Of a stretch of 48,918 bases of DNA, positions 1 to 48,918 are shown piece by piece (within the stretch, counting starts at the first letter, position 1; each line of letters starts with the position of its first letter). The notes beneath the pieces were generated by a model. The model searched no databases and was not told the DNA's origin. It worked only from the letters and a program-made list of their open reading frames with translations. The position numbers and the translations under genes are program-made. This DNA comes from Halorubrum saccharovorum DSM 1137 (GTDB lineage: Archaea; Halobacteriota; Halobacteria; Halobacteriales; Haloferacaceae): the NCBI RefSeq assembly GCF_000337915.1, contig NZ_AOJE01000057.1:230216-279133 (forward strand), written 5' to 3'.

Positions 1-84
1 GTACCGCACCGTCCGGGAACGGTACCGCACCGTCCGGGAACGGTACCGCACCGTCCGGGAACGGTACCGCACCGTCCGGGAACG
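1..84 (+). repeat. Four tandem 21-bp repeats (coding)
   Basis: Four perfect head-to-tail copies of a 21-bp unit start at 1, 22, 43 and 64, followed by a decayed fifth copy. The window edge cuts the array, so the true copy number is unknown. In frame 3 each unit encodes the heptapeptide TAPSGNG, and each junction creates an N-G-T sequon. The array therefore belongs to the coding sequence that ends at 311. There are no spacers, so it is not CRISPR. Confidence 0.95.
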
Positions 85-311
85 GTACCGAGCCGTCAGC
101 GACCCCGCCGCCGAGCGAGCCGGTCACGAATGGTTCGTCGCCGCCGCAGAACGAGACGGAACCGTCGGCGTCGAGCGGGAACGAATCGTCGGAACCGTCG
201 GACGCGGTCGCTCCCGAAACGAACGAGTCGGCGTCGACGGGAAACACGACCGCCGGGAGCACCCCGGCGCTCAGGGCCGGCCCCTCGTGGCGCGCGACGG
301 GTGAGGCGTGA
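3..311 (+). CDS. C-terminal end of a sequon-rich surface protein (5' partial)
   Basis: Reading frame 3 is open from the window edge to TGA at 309-311 and gives about 102 residues of Gly/Asn/Thr/Pro/Ser/Glu-rich sequence. It starts with the heptapeptide repeats and continues through low-complexity acidic sequence. I count nine N-x-S/T sequons (four NGT, then NGS, NET, NES, NES, NTT), which is typical of an N-glycosylated extracellular stalk or linker in haloarchaea. The catalytic or binding part lies outside the window. The frame ends in GPSWRATGEA without a membrane anchor or PGF-CTERM motif. A short hydrophobic ORF overlaps its stop codon and could supply a membrane partner. The function is unknown. 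The frame choice rests on the sensible acidic composition; the other two frames read Arg-rich sequence. Confidence 0.6.
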   Translation, partial: TAPSGNGTAPSGNGTAPSGNGTAPSGNGTEPSATPPPSEPVTNGSSPPQNETEPSASSGNESSEPSDAVAPETNESASTGNTTAGSTPALRAGPSWRATGEA

Positions 312-472
312 GCGTGAACTCGCCGCTCCGACCGCGGGGGCCGGCGGAGAGGGGGGCCTCGCGCTCGCGGGCTCGCTGCTTCCCGCTCGGAACGAAGCTT
401 GCGGTGTTGCTGCTGTTGGCGGTGCTGTTCCTGCTCGTTCTGCTCTTCGGGCTCGTTCGCGGACTTGCGTAG
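308..472 (+). CDS. Small single-pass membrane protein overlapping the surface-protein stop
   Basis: A GTG at 308 overlaps the TGA of the upstream frame by 4 nt (GTGA), the usual arrangement for translationally coupled archaeal genes. The 54-aa product starts VSVNSPLRP, carries an Arg-rich stretch, and ends with a strongly hydrophobic segment of about 20 residues (LAVLLLLAVLFLLVLLFGLV) followed by RGLA. The basic side before the helix suggests N-in topology. It could be a membrane partner of the sequon-rich protein, or the true anchor of that protein joined by a -1 shift at the overlap. It has no recognisable family, and start choice is supported only by the overlap. Confidence 0.45.
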   Translation: MSVNSPLRPRGPAERGASRSRARCFPLGTKLAVLLLLAVLFLLVLLFGLVRGLA

Positions 473-518
473 TCCGTTCACGATCGTTAAGTGACGGCCG
501 ATCGAACCACCGCACGAT

Positions 519-1316
519 ATGGTCGCGTTCGACGCGTTCGCGTTCGTCTTCGTCGCGGGACTCGTCACAGCGCTGGCGACCGGCGTCGGCGCGCTCCCCT
601 TCTTCTTCTTCGATACGATCAGCGACCGCGGCAACGTGGCGCTGTGGGGGTTCGCCTCCGGGATCATGCTGGCGGCGTCGCTGTTCGGGCTCGTCGGCGA
701 GGGGCTCGCCGAGGGGACGCCCGTGGAGATCGGAATCGGCATGCTCGCCGGCGTGACCCTCGTGGTCCTTGCCCACGAGGTGCTGATGGACGCCGAGATC
801 GACCCGAGGCAGTACGAGGAGGCCGACTTCAAGAAGCTCGTCCTGATCCTCGGCGTGTTAACTGTCCACAGCTTTCCGGAGGGAGTCGCGGTCGGCGTCT
901 CGTTCGCCGACCTCGGGCTGGAGGGCGGGACCCAGCTGTTCGGGTTCACCGTCCCGCTTCTGGCGGTGTTCATGACCCTCGCGATCTCGATCCACAACGT
1001 TCCCGAGGGGACCGCCATCTCCATCCCGCTGCGGGCGATGGGCGTCTCCAAGTGGAAGATGGTGTGGTGGGCGGTGTTCTCCAGCCTGCCGCAGCCGATC
1101 GGCGCGGTCGCAGCGTTCGCGTTCGTCCGCTACGCCCGCGAGTTTCTCCCGTACGGCTTCGGCTTCGCGGCGGGCGCGATGATCTACCTCGTGCTCTCCG
1201 AGTTCATCCCCGAGGCGCTCGAAACCGGGAGGGATCTGCCGAGCGGCGGCAAGCCCGTGCTCGCCGGCGGCATCGCGCTCGGCGCCCTGCTGATGGCGCC
1301 GCTCAACTTCATCTGA
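519..1316 (+). CDS. ZIP-family divalent metal transporter
   Basis: The 265-aa protein is hydrophobic throughout with about eight membrane segments and matches ZIP (ZupT-like) transporters, which move zinc or other divalent metals into the cytoplasm. The two diagnostic binuclear-site motifs are present: H117-S-F-P-E121 in TM4 and H159-N-V-P-E163 in TM5, with another acidic residue at E228. Length is normal for the family, and the His-rich cytoplasmic loop seen in eukaryotic ZIPs is absent. The ATG start follows a TATA-like TTAAG at about 486. The gene converges with thiD and leaves only 15 bp between them. Substrate specificity (Zn, Fe, Mn) cannot be read from sequence. Confidence 0.92.
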   Translation: MVAFDAFAFVFVAGLVTALATGVGALPFFFFDTISDRGNVALWGFASGIMLAASLFGLVGEGLAEGTPVEIGIGMLAGVTLVVLAHEVLMDAEIDPRQYEEADFKKLVLILGVLTVHSFPEGVAVGVSFADLGLEGGTQLFGFTVPLLAVFMTLAISIHNVPEGTAISIPLRAMGVSKWKMVWWAVFSSLPQPIGAVAAFAFVRYAREFLPYGFGFAAGAMIYLVLSEFIPEALETGRDLPSGGKPVLAGGIALGALLMAPLNFI

Positions 1317-1331
1317 CCCCGGGCAACACCA

Positions 1332-2171
1332 CTACGCCCCGCCGTCGAACGCGGTCGGGTTCACCGCGCCGGGGCCCTCGCCCACGTCGTAGCCCCGCCG
1401 GATCGCGGCCCCCATCCCGTCGACCGCGGCGGCGACCGCCTCGCGGAGTTGCTCGCCGCGCGCCAGCCGGGCGGCGATCGCGCTCGACAGCGCGCAGCCG
1501 GAGCCGTGGGTCGCCTCGGTCTCGACGCGGGGGTTCTCGAAGCGGAGCGCGATCGAGTCGGCGTCGTCTCCCTCCTTGCTCCCGACCACGAGCGTGTCGG
1601 TCACGCGCTCCCCGTCGCCGACGTGGCCGCCCTTCACGAGCGCGGCGTCGGCACCCGCTCCGACCAGGTCCCGCCCCGCGCGCTCGGCGTCGGCCGGCGT
1701 CTCGACCGGCTCGCCGACCAGCACCTCCGCCTCGTCGGCGTTCGGCGTGACGAGCGTCGCCGCCCCGATCAGCCCGTCGTAGGCGGCCTCCGCCTCTTGC
1801 GACAGCAGCCGGTCGCCGCTCGCGGCAACCATCACCGGATCGACGACGACGGGGGCCTCGACGGTCGCGACCAGCCCGGTCACCGTCTCGACCGTCTCGG
1901 CCGTTGCGAGCATCCCGGTCTTGACCGCGCCCACGTCGAAGTCGTCGAAGACGGCGTCGCACTGGCTCGCGACGTGCGCCGGCGGCACCGCGTGCACGTC
2001 GCGGACGCCGCGGGTGTTCTGGGCGGTCGTCGCCGTCACGACCGACGTGCCGAAGGCGCCGTGTGCGGTCATCGCCTTCAGGTCGGCCTGTACCCCCGCT
2101 CCGCCGCCGGCGTCGCTGCCGGCGATCGCGAGCGCGACGGGCGGAGAAACGGGGTCGCGTGCGGGTGTCAT
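1332..2171 (-). CDS. thiD: Hydroxymethylpyrimidine (phosphate) kinase ThiD
   Basis: This 279-aa ribokinase-fold enzyme phosphorylates HMP and HMP-P to HMP-PP in the pyrimidine branch of thiamine synthesis. Visible signatures are the N-terminal [19 protein letters not shown] substrate motif (about residues 15-33), the VVDPVMVA segment, and the C-terminal anion-hole/catalytic motif [14 protein letters not shown]. It stands alone and lacks the C-terminal ThiN domain that is fused to ThiD in many archaea. The divergent promoter region of 85 bp is shared with the DsbA-like gene. I see no TPP riboswitch-like sequence in that short gap. Confidence 0.9.
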
Positions 2172-2256
2172 ACACTAGTGGTACTACTCGGTTGTCTAAA
2201 ATCGTGACGATCGCCGCCGCCGAACGGCCTTTGCCCCTCGCGGCCGAATCGGCGGT

Positions 2257-2922
2257 ATGTCGAACACCGACCCCGCGGACTCAGCGGACGAGCCGGCTCC
2301 CGCCGCGACCGAGTCGATCACGGTTTACTCCGACTACGTCTGCCCGTTCTGCTACCTCGGCCGGCAGTCGCTCGCGCGGTATCAGGCGACGCGCGATGAG
2401 CCACTCGAGATCGACTGGCACCCCTTCGACCTCCGGGCGGGCCAGCGCGGCCCGGATGGCGAGATCGACCACGACGCGGACAACGGGAAAGACGAGGAGT
2501 ACTACGAGCAGGCCCGCGAGAACGTCCGACGCCTTCAGGAGAAGTACGACGCGGAGATGGCCCAGGAGCTCAGGACTGACGTCGACTCGCTCCCGGCGCA
2601 GATCGTCTCGGTACACGTCAGGGAGACCACGCCGGAGCTGTGGCTCGCGTTCGACGGTGAGGTGTTCGCGGCGCTGTGGCAGGACGGCCGCGACATCGGC
2701 GACCGCGAGGTGCTCGTCGACATCGCGGAGCGCGTGGACGGGATCGATCCCACCGTCGTCGACGAGGCGCTCGAAGACGACGACCTCCGCGACCGCGTCA
2801 CCGACCTGTTCGCCGCGGCGCGGGAGCGCGGCGTCACCGGCGTCCCGACGTTCGCGTACGAGGGACACGCCGCGCGCGGCGCGGTGCCGCCGGAGCAGCT
2901 CGAACGCCTCGTCGAGGGGTAG
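2257..2922 (+). CDS. DsbA-family (FrnE-like) thiol oxidoreductase
   Basis: The 221-aa protein opens with about 20 acidic low-complexity residues, then ITVYSDYVCPFCYLGR. This is the thioredoxin-fold strand plus the C29-P-F-C32 active site typical of DsbA/FrnE and 2-hydroxychromene-2-carboxylate isomerase-like proteins. The helical insertion follows, and near the C-terminus GVTGVPTFAYEG carries the cis-proline loop that faces the active site. There is no signal peptide, so it should be cytoplasmic and act on thiols or small molecules. Length fits FrnE. The TGA-to-stop arrangement with the convergent PAP2 gene leaves no intergenic space. The exact substrate is unknown. Confidence 0.88.
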   Translation: MSNTDPADSADEPAPAATESITVYSDYVCPFCYLGRQSLARYQATRDEPLEIDWHPFDLRAGQRGPDGEIDHDADNGKDEEYYEQARENVRRLQEKYDAEMAQELRTDVDSLPAQIVSVHVRETTPELWLAFDGEVFAALWQDGRDIGDREVLVDIAERVDGIDPTVVDEALEDDDLRDRVTDLFAAARERGVTGVPTFAYEGHAARGAVPPEQLERLVEG

Positions 2923-3720
2923 CTACTCCTCGTCGACGAGCCGATACGACAGGGACACGGCGCCGAGCGCGAGCGCGGTCCCGCCGATCACGTCGGTGAG
3001 CCAGTGGATCCCGAGGTACATCGTCGCGATCACCACGCTCGCCGCGAGCCACGCGGCGAGCGGCGTCCACAGCGGGTACTCCCGCCGCGTCAGGACCGCG
3101 AACGTCCCCACGGTCACCGACAGCGACGTGTGCAGCGACGGGAAGACGTTCGTGGGCTCGTTCACCTCTCCCGTCAGCGCCATGAACTCCGGGTTGTGGG
3201 TGAACAGCAGCGAGGTCACCATATCGGGCATGACGTTGCGCGGGCCGTACGCAAACACGACCGTGTACAGCACGAGCCCGATCGCGTAGTTGAGCGCGTA
3301 CGCGACGAGGAGCCGCTTCACCGTCGTCGTCCGCGGCAGCGCCAGGTACGCGAGGAACGGGAACGCGAGCAGGAACACGTACCCGTACACGTACACCGAC
3401 GAGAAGTACATCGTCAGCTGGGGCGAGCCGAACGTCGCCTGGAGCCACGCGACGAAGTTCCCCTCCAACGCGTAGATGGCCCACGTCAGCTGGAGCCCGA
3501 ACAGCTCGGAGACCGTCTGGAGGGAGCTCCGACCGATCGCGCTCGCTATCAGTACCACCACCAGCGCGGCGAGGGGCTTCCGGATCTCCCACAGCCGATC
3601 GCGGAGGTCGTTCCAGAGCCCGTACAGCCGCCGCGGGCGGATGATCGCGACGCTCGCGACGAGCAGGGCGGACCCCACCCACAGCGCGAGCGAACTCACC
3701 ACCGACAGGAGCGGACTCAT
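2923..3720 (-). CDS. PAP2-superfamily membrane phosphatase
   Basis: The 265-aa polytopic protein has about six membrane segments. The signature PAP2 motifs lie in the C-terminal half: FPSLHTSLS (motif 2, with the catalytic His) and GIHWLTDVIGG (motif 3, with the nucleophile His). The layout resembles the Aur1/inositol-phosphotransferase-like branch of PAP2, whose members hydrolyse or transfer phosphate on lipid or polyprenyl substrates at the extracellular membrane face. I chose ATG at 3720 because it overlaps the stop of the upstream lipoprotein gene by 4 nt (ATGA) and begins with the hydrophobic segment MSPLLSVVSSLALWVG. A longer frame upstream is Arg-rich shadow sequence. Coupling to a substrate-binding lipoprotein is unusual. 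Confidence 0.85.
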   Translation of the reverse strand: MSPLLSVVSSLALWVGSALLVASVAIIRPRRLYGLWNDLRDRLWEIRKPLAALVVVLIASAIGRSSLQTVSELFGLQLTWAIYALEGNFVAWLQATFGSPQLTMYFSSVYVYGYVFLLAFPFLAYLALPRTTTVKRLLVAYALNYAIGLVLYTVVFAYGPRNVMPDMVTSLLFTHNPEFMALTGEVNEPTNVFPSLHTSLSVTVGTFAVLTRREYPLWTPLAAWLAASVVIATMYLGIHWLTDVIGGTALALGAVSLSYRLVDEE

Positions 3721-5729
3721 GCGCCCGGCGCGATCAGCCGGCCTTCCTCGTCGAACCGATACCCGGCCTCGCGGAGCCGATCGCGAGCCGTCTCGGCGTC
3801 GAGCGATCCGGGCTCGCCGACGAACGGGTGGACGGGATCCGTCTCGCCGTCCCCCCACTGGAGGTCCGAGGGCACCCACTCCGGAGCGGCGGCGAGCGGC
3901 GAGGCGGCGGCCTCGGCGTACCCGTCGAACGCGATGTCGACGAGGCTCCGCTTGTCGATCAGCGACGCGAGCACCCCGCGGAACCGGGGGTTCGACAGCG
4001 GTGCCCGCCGGGTGTTGTACCCGACGTGATAGAACCCGCCGGACCGCCCCGTGACGAGCCGCGCGTCGGCCTCGCGCCCGATCCGCGGGACGGCGTCCGG
4101 CCCGAGGTTCGAGACGGTCGCGTCCGCGAATCCGTCGCCGACCGCCTGCACCGCGGCGATGTCCGACCCCATCACCTCGATCTCCAGCCGGTCGAACGCC
4201 GGCTTCCCGCGGAACCGCTCGGGGATCCCGGCGAGGGGGTCCATCGCGTCACCGGTCGAGTCGTCTCCGTCGTCCGCGCGCACGAGGAAGTGGTCCGGGT
4301 TGCGCTCGAAGGCGACCGACTCCTCCGGGGACGCCTCGACGAAGCGCACCGGGCCGCTCCCGATCGGGTCCTCGTTGTTCGTCACCACGGCCTCGGTCGT
4401 CTCCGCGTCGACCTCGAAGCCGGCGATCGTCGCCACGTCGGTCCGCTCCTCCCAGATGTGCTTCGGGAGGATCGGAACCTGGAGGGCGCGCACGCCGACC
4501 GCGTCGTTGACGCCGTCGAGCGTCAGTCGGACCGTGATCTCGTCGACGGCGGTCGCCTCGTCCACGGCCGACACCCGACCGCGGAACGTCGGCGTCGGCA
4601 CCGGCGACTCGGTGGTTCCCATCGAGGTGTCCTGGAGGAATTCGTAGGTGAACGCGACGTCTTCGGCCGTCACCGGCTTCCCGTCGTGCCAGTCGACATC
4701 CCGAAGCGATACCTCGATGCCCGAATCCCCGACCCGCTCCCAGCCGGCGGCGAGCCACGGGATAATCTCTCCGTCCTCGACCAGCGCGAGCCGGTCGTAC
4801 AGCAGGGACGTGAACGTGCCGTAGCGCCGGTACTCGGCGGCGATCGGGTTCCAGTTCTGCGTGATGCGCTCGTCGGTCGTCACGAGACGGAGTGTCGCGG
4901 AGTCGCCCTCCTCGTCGCCGCTGTCCGTGAACGGGTTGTCGCCGATCAGTCCGTTAGCGGTGGTCTCGTTGTCACCGGCGGTGGTTTCGTCGTCGCCGGC
5001 GGTGGTTTCGTTGTCACCGGCGGTGGTTTCGTCGTCGCCGGCGGTGGTCTCGCCGGCGGCAGTCCCGTCCCCGGATTCGGTCCCGGTTCCGTCGGCGTCC
5101 CCGTCTCCCGCGTCGACGCGCTCTACGCCGAGCAGCCCACCGACCGACAGCGGCTGACGGTTCGTCCAGTTCTCGAAGCGGTCCTCACGGACCGCCGTGA
5201 GCGGGTCGGGGAACGCGACGACGGTGAACGGCTGTAGCTCACAGAGGGTCCGCTGGAGGTCCTCCACGGCCTCGCGTCGCTCGTCGCCCCCCGTCCGGCG
5301 CTGGCTCGCGAGCAGCTCGTCGGTGCCGTTGATGTCGGTGAATCCGAACGGGTTCTGCCACCCTGACTCGGCGACGAACTGCGAGTGAGTGAACGCGTAC
5401 ATCGCGTCCGGGTCGAACGGCTCCGCCTCCCGGAACTGCCCGACGTACACGTCGAAGTTGTGGTTGATGAGCACCTTCCGGCGGAGGTCGGTGAGCCCGA
5501 GGGTGTTGATCCGGGCATCGATGCCCACCGCGTTCAGATTCTCCGCGAGGTGTCTCGCGATCCGGATCGCGTTGGGGTCCCGGTCGGCGGGCGGGGCGTT
5601 GATCTCCAAGGTCAGCTGCGAGGACCGGTCGCGTCCCGCGATGTTCCGCGTGCGGTCGAGACAGCCGGCGCTCAGGGCCGCGATCCCGACCCCCGCGAGC
5701 GTCTCTCGCCGGCTCACGTGCCGCGCCAT
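3717..5729 (-). CDS. Tat lipoprotein of the SBP_bac_5 family with circularly permuted domains
   Basis: The 670-aa protein starts with a twin-arginine signal (R7-R8) and lipobox LSAGC (C23), so it is exported folded and lipid-anchored outside the cell. SBP_bac_5 proteins bind peptides, nickel or sugars for ABC import. Here residues 38-205 match what is normally the family's C-terminal third: TLEINAPPADRDPNAIRIA, LNAVGIDARI, FDVYVGQF and the closing segment near VAFPDPLTAV. A repeated acidic/Thr linker fills about 206-277. Residues 278-670 match the normal N-terminal two thirds: ATLRLVTTDERITQNWNP, PWLAAGWE, DVDWHDGKPVTAEDVAFTY, and finally YNTRRAPLSNPRFR and LREAGYRF, just where the first segment would usually continue. 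The order is therefore circularly permuted. No permease or ATPase gene is adjacent; the PAP2 gene overlaps its stop by 4 nt. Confidence 0.88.
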   Translation of the reverse strand: MARHVSRRETLAGVGIAALSAGCLDRTRNIAGRDRSSQLTLEINAPPADRDPNAIRIARHLAENLNAVGIDARINTLGLTDLRRKVLINHNFDVYVGQFREAEPFDPDAMYAFTHSQFVAESGWQNPFGFTDINGTDELLASQRRTGGDERREAVEDLQRTLCELQPFTVVAFPDPLTAVREDRFENWTNRQPLSVGGLLGVERVDAGDGDADGTGTESGDGTAAGETTAGDDETTAGDNETTAGDDETTAGDNETTANGLIGDNPFTDSGDEEGDSATLRLVTTDERITQNWNPIAAEYRRYGTFTSLLYDRLALVEDGEIIPWLAAGWERVGDSGIEVSLRDVDWHDGKPVTAEDVAFTYEFLQDTSMGTTESPVPTPTFRGRVSAVDEATAVDEITVRLTLDGVNDAVGVRALQVPILPKHIWEERTDVATIAGFEVDAETTEAVVTNNEDPIGSGPVRFVEASPEESVAFERNPDHFLVRADDGDDSTGDAMDPLAGIPERFRGKPAFDRLEIEVMGSDIAAVQAVGDGFADATVSNLGPDAVPRIGREADARLVTGRSGGFYHVGYNTRRAPLSNPRFRGVLASLIDKRSLVDIAFDGYAEAAASPLAAAPEWVPSDLQWGDGETDPVHPFVGEPGSLDAETARDRLREAGYRFDEEGRLIAPGA
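4957..5060 (-). repeat. 21-bp tandem repeats encoding the GD(D/N)ETTA linker
   Basis: Four 21-bp units (4957-4977, 4978-4998, 4999-5019, 5020-5040) plus a partial fifth encode GD(D/N)ETTA heptapeptides. Units alternate between DD and DN versions, so a 42-bp higher-order repeat is visible. The DN units carry N-E-T sequons. The repeats lie in the linker between the two permuted halves of the lipoprotein and should be prone to copy-number change. Confidence 0.95.
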
Positions 5730-5835
5730 GTGTTCGTCGCTGTTTCGCGCCTCGCGTATATCTCTTCTGTGGTGTCGCCGTCGGATCGAACCCCCGGTAC
5801 GTCCGCCATACCGACTCTCTCGACGGGTGAGACCC

Positions 5836-7050
5836 TCAGATCACGTCCGCGAGCGGGAGGGCCAGCCCGACGACCCACGCCGCTAGCCCCGCGGCGAGCA
5901 CCGGGCGGTCGGCGGCGGCGCGCCCCACCGCGACGACGCCGAGCGCCGCGAGCAGGGCGACGCGGTGGACGAGGAGGCCGGGCGGCACCGCCACGCCGAG
6001 CGCGGCGAAGTCGATCACGAACCCCGCGCCGAGGCCGACGACGACGCCGAGGAGCGCCGCGCTCGGCTCTGATTCGGGCGAGTGAGCGACGACGAGCGCC
6101 GGGATCCCGACGGCGATGACGAGGTACAGCGGGGCCGCGATGAGCTTCGGCCCGACTCCGGGGTACGCGGTCTCCAGCGCGACTCCGGCCGCCCGGACGC
6201 CGACGATGACGGCGGCGAGCGCGACGCCGAGCACCGCCGCGTCCGCGTGGCGACCCGCCTCCCGCCGGGCTCGATGCGCGAGTTCGAGGGCCGCGGCTCG
6301 GGTCCGGCGCCGGAGCAGCGCCCCCGAGAGCGTCGCCAGCGACGCCAGTTCGATCACCGAGACCCAGCCGTCGCTCCACCCGCCGTCGATGCCGCGGTAC
6401 TCGCGGCTGACCTCGGCGTCGACCGCTCCGTGGATGAACTCGTCTTCGAGCCGGACCGCCGGGTCGTCGATGCCCGGCACCGTGTGGCGGAGCCGGAACC
6501 AGTCGTAGTACTCCTCGTGGGCCTGTACCGCGGTGTAGGCGCCGTCGGGCGACTCGTACGCCCGGAGGTGGTCGCGCACGCCGAGGTACGCGCCGTCGTG
6601 GAGCTCGAACGTCTCCTCCAGCCAGACGCCGCCGTCCGGTCCCTCCACGTAGCTGTAGCGGTCGGAGCTGTGCGCGTCCGCCCAGTCGCGCTCGACGATC
6701 GCCTGTACCTGCTCGGCGTCGGCGGTCGCCGCCGCCTCCGCCGGCTCGGTCTCCTCCCAGTCGGTGCCCGACCGGCCCTCGATCGCCCGTCGCGTCGCCT
6801 CCGCGTCGGCGTGAAAGAGGACGTTGATCGCGAGCGTCCGCCCCTCGACCGAGGTGCTCCGGCTCGTGTACGGCCAGAGCCGGTAGTCGCCCGCGACCGC
6901 GATGAGCGACGCCTCATCGACCCCTGAGGGCTCGGGCTCCTCGACGGTCGGCGGGGGCGCCTCGTCGCCCGCGCCGGCGAAGAACCCGGAGGCCGCGAGG
7001 CCGACGCCGACCGCCACGAGGAGCGCGACGACGACCGTCGCCCGTTTCAT
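5836..7050 (-). CDS. Polytopic membrane protein with large extracytoplasmic N-domain, unknown function
   Basis: The 404-aa product starts MKRATVVVALLVAVGVGLAA, a signal-anchor helix. An acidic soluble domain of about 220 residues follows (motifs VAGDYRLWPYTSRST, INVLFHADAEATRRA, DRYSYVEGPDG, HLRAYESPDGAYTAVQAH and WFRLRHTVPGIDDP). The rest contains about six hydrophobic helices with short Arg-rich cytoplasmic loops. The soluble domain should sit outside the cell, before WVSVIELASLATLSGALL. I do not recognise the family. The start at 7050 is chosen because the helix begins there; the frame upstream is Arg/Ser/Thr-rich shadow. The region between this gene and the SBP gene (5730-5835) holds only a short promoter-sized gap. 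Confidence 0.7.
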   Translation of the reverse strand: MKRATVVVALLVAVGVGLAASGFFAGAGDEAPPPTVEEPEPSGVDEASLIAVAGDYRLWPYTSRSTSVEGRTLAINVLFHADAEATRRAIEGRSGTDWEETEPAEAAATADAEQVQAIVERDWADAHSSDRYSYVEGPDGGVWLEETFELHDGAYLGVRDHLRAYESPDGAYTAVQAHEEYYDWFRLRHTVPGIDDPAVRLEDEFIHGAVDAEVSREYRGIDGGWSDGWVSVIELASLATLSGALLRRRTRAAALELAHRARREAGRHADAAVLGVALAAVIVGVRAAGVALETAYPGVGPKLIAAPLYLVIAVGIPALVVAHSPESEPSAALLGVVVGLGAGFVIDFAALGVAVPPGLLVHRVALLAALGVVAVGRAAADRPVLAAGLAAWVVGLALPLADVI

Positions 7051-7138
7051 GGCTCGTGTGAAGCCGCCGGGGAAGAAACGCCTTTGGGTGGGATCCCGCG
7101 ATCCCAGGCGGTTCACCCGGCCCCTGCGCTTCCCCCGC

Positions 7139-7441
7139 TCACCAGGTCTCGACGAACCCCTCCCGCACGTCCTCCGCGCACCCCTCGCAGTCGGGGTGGC
7201 CGCCCTCGAAACACGCCGGCCGCCCCTCGCCGTCGACGGCGACGGTCCGGCGCTCGGCGTGGCGGCGACAGACGATCCGGGCGCGCCCGTCGTCGTCGGT
7301 CGGGAGGTCGTATCGCTTCGCCCCCGCGCCGTCGTCCGCGGAGTCGTCCTTCGCCTCGGAGTACGCCCGCTTGGCCTCCTCGAACTGCTTGCCCGCCCTG
7401 CGGAGCTGCTGGCGGATGACGCGTTCGAGCCGGTCGTCCAT
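7139..7441 (-). CDS. Small conserved haloarchaeal protein with Cys/His motifs
   Basis: The 100-aa protein has an N-terminal amphipathic helix (MDDRLERVIRQQLRRAGKQF), an acidic middle, and a C-terminal Cys/His module: RIVCRRHAERR, then PACFEGGHPDCEGCAEDV and final VETW. Four Cys plus His residues suggest a small metal-binding fold. It resembles a haloarchaeal conserved hypothetical family (I believe DUF7091, from memory). ATG at 7441 is preceded on this strand by a CTATATCC TATA box about 25 nt upstream, consistent with leaderless transcription. It sits 88 bp upstream of the membrane protein on the same strand. Function unknown. Confidence 0.75.
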   Translation of the reverse strand: MDDRLERVIRQQLRRAGKQFEEAKRAYSEAKDDSADDGAGAKRYDLPTDDDGRARIVCRRHAERRTVAVDGEGRPACFEGGHPDCEGCAEDVREGFVETW

Positions 7442-7751
7442 GGAGGCCGTACCGGCGCGTCGGATATAGGTCCGTTGCCGGGCGCGGCTTCCGGGCCTCG
7501 ATCCACTGCCGCGACAGCCCGGAACATGGTAGCGTTCCACTTGAAACGGCGCCCGCGCGTGGCTGACGCGCGTCAGACGCCTGCGCGATTCCATCTTCGA
7601 CGACAGCCGACTCGATCCGGAGAAACCGCGGTACGGGCCGTGAGAACCCTCGATGCGTTCACTTTCACCGCGGTCACGCACGTTTTAATACCGTGAGGAA
7701 CCAACCGCCGTACGCCTCCCATTGAAACACGACCGGAGGCGGAGACACCCC
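7442..7751. promoter_or_regulatory. Divergent promoter region of the Cys/His protein and rpa3
   Basis: This 310-bp gap has a TATA-like CTATATCC on the minus strand at about 7462-7469 for the leftward gene. For rpa3 there is a TTTTAATA box at 7683-7690 and a Shine-Dalgarno-like GGAGG at 7734-7738, giving a leadered transcript with a UTR of roughly 40 nt. I see no further gene in it. Confidence 0.55.
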
Positions 7752-8678
7752 ATGAGCGAACTGCGACAGGAAGCGGAAGCGATAGCGGAACAGTTCTCGG
7801 ACCACCTCGACGTGGACGCCGACGAGATCGAGGAGCGACTGGAGAACCTCGTCAACGAGTACCGCGTCCCCCTCGACGAGGCGCGCCGGAGCGTCACCAA
7901 CAGCTACCTCGAAGACGCCGGGATGGAGCGCGACGAGCTCGGCCGCGGCGGCAGCGAGTCCGTCTTGGCCGACGAGATCGACGAGGACGAGCAGTGGGTC
8001 GACTTACGCGTGGAGCTCGTCGACCTCTGGGAGCCCCGCAGCGACTCGATCTCGCAGGTCGGCCTCCTCGGCGACGAGTCGGGCACGATCAAGTTCGTCG
8101 CCTTCGAGACCTCGGACCTCCCCGAGCTGACGGAGGGGCAGGCGTACGAGCTCTCCAACGTCGTCACCGACGAGTACGAGGGGAGCTACTCGGTGAAGCT
8201 CAATCGGACGACTGGTATCACCGAGATCGACGAGGAGATCGAGGTCGGCGACAACGCCGACACGGTTGAGGGCGCCCTCGTCGACATCCAGTCCGGCTCC
8301 GGGCTGATCAAGCGCTGCCCCGAGGACGACTGCACGCGCGTCCTCCAGAACGGGCGGTGCTCCGAGCACGGGCAGGTCGAGGGCGAGTTCGACCTCCGGA
8401 TCAAGGGCGTCCTCGACGACGGCGAGACCGTCACCGAGGTCATCTTCGACCGCGAGGCCACCGAGGAGCTCACCGGCATGGGCCTCGAAGCGGCCAAAGA
8501 CATGGCGATGGACGCGCTCGACACCACCGTCGTCGCCGAGGAGATGGGCGACGACGTGCTCGGGCGGTACTACCGCGTCACCGGCCCCACCTTCGGTCGG
8601 TACGTCCTGGTCGACGAGATGGAGGATCCCGGCGCCGTCGACGTCGAAAGCGCGCTGATCGAAGCGAGGTCGATTTGA
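7752..8678 (+). CDS. rpa3: Replication protein A (RPA3-type single-stranded DNA-binding protein)
   Basis: The 308-aa acidic protein binds single-stranded DNA during replication and repair. A helical N-terminal region (1-75) is followed by an OB fold at about 82-155 (VDLRVELVDLWEP, VGLLGDESGTIKFVAF). A zinc-finger module comes next with C189, C194, C203 and H206, then a second OB-like region (GEFDLRIKGVLDDG) and a C-terminal helix. Length and the adjacent associated-protein gene fit the RPA3/RPAP3 pair of Haloferax better than RPA1, whose operon also has a phosphoesterase. ATG at 7752 is preferred to a TTG ten codons upstream because a GGAGG site lies 13 nt before it. The next gene starts 1 nt after the stop. 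Confidence 0.88.
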   Translation: MSELRQEAEAIAEQFSDHLDVDADEIEERLENLVNEYRVPLDEARRSVTNSYLEDAGMERDELGRGGSESVLADEIDEDEQWVDLRVELVDLWEPRSDSISQVGLLGDESGTIKFVAFETSDLPELTEGQAYELSNVVTDEYEGSYSVKLNRTTGITEIDEEIEVGDNADTVEGALVDIQSGSGLIKRCPEDDCTRVLQNGRCSEHGQVEGEFDLRIKGVLDDGETVTEVIFDREATEELTGMGLEAAKDMAMDALDTTVVAEEMGDDVLGRYYRVTGPTFGRYVLVDEMEDPGAVDVESALIEARSI

Positions 8679-8679
8679 A

Positions 8680-9360
8680 ATGAGTCAATCCGCACCCACC
8701 CGAGAGGTCGCCCGGCGCGTGTTCGCGAGCGAGTTCAACGACGCCGGCTACACGTTCACCGAGTCCGACGACGAGCGCGCTCCCGTCTACGCGCTGCTGC
8801 CGACGGGCGAGTCCTCGAACCGCGTGTTCTTCGTCGGCACCCTCACGGAGAAGGAGGACGTCGGCGAGGACGCCGAGTACTGGCGCGGCCGCATCGTCGA
8901 CCCGACGGGCACGTTCTTCGTGTACGCCGGCCAGTACCAGCCGGAAGCCGCTTCCAAACTCCGGGACTTGGAGCCCCCGGCGTACGTCGCAGTCGTGGGG
9001 AAGCCCCGGACGTACGAGACCGACGACGGCACCGTCCGAGTCTCGGTCCGCCCCGAGTCGATCACCGAGGTCGACGCCGACACCCGCGACCGCTGGGTCG
9101 CCGAGACGGCCACGCGAACGATCGAACGCGTCGCCGCGTTCGACGACGAGGGCAACGAGTACGCCCGGATGGCCCGCGAGGAGTACGACCTCGACCCCGA
9201 GACGTACAGGGCCGCCGCGCTGTCGGCCCTCGAGGACCTCGACGAGGGCGACGAGCTCGCGGGCGACGACGTCGCCTCCGACGAGTCCGTGTCCGGCGAC
9301 GCCGCGAGCGACGAGACCGTCTCCGACGGGACGGATTCGGCCGGTACGCCGGAACCCTGA
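8680..9360 (+). CDS. rpap3: RPA-associated OB-fold protein (RPAP3 type)
   Basis: The 226-aa protein belongs to the haloarchaeal RPA-associated family that is always encoded beside rpa genes and works with the cognate RPA in DNA repair. The N-terminus TREVARRVFASEFNDAGYTF and the OB-like core (NRVFFVGTLTEKEDVG, WRGRIVDPTGTFFVYAGQY, PPAYVAVVGKPR) are recognisable. The last 40 residues are acidic Ser/Asp/Val-rich and poorly constrained. One nucleotide separates it from rpa3, so the two are co-transcribed and probably translationally coupled. RPAP3 is a recalled name; the pairing is visible here. Confidence 0.85.
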   Translation: MSQSAPTREVARRVFASEFNDAGYTFTESDDERAPVYALLPTGESSNRVFFVGTLTEKEDVGEDAEYWRGRIVDPTGTFFVYAGQYQPEAASKLRDLEPPAYVAVVGKPRTYETDDGTVRVSVRPESITEVDADTRDRWVAETATRTIERVAAFDDEGNEYARMAREEYDLDPETYRAAALSALEDLDEGDELAGDDVASDESVSGDAASDETVSDGTDSAGTPEP

Positions 9361-9433
9361 CGCTCTCGGCGCGCCTCGATCCGCGGCTCGACTCCGGAAC
9401 CAATTTTCAATCTTGCGATCGTCTGACAAACGC

Positions 9434-9443
9434 TTAAGTATAT
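9434..9443 (+). promoter_or_regulatory. TATA box of the ribbon-helix-helix gene
   Basis: TTAAGTATAT preceded by a purine-rich ACAAACGC BRE-like stretch. Its centre is 26 nt from the ATG at 9465, so transcription should start at or next to the start codon (leaderless). Confidence 0.75.
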
Positions 9444-9464
9444 TGCGCGACGATCGGTCCGATA

Positions 9465-9869
9465 ATGGGCAACAAGAACAAGACGATCTCGTTCCGCGTC
9501 AACGAGGACGCATTCGAGACCCTCCGCGACATCGCTGAGGAGCGAGACATCTCGCTGTCGGCCGTCTTCCGGGACTACGTGGATACGCTCGTTGCCCACG
9601 ACGGACAGGTCCGCGTCGTCCCGGAGGCGGAGCTCGACAGCATGGGCGAGAGCGGGGAGTCGTTCCCCCCGAAGATCGAGGTCCCGAAGAGCTTCGTGCG
9701 GGAGCACGAGCGGCTCGAACTCGAGGCGGATCACCTCCGCGAGCAGCTGGAGGAGCACAAACGCTACGTCAACTACCTCCGCGAGCAGTTGGAGGACGGC
9801 GACGAAGAAGTGATCCAGCTCGAAGACCTCGACGGCGAGCCCGACGAGCCCTCCTTCCGACTCGGGTAG
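9465..9869 (+). CDS. Ribbon-helix-helix (CopG-like) DNA-binding protein with coiled coil
   Basis: The 134-aa protein starts with the RHH pattern KTISFRVNEDAFETLRDIAEE followed by DISLSAVFRDYVDTLV, that is, a DNA-contacting beta strand plus two helices. After a short linker, residues of about 80-115 form a heptad-rich coiled coil (EHERLELEADHLREQLEEHK) that would extend dimerisation. The tail is acidic. It is probably a site-specific transcription regulator or nucleoid protein. Targets are unknown; its own promoter is strong and leaderless. It is not the CdrS cell-division regulator, whose sequence as I remember it differs. Confidence 0.8.
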   Translation: MGNKNKTISFRVNEDAFETLRDIAEERDISLSAVFRDYVDTLVAHDGQVRVVPEAELDSMGESGESFPPKIEVPKSFVREHERLELEADHLREQLEEHKRYVNYLREQLEDGDEEVIQLEDLDGEPDEPSFRLG

Positions 9870-10179
9870 CCGACGCGACGGCGGGCAGTTTCCGATTTTC
9901 CGAGCCGTCGATCTCGTTCGGCCACGTTTCGATCCCCCGCGGCCGTGACTCCGATCCGCGGAGAAACCTTCCCGATCGTTCGGTACTGTTCGGCGAAACG
10001 ACGATATTGGCGAAAATATTGCCGAGAGGACTGTCGTTTGTTCAAAGACGTTTGATTCTCTCCGAATCTGATGGACACTCTCTCATCCCTCTCACCGATT
10101 TCTGACTATAATAAACTATGTACGAAAACAATAATACCCGGGCGGCGAACCCTTCGTGTATGAAGAGGTGGGTCCAACC
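9870..10179. promoter_or_regulatory. Intergenic region and promoter of the 2-oxoacid dehydrogenase operon
   Basis: This stretch is much richer in A/T than its surroundings, especially 10000-10136. An ATAATA box at 10131-10136 is centred about 27 nt before the A at 10160, predicting transcription from that base. A seven-codon ORF MKRWVQP (ATG 10160, TGA 10181-10183) lies there and its stop overlaps the GTG chosen for pdhA. A short ATATTGGCGAAAATATT inverted repeat around 10003-10020 could be an operator. No other gene is seen. Confidence 0.5.
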
Positions 10180-11283
10180 GTGAGCGTGTTCGACAGGGCG
10201 TACGACGATCCGGTCCGCGTGCTCGACGAGGACGGCGAGGTCGTCGGCGACGTGCCGGACCTCGACGACGAGGAGCTCGTCGGGATCTACCGACACATGC
10301 GGCTGGCGCGGCACTTCGACGGGCGCGCCGTGAGCCTTCAGCGACAGGGGCGGATGGGGACGTACCCGCCGCTGTCGGGACAGGAGGGCGCGCAGATCGG
10401 CTCCGCGACCGCGCTCGCCGAGGACGACTGGATCGTCCCCTCGTACCGCGAGCACGGCGCCGCCCTGGTCCGCGGGCTTCCCCTGAAACAGACCCTGCTC
10501 TACTGGATGGGCCACGAGGCGGGCAACGCCACGCCGGAGGGCGTGAACGTGTTCCCCGTCGCGGTTCCCATCGCCTCGCAGGTCCCGCACGCCACCGGCG
10601 CGTCGTGGGCCTCGAAGCTCCGGGGCACCGACGAGGTGTTCCTCTGTTACTTCGGGGACGGCGCGACCAGCGAGGGCGACTTCCACGAGGGGGTCAACTT
10701 CGCCGGCGTGTTCGACACGCCGACCGTCTTCTTCTGTAACAACAACCAGTGGGCTATCTCCGTCCCCCGGGAGCGGCAGACCCGGAGCGCGACGCTGGCC
10801 CAGAAGGCGGAGGCGTACGGGATCGACGGGGTACAGGTCGACGGGATGGACCCGCTGGCGGTGTACCGCGTCACGGAGGCGGCCGTCGAGAAGGCGCGCG
10901 ACCCCGAGACTGACCGGCCGCGGCCGACGCTGATCGAGGCGGTCCAGTACCGGTTCGGCGCGCACACCACCGCCGACGACCCGACCGTCTACCGCGACGA
11001 GGACGAAGTCGACCGCTGGAAGGCGAAGGACCCGATCCCGCGGCTTGAGCGCTACCTCCGGTCCGAGGGCGTGCTCGACGACGAGCGCGTCGCGGAGATC
11101 GAGACCCTCGTCGAGACGCGGGTGGCCGAGGCCATCGAGGCGGCCGAGTCGGAGGCGCGGCCGAAGCCGGAGGAGATGTTCGAGCACGCGTACGCGGAGC
11201 TCCCGCCGGAACTGGAGCGGCAGTACGAGGAGTTCGCGGCGTTCCGCGAGGCGCACGGCGACGAGGCGTTCCTGGAGGAGTAA
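10180..11283 (+). CDS. pdhA: 2-oxoacid (pyruvate-type) dehydrogenase E1 alpha subunit
   Basis: This is the thiamine-diphosphate subunit that decarboxylates the 2-oxoacid in the multienzyme complex. Visible signatures are GRMGTYPPLSGQEGAQIGS, the ThDP/Mg motif starting GDGATSEGDFHEG and ending at FCNNNQWAIS, and the phosphorylation-loop region RFGAHTTADDPTVYR. GTG at 10180 gives VSVFDRAYDDPVRVLDEDG, which aligns in register with haloarchaeal E1 alpha N-termini as I recall them. GTG at 10156 in the same frame would add eight residues. The stop abuts the E1 beta ATG directly. Haloarchaea normally oxidise pyruvate by ferredoxin oxidoreductase, so the real substrate (pyruvate, branched-chain or another oxoacid) is open. 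Confidence 0.9.
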   Translation: MSVFDRAYDDPVRVLDEDGEVVGDVPDLDDEELVGIYRHMRLARHFDGRAVSLQRQGRMGTYPPLSGQEGAQIGSATALAEDDWIVPSYREHGAALVRGLPLKQTLLYWMGHEAGNATPEGVNVFPVAVPIASQVPHATGASWASKLRGTDEVFLCYFGDGATSEGDFHEGVNFAGVFDTPTVFFCNNNQWAISVPRERQTRSATLAQKAEAYGIDGVQVDGMDPLAVYRVTEAAVEKARDPETDRPRPTLIEAVQYRFGAHTTADDPTVYRDEDEVDRWKAKDPIPRLERYLRSEGVLDDERVAEIETLVETRVAEAIEAAESEARPKPEEMFEHAYAELPPELERQYEEFAAFREAHGDEAFLEE

Positions 11284-12270
11284 ATGAGCGAGACACAGAA
11301 CCTCACCGTGGTACAGGCGGTCCGAGACGGATTGTACACCGAGATGCGCGAGGACGACGAGGTCCTCGTGTTGGGCCAGGACGTGGGGAAGAACGGCGGC
11401 GTCTTCCGCGCGACCGAGGGCCTGTTCGACGAGTTCGGCGGCGACCGCGTCGTCGACACCCCGCTCGCGGAGTCGGGCATCGTCGGCGCCGCGGTCGGCA
11501 TGGCCGCGATGGGGCTCCGACCCGTCCCAGAGATCCAGTTTTCGGGGTTCATGTACCCCGGCTTCGACCAGATCGTCTCCCACATGGCCCGCTTCCGGGC
11601 CCGAAGCCGGGGGCGGTTCACGCTCCCGATGACCCTCCGCGCGCCCTACGGCGGGGGAATTCGGGCCCCCGAGCACCACTCCGAGTCGAAGGAGGCGTTC
11701 TACGCCCACGAGGCCGGGCTGAAAGTCGTCATCCCCTCGACACCGTACGACGCGAAGGGGCTGTTGGCGGCGTCGATCCGCGACCCCGACCCGGTGATCT
11801 TCCTCGAACCGAAGCTCATCTACCGGGCGTTCCGCGACGAGGTGCCCGAGGAGCCGTACACCGTCCCCATCGGCGAGGCGGTCACCCGCCGCGAGGGCGG
11901 CGACGTGGCGGTGTTCACCTACGGCGCCATGACGCGCCCGACGCTGGAGGCCGCCAAGAGCCTCGCCGAGGAGGGGATCGAGTGCGAGGTCGTCGACCTC
12001 CGGACCGTCTCCCCGCTCGACCGCGAGGCGATCGTCGAGGCGTTCGAGGCCACCGGGCGCGCCGTCGTCGTCCACGAGGCCCCGAAGACCGGCGGGCTCG
12101 CGGCCGAGATCACGGCGATCGTCCAGGAGGAGGCGCTGCTGTATCAGGAGGCGCCCGTGAAGCGGGTCACCGGGTTCGACGTGCCGTACCCGCTGTACGC
12201 GCTGGAGGACTACTACCTCCCGTCCGCGGCGCGCATCGAGGAGGGTATCAAAGAGGCGGTGGAGTTCTGA
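11284..12270 (+). CDS. pdhB: 2-oxoacid dehydrogenase E1 beta subunit
   Basis: The 328-aa transketolase-like subunit completes the E1 heterotetramer. Family landmarks are LTVVQAVRDGL, VLVLGQDVGKNGGVFRATEGL, the TPLAESGIVGAAVGMAAMG segment, YGGGIRAPEHHSES, and the C-terminal VVDLRTVSPLDREAI and VVVHEAPKTGG motifs. Length is normal. It follows pdhA without a gap (TAA immediately before ATG) and is followed by the E2 gene after 2 nt, so the operon is tightly coupled. Confidence 0.93.
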   Translation: MSETQNLTVVQAVRDGLYTEMREDDEVLVLGQDVGKNGGVFRATEGLFDEFGGDRVVDTPLAESGIVGAAVGMAAMGLRPVPEIQFSGFMYPGFDQIVSHMARFRARSRGRFTLPMTLRAPYGGGIRAPEHHSESKEAFYAHEAGLKVVIPSTPYDAKGLLAASIRDPDPVIFLEPKLIYRAFRDEVPEEPYTVPIGEAVTRREGGDVAVFTYGAMTRPTLEAAKSLAEEGIECEVVDLRTVSPLDREAIVEAFEATGRAVVVHEAPKTGGLAAEITAIVQEEALLYQEAPVKRVTGFDVPYPLYALEDYYLPSAARIEEGIKEAVEF

Positions 12271-12272
12271 GT

Positions 12273-13952
12273 ATGCCTGTCAAAGAGTTCAAACTGCCCG
12301 ACGTGGGCGAAGGCGTCGCCGAGGGCGAGCTGGTCACCTGGCTGGTCGCGCCCGGCGACCGCGTCGAGGAGGACCAGCCGGTCGCGGAGGTCGAGACCGA
12401 CAAGGCGCTCGTCGAGGTCCCGTCGAGCTACGACGGGACCGTCGAGGAGCTGTTCGTCGAGGAGGGCGACATCGTCCCCGTCGGCGACGTGATCATCTCG
12501 TTCCGCGTCGGCGAGGACGGGGAGGGCGGCGAGGCGACCGCGGAAGCCGACGCCGACTCGGCGGAAGCCGACGCCGACGCGACCGAATCGGCGGCTGACG
12601 CCGACACCGAGTCGGCGTCGGAGCCGGGCACCGAGCCGGAGCCTGAGACCCCGTCCGGCCGGACCTTCGCGCCGCCGTCGGCCCGCCGGCTCGCCCGCGA
12701 ACTGGGCGTCGACATCGCGGCGGTCGACGGGAGCGGCCCCGGCGACCGGATCAGCGAGGCAGACGTGCGGGCGCACGCGGAGGGCGGCGACGGAGGTTCC
12801 GATACCGCCGATTCCGGCTCCGACGAGGCGCCGGCGCCGACCCCGACCGACGTGGGATCCGGCGGCCGCAAGTCGGCCGTGAAAAAGCGCGGCGACGACG
12901 GGGCCACCGGATCCGCGGCGACGACCGCGCCCGCGCCCGACGCCCCCGAGCCGGCCGGCCGCGAGACGACTCTCGCGACGCCGGCGACCCGGAAGGTCGC
13001 CCGCGAGCTGGGTGTCGAGGTCGACGACGTGCCGACCGACGAGACCCGGGACGGCGAGGCGTTCGTCACCGGCGAGGCGGTTCGGGCGTACGCGGAGGCG
13101 CTGGAGTCGGGGGAATCGCCCGAACCGGAAGCGACGGAAGCGACGGAAGCGCCAGAAGCGCCAGAAGCGCCAGAAGCGCCAGAAGCGGCGGTCGTCGACG
13201 CCGACGCGTCTGCGCCCGAACCGGGGTCCGTCGACGCCTCATCGAGCGCCGGCTCGACCGACGAGACCGTCCCCTACCGCGGCGTGCGCCGCACCATCGG
13301 GAAGCAGATGGAGCGCTCGAAGTTCACCGCCCCGCACGTCACCCACCACGACACCGCCGAGGTCGACGCGCTCGTGGAGGCGCGCGAGGAGCTGAAACCG
13401 AGAGCGGAAGAGGAGGGTGTGAAGCTCACCTACATGCCGTTCGTGATGAAGGCGATCGTCGCGGGGCTGAAGGAGTACCCGTCCCTCAACAGCGAGCTCC
13501 GCGAGGACGACGAGGAGATCGTGTTGAAGGGCGACTACAATCTCGGGGTCGCCGTCGCGACCGACGCCGGGCTGATGGTGCCGGTCGTCGAGAGCGTCGA
13601 CGAGAAGGGGCTCTTCGAGCTGGCCGCGGAGGTCAGGGACCTCGCTTCGCGCGCCCGCGAACGGAAGCTCAAGCCGGCAGAGATGAAGGGCGGCACGTTC
13701 TCGATCACTAACTTCGGCGCCATCGGCGGGGAGTACGCCACGCCGATCATCAACTACCCCGAGACCGCGATCTTAGGGCTGGGCGCCATCGAGGAACGCC
13801 CGGTCGCTCGCGACGGCGAGGTCGTCGCGGCCCCGACCCTGCCGCTGTCGCTGTCGATCGACCACCGCGTGATCGACGGCGCGGTCGCGGCCGAGTTCGC
13901 GAACACCGTGATTGAACACCTTGAACACCCGTTGCTACTGTTGTCACACTAA
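12273..13952 (+). CDS. pdhC: 2-oxoacid dehydrogenase E2 (dihydrolipoamide acyltransferase)
   Basis: This 559-aa core subunit transfers the acyl group to CoA. It begins with one lipoyl domain (residues 1-77) with K44 in ETDKALVEVPS as the lipoylation site. An acidic Ala/Asp/Glu linker leads to a first peripheral-subunit-binding domain (about 131-170, TFAPPSARRLARELGVD). A second, similar domain follows at about 232-275 (TTLATPATRKVARELGVE). A repeated Glu-Ala-Pro linker comes next (9-bp DNA repeats at about 13146-13181). The catalytic CAT domain occupies the C-terminal 230 residues, with active-site D530-H531-R-V-I-D-G. The double PSBD is longer than the bacterial norm. ATG at 12273 gives the canonical MPVKEFKLPDVGEGVAEGEL start. 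Confidence 0.93.
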   Translation: MPVKEFKLPDVGEGVAEGELVTWLVAPGDRVEEDQPVAEVETDKALVEVPSSYDGTVEELFVEEGDIVPVGDVIISFRVGEDGEGGEATAEADADSAEADADATESAADADTESASEPGTEPEPETPSGRTFAPPSARRLARELGVDIAAVDGSGPGDRISEADVRAHAEGGDGGSDTADSGSDEAPAPTPTDVGSGGRKSAVKKRGDDGATGSAATTAPAPDAPEPAGRETTLATPATRKVARELGVEVDDVPTDETRDGEAFVTGEAVRAYAEALESGESPEPEATEATEAPEAPEAPEAPEAAVVDADASAPEPGSVDASSSAGSTDETVPYRGVRRTIGKQMERSKFTAPHVTHHDTAEVDALVEAREELKPRAEEEGVKLTYMPFVMKAIVAGLKEYPSLNSELREDDEEIVLKGDYNLGVAVATDAGLMVPVVESVDEKGLFELAAEVRDLASRARERKLKPAEMKGGTFSITNFGAIGGEYATPIINYPETAILGLGAIEERPVARDGEVVAAPTLPLSLSIDHRVIDGAVAAEFANTVIEHLEHPLLLLSH

Positions 13953-15379
13953 TGGTTGTCGGAGACATCGCAACCGGAACGGAGGTACTGGTGATCGGCG
14001 CGGGACCGGGCGGCTACGTCGCCGCCATCCGCGCCGCGCAGGAGGGACTCGACACGACCTTGGTCGAGAAGGACGCCTACGGCGGCGCCTGCCTCAACCG
14101 CGGCTGTATCCCCTCGAAGGCGCTGATCACGGGCTCGGGGCTCGCCCACGAGGCCGGCAACGCCGAGTCGATGGGGATCCACGCGGACCCCGCCGTCGAC
14201 ATGGGGAAGATGGTCGAGTGGAAGGACGGGGTCGTCGACCGGCTCACCGGCGGCGTCGAGAAGCTCTGTAAGGCCAACGGCGTCAACCTGATCGAGGGGA
14301 CCGCCTCGTTCGTCGACGAGCACACCGCTCGCGTCGCCCACGGCGGCGAGGGACAGGGCTCCGAGTCGATCGAGTTCGAGCACGCGGTCGTCGCGACCGG
14401 CTCGCGTCCGATCCAGATCCCCGGCTTCGACTTCGCCGAGGACCACGTCTGGAGCTCCGCCGAGGCGCTCGACGCCGACACGGTCCCGGACCGGCTCGGG
14501 ATCGTCGGCGGCGGGTACATCGGCATGGAGCTGGCGACGACGTACGCCAAGCTCGGCGCCGACGTGACGGTCGTCGAGATGCTCGACGACATCCTCGACC
14601 CCTACGAGGACGACGTGAAGCGGATCGTCCGCACGCGCGCCGAGGAGCTCGGCGTCGAGTTCCACTTCGGCGAGGGCGCGAGCGAGTGGTCGGAGGCCGC
14701 CGACGGCGGCTACCTCCTCCACACCGAGACGGAGGAAGGCGAGGAGTCGACGTACGGCGTCGACAAAGTCCTCGTCGCGGTCGGACGTCGGCCGGTCACG
14801 GACGGGCTCGACCTCGGCGAGGCCGGGATCGAGACCGACGACCGCGGCTTCATCGAGACGGACGACCGCACCCGCACCGCGGTCGACCACATACACGCCG
14901 TCGGCGACGTTTCGGGCGAGCCGATGCTCGCGCACGCGGCCTCGAAGGAGGGGATCGTCGCCGCCGAGGTGATCGCGGGCGAGCCGGCCGCGATGGACCA
15001 GCAGGCGATCCCCGCGGCCGTCTTCACCGACCCCGAGATCGGGACGGTCGGACTGACCGAGGCGGAGGCCGAGGCGGAGGGGTTCGATCCCGTCGTCGGC
15101 GAGATGCCGTTCAACGCCTCCGGGCGCGCGATGACGACCGGCCACACCGAGGGGTTCGTCCGGATCGTCGCCGACGACGAGACCGGCTTCGTGCTCGGCG
15201 CGCAGATCGTCGGCCCGGAGGCCTCGGAGCTTATCGCCGAGGTCGCGCTCGCGATCGAGATGGGCGCGACGCTGGAGGACGTGGCGGCGACGGTCCACAC
15301 CCACCCGACGCTCGCGGAGGCGGTGATGGAGGCCGCGGAGAACGCCCGCGGCCAGGCGATTCACACGCTGAATCGGTAG
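13952..15379 (+). CDS. lpdA: Dihydrolipoamide dehydrogenase (E3)
   Basis: The 475-aa flavoenzyme reoxidises dihydrolipoamide with NAD+. It shows the FAD dinucleotide fold GAGPGGYVAAIRAAQ, the redox-active pair C47 and C52 in GGACLNRGCIPSKAL, the NAD-binding GGGYIGMELATTYAKLG, the second FAD motif HAVGDVSGEPMLAHAA, and the C-terminal catalytic H-P in VHTHPTLAEAVMEA. Its ATG overlaps the E2 stop by one base (TAATG), so it closes the four-gene operon. It could also serve other lipoyl proteins such as the glycine cleavage system. Confidence 0.95.
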   Translation: MVVGDIATGTEVLVIGAGPGGYVAAIRAAQEGLDTTLVEKDAYGGACLNRGCIPSKALITGSGLAHEAGNAESMGIHADPAVDMGKMVEWKDGVVDRLTGGVEKLCKANGVNLIEGTASFVDEHTARVAHGGEGQGSESIEFEHAVVATGSRPIQIPGFDFAEDHVWSSAEALDADTVPDRLGIVGGGYIGMELATTYAKLGADVTVVEMLDDILDPYEDDVKRIVRTRAEELGVEFHFGEGASEWSEAADGGYLLHTETEEGEESTYGVDKVLVAVGRRPVTDGLDLGEAGIETDDRGFIETDDRTRTAVDHIHAVGDVSGEPMLAHAASKEGIVAAEVIAGEPAAMDQQAIPAAVFTDPEIGTVGLTEAEAEAEGFDPVVGEMPFNASGRAMTTGHTEGFVRIVADDETGFVLGAQIVGPEASELIAEVALAIEMGATLEDVAATVHTHPTLAEAVMEAAENARGQAIHTLNR

Positions 15380-15381
15380 TC

Positions 15382-15409
15382 GAGAGCCGATCCGACTCTG
15401 GCTCTTCTC
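15382..15409. terminator. Possible bidirectional terminator between lpdA and copZ
   Basis: GAGAGCC at 15382-15388 can pair with GGCTCTT at 15400-15406 (last pair G-T), followed by a pyrimidine-rich TCTCTT. It lies in the 30-bp convergent gap, so it could end both transcripts. Haloarchaea do not depend strictly on hairpin terminators. Confidence 0.35.
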
Positions 15410-15607
15410 TTACGCCGACGCGTCGTAGCCCGCCTCGCTCACCGCGCTCACCAAGGCGTCCGGGTCGGCGTCGCCCTCGACGGTCGCGGACTCGCGCTCG
15501 CGGTCCGCGGTCGCGCTTTCGACGCCGTCGACGCCTTCGAGCGCCTCCGTCACGCTTTGCTCGCAGTGCTCACACGACATCCCCTCGACGGTGATCGTCT
15601 GACTCAT
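15410..15607 (-). CDS. copZ: CopZ-like heavy-metal-associated (HMA) copper chaperone
   Basis: The 65-aa ferredoxin-fold protein carries the metal site GMSCEHC near its N-terminus (MSQTITVEGMSCEHCEQSV) and ends with the usual SEAGYDASA. Such proteins bind Cu(I) and pass it to P1B ATPases and regulators in the cytoplasm. ATG at 15607 gives the standard domain start. It is divergent from the Lrp-TRASH regulator and 1.3 kb from copA, so the three form a copper-handling cluster. Confidence 0.92.
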   Translation of the reverse strand: MSQTITVEGMSCEHCEQSVTEALEGVDGVESATADRERESATVEGDADPDALVSAVSEAGYDASA

Positions 15608-15738
15608 GACGGGTTCCGGTAGGGTCGGAAGCGGTTTGTCGCTTTCTCCTTCGCGATCGGGGTTCGAACGCCGTCTCGACTTTGGAATCCGAACCCGATC
15701 GCCCAACCGTCTTATATATCGGAGCCGTACCGGGAGAC
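15608..15738. promoter_or_regulatory. Divergent copZ / Lrp-TRASH promoter with candidate copper operator
   Basis: CTTATATATC (15711-15720) is a strong TATA box whose centre is about 24 nt before the regulator ATG, giving a leaderless mRNA. Upstream lies the 11-mer ACTTTGGAATC (15679-15689), which recurs in front of copA at 16787-16797. An imperfect inverted repeat (GATCGGGGTTCG at 15655-15666, CGAACCCGATC at 15690-15700) flanks it. The box for copZ is weak. Confidence 0.55.
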
Positions 15739-16338
15739 ATGCGCGACCTCGACGAGACGGACTTGGAGATCCTGTCGCTGCTGGCAGAGAACGCCCGGCG
15801 TCCCTTCAGCGAGATCGGCGAGCGGGTGGGGCTGTCGGGGCCGGCGGTCTCCGACCGCGTCACGCGGCTGGAGGAGACCGGCGTCATCGAGGGGTTCACG
15901 GTCGACGTCGACCGCACGAAGCTCCAGGCGGGCGTTCCGGTGTTGGTGGACGTAGAGCTGCCGCCGAACCGCCCCGAGGCGCTCGACGCGGCGCGGGATC
16001 GGGTCCGAGCGGCCGACCCGGTCGAACACGTCTTCGTCACGGCCGAGGGCGACCTCCGGGTGTACGCTCGCGTCGAGGGTCGGAACGCCCGGGAGTGGGT
16101 GGCCGGGCTGTTCGAGGGGGTCGCCGTCGACGACTACGCGGTCACGCTGGTCGACGTGTTCGAGTGGACGCCCTCGGTCGAGGGCGTGGAGTTCGCGTTG
16201 ACGTGTGCGGAATGCTCGAATACTGTTGATAGTGAAGGCGAGACGGCGCGGATCGACGGCGAGGTGTACCACTTCTGCTGTCCGTCCTGCCTGTCGCGTT
16301 TTAGGGAGCGGTACCAGCGACTGGAGGAGGGGGCGTGA
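15739..16338 (+). CDS. Lrp/AsnC-type copper regulator with C-terminal TRASH domain
   Basis: The 199-aa protein has an N-terminal winged helix (LDETDLEILSLLAENARRPF, then SGPAVSDRVTRLEETGVIEG) and a RAM-like sensor domain at about 65-145. The C-terminal TRASH metal module carries C156 and C159 (CAEC) and C180, C181, C184 (CCPSC). This layout matches the Halobacterium copper regulator VNG1179C, which is needed for copper-induced expression of the CopA-type ATPase. Position between copZ and copA supports the same role. ATG at 15739 is placed at the leaderless distance from the TATA box. Whether it binds the shared ACTTTGGAATC site is inference. Confidence 0.88.
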   Translation: MRDLDETDLEILSLLAENARRPFSEIGERVGLSGPAVSDRVTRLEETGVIEGFTVDVDRTKLQAGVPVLVDVELPPNRPEALDAARDRVRAADPVEHVFVTAEGDLRVYARVEGRNAREWVAGLFEGVAVDDYAVTLVDVFEWTPSVEGVEFALTCAECSNTVDSEGETARIDGEVYHFCCPSCLSRFRERYQRLEEGA

Positions 16339-16383
16339 TACGGTGAATACGCAGTTGACCCCGGATCGTCTGTGAACTCCGCC

Positions 16384-16428
16384 AACGTCTCGGCCGATCG
16401 CTTATCAACGTCTCGGCCGATCGCTTAT
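16384..16428 (+). repeat. Two tandem 23-bp repeats carrying TATA-like sequence
   Basis: Two identical 22-bp copies (16384-16405 and 16407-16428) have a period of 23 and each ends in CGATCGCTTAT. The second copy reads on as CGCTTATAA, a good haloarchaeal TATA box. They sit just before the large inverted repeat and the hairpin element in the regulator-copA gap. Confidence 0.85.
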
Positions 16429-16473
16429 AACTGATTGCTGTCGGTAGCGCGACGGTGAACTCCGCCAAAGCCC

Positions 16474-16570
16474 CAGTCGCGAGGGCTCGCGCGCCTTGCT
16501 GCGCTCCTCTCTCGGTCGCTTCGCTCCCTCGTTGCGGTGCTTACTGCGGCGTGCTTCGCCCTCGCGACTG
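16474..16570. repeat. Large inverted repeat, 13-bp perfect arms
   Basis: CAGTCGCGAGGGC (16474-16486) is the exact reverse complement of GCCCTCGCGACTG (16558-16570). The intervening 71 nt is GC-rich with short self-complementary runs, so a branched structure is possible. It lies 5' of hairpin element copy 1. No plausible protein is encoded. Confidence 0.8.
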
Positions 16571-16607
16571 CCCCTTTGAGTCCCGCCCGAACTGCAACCG
16601 CACAGCA

Positions 16608-16725
16608 CCTCACACCTCCCCAGCCTCGTCAGTCGCCCTCCGCGTTGCCTTCGGGCGACTGACTCCCTCGCGCGTGCTGACTCGCGGCCTGTCGGCCGCT
16701 CGCAGGCACGCGCCACCGCCTTCTT
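16608..16725 (+). repeat. Interspersed hairpin element, copy 1
   Basis: The core begins CCTCACACCTCCCCAGCCTC. An 11-bp stem follows: GTCAGTCGCCC (16628-16638) with GGGCGACTGAC (16653-16663) and a 14-nt loop. Then a second structure is seen: GCGCGTGC pairs with GCACGCGC around an inner GCGGCC/GGCCGC hairpin (about 16670-16712). Copies 2 and 3 are at 36934 and 48846. The stem differs in sequence but not in pairing. Confidence 0.8.
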
Positions 16726-16786
16726 TAGATCGACGCCCTCGCTCGTCCCGTTTCCTTGTCTCTCCGATCGACTGATCACAACGGCC

Positions 16787-16871
16787 ACTTTGGAATCGAA
16801 GGTTTCGACCCACTCGGAGGCGAACTCTCGAAGCAGAAAACCGCCTAAGGGTGGAACACGTAGTAGTACAC
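16787..16871 (+). promoter_or_regulatory. copA promoter region
   Basis: The 11-mer ACTTTGGAATC at 16787-16797 is identical to one in the regulator promoter. A weak TATA-like CCTAAG lies at 16845-16850, about 25 nt before the ATG at 16872. The remaining sequence up to 16338 is filled by the tandem repeats and hairpin element, so copA regulation probably sits in this 85-bp segment. Confidence 0.5.
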
Positions 16872-19586
16872 ATGCCAACGAGAACAGCTCACCTGAACGT
16901 CACGGGCATGTCCTGCGCCAACTGCTCGGCGACGATCGAGGACGCCCTCGACGACCTCGACGGGGTGGCGTCGGCGAACGCCAACTACGCCACCGACGAG
17001 GGATCGGTCGAGTACGACCCCGAGGAGGTGTCGCTCGGCGAGATATTCGACGCGATCGAGTCGGCGGGGTACGGCGCAGTCACCGAGACGGTTTCGGTCG
17101 CGATCACGGACATGTCCTGCGCGAACTGCGCGGAGGCCAACACGGAGGCCCTCGAATCGACGCCGGGCGTGATCGAGGCCGACGTGAACTACGCGACCGA
17201 CGAGGCGCAGGTCCGGTATAACCCCGCCGACGCCTCGCTCGGCGACCTCTACGACGCGATCGAGTCGGCGGGGTACTCGCCGGTCCGGGAGGGCGGCGAG
17301 GGCGGTGGAGACGGCGACGACAGCGCCGACGGCGCCGACGGCGCCGGCACGGGCGACGCCGAACAGGACGCCCGCGACGCCGCCCGCGAGGAGGAGATCC
17401 GCAAGCAACTCCGACTGACCCTCTTCGGTGCGGTCCTCGCGACTCCCCTGCTGGCGTTCATGGCCGATCACCTGCTGTTCGCCGGCGAGATATTCCCGGA
17501 CCGCGTCTTCGGCGTGCGTCTCGGCTGGGTCCAGTTCCTGCTCGCGACCCCCGTGCAGATCGTCTTGGGGCGCCCGTTCTACAGGAACTCGTACAAGGCG
17601 CTCGTGACGAACGGGCGCGCCAACATGGACGTGCTGATCGCGCTCGGCTCCACGACCGCGTACGTCTACTCGGTCGCGGCGCTCTCGGGCGCGATCGCCG
17701 GGAGCCTCTACTTCGATACGGCCGCGCTCATCCTCGTGTTCATCACGCTCGGCAACTACCTGGAGGCCCGCTCGAAGGGCCGCGCCGGCGAGGCGCTCCG
17801 GAAGTTACTGGAGATGGAGGCCGATCAGGCAACCCTCGTCGACGATGACGGAACCGAGCGGGAGGTCCCCGTCGACGAGGTCGAGGTCGGGGACCGGATG
17901 AAGGTGCGCCCGGGCGAGAAAATCCCGACCGACGGGGTCGTCGTCGACGGCCAGAGCGCGGTCGACGAGTCGATGGTGACCGGCGAGTCGGTCCCGGTCG
18001 AGAAGGGGGAAGGCGACGAGGTCGTCGGGTCGACGGTGAACGAGAACGGGCTGCTCGTGGTCGAGGCGACGAAGGTCGGCGCCGACACCGCGCTCCAGCA
18101 GATCGTCCGCACGGTCAAGGAGGCGCAGTCGCGCCAGCCCGACATCCAGAACCTCGCCGACCGCATCTCGGCGTACTTCGTCCCCGCGGTCATCGTCAAC
18201 GCCCTCCTGTGGGGAACCGTCTGGTTCCTCTTCCCGGAGGCGCTTGCCGGGTTCGTCGACGCCCTGCCGCTGTGGGGGCTCGTCGCCGGCGGCCCGAGCG
18301 CCGCGGGCGGTGCCGTCACAGTCTCCGAGTTCGCGATCGTCGTGTTCGCCTCCGCGGTGCTCATCGCCTGCCCCTGCGCGCTCGGGCTGGCGACGCCCGC
18401 CGCGACGATGGTCGGCACGACGATCGGCGCCGGACACGGCGTCCTGTTCAAGGGCGGCGACGTGCTCGAACGCGCCAAGGACGTCGACACCGTCGTCTTC
18501 GACAAGACGGGGACGCTCACCGAGGGCGAGATGGAGCTGACCGACGTGGTCGCGTTCGACCGCGACGGCGAGCCCCTCCCGGACGGCGGCGCGGCGCAGC
18601 GGTGGGAGGGCGACGACGACCTCCCGTCCCCCGGCTCCGATCCCGACACCGATCGCAACCCGGAAGACGAGGTACTCCGACTCGCCGCGACCGCCGAGCG
18701 CGGCAGCGAACACCCGCTCGCCCGCGCCATCGTCGAGGGCGCCGAGTCGCACCGGATCGACGTGGGATCCCCGGACGAGTTCGAGAACGTCCCCGGGCAG
18801 GGGGTCCGCGCGACGGTCGCCTCGGACGGGTCCGGCGAGGCCACCGAGGTGCTGGTCGGCAACCGGAAGCTGCTGCGTGACAACGGGATCGACCCCTCGC
18901 CCGCCGCGGAGACGATGGAGCGCTTGGAGAGCGAGGGGAAGACGGCGATGCTCGTCGCCCGCGTGTCCGCTGACACGAACGAGGGCCGGCTCCTCGGCGT
19001 CGTCGCCGACGCGGACACCGTGAAGCCGAGCGCGGCCGACGCCGTCTCGGCCCTCCGCGACCGCGGTATCGACGTGATGATGATCACGGGCGACAACGAG
19101 CGCACCGCCCGCGCGGTCGCCGAGCAGGTCGGGATCGACCCCGAAAACGTCCGGGCGGAGGTCCTCCCGGAGGACAAGTCCGACGCGATCGAGGCGATCC
19201 AAGCCGACGGTCGGCAGGCGATGATGGTCGGCGACGGCGTCAACGACGCCCCCGCGCTCGCGGTCGCGTACGTCGGGACCGCCATCGGGAGCGGCACGGA
19301 CGTGGCCATCGAGGCCGCGGACGTGACCCTGATGCGCGACGACCCGCTCGACGTGGCGAAGGCGATCCGGATCTCGGACGCGACGCTCCAGAAGATCAAA
19401 CAGAACCTCGTGTGGGCGCTCGGCTACAACACGCTGATGATCCCGCTCGCGTCGCTCGGCCTGCTCCAGCCCGCGCTGGCCGCCGGGGCGATGGCGCTGT
19501 CCAGCGTGAGCGTGCTCACCAACAGCCTGCTGTTCCGCCGGTACGACCCCGACCGCGATTACCGGCTGCTCGGCCGACTGCGGTGA
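16872..19586 (+). CDS. copA: Copper-exporting P1B-type ATPase CopA
   Basis: The 904-aa ATPase pumps Cu(I)/Ag(I) out of the cytoplasm. It has two N-terminal HMA domains with C15-A-N-C18 and C83-A-N-C86, an acidic linker, and eight expected membrane helices. The transport site is C500-P-C502 ([14 protein letters not shown]), the phosphorylated aspartate is D544 in [10 protein letters not shown], the actuator motif is [20 protein letters not shown] marks the nucleotide domain, and [13 protein letters not shown] is the hinge. ATG at 16872 starts the first HMA domain ([20 protein letters not shown]); seven extra upstream codons are possible but less likely. CPC plus the neighbouring CopZ and TRASH regulator make copper much more likely than zinc. 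Confidence 0.96.
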
Positions 19587-19605
19587 GCGAGGCCGACCGC
19601 TCCGA

Positions 19606-20529
19606 TCACGGCTCGCCCCTCGTCACGCGGTACGCCTGATCGGCGTACCAGAATCGGACCGTCTCGTCGTCGTCGACGACCCGGTCGGCTGTTCGCCTGT
19701 TTGTCCGAAGGACCATCTGCTCGACATCTTCGACTGTGAACGCGAGCAGATTTCGGTAGCCGCGATTCCGCCACCGCATCATCTGCTCGGCGATGATCGT
19801 GCGGTCGGCCGTCTGCGCTCGCTCCAGCGTGAGGGTGGCCCGATCCCCGTCGTCGCCGTCCGACGCCGCCCGCCACCCGTCTGTCGTGACGGTTACCGTG
19901 GTCCCGTCCGACTCGCTCGTCGCGTCGTCGGTCGGCACGACGGAGACCGGCGGCGCGTCGAACTCGACGATGGCGGCGCTCTCCGATGTCGCGTGCCCGT
20001 ATCCCACCACGGCCGCGTAGTGGCCTCCACCGAGATATGGATACTGCACGTCATCGTTGGTGTCTATTTCACCTGCCGCTGCCTCTATCGTCCACGTTTC
20101 ACTCTCGCCTGCCGAGAGATTGTAACAGATGCCGTCGTGGGCGCCCGGACCGATGTGAAACCACCGTTCGTCCCGCAGCTTGTAGAGGTTCCAGTGGCCG
20201 CAGCCGGTCGATTCCTGTGACCGATTGTGATACGTGAAGTCGATCTGAGCAGGCAGTTCCGTCCTTTCGGTGCTCGGACGGACGAATCCCTGAGTCGTTT
20301 CGTCGGATTCGTGGTACCAAGTGACTTCGTTCTCGCCCGGAAGGTCCGGCACCGACATCCCGGCGAACTCCGAGTCGGTTGTCGGTCCCGGTGTGTCTGC
20401 CGGGTCGGTCGACTCGCTTCTCGTCGTCGGTTCGTCTGCCGATTCGTTCGATCCTTCTTCCGGCGTGTTGCAGCCGGCAAACGCCCCGAGGGCGACCGAC
20501 AGGCCGGCGAGGAGGGCGCGTCGGCGCAT
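19606..20529 (-). CDS. Secreted lipoprotein, unknown function
   Basis: The 307-aa protein begins MRRRALLAGLSVALGAFAGC, a signal with lipobox and C20, followed by an acidic Ser/Thr/Glu tether of about 45 residues. The folded part contains VTWYHESDET, GCGHWNLYKLRDERWFHIGP and LSAGESETWTIEAAAGE, a beta-rich pattern that suggests an immunoglobulin-like sandwich. The C-terminal third (IIAEQMMRWRNRGYRNLLAF) is helical. No family is recognised with confidence. A GGGAGGG purine tract just before the ATG is a good ribosome site. It converges with copA but shows nothing metal-specific. Confidence 0.72.
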   Translation of the reverse strand: MRRRALLAGLSVALGAFAGCNTPEEGSNESADEPTTRSESTDPADTPGPTTDSEFAGMSVPDLPGENEVTWYHESDETTQGFVRPSTERTELPAQIDFTYHNRSQESTGCGHWNLYKLRDERWFHIGPGAHDGICYNLSAGESETWTIEAAAGEIDTNDDVQYPYLGGGHYAAVVGYGHATSESAAIVEFDAPPVSVVPTDDATSESDGTTVTVTTDGWRAASDGDDGDRATLTLERAQTADRTIIAEQMMRWRNRGYRNLLAFTVEDVEQMVLRTNRRTADRVVDDDETVRFWYADQAYRVTRGEP

Positions 20530-20743
20530 ACCCTCCCTGTTCGCCAGCGTGTGAAGGCTCTTGTGGGGGGTCTCGATGAGACACAGCTAGCCCACGAATC
20601 CACATTTAGTATAGCGATATACAATTTAAACACCTGATCGAGCCCCAATCCCCGATCGACAGCTACGACCGCCTCGCACGTCGGTTCCGGTCCACTGAGA
20701 GACGATCGACCGGCTTTTTCCCCGCCGTACCGTCGGATCGGGT
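20530..20743. promoter_or_regulatory. A/T-rich divergent promoter region
   Basis: Between the lipoprotein and the small conserved gene, 20603-20633 is strongly A/T-rich and includes TTTAGTATAGCGATATACAA with a partly palindromic TATAGCGATATA. It probably holds the lipoprotein promoter. GGCTTTTTCC at 20712-20721 is the likely TATA box of the rightward gene. No gene is seen. Confidence 0.45.
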
Positions 20744-21073
20744 ATGGCCGACGAGTTCGACCCCGAGAAGTTCGAGGACAAGTACGCGAACTACTTCAAC
20801 GAGCTCCAGCGGGCGTACAAGAACGCGTTCAACCAGATGAACGACCGGTACGACTCGGAGCTGATCCACGGGATCGACCAGACGGTGCTCAACGAGTCCG
20901 AGCCGTTCTACGAGGACGGCGAGTTCCGCGTCGAACTCCCCGAGAACCCCCGCGACCGCATTCAGGGTGCCGTCCCCGTTGACGACGAGACGTTCGAGGA
21001 GACGCTCGACGAGTACGTCGACCGGATCGAGACGGAGCTGTACCGGACGCTGGGTGTCGACCGCCCGGAGTGA
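20744..21073 (+). CDS. Small conserved haloarchaeal protein
   Basis: The 109-aa acidic protein starts MADEFDPEKFEDKYANYFNE and continues through helical sequence (LQRAYKNAFNQMNDRYDSEL, LNESEPFYEDGEFRVELPEN, TLDEYVDRIETELYRTLGV). I recognise it as a conserved haloarchaeal family of unknown function (DUF5783 from memory). There is no signal peptide, membrane helix or Cys. It is followed after about 100 bp by the NifU-domain gene with its own promoter (GCATAAG at 21145-21151). Confidence 0.8.
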   Translation: MADEFDPEKFEDKYANYFNELQRAYKNAFNQMNDRYDSELIHGIDQTVLNESEPFYEDGEFRVELPENPRDRIQGAVPVDDETFEETLDEYVDRIETELYRTLGVDRPE

Positions 21074-21175
21074 GATAGCCGCGTTCCGACCGCTTCACCC
21101 CCAGAGACGACGGTTCTCGCACCCTGCGTTCCGTCGAACCAAAGGCATAAGCCGCCCGGACGCCAACTCGCGTAC

Positions 21176-21553
21176 ATGAGCACGGACACGACTGACGCGG
21201 ACAACGACCTCCGCGAGCGGATCACGAACTTCCTGCGACGCAACTTCCCGCAGATCCAGATGCACGGCGGGAGCGCCGCCATCAGCCACCTCGACCGCGA
21301 GAGCGGCGAGGTCACGATCCAGCTCGGCGGCGCCTGCTCCGGCTGCGGTATCTCCCCCATGACGATCCAGGCGATCAAGTCCCGGATGGTCAAGGAGATC
21401 CCGGAAATCGAGACGGTCCACGCCGACACCGGTATGGACTCCGGCGCGGACGGCGACCTCGGCGGCACCAGCAGCGGCGGCATGTCCCCCTCTTTCCCCG
21501 GCGAGACGACCGACGACGGCGGCGACGACGAAGGCCCGCAGGCCCCGTTCTGA
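21176..21553 (+). CDS. NifU C-terminal-domain Fe-S scaffold/carrier protein
   Basis: The 125-aa protein contains a Nfu domain (residues 10-75) with LRRNFPQIQMHGGSAAISH and the cluster-binding C54-S-G-C57 in GGACSGCGISPMTIQA. Such proteins dimerise around a [4Fe-4S] cluster and deliver it to apo-enzymes. The acidic Gly/Asp tail (about 85-125) is not part of the domain. It works in the same pathway as the SufBCD operon 18 kb away. A T-rich run CGGTTTTTCG after the stop (21588-21597) is a likely transcript end. Confidence 0.9.
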   Translation: MSTDTTDADNDLRERITNFLRRNFPQIQMHGGSAAISHLDRESGEVTIQLGGACSGCGISPMTIQAIKSRMVKEIPEIETVHADTGMDSGADGDLGGTSSGGMSPSFPGETTDDGGDDEGPQAPF

Positions 21554-21757
21554 GCGGTTCTCCCGATCTCGCGGCTCCGTTCTCTTCGGTTTTTCGCGTT
21601 CGATAGCCGTTCTCTCGGTGTTCAAGGCGTCTCTCGACGATTCCTTGTCGACATAGCTGTGCCTCTTCCGGACGAATTAAATCAAATGTCGCTATATCAA
21701 TTCGGGTTCGCGGTGCGACTGAAGGGTTTTTGCCCCCGGCGGTCGTGGACGATTTCT

Positions 21758-22177
21758 ATGCACCATCGGGAGGTCGAGACGACGGCGGAGTACGTCGCGC
21801 GGTTCGAGACGGGCGCCGACTGGCGCGAGGAGATCGAGGACCTCGCCCGGGCGGAGGATGTCGAAGCGGGCTGGTTCACGGCGCTCGGAGCCGTACAGGA
21901 CGCGGAGGTGTGGTTCTACGACCAGGACGACACCGAGTACAAATCCGTGAGCTTCGACGAGCCGCTGGAGGTCGCGGCCTGCGTCGGCAACGTCTCGCTG
22001 CTCGACGGCGACGTGTTCGCGCACACGCACGTCGTGCTGTCGCGGCCGAGCGGGCAGGCGCTCGCGGGCCACCTCGACTCCGCGACCGTCTGGGCCGGGG
22101 AGTGCCACCTGCGGGCGTTCGCGGAGCCGCTGGAGCGCTCCCACGACGAGGCCACCGACCTCGACCTATGGCTCTGA
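21758..22177 (+). CDS. PPC (DUF296) domain DNA-binding-like protein
   Basis: The 139-aa protein is a stand-alone PPC domain: DWREEIEDLARAEDVEAGWF, ALGAVQDAEVWFYDQ, the small strand-loop GNVSLLDGDVFAHTHVVLSR with its metal-binding-type H-x-H, and GHLDSATVWAGECHLRAF. In plants this domain accompanies AT-hooks. Prokaryotic versions form trimers and are often called DNA-binding, but their role is unproven. ATG at 21758 fits the leaderless distance from GGGTTTTTGC (21724-21733); upstream codons read low-quality sequence. It lies 16 bp before polC and may share its transcript. Confidence 0.85.
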   Translation: MHHREVETTAEYVARFETGADWREEIEDLARAEDVEAGWFTALGAVQDAEVWFYDQDDTEYKSVSFDEPLEVAACVGNVSLLDGDVFAHTHVVLSRPSGQALAGHLDSATVWAGECHLRAFAEPLERSHDEATDLDLWL

Positions 22178-22193
22178 GGCGGAGCGCGCGGCG

Positions 22194-25100
22194 ATGAGGC
22201 CGGACGACGAGCGCTATTTCGCTCGGATCGAGGACCGCCTCGACGAGGCGTGGGACGTGGCCGAAGCCGCCAAAGAGCAGGGTCACGACCCGAAACCGGA
22301 GATCGAGATCCCGATCGCTCGCGACATGGCCGACCGCGTCGAGAACATCCTCGGGATCGACGGGGTGGCGGAGCGCGTCCGCGAGCTGGAGGGCGAGATG
22401 TCCCGCGAGGAGGCGGCGCTGGAGCTCGTCACCGACTTCGTCGAGGGGACCGTCGGCGACTACGACTCCCGCGCCGGCAAGGTCGAGGGCGCGGTCCGGA
22501 CCGCGGTCGCGCTGCTCACCGAGGGGGTCGTCGCCGCGCCGATCGAGGGGATCGACCGGGTGGAGCTGCTGGAGAACGACGACGGCACGGAGTTCGTCAA
22601 CGTCTACTACGCCGGCCCGATCCGGTCGGCGGGCGGGACCGCACAGGCGCTGTCCGTGCTCGTCGCTGACTACGCCCGGTCGCTGCTCGACATCGACGAG
22701 TACAAGCCCCGCGACGTGGAGGTCGAGCGATACGCCGAGGAGATCGCCCTCTACGACAAGGAGACGGGGCTCCAGTACACGCCGAAGGACAAGGAGTCGA
22801 AGTTCATCGCCCAGCACATGCCCGTCATGCTCGACGGGGAGGCGACGGGCGACGAGGAGGTCTCGGGGTTCCGCGACCTGGAGCGCGTCGACACCAACTC
22901 CGCGCGCGGCGGGATGTGTCTCGTCGCCGCCGAGGGGATCGCGCTGAAGGCCCCGAAGATCCAGCGGTACACCCGCGACCTCGACGAGGTCGACTGGCCG
23001 TGGCTCCAGGACCTGATCGACGGGACGATCGGGAAGGACGGCGGCGGCGCGAGCGACGAGGCCGCCGAGGACGCCGACGCAGAAACGGACGACGGCGAGG
23101 ACGCCGGTACGGATCCGAACGAGGCTGACGACGCGGCCGACGACCCGGAGAGCGACGACTCGGAGGCGGCCGAGCCCGACGGACCCCTCCGCGCGAACTC
23201 TTCCCAGAAGTTCCTCCGCGACCTGATCGCGGGCCGGCCCGTCTTCACCCATCCGAGCGAGGCGGGCGGGTTCCGGCTCCGATACGGTCGCGCGCGCAAC
23301 CACGGGTTCGCGACCGGTGGGGTCCACCCGGCGACGATGCACCTCGTCGACGACTTCCTCGCGGCGGGCACCCAGATCAAGACGGAGCGGCCGGGGAAGG
23401 CCCACGGGGTTGTCCCCGTCGACTCCATCGAGGGCCCGACGGTGCGCCTCGCGAACGGCGAGGTCCGGCGGATCGACGACCCCGAGGAGGCGAAGGAGAT
23501 CCGGAACGGCGTCGAGAAGGTGCTCGATCTCGGCGAGTACCTCGTCAACTACGGCGAGTTCGTCGAGAACAACCACCCGCTCGCGCCCGCGTCGTACGTC
23601 TACGAGTGGTGGGTCCAGGAGTTCGAGGCCGCCGGCGCCGACGTGCAGGCCATGGAGGACGACCCGCACGTCGACCTCGAACACCCCGACGTCGACGAAG
23701 CGCTCGCGTGGGCGCGCGAGTACGACTGCCCGCTCCACCCGGAGTACACCTACCTCTGGCACGACGTGTCCGTCGACGCGTTCGAGGCGCTCGCCGACGC
23801 GGTCGCCGCCGGCGACGTGGTCGAGGGCGTCCTCGCGATCGAGCGCACGGACGCGACCCAGACCGCGCTGGAGTCGCTGTTGGTCGAACACGTCGCGACG
23901 CCGGACGCGCTCCGGATCCCCACGTGGCGCCCGCTGGCGCGCTCGCTCGGGGTCGACGACGGGCTCCGAAAGACGTGGGACGCGAGCGACCTCTCGACCG
24001 CGGCCCGCGAGTGGGACGACGGCGAGAACGCGGTGAAGGCCGTCAACGAGGTCGCCCCCTTCGAGGTGCGAGAGCGGGCGCCGACCCGGATCGGGAACCG
24101 GATGGGACGCCCGGAGAAGTCGGAGAGCCGCGACCTCTCGCCCGCGGTCCACACGCTGTTCCCGATCAACGAGGCCGGCGGTCCCCAGCGCGACGTGACG
24201 GAGGCCGCGAGCGTCATGGACGACTCGGGCCATCGAGGCCGGCTGGAGCTGGAGGTCTCCGACCGGGTGTGTCCCGAGTGCGGCGAGCACACGTACCGGG
24301 CGCAGTGCCCGGACTGCGAGGTCCACACCGACCTCCACTACGAGTGCGGCGGCTGCGGAACCGTCTGCGAGCCCGACGAGGCCGGGCGCGTCGAGTGCCC
24401 GCGCTGCGAGTGGGAGGTGACGGCGGCGACCGACCAGGAGGTCGACCTCAACGACGCGTACCGCTCGGCGCTTGAGAACGTCGGCGAGCGGGAGTCCGCC
24501 TTCGAGATCCTCAAAGGGGTCCAGGGGCTCACCTCGCGGAACAAGACCCCCGAGCCGATCGAGAAGGGGATCCTCCGCGCGAAGAACGGCGTCACCTCGT
24601 TCAAGGACGGGACGGTCCGCTACGACATGACCGACCTCCCCGTCACGTCGGTCCGGCCCGAGGAGCTCGACGTCACCGCCGACCACCTCCGGGAGATCGG
24701 CTACGAGACGGACATCGACGGCGAGCCGTTGCGCCACGACGACCAGCTCGTGGAGCTCCGCGTGCAGGACATCGTCCTCTCCGACGGCGCCGCCGAGCAC
24801 ATGCTCAAGACCGCGGACTTCGTCGACGACCTCTTAGAGCAGTACTACGACCTCCCCCGCTTCTACGAGGTCAACGAGCGCGACGACCTCGTCGGCGAGC
24901 TCGTCTTCGGGATGGCCCCCCACACGAGCGCCGCGACTGTCGGGAGAGTGGTCGGTTTCACCTCGGCCGCCGTCGGATACGCTCATCCGTACTTTCACGC
25001 CGCGAAACGGCGGAACTGCTTCCACCCGGAGACGGAGATCGAGTACCGAGACGGCGCGGGTTGGCACCGCGAGACCATCGAGGAATTCGTCGAGGATCGG

Positions 25101-26303
25101 TTGGACGATCCCGAGACTGATGACTTCGGAACGCTCGTTGACGAACTTGACGCGGACGTTTATGTCCGCTCGATCGACGAACACGGTGAACCCACCGTAC
25201 AGCCCGTAACAGCTGTCTCGAAACACCGAAGCCAGGACCACCTCGTCGAGGTTCGAACGACCGGTGGTAGATCGCTCCGCGTGACTCCTGATCACACAAT
25301 GCTCCGAGTCGATTCCGATGGACTCCGGGATGTCAGGGCAAGTGAACTGTCTGCTGGAGACGATATCCCGTGTCCTGCCGGTGCCGATCCGTCATCTGTT
25401 ACGGGCGAGACGACTGCTCTCGCTGACGGTGGGGTCGTGACTGACGAGATCAGTACCGTCGAACCCGTTGCTAGCGATGTTGACCACACGTACTGTGTGA
25501 CTGTCGCCGAGACCCATTCACTTGTCACAAATAATCTGTATTCTAAGCAATGTGACGGAGACGAGGACTGCGTGATGCTTCTCATGGACGGTCTTCTCAA
25601 CTTCTCGAAAACTTTCTTGCCGGACCAGCGCGGCGGTCGCATGGACGCGCCCCTCGTGATGTCCTCGCGGATCGATCCCTCGGAGATCGACGACGAGGCG
25701 CACAACGTCGACATCGCGCGGGAGTACCCGCGCGAGTTCTACGACGCGACGCTGGAGATGGCCGATCCGGAGTCGGTCGAGGACCTGATCCAGATCGGCG
25801 AGGACACGCTCGGGACCGACGAGGAGTACCACGGGTTCGGCCACACTCACGACACCACCGACATCGCGATGGGGCCGGATCTGTCGGCGTACAAGACGCT
25901 CGGCGACATGATGGAGAAGATGGACGCGCAGCTGGAGCTGGCCCGGAAGCTCCGCGCGGTCGACGAGACCGACGTGGCCGAGCGCGTGATCGAGTACCAC
26001 TTCCTGCCGGACATCATCGGGAACCTCCGGGCGTTCTCGCGGCAGGAGACGCGGTGTCTCGACTGCGGCGAGAAGTACCGGCGGATGCCCCTCTCGGGCG
26101 ACTGCCGCGAGTGCGGGGGGCGGGTGAACCTCACCGTCCACGAGGGGTCGGTGAACAAGTACGTCGACACCGCGATCGAGGTCGCCGACCGGTTCGGCTG
26201 CCGCCCGTACACGAAACAGCGACTGAAGGTGTTAGACCAGTCGCTGGAGTCGATCTTCGAGGACGACACGAACAAGCAGTCCGGCATCGCGGACTTCATG
26301 TGA
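22194..26303 (+). CDS. polC: DNA polymerase D large subunit DP2 (contains mini-intein)
   Basis: This 1369-aa catalytic subunit of the archaeal replicative polymerase D includes a 178-aa intein, leaving about 1191 residues of polymerase. Landmarks are [20 protein letters not shown] near residue 140, [20 protein letters not shown] and [20 protein letters not shown]. A Cys-rich zinc region follows ([19 protein letters not shown], CPRC at about 690-740). The catalytic segment [20 protein letters not shown] comes next, then a C-terminal zinc module ([14 protein letters not shown]) and a PIP-like tail QSGIADFM. An acidic, poorly conserved insert lies at about 282-335. The intein interrupts AAKRRN/CDGDED (residues 942-1119). 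Codon use next to the insertion differs from the rest of the gene. Confidence 0.96.
   Translation: [1369 protein letters not shown]
25017..25550 (+). other. Mini-intein within DP2 (178 aa, no endonuclease)
   Basis: The splicing element runs from Cys942 ([13 protein letters not shown], block A) to Gln1119 (NNLYSKQ) just before Cys+1 of CDGDED. Block B is visible as [10 protein letters not shown] (TxxH), and block F as [18 protein letters not shown]. No LAGLIDADG or HNH motif fits in 178 residues, so it can splice but not home by itself. The C-terminal pair is Lys-Gln instead of His-Asn. DNA here is visibly less GC-rich than flanking polC, with codons such as GTT, ACA, AAT, TCT and GAT, suggesting foreign origin. 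The site is a known DP2 intein position in Pyrococcus and haloarchaea. Confidence 0.9.
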
Positions 26304-26308
26304 CCGTC

Positions 26309-26345
26309 CGCGGCGGTCACCGATCGGGATCGCGGCGGTCACCGA
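26309..26345 (+). repeat. 15-bp direct repeat after polC
   Basis: CGCGGCGGTCACCGA occurs at 26309-26323 and again at 26331-26345 (period 22), in the short gap between the convergent polC and zinc-ribbon genes. It is probably a local duplication; no function is evident. Confidence 0.7.
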
Positions 26346-26359
26346 GCGCGCCCCGCGGC

Positions 26360-26509
26360 TCACCAGCCGTGACCGCCGATCCGGACGACCGCGCCACAGC
26401 CGGGACACTCGAACACCTGTAGCGGGTCGTCGACCGGGTTGACGACGACGAGCCGGCTCGGTCGAGTGGACTCACCGCAGCGGACGCAGACGTCGCTCCC
26501 GGCGCTCAT
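26360..26509 (-). CDS. Small zinc-ribbon protein
   Basis: The 49-aa protein holds two CxxC knuckles, C8-V-R-C11 and C35-P-G-C38, which form a rubredoxin-like zinc ribbon. Between them is a short beta segment (RLVVVNPVDDPLQVFE). Small zinc-finger proteins of this kind are numerous in haloarchaea and some affect biofilm, motility or stress responses; this one has no known role that I can name. ATG at 26509 starts MSAGSDVCVRC; an upstream ATG at 26563 in frame would add 18 residues of weak composition. Confidence 0.7.
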   Translation of the reverse strand: MSAGSDVCVRCGESTRPSRLVVVNPVDDPLQVFECPGCGAVVRIGGHGW

Positions 26510-26601
26510 CGGATCGTGCTCATGATTCCCATACGCCGGCGGACGGGATAACCACATACTCACGTTCCGCTGTCACGTCCGCGGTCGGGTCATCGCGGCG
26601 T

Positions 26602-27246
26602 CTATTCGCCCGCGCGCGCTTCCTCGACCACTTGCACGAACTCCCGGGCGGTCTCGGTGATCGCCTCGTAGTCGCCGCGCTCGGCGGCGTCGTAGTCGAC
26701 GAGGGCGCCGCCCGCGCCGACCGCGAACGCGCCGGCGGCGATGTAGTCCGCGGCGTTGTCGGGGCCGACGCCGCCGGTCGGCATCATCGGGATCTGGCCG
26801 AGCGGCCCCTTCATGGCTCCGAGGTGGTCCGGGCCGACCGTCTTGGCGGGGAACACCTTCACGAAGTCGGCGCCGGCCTCGTAGCCGCGGATCGCCTCGG
26901 TCGGGGTCATCACGCCGGGCGCGCTGACGGCGCCGTAGCGGTTGCACGTCTCGATCACGTCCTCGTGGAGGCTCGGCGAGACGACGAACTCGGCGCCGGC
27001 CATCAGCGTGGTCCGGGCCGTCTCGCTGTCGAGGACCGTCCCGGTGCCCACGACGACCTCGTCGTCGAAGGAGCCGGCGACCTCGCCGATCTTCTCGGCC
27101 ACGTCGGGCGTGTCGGCGGTGATCTCGACGGCGGTGACGCCGCCCTCGCGGAGCGCCTCCGTGATCTCGATGAGCTGGTCGGCCTCGACTCCGCGCAGTA
27201 CCGCGACGACACCGCTGTCGACGATCCGTGAGAGCGTTTCGTTCAT
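26602..27246 (-). CDS. Eda-type KDPG/KHG aldolase
   Basis: The 214-aa class I aldolase cleaves 2-keto-3-deoxy-6-phosphogluconate (or 4-hydroxy-2-oxoglutarate) to pyruvate. It shows GVVAVLRGVEADQLIE with the phosphate-site Arg, catalytic E41 in AVEIT, the GTGTVLD strand, Schiff-base K130 in GADFVKVFPAKTVGP, and the C-terminal PTGGVGPDN phosphate loop. Length is typical of bacterial Eda. Haloarchaea also carry an archaeal-type KdgA, so this may be a second enzyme or act on a galactonate or related substrate. It is divergent from EF-2. ATG at 27246 matches the family start; eight more codons upstream are possible. Confidence 0.88.
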   Translation of the reverse strand: MNETLSRIVDSGVVAVLRGVEADQLIEITEALREGGVTAVEITADTPDVAEKIGEVAGSFDDEVVVGTGTVLDSETARTTLMAGAEFVVSPSLHEDVIETCNRYGAVSAPGVMTPTEAIRGYEAGADFVKVFPAKTVGPDHLGAMKGPLGQIPMMPTGGVGPDNAADYIAAGAFAVGAGGALVDYDAAERGDYEAITETAREFVQVVEEARAGE

Positions 27247-27305
27247 GCGCTCCCGTTTCCGAGCGATCACCTAAATAGACGCGGATGCGCACGAGACGTT
27301 TCGAT

Positions 27306-27347
27306 CGGACGCCCCGGATCGTGCCGACCGGACGCCCCGGATCGTGC
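27306..27347 (+). repeat. 19-bp direct repeat between aldolase and EF-2
   Basis: CGGACGCCCCGGATCGTGC occurs at 27306-27324 and 27329-27347 (period 23, two helical turns). It lies in the 203-bp divergent region, about 60 bp upstream of the aldolase ATG, so it could be a paired operator or a local duplication. Confidence 0.75.
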
Positions 27348-27449
27348 GACCGATCGACACGAAACCGGCGCGATCGCGGGTCGATCCGGTCGAAACGGCC
27401 GAGACGAAACACTACCCTTTTGACCCTCCTTTCGGTAACAAGCGGTATA

Positions 27450-29639
27450 ATGGGCCGACGCAAGAAGATCGTTCAAGAGTGCGAGCGGCTGATGGACACG
27501 CCGGAGAACATCCGGAACATCGCCATCGCCGCCCACGTCGACCACGGGAAGACGACGCTCTCCGACAACCTGCTGGCCGGTGCCGGCATGATCTCCCAGG
27601 ACACCGCGGGCGAGCAGCTCGCGATGGACACGAAGGAGGACGAACAGGAGCGCGGCATCACCATCGACGCGGCGAACGTCTCGATGACTCACGAGTACGG
27701 GGACACCAACCACCTCATCAACCTCATCGACACGCCGGGCCACGTCGACTTCGGTGGCGACGTCACCCGCGCGATGCGCGCGGTCGACGGCGCGCTGGTG
27801 GTCGTCGACGCCGTCGAGGGCGCGATGCCCCAGACCGAGACGGTGCTCCGGCAGGCGCTCCGCGAGGGCGTGAAGCCGGCGCTGTTCATCAACAAGGTCG
27901 ACCGCCTCATCTCCGAGCTCCAGGAGGGGCCCCAGGAAATGCAGGAGCGGCTGATGTCGGTCATCGCCGACGTCAACGAGCTCATCCGCGGGATGGCCGA
28001 GAACATGGACGACATCCCCGAAGACTGGACCGTCTCCGTCGAGGACGGAACGGTCGGCTTCGGCTCCGCGCTGTACAAGTGGGGCGTCTCGATGCCGTCG
28101 ATGCAGCGGACCGGCATGGACTTCGGCGACATCATGGAGCTCGAACAGAACGACAAGCGCGACGAGCTCCACGAGCGGACGCCGCTCTCGGACGTCGTGC
28201 TCGACATGGTCTGCGAGCACTTCCCGAACCCGGTCGACGCCCAGCCCCGTCGTGTCCCGCGCATCTGGCGCGGCGACGCCGACTCGGATCTGGCCGACAC
28301 GATGCGGATGGTCAACGAGGACGGCGAGGTCGTCTTCATGGTCACCGACATCTCCATGGACCCGCACGCGGGCGAGATCGCGACGGGCCGCGTCTTCTCC
28401 GGCACGCTGGAGAAGGGCCAGGAGCTGTACGTCTCCGGGACCGCCGGCAAAAACCGGATCCAGAGCGTCGGCCTGTTCATGGGGTCCGAGCGCGAGGAGG
28501 TGGACCGCGTCCCGGCGGGGAACATCGCGTCCGTCACCGGACTGCGTGACGCCATCGCCGGCTCCACGGTCTCCTCCGTGGAGATGACGCCGTTCGAGTC
28601 GATCGAGCACATCTCCGAGCCGGTCATCACCAAGTCCGTCGAGGCGCAGAACATGGACGACCTGCCGAAGCTCATCGAGACGCTCCAGCAGGTCGCCAAG
28701 GAGGACCCGACGATCCAGATCGAGATCAACGAGGACACCGGCGAGCACCTCATCAGCGGGCAGGGCGAGCTCCACCTCGAAGTGATCACCCAGCGGATCC
28801 GCGACAACCAGGGCATCCCGGTCATCACCGGCGAGCCGATCGTGGTCTTCCGCGAGCAGCCGCAGGAGGCGTCCCGCGAGGTCGAGGGGCAGTCGCCGAA
28901 CCGCCACAACAAGTTCTACATCACCGTCGAGCCGATGGACCAGGAGATCGTCGACGCCATCCAGCTCGGCGAGGTCTCGATGGACATGCCCGAACTGGAG
29001 CGCCGCGAGGCGCTACAGGAGGCCGGCATGGACAAGGACACCTCCCAGAACGTCGAGCACATCCACCGGACCAACATCCTCATCGATGACACGAAGGGGA
29101 TCCAGCACCTCAACGAGACGATGGAGCTCGTGCTTGAGGGGCTTCAGGAAGCGCTCGACGATGGGCCGCTCGCCGCCGAGCCGGTCCAGGGGTCGCTGTT
29201 CCGCCTCCACGACGCGAAGCTCCACGAGGACACCATCCACCGCGGTCCCGCGCAGGTCATCCCCGCGGTCCGCGACGCGGTCCACCGCTCGCTGATCGAC
29301 GGCGAGGTCCGCCTGCTGGAGCCGATCCAGGACGTCCGGATCGACGTGCCCTCGGAGCACATGGGCGCGGCGTCCGGCGAGATCCAGGGTCGCCGCGGCC
29401 GTGTCGACGACATGTACCAGGAGGGCGACCTCATGGTCGTCGAGGGCATCGCGCCCGTCGAGGAGATGATCGGCTTCTCCTCCGACATCCGCTCGGCCAC
29501 CGAGGGCCGCGCCTCGTGGAACACCGAGAACGCGGGCTTCCGCGTGCTCGTCGACAACCTCCAGCGCGAGAAGATCATGGAGATCCGCGAGCGGAAGGGC
29601 ATGAAGCTGGAACTGCCGCAGTCGATCGACTACTTCTAA
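27450..29639 (+). CDS. fusA: Translation elongation factor EF-2
   Basis: The 729-aa GTPase drives ribosomal translocation. N-terminal G-domain motifs are [11 protein letters not shown] (P loop), ERGITI (switch I), DTPGHVDF (G3) and NKVD (G4). The archaeal/eukaryal diphthamide site is H597 in [13 protein letters not shown] near the tip of domain IV. Length is standard for archaeal EF-2. ATG at 27450 begins [15 protein letters not shown], the usual N-terminus; a longer upstream frame is Arg-rich shadow. The gene has its own promoter (BRE-like CGAAACAC near 27405-27412) and a T-rich stretch after the stop (29658-29691). Confidence 0.97.
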
Positions 29640-29702
29640 GTCGACGACGCGGCTCGCGGTTTTCTGCGATCTCTTTCGCGGTTCTCTCGACGCTCCGACC
29701 CG

Positions 29703-30197
29703 TCAGCGGCGGAACTGCTTGACCGCTGACGCGCCGCCGACGAGGACGAAGAACGAGCCGAACACGGCCGCGACGACCGGCGCGTTCGAGGTCTGTGCCT
29801 TCAGGAACCCGCCGTCCGGGTCCGACGGGTCGACGTAGGCGGTGGCCGACTCGTCGACGGCGTATCCCTCGACGACCTCGCGCGCCGCCGACTCGGTGTC
29901 GTAGTTCGACGTGATCGCCGACGGGAAGACGTTCGTGCTCGCGTACTCGGTTCCCTCGTACTCGTACGTGAACCGGACGGCCGGTCGGTAGTCGACGCCG
30001 GCCTCGCCTCCCGTCGACGTCGACTCGACATCGAGGTCGGTGATCGTGGCGTCGACCGCGACCGCGTCGTCGACCGCGCTCGACTGTTGGGTGTAGTCGT
30101 ACGCGCCGTACCCGGTCACCGCGAGCCCGATCACCAACACGATGACCGCACCGCGGAGCGTCTTCGGGCCGTCGATCGAGAGCCCGCCGTCGCTCAT
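29703..30197 (-). CDS. DUF3592-like membrane protein
   Basis: The 164-aa protein has an N-terminal membrane helix (GAVIVLVIGLAVTGYGAY), an extracytoplasmic beta-rich domain and a C-terminal helix (PVVAAVFGSFFVLVGGASAV) followed by KQFRR. The middle contains VDATITDLDV, YRPAVRFTYEYEGTEYASTN and VEGYAVDESATAYVDPSDPD, which is the DUF3592 pattern. Function unknown. It converges with EF-2 and has 63 bp of T-rich intergenic sequence before it. Confidence 0.85.
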   Translation of the reverse strand: MSDGGLSIDGPKTLRGAVIVLVIGLAVTGYGAYDYTQQSSAVDDAVAVDATITDLDVESTSTGGEAGVDYRPAVRFTYEYEGTEYASTNVFPSAITSNYDTESAAREVVEGYAVDESATAYVDPSDPDGGFLKAQTSNAPVVAAVFGSFFVLVGGASAVKQFRR

Positions 30198-30425
30198 TCG
30201 GTCGTCTCACCCCCGTTCGGCGCGCGACGGCTCGGCACGGAGGGCTGTGTCACGATCGGTCGCTGACTGGGTGGGCGGTGTCGCACGCCGTGTCGTCGAT
30301 CCTCATCGCCCGTAAGTGTGGATGGTGGCGTCCGTCCGACTGTGCGGTACGTTGACAGCCGTGGCGGCGAGGCAACGCCTGCCATCGCCGAAGGCTTATA
30401 CCGGATCCCCCGACTCGTTTCGGAT
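30198..30425. promoter_or_regulatory. Divergent region with promoter of the ACT-hom operon
   Basis: CTTATAC at 30395-30401, with BRE-like GAAGG before it, sits about 28 nt before an ATG at 30426. The ATG opens a short upstream ORF whose stop overlaps the ACT-protein start. The leftward gene's promoter is not obvious. I see no gene in 30198-30425. Confidence 0.5.
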
Positions 30426-30584
30426 ATGCAGACGGGCACGACTCCCGCTCGGCGCATCGCGACGGAGCCAGCAAGCGACCGCTCCGCGCCGCCGACAGGA
30501 CCGTGCCGGATCGGACCGCGGACGGGGACCTCCGGAACGTCGCTCGCCGCGATGACCGCTTCAGGCGCGGAGGTGGCGGCGTGA
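30426..30584 (+). CDS. Small upstream ORF, possible leader or coupled peptide
   Basis: ATG at 30426 opens 52 codons ending at TGA 30582-30584, which overlaps the GTG of the ACT protein by 4 nt. It is correctly placed to be the first ORF on a near-leaderless transcript from the TATA box at 30395. The peptide (MQTGTTPARRIATEP at its start) has nine Thr in 52 residues, which is notable in front of an aspartate-family (threonine/methionine) operon. There is no recognisable domain. It could be a regulatory leader, a coupling ORF, or simply non-coding sequence open by chance. Confidence 0.35.
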   Translation: MQTGTTPARRIATEPASDRSAPPTGPCRIGPRTGTSGTSLAAMTASGAEVAA

Positions 30585-31174
30585 GCGACGCCCGTGACGG
30601 CGTCCCCGAAGAGGCGGTTGACGACGAGGACGCGACTCCCGACGGCGGCCACGCCTCGACGACGCCGTCGACGCATACGGTGCGGCTCGAACTCGTCGAC
30701 GAGCCGGGGCAGCTGCTCGCCGCGCTCCACCCGATCGCCGACAACGGCGGGAACCTCCTCTCGATCTACCACGAACGCGGGAACAAGACGCCCCGCGGTC
30801 GGATCCCCGTCGAGGTCGACTTTGAGGCGACGCAGGAGCGGTTCGAGGGGATCGTCGAGGCGCTCCGGAGTGAGGGCGTGAACGTGATGCAGGCGGGGAC
30901 GGAGCGGTACGCGGAGGAGGTTACCATCCTGCTCTTCGGCCACCTCATCGACACTGACCTGTCGGACACGCTCTCGCAGATCGAGGCCTGCGAGTCGGCG
31001 TCCGTCGCCGACGTGTCGCTGGCGGCGCCGCAGGGGACCGAGGAGGCGTCGAGCGCCCGGCTCCGCCTGGAGGCCCGCGCCGGCGAGACGGAGGCGGCGC
31101 TCGCGGCGGTCCGGGAGCTGGCCGCCGAGAAGGACCTGCGTCTGGTCGAGCCGCTCACGGGGGTGGAGGCGTGA
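30581..31174 (+). CDS. ACT-domain amino-acid-binding regulatory protein
   Basis: The 197-aa protein has an acidic leader, then an ACT domain (HTVRLELVDEPGQLLAALHP, ADNGGNLLSIYHERGN), and a second, more diverged domain with TDLSDTLSQIEACESASVAD. ACT domains bind amino acids and regulate metabolic enzymes. The stop overlaps the homoserine dehydrogenase start by 4 nt, so this is very probably its detached regulatory subunit sensing threonine or a related end product. GTG at 30581 is chosen for its overlap with the upstream ORF; an earlier start at 30503 would add Arg-rich sequence. Confidence 0.85.
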   Translation: MSDARDGVPEEAVDDEDATPDGGHASTTPSTHTVRLELVDEPGQLLAALHPIADNGGNLLSIYHERGNKTPRGRIPVEVDFEATQERFEGIVEALRSEGVNVMQAGTERYAEEVTILLFGHLIDTDLSDTLSQIEACESASVADVSLAAPQGTEEASSARLRLEARAGETEAALAAVRELAAEKDLRLVEPLTGVEA

Positions 31175-32157
31175 GACTCGCCGTCGTCGGAGCCGGCGCG
31201 GTCGGGCGCTCGGTCGTCGACCTCGCGAGCGAGTACGGTCACGAGGTCGTCGCGGTGGCGGACTCGTCGAGCGCGGTCGTCGCGGACAGGACCGGGGGTC
31301 GGGGCACCGGTGTCGACTCCGACGCGGTGGTGGCCCGCAAGGCCGAGCGGGGGATCGTCGGCGACGGGGATCCGGAGGACGCGCTGGCGGCCGACTACGA
31401 CGTGTTGGTGGAGGCGACGCCGACGACGCTGGGCGACGCCGAGCCCGGATTTTCGCACGTTCGGACCGCGCTGGAGCGGGACCGCCACGCCGTGCTCGCG
31501 AACAAGGGCCCGGTCGCGGAGCGGTTCGGCGACCTCCGGTCGCTCGTGAACGACAGCGACGGCGACATCCGCTTCGAGGCCACCGTCGGCGGCGCGATCC
31601 CCGCCGTGTCGACCGTCGAGGACATCGAGCCGGGTCACGTCACCGCGGTCCGCGGCGTGCTCAACGGGACGGCGAACTTCATCCTCACGCGGATGGCCGC
31701 GGAGGGGCTCGACTACGAGCACGTGCTCGCGGAGGCGCAGGACCTCGGCGTCGCGGAGGCCGACCCCTCCTTCGATGTGGACGGCACCGACGCGGCGCTG
31801 AAGTGCGTCATCCTCGCGAACGTGCTCTCGTTCGGCGCGGCCGACGACCCGGTCGACGCCCGGGAGTTCACGCTCGACGACGCCGACGTGGAGGGGATCC
31901 GCGACGTGCCCGGCTCCACGCTCCGGCTCGCGACCGAAGACGGTCGCACGGTCCGGCTCATCGGCGAGGCGACGGGCGAGACGGTCCGGGTCGCGCCGCG
32001 GCTCGTCCCCGAGAACGGGACGCTCGCGGTCTCCGGGACGCAGAACATCGTCCAGATCGAGACCACCCACGCCGGTCGGCTCAACATCTCCGGACGGGGC
32101 GCGGGCGGTCCGGAGACGGCGAGCGCGGTGCTCGGTGACGTGGGTCGCCTGGAGTAG
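31171..32157 (+). CDS. hom: Homoserine dehydrogenase
   Basis: The 328-aa NAD(P)-dependent enzyme reduces aspartate semialdehyde to homoserine, the branch point to threonine and methionine. It starts with the nucleotide fold RLAVVGAGAVGRSVVDLASE, continues with VLANKGPVA, and contains the family signatures VRGVLNGTANFILTRM and EADPSFDVDGTDAALK (catalytic Lys/Asp region). The C-terminal ACT domain of bacterial long forms is absent; the preceding gene supplies one in trans. The GTG start overlaps the ACT-protein stop (GTGA). Confidence 0.93.
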   Translation: MRLAVVGAGAVGRSVVDLASEYGHEVVAVADSSSAVVADRTGGRGTGVDSDAVVARKAERGIVGDGDPEDALAADYDVLVEATPTTLGDAEPGFSHVRTALERDRHAVLANKGPVAERFGDLRSLVNDSDGDIRFEATVGGAIPAVSTVEDIEPGHVTAVRGVLNGTANFILTRMAAEGLDYEHVLAEAQDLGVAEADPSFDVDGTDAALKCVILANVLSFGAADDPVDAREFTLDDADVEGIRDVPGSTLRLATEDGRTVRLIGEATGETVRVAPRLVPENGTLAVSGTQNIVQIETTHAGRLNISGRGAGGPETASAVLGDVGRLE

Positions 32158-32338
32158 CGTCGCGGGCGTCGGAACGGCCCCTCGGCGCTCCCGAACCTCG
32201 CGGTCGCGAACCGGGCGGGAAACCGAGACGCGAATCCGGCCGTGTGTCGATCCCCCGTGCCCCGCGTTGTCGAGAATCGCCCGACCGCGTTGCGATAGTC
32301 TGTGGTCCGTATCGAAACCGTTTTAGTGGAATCTACCG

Positions 32339-32348
32339 AAACTTACTC
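32339..32348 (+). promoter_or_regulatory. Promoter of EF-1A
   Basis: CGAAACTTACTC around 32337-32348 provides a BRE/TATA pair about 30 nt from the ATG at 32377. The 219 bp after hom (32158-32376) otherwise hold only GC-rich sequence and a small GCGC/GCGC palindrome at about 32354-32365. Confidence 0.5.
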
Positions 32349-32376
32349 ACAGAGCGCCTTAGCGCGTGATTACCCC

Positions 32377-33642
32377 ATGAGTGACAAACCGCATCAGAAC
32401 CTGGCCATTATCGGCCACGTCGACCACGGCAAGAGTACGCTCGTGGGTCGCCTCCTCTTCGAGACGGGGAGCGTCCCCGAGCACGTAATCGAGCAGCACC
32501 GCGAGGAAGCCGAAGAGAAGGGCAAGGGCGGCTTCGAGTTCGCCTACGTGATGGACAACCTCGCCGAGGAGCGCGAGCGCGGCGTCACGATCGACATCGC
32601 CCACCAGGAGTTCGACACGGACAACTACTACTTCACCATCGTCGACTGCCCGGGCCACCGTGACTTCGTGAAGAACATGATCACGGGCGCCTCGCAGGCC
32701 GACAACGCGGTGCTCGTCGTCGCGGCCGACGACGGCGTCGCGCCCCAGACCCGAGAGCACGTGTTCCTGGCCCGCACGCTGGGCATCAACGAGCTCATCA
32801 TCGGCGTCAACAAGATGGACCTGGTCGACTACCAGGAGTCCACGTACAAGGAGGTCATCGGCGAGGTCGAGGACCTGCTCAACCAGGTTCGCTTCGCGAC
32901 CGACGACACGACGTTCGTGCCGATCTCGGCCTTCGAGGGCGACAACATCTCCGAGGAGTCCGAGAACACGCCGTGGTACGACGGCGACACCCTGCTGGAG
33001 TCGCTCAACGACCTGCCGGAGTCCGAGCCGCCGACGGACGCGCCGCTCCGACTCCCCATCCAGGACGTCTACACCATCTCCGGCATCGGGACCGTCCCCG
33101 TGGGACGCGTCGAGACCGGGATCCTCAACACCGGCGACAACGTCTCCTTCCAGCCGTCCGACGTGGGCGGCGAAGTGAAGACGGTCGAAATGCACCACGA
33201 GGAAGTCCCCAAGGCCGAGCCCGGTGACAACGTCGGGTTCAACGTCCGCGGCATCGGCAAGGACGACATCCGTCGCGGCGACGTCTGTGGTCCCGCCGAC
33301 GACCCGCCGAGCGTCGCAGAGACGTTCAAGGCGCAGGTCGTCGTCATGCAGCACCCCAGCGTCATTACGGCCGGGTACACGCCCGTCTTCCACGCCCACA
33401 CGGCGCAGGTCGCCTGTACGATCGAGTCCATCGATCAGAAGATCGACCCGTCCTCGGGCGAGGTCGCCGAGGAGAACCCGGACTTCATCAAGTCCGGCGA
33501 CGCCGCGGTCGTCACCGTGCGCCCGCAAAAGCCGCTCAGCATCGAGCCGTCCGGCGAGATCCCGGAACTCGGCAGCTTCGCCATCCGCGACATGGGTCAG
33601 ACCATCGCGGCCGGCAAGGTGCTCGAAGTCAACGAGCGATAA
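32377..33642 (+). CDS. tuf: Translation elongation factor EF-1 alpha
   Basis: The 421-aa GTPase delivers aminoacyl-tRNA to the ribosome. Motifs are [17 protein letters not shown] (P loop), [10 protein letters not shown] (switch I), [20 protein letters not shown] (G3) and [10 protein letters not shown] (G4), followed by beta-barrel domains II and III ending [12 protein letters not shown] at 32377 gives [19 protein letters not shown]. It is followed after 3 nt by rpsJ, the conserved archaeal pair. Confidence 0.98.
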
Positions 33643-33645
33643 TCG

Positions 33646-33954
33646 ATGCAGCAGGCACGCGTCCGCCTCGCCGGCACGAGCCCCGAGGACCTCGACGACA
33701 TCTGCGACGACGTCCGCGAGATCGCGGACTCGACGGGGGTCGCCCTGTCGGGCCCGATCCCGCTGCCGACGAAGACGCTCGAGATCCCGTCGCGAAAGTC
33801 CCCGGACGGTGAGGGGACGGCGACGTGGGAGCACTGGGAGATGCGCGTCCACAAGCGTCTGATCGACATCGACGCCGACGAACGCGCGCTCCGCCAGCTC
33901 ATGCGCGTCCAAGTGCCGAACGACGTCAGCATCGAGATCGTTCTCGAAGACTAA
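33646..33954 (+). CDS. rpsJ: 30S ribosomal protein S10
   Basis: The 102-aa protein matches archaeal S10: [40 protein letters not shown] and [20 protein letters not shown], ending in [13 protein letters not shown]. It is a core small-subunit head protein. It lies 3 nt downstream of EF-1A in the same transcript. A T-rich segment (CTCTTCGTTTTCTTTC at about 33978-33993) after the stop is the likely transcript end. I found no tRNA after it. Confidence 0.97.
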
Positions 33955-33977
33955 GCGCTAGGGCGTCCGTTCACGCT

Positions 33978-33993
33978 CTCTTCGTTTTCTTTC
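33978..33993 (+). terminator. T-rich terminator after rpsJ
   Basis: CTCTTCGTTTTCTTTC begins 24 nt after the S10 stop. Pyrimidine/T-rich tracts of this kind end many haloarchaeal transcripts. Confidence 0.4.
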
Positions 33994-34062
33994 ACGCTCG
34001 CTAGCGTCGCCGCCGTCGGTCGGCCTTCGACCCGATCGAGGGCCGCCACGCTCGTCACGAGG

Positions 34063-34623
34063 TTATCGCACGTCGAGTAGCCCCGTGCGCCCGGCGACGA
34101 GCCCGCAGAACGCGCCGGTCGCGTGAGCGATCAGCGCGACGCCGGGGGCCGCGGTCGTCGCGGTGAGGACGACGGCGGCCAGTCCGAACAGCGCGAACTG
34201 CGCCCGGGCGGAGAGCCGCAGCCGGTCGAACAGCGTCGCGCTCACGACGTTGCCCGCGAGGAGGTACCCCCCGAGCGCGAAGACGGCGCCGCTGAGTCCC
34301 AACACGGCCGCCGAGGGACCGAGCAGTCCGCCGAGCGTTACCTGCGAGATTCCGGCGAGCGCGCCGGTCCCGACCACGAACGCGTGGAATCGGAGGCGGG
34401 TGGTCCGGCGCTCGACGAGCGGGCCGACGAGGAGCAGCGCGAGCCCGTTCGCCAGCAGGTGGCCGATCGACCCGTGCGCGTACACGCTGGTGACGACGGT
34501 CCACGGCGCGACGGCGAGCGGCGTCGACAGCGCGAAGAGCCCCGCGAGATTGACGACGCTCAGCGCGAGCTGTGCGATTCCGACGAGGAGGGCGATCGCG
34601 AGCGTCTCGAACGTGGCGCGCAT
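34063..34623 (-). CDS. Rhomboid-family intramembrane serine protease
   Basis: The 186-aa membrane protein shows the six-helix rhomboid core. The loop-1/TM2 motif HGSIGHLLANG supplies H55 and N59 for the oxyanion site, the nucleophile is S111 in GLSGAVFAL, and the TM6 base is H167 in IAHATGAFCGLVAG. All catalytic residues are present, so it should be active. Length is near the minimal rhomboid. Substrates are unknown; haloarchaeal rhomboids have been linked to cell-surface glycoprotein processing. It converges with rpsJ. Confidence 0.88.
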   Translation of the reverse strand: MRATFETLAIALLVGIAQLALSVVNLAGLFALSTPLAVAPWTVVTSVYAHGSIGHLLANGLALLLVGPLVERRTTRLRFHAFVVGTGALAGISQVTLGGLLGPSAAVLGLSGAVFALGGYLLAGNVVSATLFDRLRLSARAQFALFGLAAVVLTATTAAPGVALIAHATGAFCGLVAGRTGLLDVR

Positions 34624-35021
34624 CGTGCTGTCGTTCGCACCGGAACGGGTTAAACGCGATCGGGGAGGTCAGATCGCGTCGTCCGGATCGTGTACTCGGG
34701 TCATCCGCTCGGCCTCGGCGGCGTACCGGTCGCGGTCGGCAGGTCGCCGACAGTGCCGACGTTGTCGGGCGGCGTCGACGGCGGCCGTCGTGTCGCGCAC
34801 GTCGGTGAAGGGGGTGAGCGCTCGCTCCTTGCGGAAGTTACGCTCGTCGCTTTTCGGTTTCGAAGGAGCTACGCGGCCGCATGTCCGGGCGCTGTAAGCG
34901 CGTTGTGTCGATGGTGGCGGGTCGAAGACGGCCGGGTGCGGACGAGAGGCGGCACCGTTCCGAGGCTTCCCCTCCGAGCCGCTTCGGAAGGGCCTTTTAG
35001 GGCGACCCACGAACGGACGGT
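34624..35021. other. 398-bp gap with no convincing gene
   Basis: Between rhomboid and argS. On the minus strand a frame from GTG at 34800 to TGA at 34669 encodes 43 residues (VRDTTAAVDAARQRRHCRRP then DRYAAEAERMTR and HDPDDAI). It is possible as a small protein but lacks a clear promoter or a recognised family. TTTTAGGGC at 35007-35015 could be promoter-proximal sequence of argS. No RNA gene is seen. Confidence 0.4.
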
Positions 35022-36830
35022 ATGTTCCGGCAGTTCCGGTCGGAGGTGGCCGACGCGCTCGGCGACGCGCTCGCCTCGCTCGACCTCCCGACCGACGATC
35101 TCGGCATCGAACGCCCGCCCGACGACATGGACGCGACGCTCGCCTCCAGCGTCGCCTTCCGCCTCGCGGGCGAGGTCGGCGACGCGCCCCCGAACGTGGC
35201 CGCGACGGTCGCGGACGCGGTTGACGCCGACGGGTACGACTACCTCGCCGCGGTCGACACCGCGGGTCCGTACGTCAACTTCCACGCCGGCGAGCGCTAC
35301 CTCGCCGACACGCTCGACGCGGCCGCCCCCGACGCCGGCTACGGCGCGCTCCCGGATCGGGATACCTCTGTCGTCGTCGAACACACGAGCGCGAACCCGA
35401 CCGGCCCGGTCCACGTCGGCCGCGCGCGAAACCCCATCGTCGGCGACGCGGTCGCGAACCTCCTGGAATACGCGGGCTACGACGTCGATCGCCACTACTA
35501 CGTCAACGACGCGGGTCGGCAGATGGCCGTGTTCACGTGGGCGTACGAGCGGTTCGACGAGTCGGACTTAGACGAGGAGCCCGCACGCGACCGCGCCGAG
35601 TACGACCTCGTGCGCTACTACCGGAAGGGGAACGCGTACCTGGAGGAGGCCGACCCCGAGGCCGTCGAGGCCGCGGAAAACGAAATCTCCGCGATCCTGC
35701 AGGGGCTCGAAGCCGGCGACGAGGAGACGTACGAGCGCGTCGGCGAGGTCGTCGACGCCGTCCTCGGCGGGATGAAGGAGTGTCTCGCCCGCCTGCCCGC
35801 CGAGTTCGACGAGTTCGTCAAGGAGACGCGGTTCATGCGCGACGGCTCCACCGACGAGATCGCGGCGCGGCTCAAGGAGACCGACCACGCCGTCTACGAG
35901 GAGGACGCGTGGCAGCTGGAGCTCAACGACTGGGGGATCGACAAGAACCTCGTCTTCCTGCGCTCCGACGACACCAGCCTCTACACCACCCGCGATCTGG
36001 CTCACCACGAGTGGAAGTTCGACAACTACGACCGCGCCGTCACCGTGCTCGGCGAGGACCACAAGCTGCAGGCCGACCAGCTCGACGCGGCTCTCGAACT
36101 GCTCGGCAACGACACCGATCGGCTCGGTCACGTCATCTACTCGTACGTGAACCTCCCGGAGGGGAAGATGTCCACCCGGAAGGGCACCGGCGTGATGCTC
36201 GACGACTTACTCGACGAGGCGATCGATCGCGCTCGCGAGGCGGTCGAGAGCCGAATGGACGACCGGATCCGCGACGACGACCTCACCGAGGCGGACGTGG
36301 AGCGCATCGCCCACGAGGTCGGGATCGGGGCGGTCCGATACGACATCATCTCGAAGCAGCCCGCGAAGGCGATCACCTTCGAGTGGGAGGACGCGCTCGA
36401 CTTCGAGGGGCAGTCCGCCCCGTTCGTCCAGTACGTCCACGCGCGCTGTTGCGGAATCTTAGACGAGGCGGCCGACGCCGGGATCGAGGTACCGGGCGTG
36501 ACGGCGGACGCGGGCGGGGCCGTCGACTACGGCGCCCTCGACGTCGACGCCGCGGTCTTCGAGACCGAGGAGGCCCGCGACCTCCTCCGCGAGGTCGCCC
36601 GCTTCCCGGCCGCCATCGAGGAGGCGGCGAACGACTTAGAGCCGCACACGATCGCCACATTCACCCGCGAGTTCGCCGACGCGTACAACGCGTTCTACCG
36701 GGAGTGCCCGGTCGTCACGGCCGAGGACGAGGAGCTCCGGGCCGCCCGCGTTGCGCTCGTCGCGGCCGCGAAGCACACCATGGCGAACGCGCTTGACGTG
36801 CTCGGGGTCGAGGCGCCCGAGTCGATGTAG
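35022..36830 (+). CDS. argS: Arginyl-tRNA synthetase
   Basis: The 602-aa class I synthetase charges tRNA-Arg. It has the N-terminal Add1 tRNA-binding domain (1-105), the HIGH-type motif H131-V-G-R134 in [18 protein letters not shown], the KMSKS equivalent K382-M-S-T-R-K-G, and a helical anticodon-binding DALR domain ending [20 protein letters not shown]. Length and order are normal. The promoter is not obvious. The 3' gap contains hairpin element copy 2. Confidence 0.97.
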
Positions 36831-36933
36831 GAACGAGGCGATTAGGGTCGTCGTTCGGTTTTCTTCGATCGGGATGTTGCTGTCGACGCTGCTGCGAACA
36901 CTTCCAAAGGGCCAGCCCGACCGTACCGCTCGG

Positions 36934-37038
36934 CCTCACGCCTCCCCAGCCTCGTCGGTGGTCCTTCGCTTCGCTTGGACCACCGACTCCAGCGAGGGAC
37001 CTCCGGTCCCTCTGGCAGCCGGCGGCGAAGCCGCCGGC
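36934..37038 (+). repeat. Interspersed hairpin element, copy 2
   Basis: The core starts CCTCACGCCTCCCCAGCCTC. Three hairpins follow in series: GTCGGTGGTCC/GGACCACCGAC (36954-36964 and 36977-36987, 12-nt loop), GAGGGACC/GGTCCCTC (36994-37001 and 37005-37012, 3-nt loop), and GCCGGCGGC/GCCGCCGGC (37018-37026 and 37030-37038, GAA loop). It occupies most of the 326-bp gap between argS and prf1. The remainder holds the prf1 promoter (AGCTTACTT at about 37122-37130). Confidence 0.85.
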
Positions 37039-37156
37039 GACGCCACCGCAGTTGATGTATGAACAATCACGCGCTTGGCCACCCGTGTGACACGGTGTCG
37101 TCGCGCTGGCGGGGAGGTCAAAGCTTACTTACACACACGACGCCGTATTTAGGGTA

Positions 37157-38407
37157 ATGAGTAGCGACGCCCAAGAGGCGAGCGAGGACCGGCGGAAGTA
37201 CGAGTTCCGCAAGGTCATCGAGGAACTCCGCGACTTCGAGGGTTCCGGCACGCAGCTCGTCACCATCTACATCCCCGAGGATCGGCAGATCTCCGACGTG
37301 GTCGCCCACGTCACGCAGGAACACAGCGAGGCGTCCAACATCAAGTCCAAGCAGACGCGGACGGCCGTACAGGACGCGCTCACCTCGATCAAAGACCGCC
37401 TCCGCTACTACGACACCTTCCCGCCCGAGAACGGGATCGTGATCTTCTCCGGAGCGATCGACGCCGGCGGCGGCCAGACCGACATGGTCACCAAGACGCT
37501 GGAGTCGCCCCCCCAGCCCGTCCAGTCGTTCCGCTACCACTGCGACTCCGAGTTCCTCACCGAGCCGCTCGAACACATGCTGGAGGACACCGGCCTGTTC
37601 GGGCTCATCGTCCTCGACCGGCGCGAGGCCAACGTCGGCTGGCTGAAGGGCAAGCGGGTCGAGGCCGTCAAGTCGGCCTCCTCGCTCGTCCCCGGCAAAC
37701 AGCGGAAAGGGGGTCAGTCCGCACAGCGGTTCGCCCGCCTCCGGCTGGAAGCGATCGACAACTTCTACCAGGAGGTCGCGGGGATGGCCAACGACCTGTT
37801 CGTCGACAAGCGCCACGAGCTCGACGGCATCCTCGTCGGCGGTCCCTCACCGACGAAAGACGAGTTCCTCGACGGCGATTACCTCCACCACGAGCTGCAG
37901 GACAAGGTGCTCGGCAAGTTCGACGTGGCGTACACCGACGAGTCCGGGCTGAAGGACCTCGTCGACAACGCCAGCGAGGCGCTCTCCGATCAGGAGATCG
38001 TCGAGGACAAACGCCACATGGAGGAGTTCTTCGAGAACCTCAACACCGGCGAGGAGGCCACGTACGGCTTCGAGCAGACCCGTCGGAACCTGATCATGGG
38101 CTCGGTCGACCGCCTGCTCATCTCCGAGGACCTCCGGTCCGACGTGGTCGTCTACGAGTGCCCGAACGGTCACGAGGAGTACGAGGTGGTCGACGCGCGA
38201 CACTCAACCCCGTCCCACGAGTGCTCGGAGTGCGGCGAGGAGGCCGACGTCGACGAGCGCGAGGACGTGATCGAACACCTGATGGCGATCGCCGAACAGC
38301 GCGGGACCGACACCAAGTTCATCTCCACCGACTTCGAGAAGGGCGAACAGCTGCTCGACGCGTTCGGGGGAATCGCGGGTATCCTGCGCTATTCGACCGG
38401 CGTCTAA
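37157..38407 (+). CDS. prf1: Peptide chain release factor aRF1
   Basis: The 416-aa eRF1-family protein reads all three stop codons and triggers peptidyl-tRNA hydrolysis. Domain 1 has N61-I-K-S64 in EASNIKSKQTR, domain 2 has the catalytic G185-G186-Q187 in RKGGQSAQRFARLR, and domain 3 ends with a zinc-binding-like pair (YECPNGHEEYEV, ECSECGEEADV). Length is standard. It is preceded by a leaderless-type TATA and has no operon partner; the next gene is convergent. Confidence 0.97.
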   Translation: MSSDAQEASEDRRKYEFRKVIEELRDFEGSGTQLVTIYIPEDRQISDVVAHVTQEHSEASNIKSKQTRTAVQDALTSIKDRLRYYDTFPPENGIVIFSGAIDAGGGQTDMVTKTLESPPQPVQSFRYHCDSEFLTEPLEHMLEDTGLFGLIVLDRREANVGWLKGKRVEAVKSASSLVPGKQRKGGQSAQRFARLRLEAIDNFYQEVAGMANDLFVDKRHELDGILVGGPSPTKDEFLDGDYLHHELQDKVLGKFDVAYTDESGLKDLVDNASEALSDQEIVEDKRHMEEFFENLNTGEEATYGFEQTRRNLIMGSVDRLLISEDLRSDVVVYECPNGHEEYEVVDARHSTPSHECSECGEEADVDEREDVIEHLMAIAEQRGTDTKFISTDFEKGEQLLDAFGGIAGILRYSTGV

Positions 38408-38452
38408 GCGGACGCGTCGAAAGCTCCTCTCCTCCTGCGCCGCTCCTCCCGT

Positions 38453-38893
38453 CTACTGCTCCGGCTCGACCGGCGCCGCCGCGATATCCAAGCACTTGCA
38501 GGCGTCCGTTTCGGGGTCGAAACAGTCCGGACACTCCGGCTGCCGGTCGATGATCGTGTCGAGCCGCTCGGCGACGGTGTCGTCGATGACCGCCTCCAGT
38601 TCGCGGGCCTCGTCGCGGAACTCCTCGACCGCGAGCACGTTCGCGAGGAAGCGCTCGATGATGCAGTAGGTCTGGAGCGCGTCGCGCGCTCGCACGATTC
38701 CGTCGTCGGTGAGGCGGACCCCCTTGTACTTCTCGTGTTCGGCGAGCCCGCGCTCTTCGAGTTTCCCGATCATCTCGTTGGCGCTCGCCGGGCTGACACC
38801 GAGCGAATCGGCGATCGACCCGGTCGAGGCGGGGCCGTCCTCCTGCTTCTGTACGACGTATATCGTCTTGAGGTACTGGTCTGCGGTGTTCAC
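38453..38893 (-). CDS. sirR: DtxR/MntR-family metal-dependent regulator
   Basis: The 146-aa protein has the N-terminal winged helix (ADQYLKTIYVVQKQEDGPAS, LGVSPASANEMIGKLEERGL, EHEKYKGVRLTDDG) and a dimerisation/metal domain with RFLANVLAVEEFRDEARELE. It ends in a Cys cluster (CPDCFDPETDACKCL), common in haloarchaeal SirR/Idr-type proteins. Such regulators repress or activate uptake and Fe-S genes in response to Fe(II) or Mn(II). The GTG start at 38893 gives MNTADQYLKTIY. It lies 43 bp downstream of the ferritin-like gene on the same strand and behind sufCBD, so iron is the likely signal. Confidence 0.88.
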   Translation of the reverse strand: MNTADQYLKTIYVVQKQEDGPASTGSIADSLGVSPASANEMIGKLEERGLAEHEKYKGVRLTDDGIVRARDALQTYCIIERFLANVLAVEEFRDEARELEAVIDDTVAERLDTIIDRQPECPDCFDPETDACKCLDIAAAPVEPEQ

Positions 38894-38936
38894 GGCTTCC
38901 CTCCGTCGGCACTCGTCGTCGGTTCGGTCCCCTGGT

Positions 38937-39422
38937 TCATCGTCGCTCCATGACCTCCGTTACCTCGCTGACCCCCTCGGCCTCGTCCTCGCGGATCGCC
39001 CGCAGTTCGTCCAGAAGCTCCGCGCGATCGATCGTGAACTCGGCGTTCGACTCCTCTATCGCCTCGATGAGGTCGTCGTAGAACTTGTAGGCGGTCTCCT
39101 CGTTACACAGCTGGTCGTAGAGGATCCCGTCGAAGTCCTCCGGCTGGGTCCGCCCGTACCGCGCGTCGACGAGCGATTCGATCTCGTCGAACGGGACGCT
39201 GTCGACGCCGAGCCCCTCGATGAGCGACTCCAACCGTTGACGGTGTTCGGCCGACTCCTCGGCGGCGTCCGCGAGCAGCGTCTCGATCTCCTCGTCGAGT
39301 TCGGCGTCGAGGCTCTGGTAGTGGTGGTGCGCTCGCGCCTCCACGACCTCCTCCAGGACGATCCCGATCTGTAACAGCCGGGCGAGCTGGTCGTCCGAGG
39401 CGATCCGCTGGCTTACGCTCAC
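38937..39422 (-). CDS. Ferritin-like / rubrerythrin-like diiron-domain protein
   Basis: The 161-aa helical protein carries Glu/His ligand patterns of a ferritin-like four-helix bundle: GIVLEEVVEARAHHHYQSLD, AAEESAEHRQRLESL and LCNEETAYKFYDDLIEAIEE, with a last helix ending VTEVMERR. It probably binds two irons and may act in iron storage, sensing or peroxide defence. GTG at 39422 (VSVSQRIASDDQL) is preferred to GTG at 39431. It lies between sufD and the DtxR-type regulator on the same strand, 175 bp after sufD, and may have its own promoter (CTTAAG near 39485-39490). Confidence 0.8.
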   Translation of the reverse strand: MSVSQRIASDDQLARLLQIGIVLEEVVEARAHHHYQSLDAELDEEIETLLADAAEESAEHRQRLESLIEGLGVDSVPFDEIESLVDARYGRTQPEDFDGILYDQLCNEETAYKFYDDLIEAIEESNAEFTIDRAELLDELRAIREDEAEGVSEVTEVMERR

Positions 39423-39597
39423 GGCGACCACCCGTCACCGTTCGATACGACCGTTCGCATACACGCCAACTCAGACGTAGTCCGACTTAAGGAGTTCCCC
39501 TTCGATCGGCGCTCGCCCGCGATACCCGGGGCTCGCCGTCGTTGCGCACGGAAATAACGACAACCGGGAACCGCGATGTCCCGTGATCGCCCGCGAC

Positions 39598-40830
39598 CTA
39601 CTGCAGGCGCTCGAAGACGAGGTCCTCGACGTCGTCGCGGAACTCGTCGACGGCGATCTCCTCTAACACGGGGACGAAGAAGCCCTCGACGAGCATGTTC
39701 CGCGCCGTGTGCGAGTCGATCGATCGGCTCTGCAAGTAGAACAGGTCCTCGGCGTCGACCTGTCCGACGGTCGCGGAGTGAGACGCCTCGGTGTCGTGGT
39801 TGTGGATGATCAGCTTCGGCGACGCGTCGGCCTCGGCGTCGTCCGACAGCATCAGCGTGTTCTCGCGCTGGTAGCTGGAGGTGTTCCACGCGTCGTTGCC
39901 CACGTCCTGGACCCCCTCGTAGACGGAACGGGCCACGTCGTCGAGCACGCCGCGCGTGACCAGGTCGGCCGTCGTGTGCTCGGCCTGGTGCCAGACGCGG
40001 GCGTTGATGTCGAAGTGCTGGTCGTCGGTGCCGAAGAACGTCCCGACGATCTGGCTCTCGGAGCCGTCGCCGTTCAGCTCCGACTCGACGTCCGAGCGCG
40101 TCAGCTTCGACCCGAAGTTGCTCTCGATCCAGTCGACGGTGCCGTACGTGCCCACGTCGGCGCGCTTCAGCGAGTAGGTGTACGTGTCGTCGTCGAGGTT
40201 CTGGAGCGATCCGAACTGGACGCTCGCGTTCTCGCCCGCGGCGATCTCGACGAGGTTCGAGAAGTACCGGTCATCGTCGACGCTTCCCGAGGCGGCGGCC
40301 TCGCCGTCGCCGGATTCGATCGATTCGAGGATCGTCACCGACGACGACTCCTCGGCGACGACGAGCGTCTGGCTGAACAGCGAGCGGGAGTTCATCTCCG
40401 CGCGCACCGTCACGTCCTCGACGTCGACGCCCTCGGGGACGTAGACGAACGTCCCGGTCGTGAAGAGCGCGACCGACAGCGCGGTGAGGTAGTTGTGTTC
40501 GGGGTCGAGCACCGATCCGAAGTTCGCCTCGATGACGTCGCTGTACTCGTCGAACGCCTCGGTGAACGGGAGGACGACGACCTCGTCGTCGCCGACCGTC
40601 CGCTCCGTGGTGTCAGACTGGTTCAGCGGGTCGACCAGCGACTCGAAGTCGAGGGCCTCCAGGTCGGTCCAGCGTCGCCCGGGGGTCTGGATAACGTCGG
40701 GGAGGTCGGCCGTCTCTAACGCGTCCAGCGCGTTCAGACGGGTCTCCAAGAGCCACTCGGGCTCGTCGCGTTCGTCGGCGATGCGTCGTACCGTGTCCTC
40801 TGAGAGGCTCTCGATTGCTTGCGTGCTCAT
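39598..40830 (-). CDS. sufD: Fe-S cluster assembly protein SufD
   Basis: The 410-aa protein is the SufB paralogue that forms the SufBC2D scaffold. It shows the SufBD core: FVYVPEGVDVEDVTVRAEMN, RVWHQAEHTTADLVTRGVL, MLSDDAEADASPKLIIHNHD, then ASHSATVGQVDAEDLFYLQS and NMLVEGFFVPVLEEI. The N-terminal region has the short FLETR-like WLLETRLNALDALE segment. It starts 1 nt after the sufB stop and ends the sufCBD run. Confidence 0.94.
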   Translation of the reverse strand: MSTQAIESLSEDTVRRIADERDEPEWLLETRLNALDALETADLPDVIQTPGRRWTDLEALDFESLVDPLNQSDTTERTVGDDEVVVLPFTEAFDEYSDVIEANFGSVLDPEHNYLTALSVALFTTGTFVYVPEGVDVEDVTVRAEMNSRSLFSQTLVVAEESSSVTILESIESGDGEAAASGSVDDDRYFSNLVEIAAGENASVQFGSLQNLDDDTYTYSLKRADVGTYGTVDWIESNFGSKLTRSDVESELNGDGSESQIVGTFFGTDDQHFDINARVWHQAEHTTADLVTRGVLDDVARSVYEGVQDVGNDAWNTSSYQRENTLMLSDDAEADASPKLIIHNHDTEASHSATVGQVDAEDLFYLQSRSIDSHTARNMLVEGFFVPVLEEIAVDEFRDDVEDLVFERLQ

Positions 40831-40831
40831 G

Positions 40832-42262
40832 TTATCCGAGCGAGCCCTCCATCTCGAGCTCGACGAGCCGGTTGAGCTCGACGGCGTACTCGATGGGCAG
40901 CTCCTCCGTGATGGGCTCGATGAAGCCCGAAACGATCATCTGCTTGGCGTCGTCGTCGTCGAGGCCGCGCGACTGCAGGTAGAAGATGTCCTCGTCGCCG
41001 ATCTTCCCGACGGTCGCCTCGTGGGCGACGTCGACCTTCGACTCGTTGATCTCCATGTACGGCATGGTGTCGGAGGTCGACTCGTTGTCGAACATCAGCG
41101 CGTCGCACTCCACGGCGGTCGAGGAGTTCTCGGCGCCGTCGGCGATGTGGACGAGCCCGCGGTAGTTCGTGCGGCCGCCGTCCTTCGAGATCGACTTCGA
41201 CTCGATGGTCGACTTGGTGTCGGGCGCGTTGTGGTACACCTTCGCGCCGGTGTCGATGTCCTGCCCCTCGCCCGCGAAGGCGATGGTGATGTGGTTGTCG
41301 GAGGCGCCGCGGCCCTTCAGGATCGTCGACGGGTACAGCATCGTCGCCTTCGACCCCATCGACCCGGAGATCCACTCCATGCGCCCGCCCTTCTCGGCGA
41401 TGGCGCGCTTCGTGTTCAGGTTGTAGGTGTTCTTCGACCAGTTCTGCACCGTGGAGTACTGGACGTGGGCGTCCTCCCCGACGAACACTTCCACGCCGCC
41501 GGAGTGGAGGTTGAACGCCGAGTACTTCGGGGCGGAACAGCCCTCGATGTAGTGGACCTCGGAGCTCTCCTCGGCGATGATGAGCGTGTGCTCGAACTGG
41601 CCCATCCCCTCGGAGTTCATCCGGAAGTACGCCTGTACCGGCATGTCGACGGTGGTGTTCTCCGGCACGTAGACGAACGAGCCGCCGGACCAGATCGCGC
41701 CGTGAAGCGCGGCGAACTTGTTGTCGCTCGGGGGGACGCACTTCGTCATGAAGTGCTCGCGGACGATCTCCTCGTGCTCCTGGACGGCCTCGTCCATGTT
41801 ACAGAAGATGACGCCCTTCTCCTCCCACCGCTCCTGCATGTTCTGGTAGACGACCTCCGACTCGTACTGGGCGCCGACGCCGGAGAGTGCGTTCTTCTCG
41901 GCCTCCGGGATACCCAGCTTGTCGAAGGTGTCTTTGATCTCGTCCGGGAGCTCGGTCCAGTCGTCGACGCCGGCGCGGACGTCCACGTCTGGCCGAATGT
42001 ACGGGATGATCTCGTCGATGTCGACCTCGCTGAGGTCCGGCTGCCCGGGCCAGTCGGTCGGCATCGGCATCTCCTGGAACTGCTCGAGCGCGCGCAGGCG
42101 CCGCTCCAGCATCCACTCCGGTTCGTCCTTGTCCTCCGAGATGACGCGGACCGTCTCCTCGGTGAGACCCTTCTCGGTCTGGAAGGCGGATTTCTCCTCC
42201 TTCTTGAACTCGAAGCGGGCCTCGGTGTCTGTCTCCTTCAGTTCGTCCTGTTGTGAGCTCAT
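40832..42262 (-). CDS. sufB: Fe-S cluster assembly protein SufB
   Basis: The 476-aa scaffold subunit assembles Fe-S clusters with SufC and SufD. Motifs include EPEWMLERRLRALEQFQEMP, VPPSDNKFAALHGAIWSGGS, IEGCSAPKYSAFNLHSGGVE with C242 as a candidate cluster or persulfide ligand, HNAPDTKSTIESKSISKDGG, and VAHEATVGKIGDEDIFYLQS. Length fits family members. It follows sufC after 52 bp and overlaps nothing; sufD begins 1 nt after its stop. Archaea commonly use Suf as their main Fe-S machinery, and the NifU-domain protein elsewhere in this window would work downstream. Confidence 0.96.
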   Translation of the reverse strand: MSSQQDELKETDTEARFEFKKEEKSAFQTEKGLTEETVRVISEDKDEPEWMLERRLRALEQFQEMPMPTDWPGQPDLSEVDIDEIIPYIRPDVDVRAGVDDWTELPDEIKDTFDKLGIPEAEKNALSGVGAQYESEVVYQNMQERWEEKGVIFCNMDEAVQEHEEIVREHFMTKCVPPSDNKFAALHGAIWSGGSFVYVPENTTVDMPVQAYFRMNSEGMGQFEHTLIIAEESSEVHYIEGCSAPKYSAFNLHSGGVEVFVGEDAHVQYSTVQNWSKNTYNLNTKRAIAEKGGRMEWISGSMGSKATMLYPSTILKGRGASDNHITIAFAGEGQDIDTGAKVYHNAPDTKSTIESKSISKDGGRTNYRGLVHIADGAENSSTAVECDALMFDNESTSDTMPYMEINESKVDVAHEATVGKIGDEDIFYLQSRGLDDDDAKQMIVSGFIEPITEELPIEYAVELNRLVELEMEGSLG

Positions 42263-42314
42263 AGTATGATGTTACGTTGTTCCGGACTTACGTGTATCGC
42301 GTGACTGGATTCGG

Positions 42315-43235
42315 TTACGCGGCTTCGAACGCGTCCTCGCGGACCCAGTCGTACCCCTTGTCCTCGAGCTTCTCGGCGAGCTCCGCGCCGCCGCTTTTGA
42401 CGACCTCGCCGTCGAGCATTACGTGGACGTGGTCGGGCTCGACGTAGTCGAGAATCCGCTGGTAGTGAGTGATCTGGAGGACGCCCGTGCCCTGCTCGTC
42501 GCGGAGCGCGTTGATCCCCTTCGAGACGTCCTGCAGGCGATCGATGTCGAGCCCGGAGTCGATCTCGTCGAGCACCGCGACCGCGGGCTCCAGCATCGCG
42601 GCCTGCAGCACTTCGTTCTGCTTCTTCTCGCCGCCGGAGAAGCCGGCGTTGAGGTATCGCTGCATGAACTTCTCGTCCATGTCGAGCAGCTCCATCTTCT
42701 CCGAGAGGATCTCCTGGAACTCGGCGACGCCGATCTCGCCGTCGTCCGAGGGGCCCTCCATCGGGGAGGTGTCGTACCCTTCCTCCTCGTCGTCTTCGTC
42801 GGCCGACTCCTCGTCCTCGTCTTCGAACAGCTCCTCACGCTCGTCCGCCTTGGCGTTGAGCGCCTGTCGGAGGAAGTTCGTCATCGTAACACCCTCGATC
42901 TCCGCCGGGTACTGGAATCCGAGGAAGATACCGAGCGCGGCGCGCTCGTTGGGTTCGAGCTCCAGCAGCTCCCAGTGGTAGTCCTCGTCGTCGAGCTCGG
43001 CGTCGATGTCGTCGAGATCCTCCTCGTCGAGATGCAGGAGGATCTCGCCGCCTGTGACCTCGTACGCGGGGTGGCCGGCGATGACCTTCGCGAGCGTCGA
43101 CTTCCCGGAGCCGTTCGGGCCCATCAGCGCGTGGATGTCCCCGGACTCGACGGTCAGGTCGACCCCCCGAAGAATGCGTTCGCCGTCCTCTTCCGCCACT
43201 CGCGCGTGAAGATCGTTGATTTCGAGAGTTGCCAT
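42315..43235 (-). CDS. sufC: Fe-S cluster assembly ATPase SufC
   Basis: The 306-aa ABC-type ATPase energises the SufBC2D scaffold. It has Walker A G39-P-N-G-S-G-K-S-T47, the ABC signature [17 protein letters not shown], Walker [15 protein letters not shown] and the H-loop [11 protein letters not shown]. Compared with bacterial SufC (about 250 aa) it carries an acidic insert of about 40 residues ([17 protein letters not shown]) in the helical domain, typical of halophiles. It is first in the operon. Confidence 0.96.
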
Positions 43236-43278
43236 ATGTATTCTCGTGCCTCGTGTCCGAACAGTGGTGTCTTGGCGG

Positions 43279-43320
43279 GTTAATGGTTACGCATCTGCCC
43301 GTAGAATTTCCCGAAATCGA
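43279..43320 (-). promoter_or_regulatory. suf operon promoter with near-palindrome
   Basis: On the minus strand a TTAACC-like TATA (43279-43286) lies about 45 nt before the sufC ATG. Just upstream is GAATTTCCCGAAATC (43304-43318 on the plus strand), an imperfect palindrome that could be an operator. A link to the DtxR-type regulator is inference only. Confidence 0.4.
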
Positions 43321-43383
43321 TAAGAATTGTTCTCGCCGATCGAAAAGCGGTTTTCAGAAGGCGTTTTCAGCGTCCGGTCCGGA

Positions 43384-46300
43384 TCACATGAAGGAGCCGA
43401 GTCCGGTCTGTTCCTGTCCCGTCTTGACCTCCTCCCACGACATCCCGAGCGCCTCGATGACGCGCTCGATCGGTCCCTGGAGCGTCTTGTCCAGCATCTT
43501 CTCCCAGTCGACGTCGAACTCCTCGGGGACCTGGTCGGCGTACTCGAAGCAGATCACGTCCGGATCGCGTTTGAACTCCCCGTAGAGGTGATCGCGCTGC
43601 GGATCGAGTCCCTTCTCCTCCTCCATCCGCGTCCAGAAGTCCGGGTGGACCTTCTCGATGTAGAGCCGCTTCGGCTTCGACCCGCTGCCGAAGTTGGTCC
43701 CGAGCATGAGGTTGGCGTACTTCGCCCCGCGCACCTGCGCGGTCGGCGTCTCGTAGGCGTCGAGCTTCTTCCCGATCCCGCCGGGGATCCCGATCTCGTC
43801 GAGATCCATCTCGCCGTCGAGCACGCGGGCGATGACGTCAACGAGGTACGCCTTCACCTCCTCTAAGTCCTCGTCGATGTCGTCGCCCGTGACGATCGTC
43901 TCGATGACGTTCTGCTGGACCTCCTTCGTGATCTGTGCGATGTCCGAGCGCTTGTACTCGAACCCGGTGATGTCGATGTCGTCGACGTCTTTCCCCTCCT
44001 TCCAGATGATGTGGCCGGCGTACCGCTTCTTCTTGCCCGCCTGGAAGAACCGCCGGTAGAGCTTCTCGAACTCGATCTGGAAGCGGTGGAAATCCGCGTT
44101 TAACTCCTCGCGCGCGAAGTCGTCGTAGCGCTCGTTGATGTGGTCCTCTATCTCGAAGGAGGTATCGATCGCCTCCTCCTTCGACATGTCAGATAACGAT
44201 AACATGACGCTGTCGGTGTCTCCATACGCAACTTGATAATTTAGTTCTTCGGCGGCTTCCTCTGTAAAGTCGATGACCTCCCGCCCGGTCGCCGTGACGG
44301 CCGCAGCGCCCTCTTTGTCGTAGAGGCGGAACCGATCCCATCCCGTCACGCCGTATAGCGACTGTCCGACGAACTGGAACTTTCCGTTCCGCCCCGCGAG
44401 GAGCGTGTGGTTATCTTCGACGGTCACGCAGTAGACCCCGTCTTCCGCCTCGCTCCGAGCTCCGCCCCGATGCATCCGGAGCGTGTTCTTCGCGTCTTCC
44501 GTGACGTATATCCGCCAGCTCCCGTTGTCGCGGTTGTAGCTCGCGGTGAGCCCGAGGTGGGCACACAGCCGGAGCACGTCGTCACGGAGCCGGTCGCTGG
44601 AGGTCGTGTACCGCCACGATCCCGACTGTCGATCCCCATCGCCGTCGATCAGCGTTTCCAAGAAGCGGCGCTTCTGTGTCCGGGTCGCATCGAACACGAT
44701 GTCCGGAATCCGTTTCTCGAAACTGTCGCCGCCGCAGATCTCTCGGAGCAGATCTCCGAGAAGCCCCGACGTGAACTGATACGCGCGGTCGTCGACGTAG
44801 CAGTCGAACCCCATCCCGTTGAGCAGCTCGCCGATGCTCGCGTGATGGCCGCCTCCGTCGACGATGGCGTTCTGTGCGATCTTTACCGTCGTCGCGGAGC
44901 TCCGGTGATTCTCACCGAACGTCTTCTCCTCTGAGGTGTACACGCTTCCTTCGGTGACGTACCACGCGAGCAGATCGAGGAAGTCGTCGCCGTCGAACGT
45001 CCGCGGGATCCACTTTCGACCGGACTCGCGGTGAACGAAGCTCGTCTCACACACCGATTCGACGTACTCGCGGTGCTCCTCGAACTCCGAGGCCGTGAAG
45101 ACGTATCCGGTCTGACCGACATCCGCCTTCGGAACGCGTCGCGGCGTCCAGCCGAGTTCGGCGGTGAACGTGTGGTCGTGGACGCTCGGTCGGACCCACA
45201 CCTCGTACTCCCCGTCGACGAGTTCGGTCAGATCGACCTCGTCGATCCGTTCGCCGTCCGGTCCATCCCAATCGTGGGGCAGTTCGTAGTTCGTCGCCCG
45301 GTCCAGGTCGCCCGCCTCCACGAAACTGTACCCGTCTTCGGTGATCCCGTTCGTCTCGTTCTTCCGGACGAGCATCCGGTGGTTCGGCGTCACCCGGAAG
45401 TCGATCTTCGACGTTTCGATGTCGACGAGTTCGTCCCGGTAGTCCGGGTACGCGTGGGTCTCTTCGACGGTCTTCACCTCCATCTCCTCCGTATCGGGAT
45501 CGAGCGAATACACGGCGTCGCCGACCTCCAAGTCCGTAATCGACCGAACGCCGTCCGGGGTTACGACCTCGGTATCGGGCGTGAAGCAGTTCATAATAAC
45601 CTTGACAGCTCCCTGCTGTCGGTCGTACTGCTCGTAGGGTTCGGTGCCGGGATCGTGATCGTTCCGGAGCGCCTTCTTCTCCTCGCGCTCGGTGAGGAGC
45701 TCGTCGACCATCTCGCGCATGATCCCGTCCGGCTCCTTCCGGAAGTGCGTCCCGTTGGGCGCGACGTACGTCTCGCCGTCGTACTCCGCGGGGTCGACCT
45801 TCGTCTCCGGGCCGGCGTTGATCGTCACCATGCACATCGGGTAGAGGCTCTTCAGGTCCTGGACCGTCACCATCTCTTTGACGCCGGTGATCGGGTCGAA
45901 GACGGCGCCGCCCTCGAACTCTTCCGATTCCTGTTGGCCCTTCGTCGGGAGCGCGAACTTCCCGAACGCCTTGTGGAGGACGTACATGTCGACGGTGTCG
46001 CCGGGTGTCGGCGCGTCCTCGATCTTGCAGCCGACGAAGGTGCGCACCTCGTCCCAGAAGGCGATCACGTCCTGCTTCCGGTCGATCTCGACGCACAGCT
46101 CCACGTCGCGGATGCTGTACTCCAGCAGGCGTTCGGGGTCCTGCTCCCAGAGGTCGCCGATGTCGCCCGTGTAGCGCTCCTTGCCGACGCCGAGTTCGCG
46201 CTCGCCGACGGCGTCGAGCCGGTACGACTCCAGCTCCGTGAACATCGTGCGCTTGTAGGCGTACAGCAGGTCGAAGACGACCCGGCCCTTGATGTCGGGG

Positions 46301-47406
46301 CCGCCCCAGCCGGAGCGCCACACCTCGCCGATCCGGGAGAGCCGATCGATCGAGAGGTCGTACTGGCTCCCGTCGTCGAGCACCTCCATCCTGTCCAGAA
46401 GGTACGGTGCGTCGAAATCTTCGAAATTCCACCCCGTCATAAGATCTACGTCGGTTTCCGCGATGTACTCCACGAACGCGTCGAGCATCGCGGCCTCCTC
46501 GTCGAAGGTGCGGACTCGGAAGTCGAGCTCCTCGCCCTCGTCGACGATCCCCTCGTAGTCGGGGAGATCCTCGGGCGGCGGGATCTCGGCCTCCGGCGCG
46601 TCGTACAGCCAGACGACGTACTCGTCGTCGTAGGAGTCGTGGCTGGTGAGACAGATGATCGGCTCCTCGCCGTCCTCGGGGAAGCCGCGCCGGTCGTCCA
46701 CCTCGATGTCGAACGTGTTCACCCGCATCTCGGCGTCGACATCCGCGGGTTCGAGCATTCCCTCGTGGACCTGGATCGTCCCCTCTCCGTCGTCGAGGCG
46801 GCGCTCTTCAACGCGGATGCCGCCGTTGATCCCGTTGTCGATCAGAAAGCGGTTCGGGAAGAGGATGTCCGCCTCGAACGTCGTCGCGAAGTCGTCGCGG
46901 ATGCTCCCCACGTCGCGGGGCGTCCGGGTGACGATCCGGGTGAGCGGCTCGCCGCGGATGCTCTCGAAGGGCTCGCCGTCGGGGGTCTCCTCTCTGGTCC
47001 CGATCACCACGTCGTACTCCTCGACGGGGTTGCGGTCGAGGTCGGACGTGGGAACGTAGAAGTACGGCTCGACGCCGAGCACGCGGAGGTGTTCGACGGC
47101 GTCGTCCTCGCCGTCGACGTGTTCCGCCGGTCGCCGGCCGAACACGTGGACGACCGGGTACTCGTCGCTGCCGTACCCCTCCACGGCGTAGTCTATCTGG
47201 GTGATCATCAGGTCGACGGTCCCGGTCGACTCCGGGAACTTCGCCTCGTCGACGTCGACCACGTCGCTGACGTGTCCGCGTCCGCCGCCGGCGACGACGG
47301 CCGCCTCCTGTGCGGCCAGCTCCTCCCGTTCGGCCTCCGTGCTGTCTCCCGACTCGTCGCCCGCCTCTCCGGACGACGAGAAGTCCGACAGCCCCGACTG
47401 AGTCAT
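43384..47406 (-). CDS. polB: DNA polymerase B (PolB1) with intein
   Basis: The 1340-aa precursor contains a 409-aa intein, leaving a 931-aa family B polymerase. Exonuclease motifs are FDIEVDD (Exo I), NFEDFDAPYLLDR (Exo II) and YSIRDVELC (Exo III). Polymerase motif A is DLKSLYPM, motif B is KVIMN/SLYG (split by the intein between Asn606 and Ser1016), and motif C is YGDTDSVM. An acidic N-terminal extension of about 60 residues precedes the conserved part. The C-terminus ends QTGLGSFM, a PIP-like box for PCNA. ATG at 47406 is leaderless-spaced from a TTTTTTAG box at about 47430-47437; further upstream in-frame sequence is poor. The segment around motif C has strikingly A/T-rich codons. Confidence 0.96.
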   Translation of the reverse strand: MTQSGLSDFSSSGEAGDESGDSTEAEREELAAQEAAVVAGGGRGHVSDVVDVDEAKFPESTGTVDLMITQIDYAVEGYGSDEYPVVHVFGRRPAEHVDGEDDAVEHLRVLGVEPYFYVPTSDLDRNPVEEYDVVIGTREETPDGEPFESIRGEPLTRIVTRTPRDVGSIRDDFATTFEADILFPNRFLIDNGINGGIRVEERRLDDGEGTIQVHEGMLEPADVDAEMRVNTFDIEVDDRRGFPEDGEEPIICLTSHDSYDDEYVVWLYDAPEAEIPPPEDLPDYEGIVDEGEELDFRVRTFDEEAAMLDAFVEYIAETDVDLMTGWNFEDFDAPYLLDRMEVLDDGSQYDLSIDRLSRIGEVWRSGWGGPDIKGRVVFDLLYAYKRTMFTELESYRLDAVGERELGVGKERYTGDIGDLWEQDPERLLEYSIRDVELCVEIDRKQDVIAFWDEVRTFVGCKIEDAPTPGDTVDMYVLHKAFGKFALPTKGQQESEEFEGGAVFDPITGVKEMVTVQDLKSLYPMCMVTINAGPETKVDPAEYDGETYVAPNGTHFRKEPDGIMREMVDELLTEREEKKALRNDHDPGTEPYEQYDRQQGAVKVIMNCFTPDTEVVTPDGVRSITDLEVGDAVYSLDPDTEEMEVKTVEETHAYPDYRDELVDIETSKIDFRVTPNHRMLVRKNETNGITEDGYSFVEAGDLDRATNYELPHDWDGPDGERIDEVDLTELVDGEYEVWVRPSVHDHTFTAELGWTPRRVPKADVGQTGYVFTASEFEEHREYVESVCETSFVHRESGRKWIPRTFDGDDFLDLLAWYVTEGSVYTSEEKTFGENHRSSATTVKIAQNAIVDGGGHHASIGELLNGMGFDCYVDDRAYQFTSGLLGDLLREICGGDSFEKRIPDIVFDATRTQKRRFLETLIDGDGDRQSGSWRYTTSSDRLRDDVLRLCAHLGLTASYNRDNGSWRIYVTEDAKNTLRMHRGGARSEAEDGVYCVTVEDNHTLLAGRNGKFQFVGQSLYGVTGWDRFRLYDKEGAAAVTATGREVIDFTEEAAEELNYQVAYGDTDSVMLSLSDMSKEEAIDTSFEIEDHINERYDDFAREELNADFHRFQIEFEKLYRRFFQAGKKKRYAGHIIWKEGKDVDDIDITGFEYKRSDIAQITKEVQQNVIETIVTGDDIDEDLEEVKAYLVDVIARVLDGEMDLDEIGIPGGIGKKLDAYETPTAQVRGAKYANLMLGTNFGSGSKPKRLYIEKVHPDFWTRMEEEKGLDPQRDHLYGEFKRDPDVICFEYADQVPEEFDVDWEKMLDKTLQGPIERVIEALGMSWEEVKTGQEQTGLGSFM
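44191..44266 (-). other. A/T-rich rare-codon patch at the PolB YGDTDS motif
   Basis: Reading 5' to 3' on the coding strand this patch uses CTA, AAT, TAT, CAA, GTT, TAT, GGA, then after GDTDS TTA, TTA and TCT. These are rare in the surrounding GC-rich genes. The patch is centred on the YGDTDS codons (GGA-GAC-ACC-GAC-AGC at 44209-44223), a known intein site. No insertion is present here. Confidence 0.8.
44362..45588 (-). mobile_element. PolB intein at motif B with LAGLIDADG endonuclease motifs (409 aa)
   Basis: The intein begins at Cys607 (CFTPDTEVVTPDGVRSI, block A) and ends FQFVGQ before Ser+1 of SLYG. Block B is RVTPNHRML, and the C-terminal region has GVYCVTVEDNHTLLAGRNG (block F). Between them are two dodecapeptide motifs of a DOD homing endonuclease: LLAWYVTEGSVY (intein residues about 206-217) and FLETLIDGDGDR (about 306-320). 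The acidic residues expected for metal binding are present (E and D), so homing may be active. The C-terminus is Gly-Gln, not His-Asn. Motif B of family B polymerases is a known intein site in haloarchaea. Confidence 0.93.
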
Positions 47407-47507
47407 ACCCGTGCTTCGGCGCACCCGGCTAAAAAACTCGGCTTTCGGGTGCGGCGAGCACTCCCGCCACGGAAAGGCATATATTGTGTGACGGCATACC
47501 ACGCTCT
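47407..47507. promoter_or_regulatory. Divergent promoters of polB and a small protein gene
   Basis: CTAAAAAA on the plus strand at about 47430-47437 (TTTTTTAG on minus) is about 27 nt before the polB ATG. CATATATTG at 47479-47487 is about 26 nt before the ATG at 47508. Both genes should give leaderless mRNA. Confidence 0.65.
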
Positions 47508-47681
47508 ATGTCTTCGGACCCGCGTTCCGAACCCGAGGCGGCTCGCCCGGCCGATCGCGACGAGGTCGACGCCGAGGTGGAGGTGTACGAGGACGACGGG
47601 AACGTGGTGCTTTTCGACGCCGCGAACCCCCTCGCGTGGGTCGAGGCGAGCCGAACGGTTCGGCTGGCCGACGCGCTCTGA
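47508..47681 (+). CDS. Short conserved haloarchaeal protein
   Basis: The 57-aa acidic protein ends with VEVYEDDGNVVLFDAANPLA followed by WVEASRTVRLADAL, a pattern I recall in many short haloarchaeal hypothetical proteins. There is no membrane helix or Cys. Start ATG at 47508 is supported by a leaderless TATA box; an upstream TTG would add eight codons. It is divergent from polB. Function unknown. Confidence 0.7.
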   Translation: MSSDPRSEPEAARPADRDEVDAEVEVYEDDGNVVLFDAANPLAWVEASRTVRLADAL

Positions 47682-47799
47682 CGGCGGCCACCCCTTTCGC
47701 CCCTTTCGCCCCTTTCGCTCCGATCCCAGCCCTTCGCAGCCGCGACTCGCGGACGAACCCTGGCGGAACCCCTTTGCCCCGTCCCCGCGTACGTTCGGT

Positions 47800-48306
47800 G
47801 TGTTCAGCCTCGACGAGGACGACGAGGGCGAGGTCTCCTTCGGAGAGAGCTCCGACGCCGAGCGGGAGATGACGCCCGACATCCCGAAGGCGCCTTCGGT
47901 GAAGACGTTCGACGACGGCGGGGACTTCGAGGGCGCGAGCGATGTCGACTCGGGGACTCTCCGCGCGTTCGTCGTCGCCGTCATCTACGCCAACGCCGCC
48001 GTGCTCCTCGTCGCGCTCGGCCCGATGCTGTGGTTCTTCGAGGGGTGGTCGCGGATCGGTCCGGCCCTGTTCGTCGCGGGACTCCTCGCGGGCGTCCGGA
48101 CCTACCAGACGTACCGGTCGTGGGAGCGATCGCGGGACGCGGCGGAGCCGGAGCCCGGCGGCGACGCGGATGACGCGGATGACGCGGACGACGCAGATGA
48201 CGCGGACGACGGGTCCGCCCCCGATTCTTCCGCCACCTCCGACTCCCCCACCGGTCCCGCCGGCCCCGACGACTCCGGTACCGACGCCGAGCCCCCGGAA
48301 GCGTAA
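47800..48306 (+). CDS. Two-helix membrane protein with acidic ends
   Basis: The 168-aa protein (GTG at 47800, MFSLDEDDEGEVSFGE) has an acidic cytoplasmic-type N-region. Two close membrane helices follow (LRAFVVAVIYANAAVLLVAL, then GPMLWFFEGWSRIGPALFVA). A short basic stretch precedes an acidic tail with five 9-bp repeats encoding DAD at 48163-48207. It resembles a conserved haloarchaeal family of small membrane proteins; no function is known to me. The region 47682-47799 before it contains no recognisable promoter. Confidence 0.7.
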   Translation: MFSLDEDDEGEVSFGESSDAEREMTPDIPKAPSVKTFDDGGDFEGASDVDSGTLRAFVVAVIYANAAVLLVALGPMLWFFEGWSRIGPALFVAGLLAGVRTYQTYRSWERSRDAAEPEPGGDADDADDADDADDADDGSAPDSSATSDSPTGPAGPDDSGTDAEPPEA

Positions 48307-48333
48307 TGCCCGCGCGACCGCTGTTTCCGATCC

Positions 48334-48774
48334 ATGCAGACGGTTCGTGACGCGACCGGCGCGACGTACCTCCTCGTGAAACGCTCCGCCGACTCGAGTC
48401 GAGTGCGGGATCCGGCCACCGGTGAGGAGCGGTACGTCGACAACGACGAGCTTCGCGTCGTCGACGGCGAGTCGCCGCTCGCGACCGCGGCCTCGGGCGT
48501 TCCGGCCCCGGTCCGCCAGGCGATCGGAGCGGTCCGCGACGATCGGTCACTCGGCCTCCTCGCGGTGGTCGTCGACGAGGGGCCGATCGCCGCGATCGAC
48601 CTCCTCGACGCGGCCGACATGTGCGAGTCCGACCTCCACGGGACGATTTCGGAGTTCCGCGCGGCCGGCCTGATCGACGAGGTCGACGTCGCGGGGCGGC
48701 GCGGCTACGAGGCGACTTCGGTCGCAGTTGAAGCGATGGGGCTGTTGCGGGGCGGGTCGGAGAGCGTCGAGTGA
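48334..48774 (+). CDS. Conserved haloarchaeal protein with winged-helix-like C-domain
   Basis: The 146-aa protein has an N-terminal module MQTVRDATGATYLLVKRSAD with RVRDPATGEERYVDNDELRV, then a helical region (VPAPVRQAIGAVRDDRSLGL). The C-terminal half reads like a winged helix: LLDAADMCESDLHGTISEFR, AAGLIDEVDVAGRRGYEATS, VAVEAMGLL. It is probably a transcription-related regulator; I recall the family as a haloarchaeal DUF. The start follows 27 bp after the membrane-protein stop, so the two may be co-transcribed. Confidence 0.75.
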   Translation: MQTVRDATGATYLLVKRSADSSRVRDPATGEERYVDNDELRVVDGESPLATAASGVPAPVRQAIGAVRDDRSLGLLAVVVDEGPIAAIDLLDAADMCESDLHGTISEFRAAGLIDEVDVAGRRGYEATSVAVEAMGLLRGGSESVE

Positions 48775-48845
48775 TTCGCTTATAAGCGTAATACGGTGGC
48801 GTTCGCGCCGGTTCGCGTCCGTACCCTCGCTCGGCCGAGCGTGTG

Positions 48846-48918
48846 CCTCACGCCTCCCCAGCCTCGTCGGTGGTCCTCCGCGTCGCTCCGGACCACCGAC
48901 TCCCTCGCGGACCGCTCG
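48846..48918 (+). repeat. Interspersed hairpin element, copy 3 (truncated by window end)
   Basis: CCTCACGCCTCCCCAGCCTC is followed by GTCGGTGGTCC (48866-48876) pairing with GGACCACCGAC (48890-48900) around a 13-nt loop. The stem sequence equals copy 2, and the loop resembles copy 1. CGCTTATAAGCG at 48777-48788 upstream is a palindrome containing a TATA box, like the CGCTTATAA before copy 1. Confidence 0.8.

Follow-up and report, generated by a model that had tools for sequence, protein, structure and literature searches.

A circularly permuted SBP_bac_5 lipoprotein encoded beside a PAP2-type phosphatase in haloarchaea, and recurrent permutation in its family

We analysed a 48,918-nucleotide stretch of the Halorubrum saccharovorum DSM 1137 genome (the window) and found that it encodes a circularly permuted substrate-binding protein (SBP). 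The protein, a 670-aa Tat-lipoprotein that we call P0001 (3717-5729, minus strand), is a member of the SBP_bac_5 family by descent and permuted in topology. Taken as a whole, the data are probably best explained by a permuted, membrane-tethered SBP that partners a PAP2-type membrane phosphatase rather than serving as part of an importer.

Inverted segment order, seam and linker of P0001

P0001 is read from 670 codons without interruption on the minus strand. A preliminary description of this DNA had recognised the unbroken frame and its Tat/lipobox signal, without stating the strand. The signal (residues 1-23, SRRETLAGVGIAALSAGC; 5661-5729, minus strand) has the twin Arg, hydrophobic stretch and lipobox Cys of haloarchaeal Tat lipoproteins, and M1, R7, R8, G22 and C23 are invariant among 37 relatives.

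The Pfam profile PF00496 (SBP_bac_5) scores 158.6 bits against P0001, with a curated cut-off of 32.4, and its matches do not follow the canonical N-to-C order. Profile positions 291-364 match residues 44-117 (detected by scanning the N-terminal third alone) and precede positions 1-279, which match residues 321-658. We also aligned a profile of 37 P0001 relatives with one of 35 normal-order members, including Escherichia coli DppA. The N-terminal part (residues 36-205; 5115-5624, minus strand) corresponds to the canonical last third, DppA ~369-535 (98-99% probability, E 2e-14 to 3e-18). The C-terminal part (residues 277-670; 3720-4901, minus strand) corresponds to the canonical first two thirds, DppA ~26-372 (100% probability, E 2e-44 to 6e-60), and ends at the seam AGYRFDEEGRLIAPGA. 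These ranges make the two parts complementary, any overlap being short and confined to the seam. This seam falls at DppA residue ~372, in the turn after a conserved helix ending AGYRF. It had been proposed that the family's last segment comes first, followed by the first and middle segments, and that the join after AGYRF has become the two termini; the inverted profile order and the position of the seam bear this out. The N-terminal part, which might have come from a different family, aligns within SBP_bac_5 as well.

The old C- and N-termini are bridged by an acidic, repetitive linker (residues 206-276; 4902-5114, minus strand), also described previously. It is 71 residues long, 23 of them D or E, is modelled with low confidence, and contains a 21/42-bp tandem repeat coding TTAGDDETTAGDNE (4957-5052, minus strand).

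AlphaFold2 predicted P0001 as one confident globular unit (pLDDT 80, pTM 0.79). The PDB matches listed by Foldseek for this model are all family 5 SBPs and were aligned over only ~410 columns, as expected when a sequential aligner is applied to a permuted chain. The pTM and the many family-5 matches thus point to a two-lobed SBP fold, as judged by sequential alignment of a predicted structure. Assignment to the cluster Bc proteins (TpMglB-2) was rejected, because P0001 matched only PF00496 and family-5 structures.

Gene neighbourhood and possible role of P0001

Directly downstream of P0001 lies a gene for a PAP2_3-type membrane phosphatase (265 aa; 2923-3720, minus strand), whose start overlaps the SBP stop at ATGA (3717-3720). 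The gene upstream (5836-7050, minus strand) has a 404-aa product, predicted to be a membrane protein and to have an ectodomain, for which no Pfam or NCBIfam match was found. We compared the neighbourhoods of 94 permuted SBPs in 79 records of the class Halobacteria, from Halorubrum, Halopenitus, Halorussus, Natrinema, Natrialba, Haloferax, Haloarcula and other genera. The homologue search returned the same inverted order in relatives from all 79 independent records. PAP2 is directly downstream of the permuted SBP in 83 of the 94 copies; some of the other 11 are truncated at contig ends or are second tandem copies. The SBP-PAP2 pair is sometimes doubled in tandem in Natrialbales-type genomes, and the upstream membrane protein is a conserved neighbour at some loci only (38 of 94). 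Plasmids of Haloferax gibbonsii bear the SBP gene, and H. profundi has the SBP as well as PAP2 (L258).

The catalytic residues of PAP2 (His197, His239 and Asp243) are invariant in 37 copies, giving the His...His...Asp set of the family. The folds nearest to its predicted model are inositol phosphorylceramide synthase AUR1, LpxE and PAP2 phosphatases. PAP2 therefore resembles AUR1, LpxE and PgpB (PAP2_3) both in this residue set and, according to the model, in nearest fold. We know of no SBP partner for PAP2 members of the AUR1, LpxE or PgpB type. Judging from their conserved gene order and the overlap at ATGA, the SBP and PAP2 very probably form a functional unit.

On two haloarchaeal plasmids, genes for aryl-sulfate sulfotransferases adjoin the SBP-PAP2 pair (L361:1-4924 and L362:1-2186). 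The SBP copy of Salinigranum rubrum (L362:2956-4747) is annotated in two pieces and is probably broken.

P0001 shares its sequence family, predicted fold and lipoprotein export with the SBP_bac_5 (cluster C) proteins DppA, OppA, AppA, NikA and AccA. It differs from them in its inverted segments, in having no permease or ATPase neighbours and in not conserving the DppA-type Asp408. D408 of DppA is the Asp that binds peptide amino termini. The corresponding column is not D in any of 22 sampled members of the P0001 clade. Because this residue is not kept, binding of free peptides in the manner of DppA is unsupported, and we discarded it as a candidate activity.

We envisage P0001 as a membrane-tethered, two-lobed lipoprotein in which the new termini would be found at a surface turn in lobe II and the old termini would be bridged by the disordered acidic linker. 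Going by the domain boundaries of DppA, the lipid tether would have moved from lobe I to lobe II, where the new N-terminus would lie, and would pull on the other lobe. The two lobes would presumably still come together around a ligand, as they do in other SBPs. P0001 would then be an anchored extracytoplasmic binding partner of PAP2, not a feeder of an ABC importer. It may present, hold or sense the phosphorylated lipid of PAP2 or the released head group, and in the P0001 clade the ligand would serve PAP2 chemistry on the external side of the membrane. We propose only tentatively that P0001 acts specifically as the ligand partner of PAP2. The two may form a non-transport pair of SBP and phosphatase, present across the class Halobacteria.

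The strongest competing explanation is that P0001 is an ordinary, if permuted, SBP of an ABC importer for which the permease and ATPase genes lie at other loci, with PAP2 freeing the solute from lipids or being merely co-regulated. SBP_bac_5 proteins normally feed Dpp/Opp importers, an orphan SBP can serve a distant transporter, and the genome has further Dpp-type permeases (PF00528). Moreover, most other permuted haloarchaeal SBPs lie in complete DppBCDF operons. Since permuted cousins occur in such operons, both elsewhere in these genomes and in Alphaproteobacteria, permutation itself appears compatible with transport. However, no DppB or DppC gene lies within 5 kb of any of the 94 P0001 relatives, and none of them has the arrangement of a Dpp/Opp importer, a gene beside DppB/C permeases and ATPases. 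In the genome survey described below, 16 of 17 P0001-clade members adjoin PAP2 and 22 of 27 other permutants adjoin permeases. All sampled normal-order relatives but one are also beside permeases (a fused tandem gene aside). The P0001 gene probably does not belong to an ABC importer, and we give the importer explanation a real but lesser chance.

P0001 might alternatively be a chemoreceptor-like sensor or an enzyme regulator, informing the upstream membrane protein, PAP2 or both of its ligand state, without delivering substrate. Conservation of the ectodomain protein and the SBP-PAP2 start/stop overlap would suit such a role. Yet no signalling domain was recognised in the upstream protein, and many loci with the SBP-PAP2 pair lack this protein, which makes the regulator unlikely.

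That the domain order is an artefact (two half genes fused, or a frame or assembly error) is extremely improbable: a low-complexity linker does separate the parts and GC-rich haloarchaeal assemblies can be faulty, but the order recurs across many genera in independent records, so that it is neither chance nor an assembly fault, the two parts complement each other as thirds of a single family, hardly overlapping and leaving hardly any gap, and the predicted fold is a confident single one.

Permuted SBP_bac_5 proteins in haloarchaea and their origins

Natural circular permutations are usually regarded as rare, single historical events. From 35 normal-order proteins we made a canonical HMM (489 columns) and a version of it doubled head to tail, to which permuted proteins align in one piece. 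The survey covered 21 haloarchaeal genomes with 116 SBP_bac_5 proteins, and 44 of these are permuted (43 called automatically and L130 by the doubled HMM, with three further P0001 orthologues left out of the count). A Tat-lipoprotein pattern is present in 41 of these 44. The surveyed permutants have at least five different cut points, some of which are fixed only to within ~10 residues.

In the genome of P0001 itself, four of the five SBP_bac_5 proteins are permuted, with differing seams (P0001, L002, L003 and L005); only L001 has the normal order. L005 (G000:C64:12248-16051), L002 (G000:C28) and L003 (G000:C59) have seams unlike that of P0001, and L003 is located in a full Dpp operon.

Some permutants match a normal-order protein at ~50-60% identity with the segments swapped. 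Residues 328-651 of L005 correspond to 83-406 of the normal-order L164 (61% identity), and residues 85-321 to 409-661 (57% identity). Swapped matches were also found for L087 with L131, L112 and L106 with L045, L088 with L081, L003 with L129, and L002 and L130 with L050. For SBP_bac_1 (PF01547), no reversed pairs in one frame were found in 10 of the surveyed genomes, and we therefore rejected permutation as a general trait of haloarchaeal SBPs.

We built a tree on rotated sequences. Permutants are nested in several normal-order clades with support of 100/100, and parsimony requires 8-9 changes. A single origin of all permutants was rejected (AU test p 4e-43; log-likelihood 1805 lower when they are forced into one clade). 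A conservative count gives at least seven independent origins, with the large P0001 clade taken as one event: this clade, L112/L106, L087/L159/L161, L005, L003/L057, L088 and L002/L157/L130. The seams differ among these seven groups. Monophyly of the large permuted clade holding P0001 has weak support (76/62), and when bacterial sequences are included, normal-order ones mix into this clade, at low support. Permutation has, in our judgement, almost certainly arisen recurrently and independently in SBP_bac_5.

Duplication or fusion of SBP genes in tandem, followed by trimming, is a plausible but unproven origin. For P0001, an in-frame fusion or tandem duplication with subsequent trimming would be the probable route; our search found no intermediate of its lineage. 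Three observations are consistent with such a route. A 1292-residue frame (L323:7111-10989, minus strand) consists of two fused normal-order SBP_bac_5 units without transporter neighbours, a possible duplication intermediate. Tandem SBP arrays were found at some surveyed loci. Finally, the linker of P0001 appears to resemble the post-lipobox spacer of a second copy.

Our literature search found no paper describing permuted SBP_bac_5 proteins. The nearest precedent is Treponema pallidum Tp0684 (MglB-2; 'Type Ic / Cluster Bc'), a membrane-tethered SBP with a natural circular permutation. It was described as one subclass rather than as a recurrent type, and its authors proposed anchoring as the driver of permutation (PMC4990184). 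P0001 is likewise permuted and tethered, whereas MglB-2 is a glucose-binding cluster B protein of another family with a different cut.

With at least seven independent permutations, several cut points, some pairs ~50-60% identical and apparently intact operons, how and why proteins permute becomes testable by replication in SBP_bac_5. The replicated events bear on which loops are cut, whether tandem duplicates come beforehand and whether anchor position is a selected trait, and they allow the anchoring idea raised for MglB-2 to be tested. A wider scenario is speculative and, on present evidence, rather doubtful: recurrent permutation may be adaptive in tethered SBP_bac_5 proteins by moving the anchor from lobe I to lobe II, and one ancient permuted lineage may have left the importer altogether and come to serve a PAP2-type lipid phosphatase or phosphotransferase as its dedicated subunit for ligand binding.

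Permutants outside Halobacteria

An archaeal SBP from outside Halobacteria (L324:6302-8665, plus strand) is cut near the hinge and carries a C-terminal PGF-CTERM anchor. It is located in a DppBCDF operon and has orthologues in three more genomes. In a bacterial survey restricted to plasmids, permutants cut as in P0001 were found in the Alphaproteobacteria Ketogulonicigenium, Neorhizobium, Nitratireductor, Roseomonas and Maritalea. A haloarchaea-only origin of the permutation was rejected, because these Alphaproteobacteria carry the same cut. Bacterial controls from Phaeobacter, Shinella, Cytobacillus, Meiothermus and Phyllobacterium have the normal order; an apparent one-piece match in Phyllobacterium was discarded, as it spans two adjacent tandem genes. 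No relatives of P0001 were found on viral contigs.

Alphaproteobacterial permutants with annotated flanks adjoin ABC transporter genes in intact operons. Proteins of this type (for example, WP_013385786.1 of Ketogulonicigenium vulgare) share the family and the cut region with P0001, at ~29% identity over the aligned part, and differ from it in belonging to full ABC transporter operons. They are annotated only as 'ABC transporter substrate-binding protein', with no mention of the permutation in the annotation, and many proteins under this name may be mis-modelled. The permuted SBP_bac_5 proteins at L357, L358, L363, L364 and L365 all carry this kind of ordinary ABC annotation. Genes for M28 peptidases lie beside or near several of the alphaproteobacterial permutants (L357, L363 and L364).

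Follow-up and report, generated by a model that had tools for sequence, protein, structure and literature searches.

A candidate CopR operator at the copZ, lrp and copA promoters of Halorubrum saccharovorum

In Halorubrum saccharovorum DSM 1137, a gene for an Lrp-type regulator with a TRASH domain (lrp) lies between genes for a copper chaperone (copZ) and a copper pump (copA), and an identical 11-mer stands in front of the regulator and in front of copA. This raises the question of whether the repeat belongs to a working control element and, if so, which regulator it serves and at which of the three promoters. Our starting point was a stretch of 48,918 nucleotides (hereafter the window), with the following genes and repeats.

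15410..15607, minus strand: copZ, HMA-domain copper chaperone of 65 aa (Pfam HMA, E 3.1e-19; NCBIfam NF047957)
15739..16338, plus strand: Lrp-TRASH regulator of the CopR type, 199 aa (Pfam, predicted fold and cysteine conservation)
16872..19586, plus strand: copA, copper-translocating P-type ATPase of 904 aa (TIGR01511 above cut-off; two HMA domains)
15679-15689, plus strand: 11-mer ACTTTGGAATC, first copy (exact pattern search)
16787-16797, plus strand: 11-mer ACTTTGGAATC, second copy (exact pattern search)

The regulator, its neighbours and the repeated 11-mer

The initial annotation likened the regulator to a known copper regulator, and its domains bear this out: helix-turn-helix, RAM and TRASH domains are combined in a protein that is linked to both copA and copZ, i.e. 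to a copper ATPase and an HMA chaperone, as is typical of the Lrp-TRASH class. The AsnC-type helix-turn-helix is N-terminal (PF13404, residues 4-45, E 1.3e-16) and the TRASH domain C-terminal (PF24273, TRASH_HVO_1752_C, residues 153-199, E 2.1e-26); cysteines C156, C159, C180, C181 and C184 of the latter are invariant in 36 sequences. The predicted model (mean pLDDT 79.2, pTM 0.44) has elements in RAM order (beta-alpha-beta-beta-alpha-beta) at residues 66-137. It matches Lrp-family chains with Z 9.7-11, but with an rmsd of ∼6 over 124-138 residues, and the stand-alone RAM protein 2zbc with Z 10.6 and an rmsd of 1.9 over 76 residues, with other ferredoxin-like folds also near Z 9; as modelled, the middle domain is a RAM of the Lrp/AsnC type. 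The copZ product scores above the cut-off of NF047957 (CopZ family metallochaperone). No RNA family reaches its gathering threshold in the window, and the long lrp-copA intergenic stretch contains a perfect 23-bp tandem duplication at 16383-16428.

Both copies of the 11-mer were found on the plus strand where the initial annotation had placed them. The GAA that it saw within a few bases of each follows immediately on the copA side (16798-16800) and after one intervening base on the lrp side (15691-15693), and the first copy does start 72 nt from the ATG of the divergent copZ (15607). No further exact copy exists in the 3,423,703 bases of the genome, and the reversed pattern is absent. The match had been considered unlikely to arise by chance, which holds only in part, because, when promoters were dinucleotide-shuffled, 76 of the 4000 pairs also had a common word of at least 11 letters, i.e. 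p ∼0.02 before allowing for the choice of promoters. Allowing two mismatches, the window contains three matches where 3.5 are expected; the 11-mer alone is thus weak evidence, and the case is carried by the comparative evidence. A search of 39 genomes from the genus gave 26 exact matches to the 11-mer, compared with a total of four for the reversed control; 13 of the 26 adjoin lrp, copZ or copA, and the other 13 lie elsewhere. The shuffled pairs and the scattered genus copies are what would speak for a mere coincidence of letters, picked out by the reader.

A 15-bp dyad at a fixed distance from copA and copZ

Comparison of upstream regions from relatives showed that the 11-mer makes up the greater part of a dyad 15 bp long, CTTTSGA-W-TCSAAAG. 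The element noticed in the initial annotation is thus real, but its true unit is this dyad, with the trailing GAA as part of the second half-site. We rejected the 11-mer as a functional unit, because the symmetry runs beyond it and 13 of its 26 occurrences in the genus are at unrelated places. The features concerned are:

15680..15694, no strand assigned: putative dyad operator in the divergent copZ/lrp promoter, CTTTGGAATCCGAAC (13/15 match)
16788..16802, no strand assigned: putative dyad operator of copA, CTTTGGAATCGAAGG (14/15 match)
15711..15720, plus strand: TATA-like box of lrp, CTTATATATC (read from the sequence)

With up to two mismatches, the dyad occurs four times in the window's genome and not at all in the reversed control. 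Three of the four sites are copper promoters, namely copA, copZ/lrp and a second copA (C57:97875); the fourth (C66:40811) is not close to any gene recognisable as copper-related and is taken as a chance match. Scanning genomes at three mismatches proved unspecific (73 sites versus 41 in the control for the window's genome, and 48 versus 23 for Halobacterium salinarum) and was rejected. A third copZ-like gene (C57:19145) has no dyad at up to four mismatches within 250 nt.

How does the site divide among the three genes? The initial annotation treated lrp and copA as matched promoters, and both do have the site, but its geometry pairs copZ with copA: the dyad starts at -87 from the copZ ATG and 84 nt 5′ of the copA ATG, as against -59 from the ATG of lrp. 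The lrp promoter has an ordinary TATA-like box and none of the dyad geometry of copA and copZ. Because its core promoter differs and copZ carries the copA geometry, the pairing of lrp with copA was rejected, and this shared layout makes the dyad in the copZ-lrp interval most readily understood as the copZ operator; lrp has a dyad in its promoter because it is divergent from copZ. Among promoters of copZ genes divergent from lrp, 32 of 47 have the dyad at up to three mismatches. Of 45 non-redundant lrp promoters for which no divergent copZ was detected, 13 have the dyad as well, mostly near -59, but a short copZ could have escaped detection in some of them.

Conservation was examined at 80 named haloarchaeal copA loci, 75 of which have a usable ATG (L189, L217, L240, L264 and L265 were dropped); removing promoters at least 70% identical to a kept one left 51. 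The dyad is present at up to three mismatches within 160 nt upstream in 40 of these 51 and absent at this threshold from the other 11. The best match falls at -92 to -78 in 34 promoters, always starting between -83 and -88, and any match at up to three mismatches falls there in 35; the consensus was, however, drawn by eye from relatives whose taxa overlap the named set, so that the two sets are not independent. Composition-matched permuted palindromes, used as positional control, reached a mean of 0.76 of the 51 promoters and a maximum of 39, the high-scoring ones being read as near-variants of the motif. The dyad accompanies copA both with lrp within 3 kb (23/32) and without it (12/19), and is therefore a feature of the copA promoter rather than of the adjacent gene. 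Given this fixed position in the relatives, and the absence of control sites from the window's genome at the two-mismatch threshold, coincidence is a most improbable account of the repeat.

At higher stringency, the exact 13-bp core TTTSGAWTCSAAA occurs at 30 places in 52 genomes of the genus, compared with one for the reversed pattern. Twenty-two of them adjoin lrp, copA or both, and six of the remaining eight represent two repeated elements from two genomes, as judged by common flanks. In one genome (G180; L286, L305 and L306), a single repeated element with the exact core is present in four copies. The same genus includes loci (L050-L065) with a lone Lrp-TRASH protein ∼50% identical to that of the window and no dyad in front; in some of these genomes, regulator and target are unlinked, and an unlinked copA has the exact core (L284, L289, L296, L299, L301).

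The relaxed pattern is less exclusive. When the dyad was searched at up to one mismatch in 146 genomes of the order and 30 places from a longer list were examined, 10 of these 30 listed matches were near copA or lrp and 20 were away from them, and in one family most of the places examined were not near copper genes. Palindromes of the TTTCGAWTCGAAA type therefore occur elsewhere too, and those away from copper genes are perhaps sites of another regulator; L112-L128 are examples from other families, none of them close to copA, lrp or copZ. This bears on the alternative that the dyad is the operator of a different protein, such as an Lrp protein lacking the TRASH domain or a regulator of the general stress response, while Lrp-TRASH acts elsewhere. 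Lrp paralogues are certainly numerous (eight Lrp-like proteins are described for H. salinarum in the available text of PMC4236453). Against it, lrp-TRASH, copZ, copA and the dyads are linked across families. Moreover, the best dyad in the H. salinarum genome is a single site at copA, and the accessible text of PMC3551603 reports for H. salinarum NRC-1 that copper induction of a yvgX promoter-GFP fusion is absent in a deletion of the regulator gene VNG1179C. We thus consider a different regulator unlikely. That the 11-mer marks a site linked to the Lrp-TRASH regulator, as the initial annotation supposed, is very probable for the dyad, given its conservation by position, while the 11-mer alone is not copper-specific.

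A phased second site and the core promoter

Anchoring 41 copA promoters on the distal dyad revealed a second peak of similarity to the motif exactly 31 bp downstream, with a mean of 8.85 of 15 matches and with at least 11 of 15 in 10 of the 41. The maximum over 300 shuffles was 5.61, and none of 300 permuted patterns did as well; the highest-scoring permutations, listed by name, are near-variants of the motif. As the pattern had been derived from the distal site, this test of the proximal one is independent of pattern discovery. The same peak is seen in 28 copZ promoters (7.39 at +31), in which the distal dyad also stands at the same distance from the ATG as in copA promoters. A spacing of 31 bp is approximately three helical turns, so that both dyads would lie on the same side of the helix. 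The proximal site is the better match of the two in the copA promoters of L212, L214, L238, L244 and L255. The initial annotation passed over both this degenerate second dyad, seen in relatives, and a core-promoter element shared by copA and copZ. In the window the corresponding features are:

15649..15663, minus strand: copZ proximal dyad in degenerate form, spaced 31 bp from its distal partner (8/15 match)
16828..16834, plus strand: half-site TCGAAGC at the proximal position of copA, where the complete dyad is not retained (5/15 match)
15641..15653, minus strand: copZ core-promoter element CGAAGGAGAAAGC (two mismatches to the copA element)
16829..16850, plus strand: copA core-promoter element CGAAGCAGAAAACCGCCTAAGG, BRE/TATA region with a poor TATA

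The proximal sites of the window are thus reduced, to a half-site at copA and a degenerate dyad at copZ. The proximal site abuts the conserved core-promoter element, which copA and copZ have in common in the form CGAAGCAGAAAAC...TAAG; its conserved copA pattern, at up to three mismatches, is found at two sites in the genome, both of them copA promoters. A dyad just upstream of the target core promoters, a further mark of the Lrp-TRASH class, is hence present here as a sequence feature. The shared core element would also suit the idea that the common words descend from one copied copper promoter and mark no protein site. However, the 16-bp spacer between the dyads is not conserved across families, whereas the dyads and their 31-bp spacing are, and common ancestry as the sole cause is very unlikely.

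CopR as the likely regulator, and known systems

Taken as sequence features, the two 11-mers very probably account for the greater part of two distal operators for the haloarchaeal CopR, which is encoded between them. The mirror symmetry of the site and its fixed distance from pump and carrier genes speak for a genuine control element, probably functional, of a regulator type that has been described before. In the mechanism that we propose, a CopR dimer would bind the 15-bp dyad centred ∼77-80 bp before the start codons of copA and copZ. A second dimer, part of the same assembly, would be helped onto the weaker site 31 bp downstream on the same face, where it could touch the BRE of the core promoter, whose TATA box is poor. 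Delivery of Cu to the TRASH domain would then allow the bound assembly to activate transcription of pump and chaperone, presumably by helping TFB/TBP at the weak core promoter. Direct binding by CopR, its oligomeric state on the DNA, activation via the proximal site and any autoregulation of lrp are what we infer here.

The closest relative of this system is CopR of H. salinarum (VNG1179C; targets yvgX, VNG0702H and VNG2581H), likewise an Lrp-TRASH protein with a pump and HMA chaperones as targets; genetic knowledge of haloarchaeal copper control comes from this organism. NRC-1 and DSM 3754 genes were equated by similarity and gene order, and the dyad was scanned for in genome G098, whose copA is 100% identical to that of DSM 3754. 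At this copA/yvgX orthologue, the best dyad of the genome (one mismatch) stands at -85, the same distance as for the copA of the window. Unlike in the window, where copZ, lrp and copA are adjacent, regulator and pump are unlinked in H. salinarum. The regulator promoters differ as well: the lrp of the window has a site in common with copZ, while the lrp-TRASH promoter of G098 has no dyad (eight mismatches at best), which fits with VNG1179C expression being unchanged by Cu as reported in PMC3551603. No dyad was found at the VNG0702H-like copZ adjoining copA in H. salinarum, and the other stand-alone copZ has a weak one (three mismatches, at -51). CopR is worded as a repressor of copper ATPases in the accessible text of PMC5605881, against the activator reading.

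Pyrococcus furiosus CopR, as described in the available part of PMC7830388, is also an Lrp-TRASH protein with a similar operator-BRE layout: a 15-bp semi-palindrome lies directly upstream of the BRE, the targets have an atypical, C-rich TATA box, and protections are repeated approximately one turn apart. The letters differ, with TTNNCAWWWTGNNAA in P. furiosus versus CTTTSGAWTCSAAAG in haloarchaea; when the TTNNCAWWWTGNNAA consensus was compared by eye with the two window sites, aligned at the same centre, its C-A and T-G were absent. That text describes one motif per promoter, whereas haloarchaea have two dyads at 31 bp, and P. furiosus copR is divergent from copA while the lrp of the window is divergent from copZ. 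In the CopT/CopR cop cluster of Sulfolobales, a regulator with a C-terminal TRASH domain, a metallochaperone and a copper ATPase are clustered as in the window (review PMC3600143).

Our text search of the literature found no written haloarchaeal CopR operator, the VNG1179C motifs being given as figures (PMC4236453, PMC4177876). The Lrp-TRASH type of copper regulator is already known; for its probable operator in haloarchaea, the present analysis supplies a consensus, a fixed position and a phased second site. The result fits the pattern of archaeal Lrp-TRASH regulators beside weak core promoters and is useful and directly testable rather than surprising. A dyad at a fixed position with a phased partner could serve for predicting the copper regulon in any haloarchaeal genome; it also lends itself to a straightforward test by mutation and offers a natural promoter part for induction by copper. 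A broader reading, which we put forward tentatively and judge somewhat less likely than not, is a switch common to the haloarchaea. A CopR assembly would occupy both dyads, separated by three helical turns, and the proximal dyad would overlap the BRE where the core promoter is poor in TATA; CopR would thereby take the place of a good TATA box, and Cu would turn the parked complex into an activator. The copper threshold would then be set by the relative strength of the distal dyad, strong in most promoters, and the proximal one, strong in those of the Haloarcula type.

The genome of the window has a second copper cluster with copZ, lrp-TRASH and copA (G000:C57:93278-101862; L033), which over 6.9 kb matches loci of Halorubrum trapanicum and Halorubrum sp. 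CSM-61 at 99.97-100% identity. For a sister cluster, identity is 97.5-99.99% over 6.9-8.1 kb among six genera (Halorubrum, Haloarcula, Natrinema, Halovenus, Halopenitus and Halosegnis), and the near-identity of these copper clusters (L033, L194, L199-L208, L219) looks like recent spread between genera.
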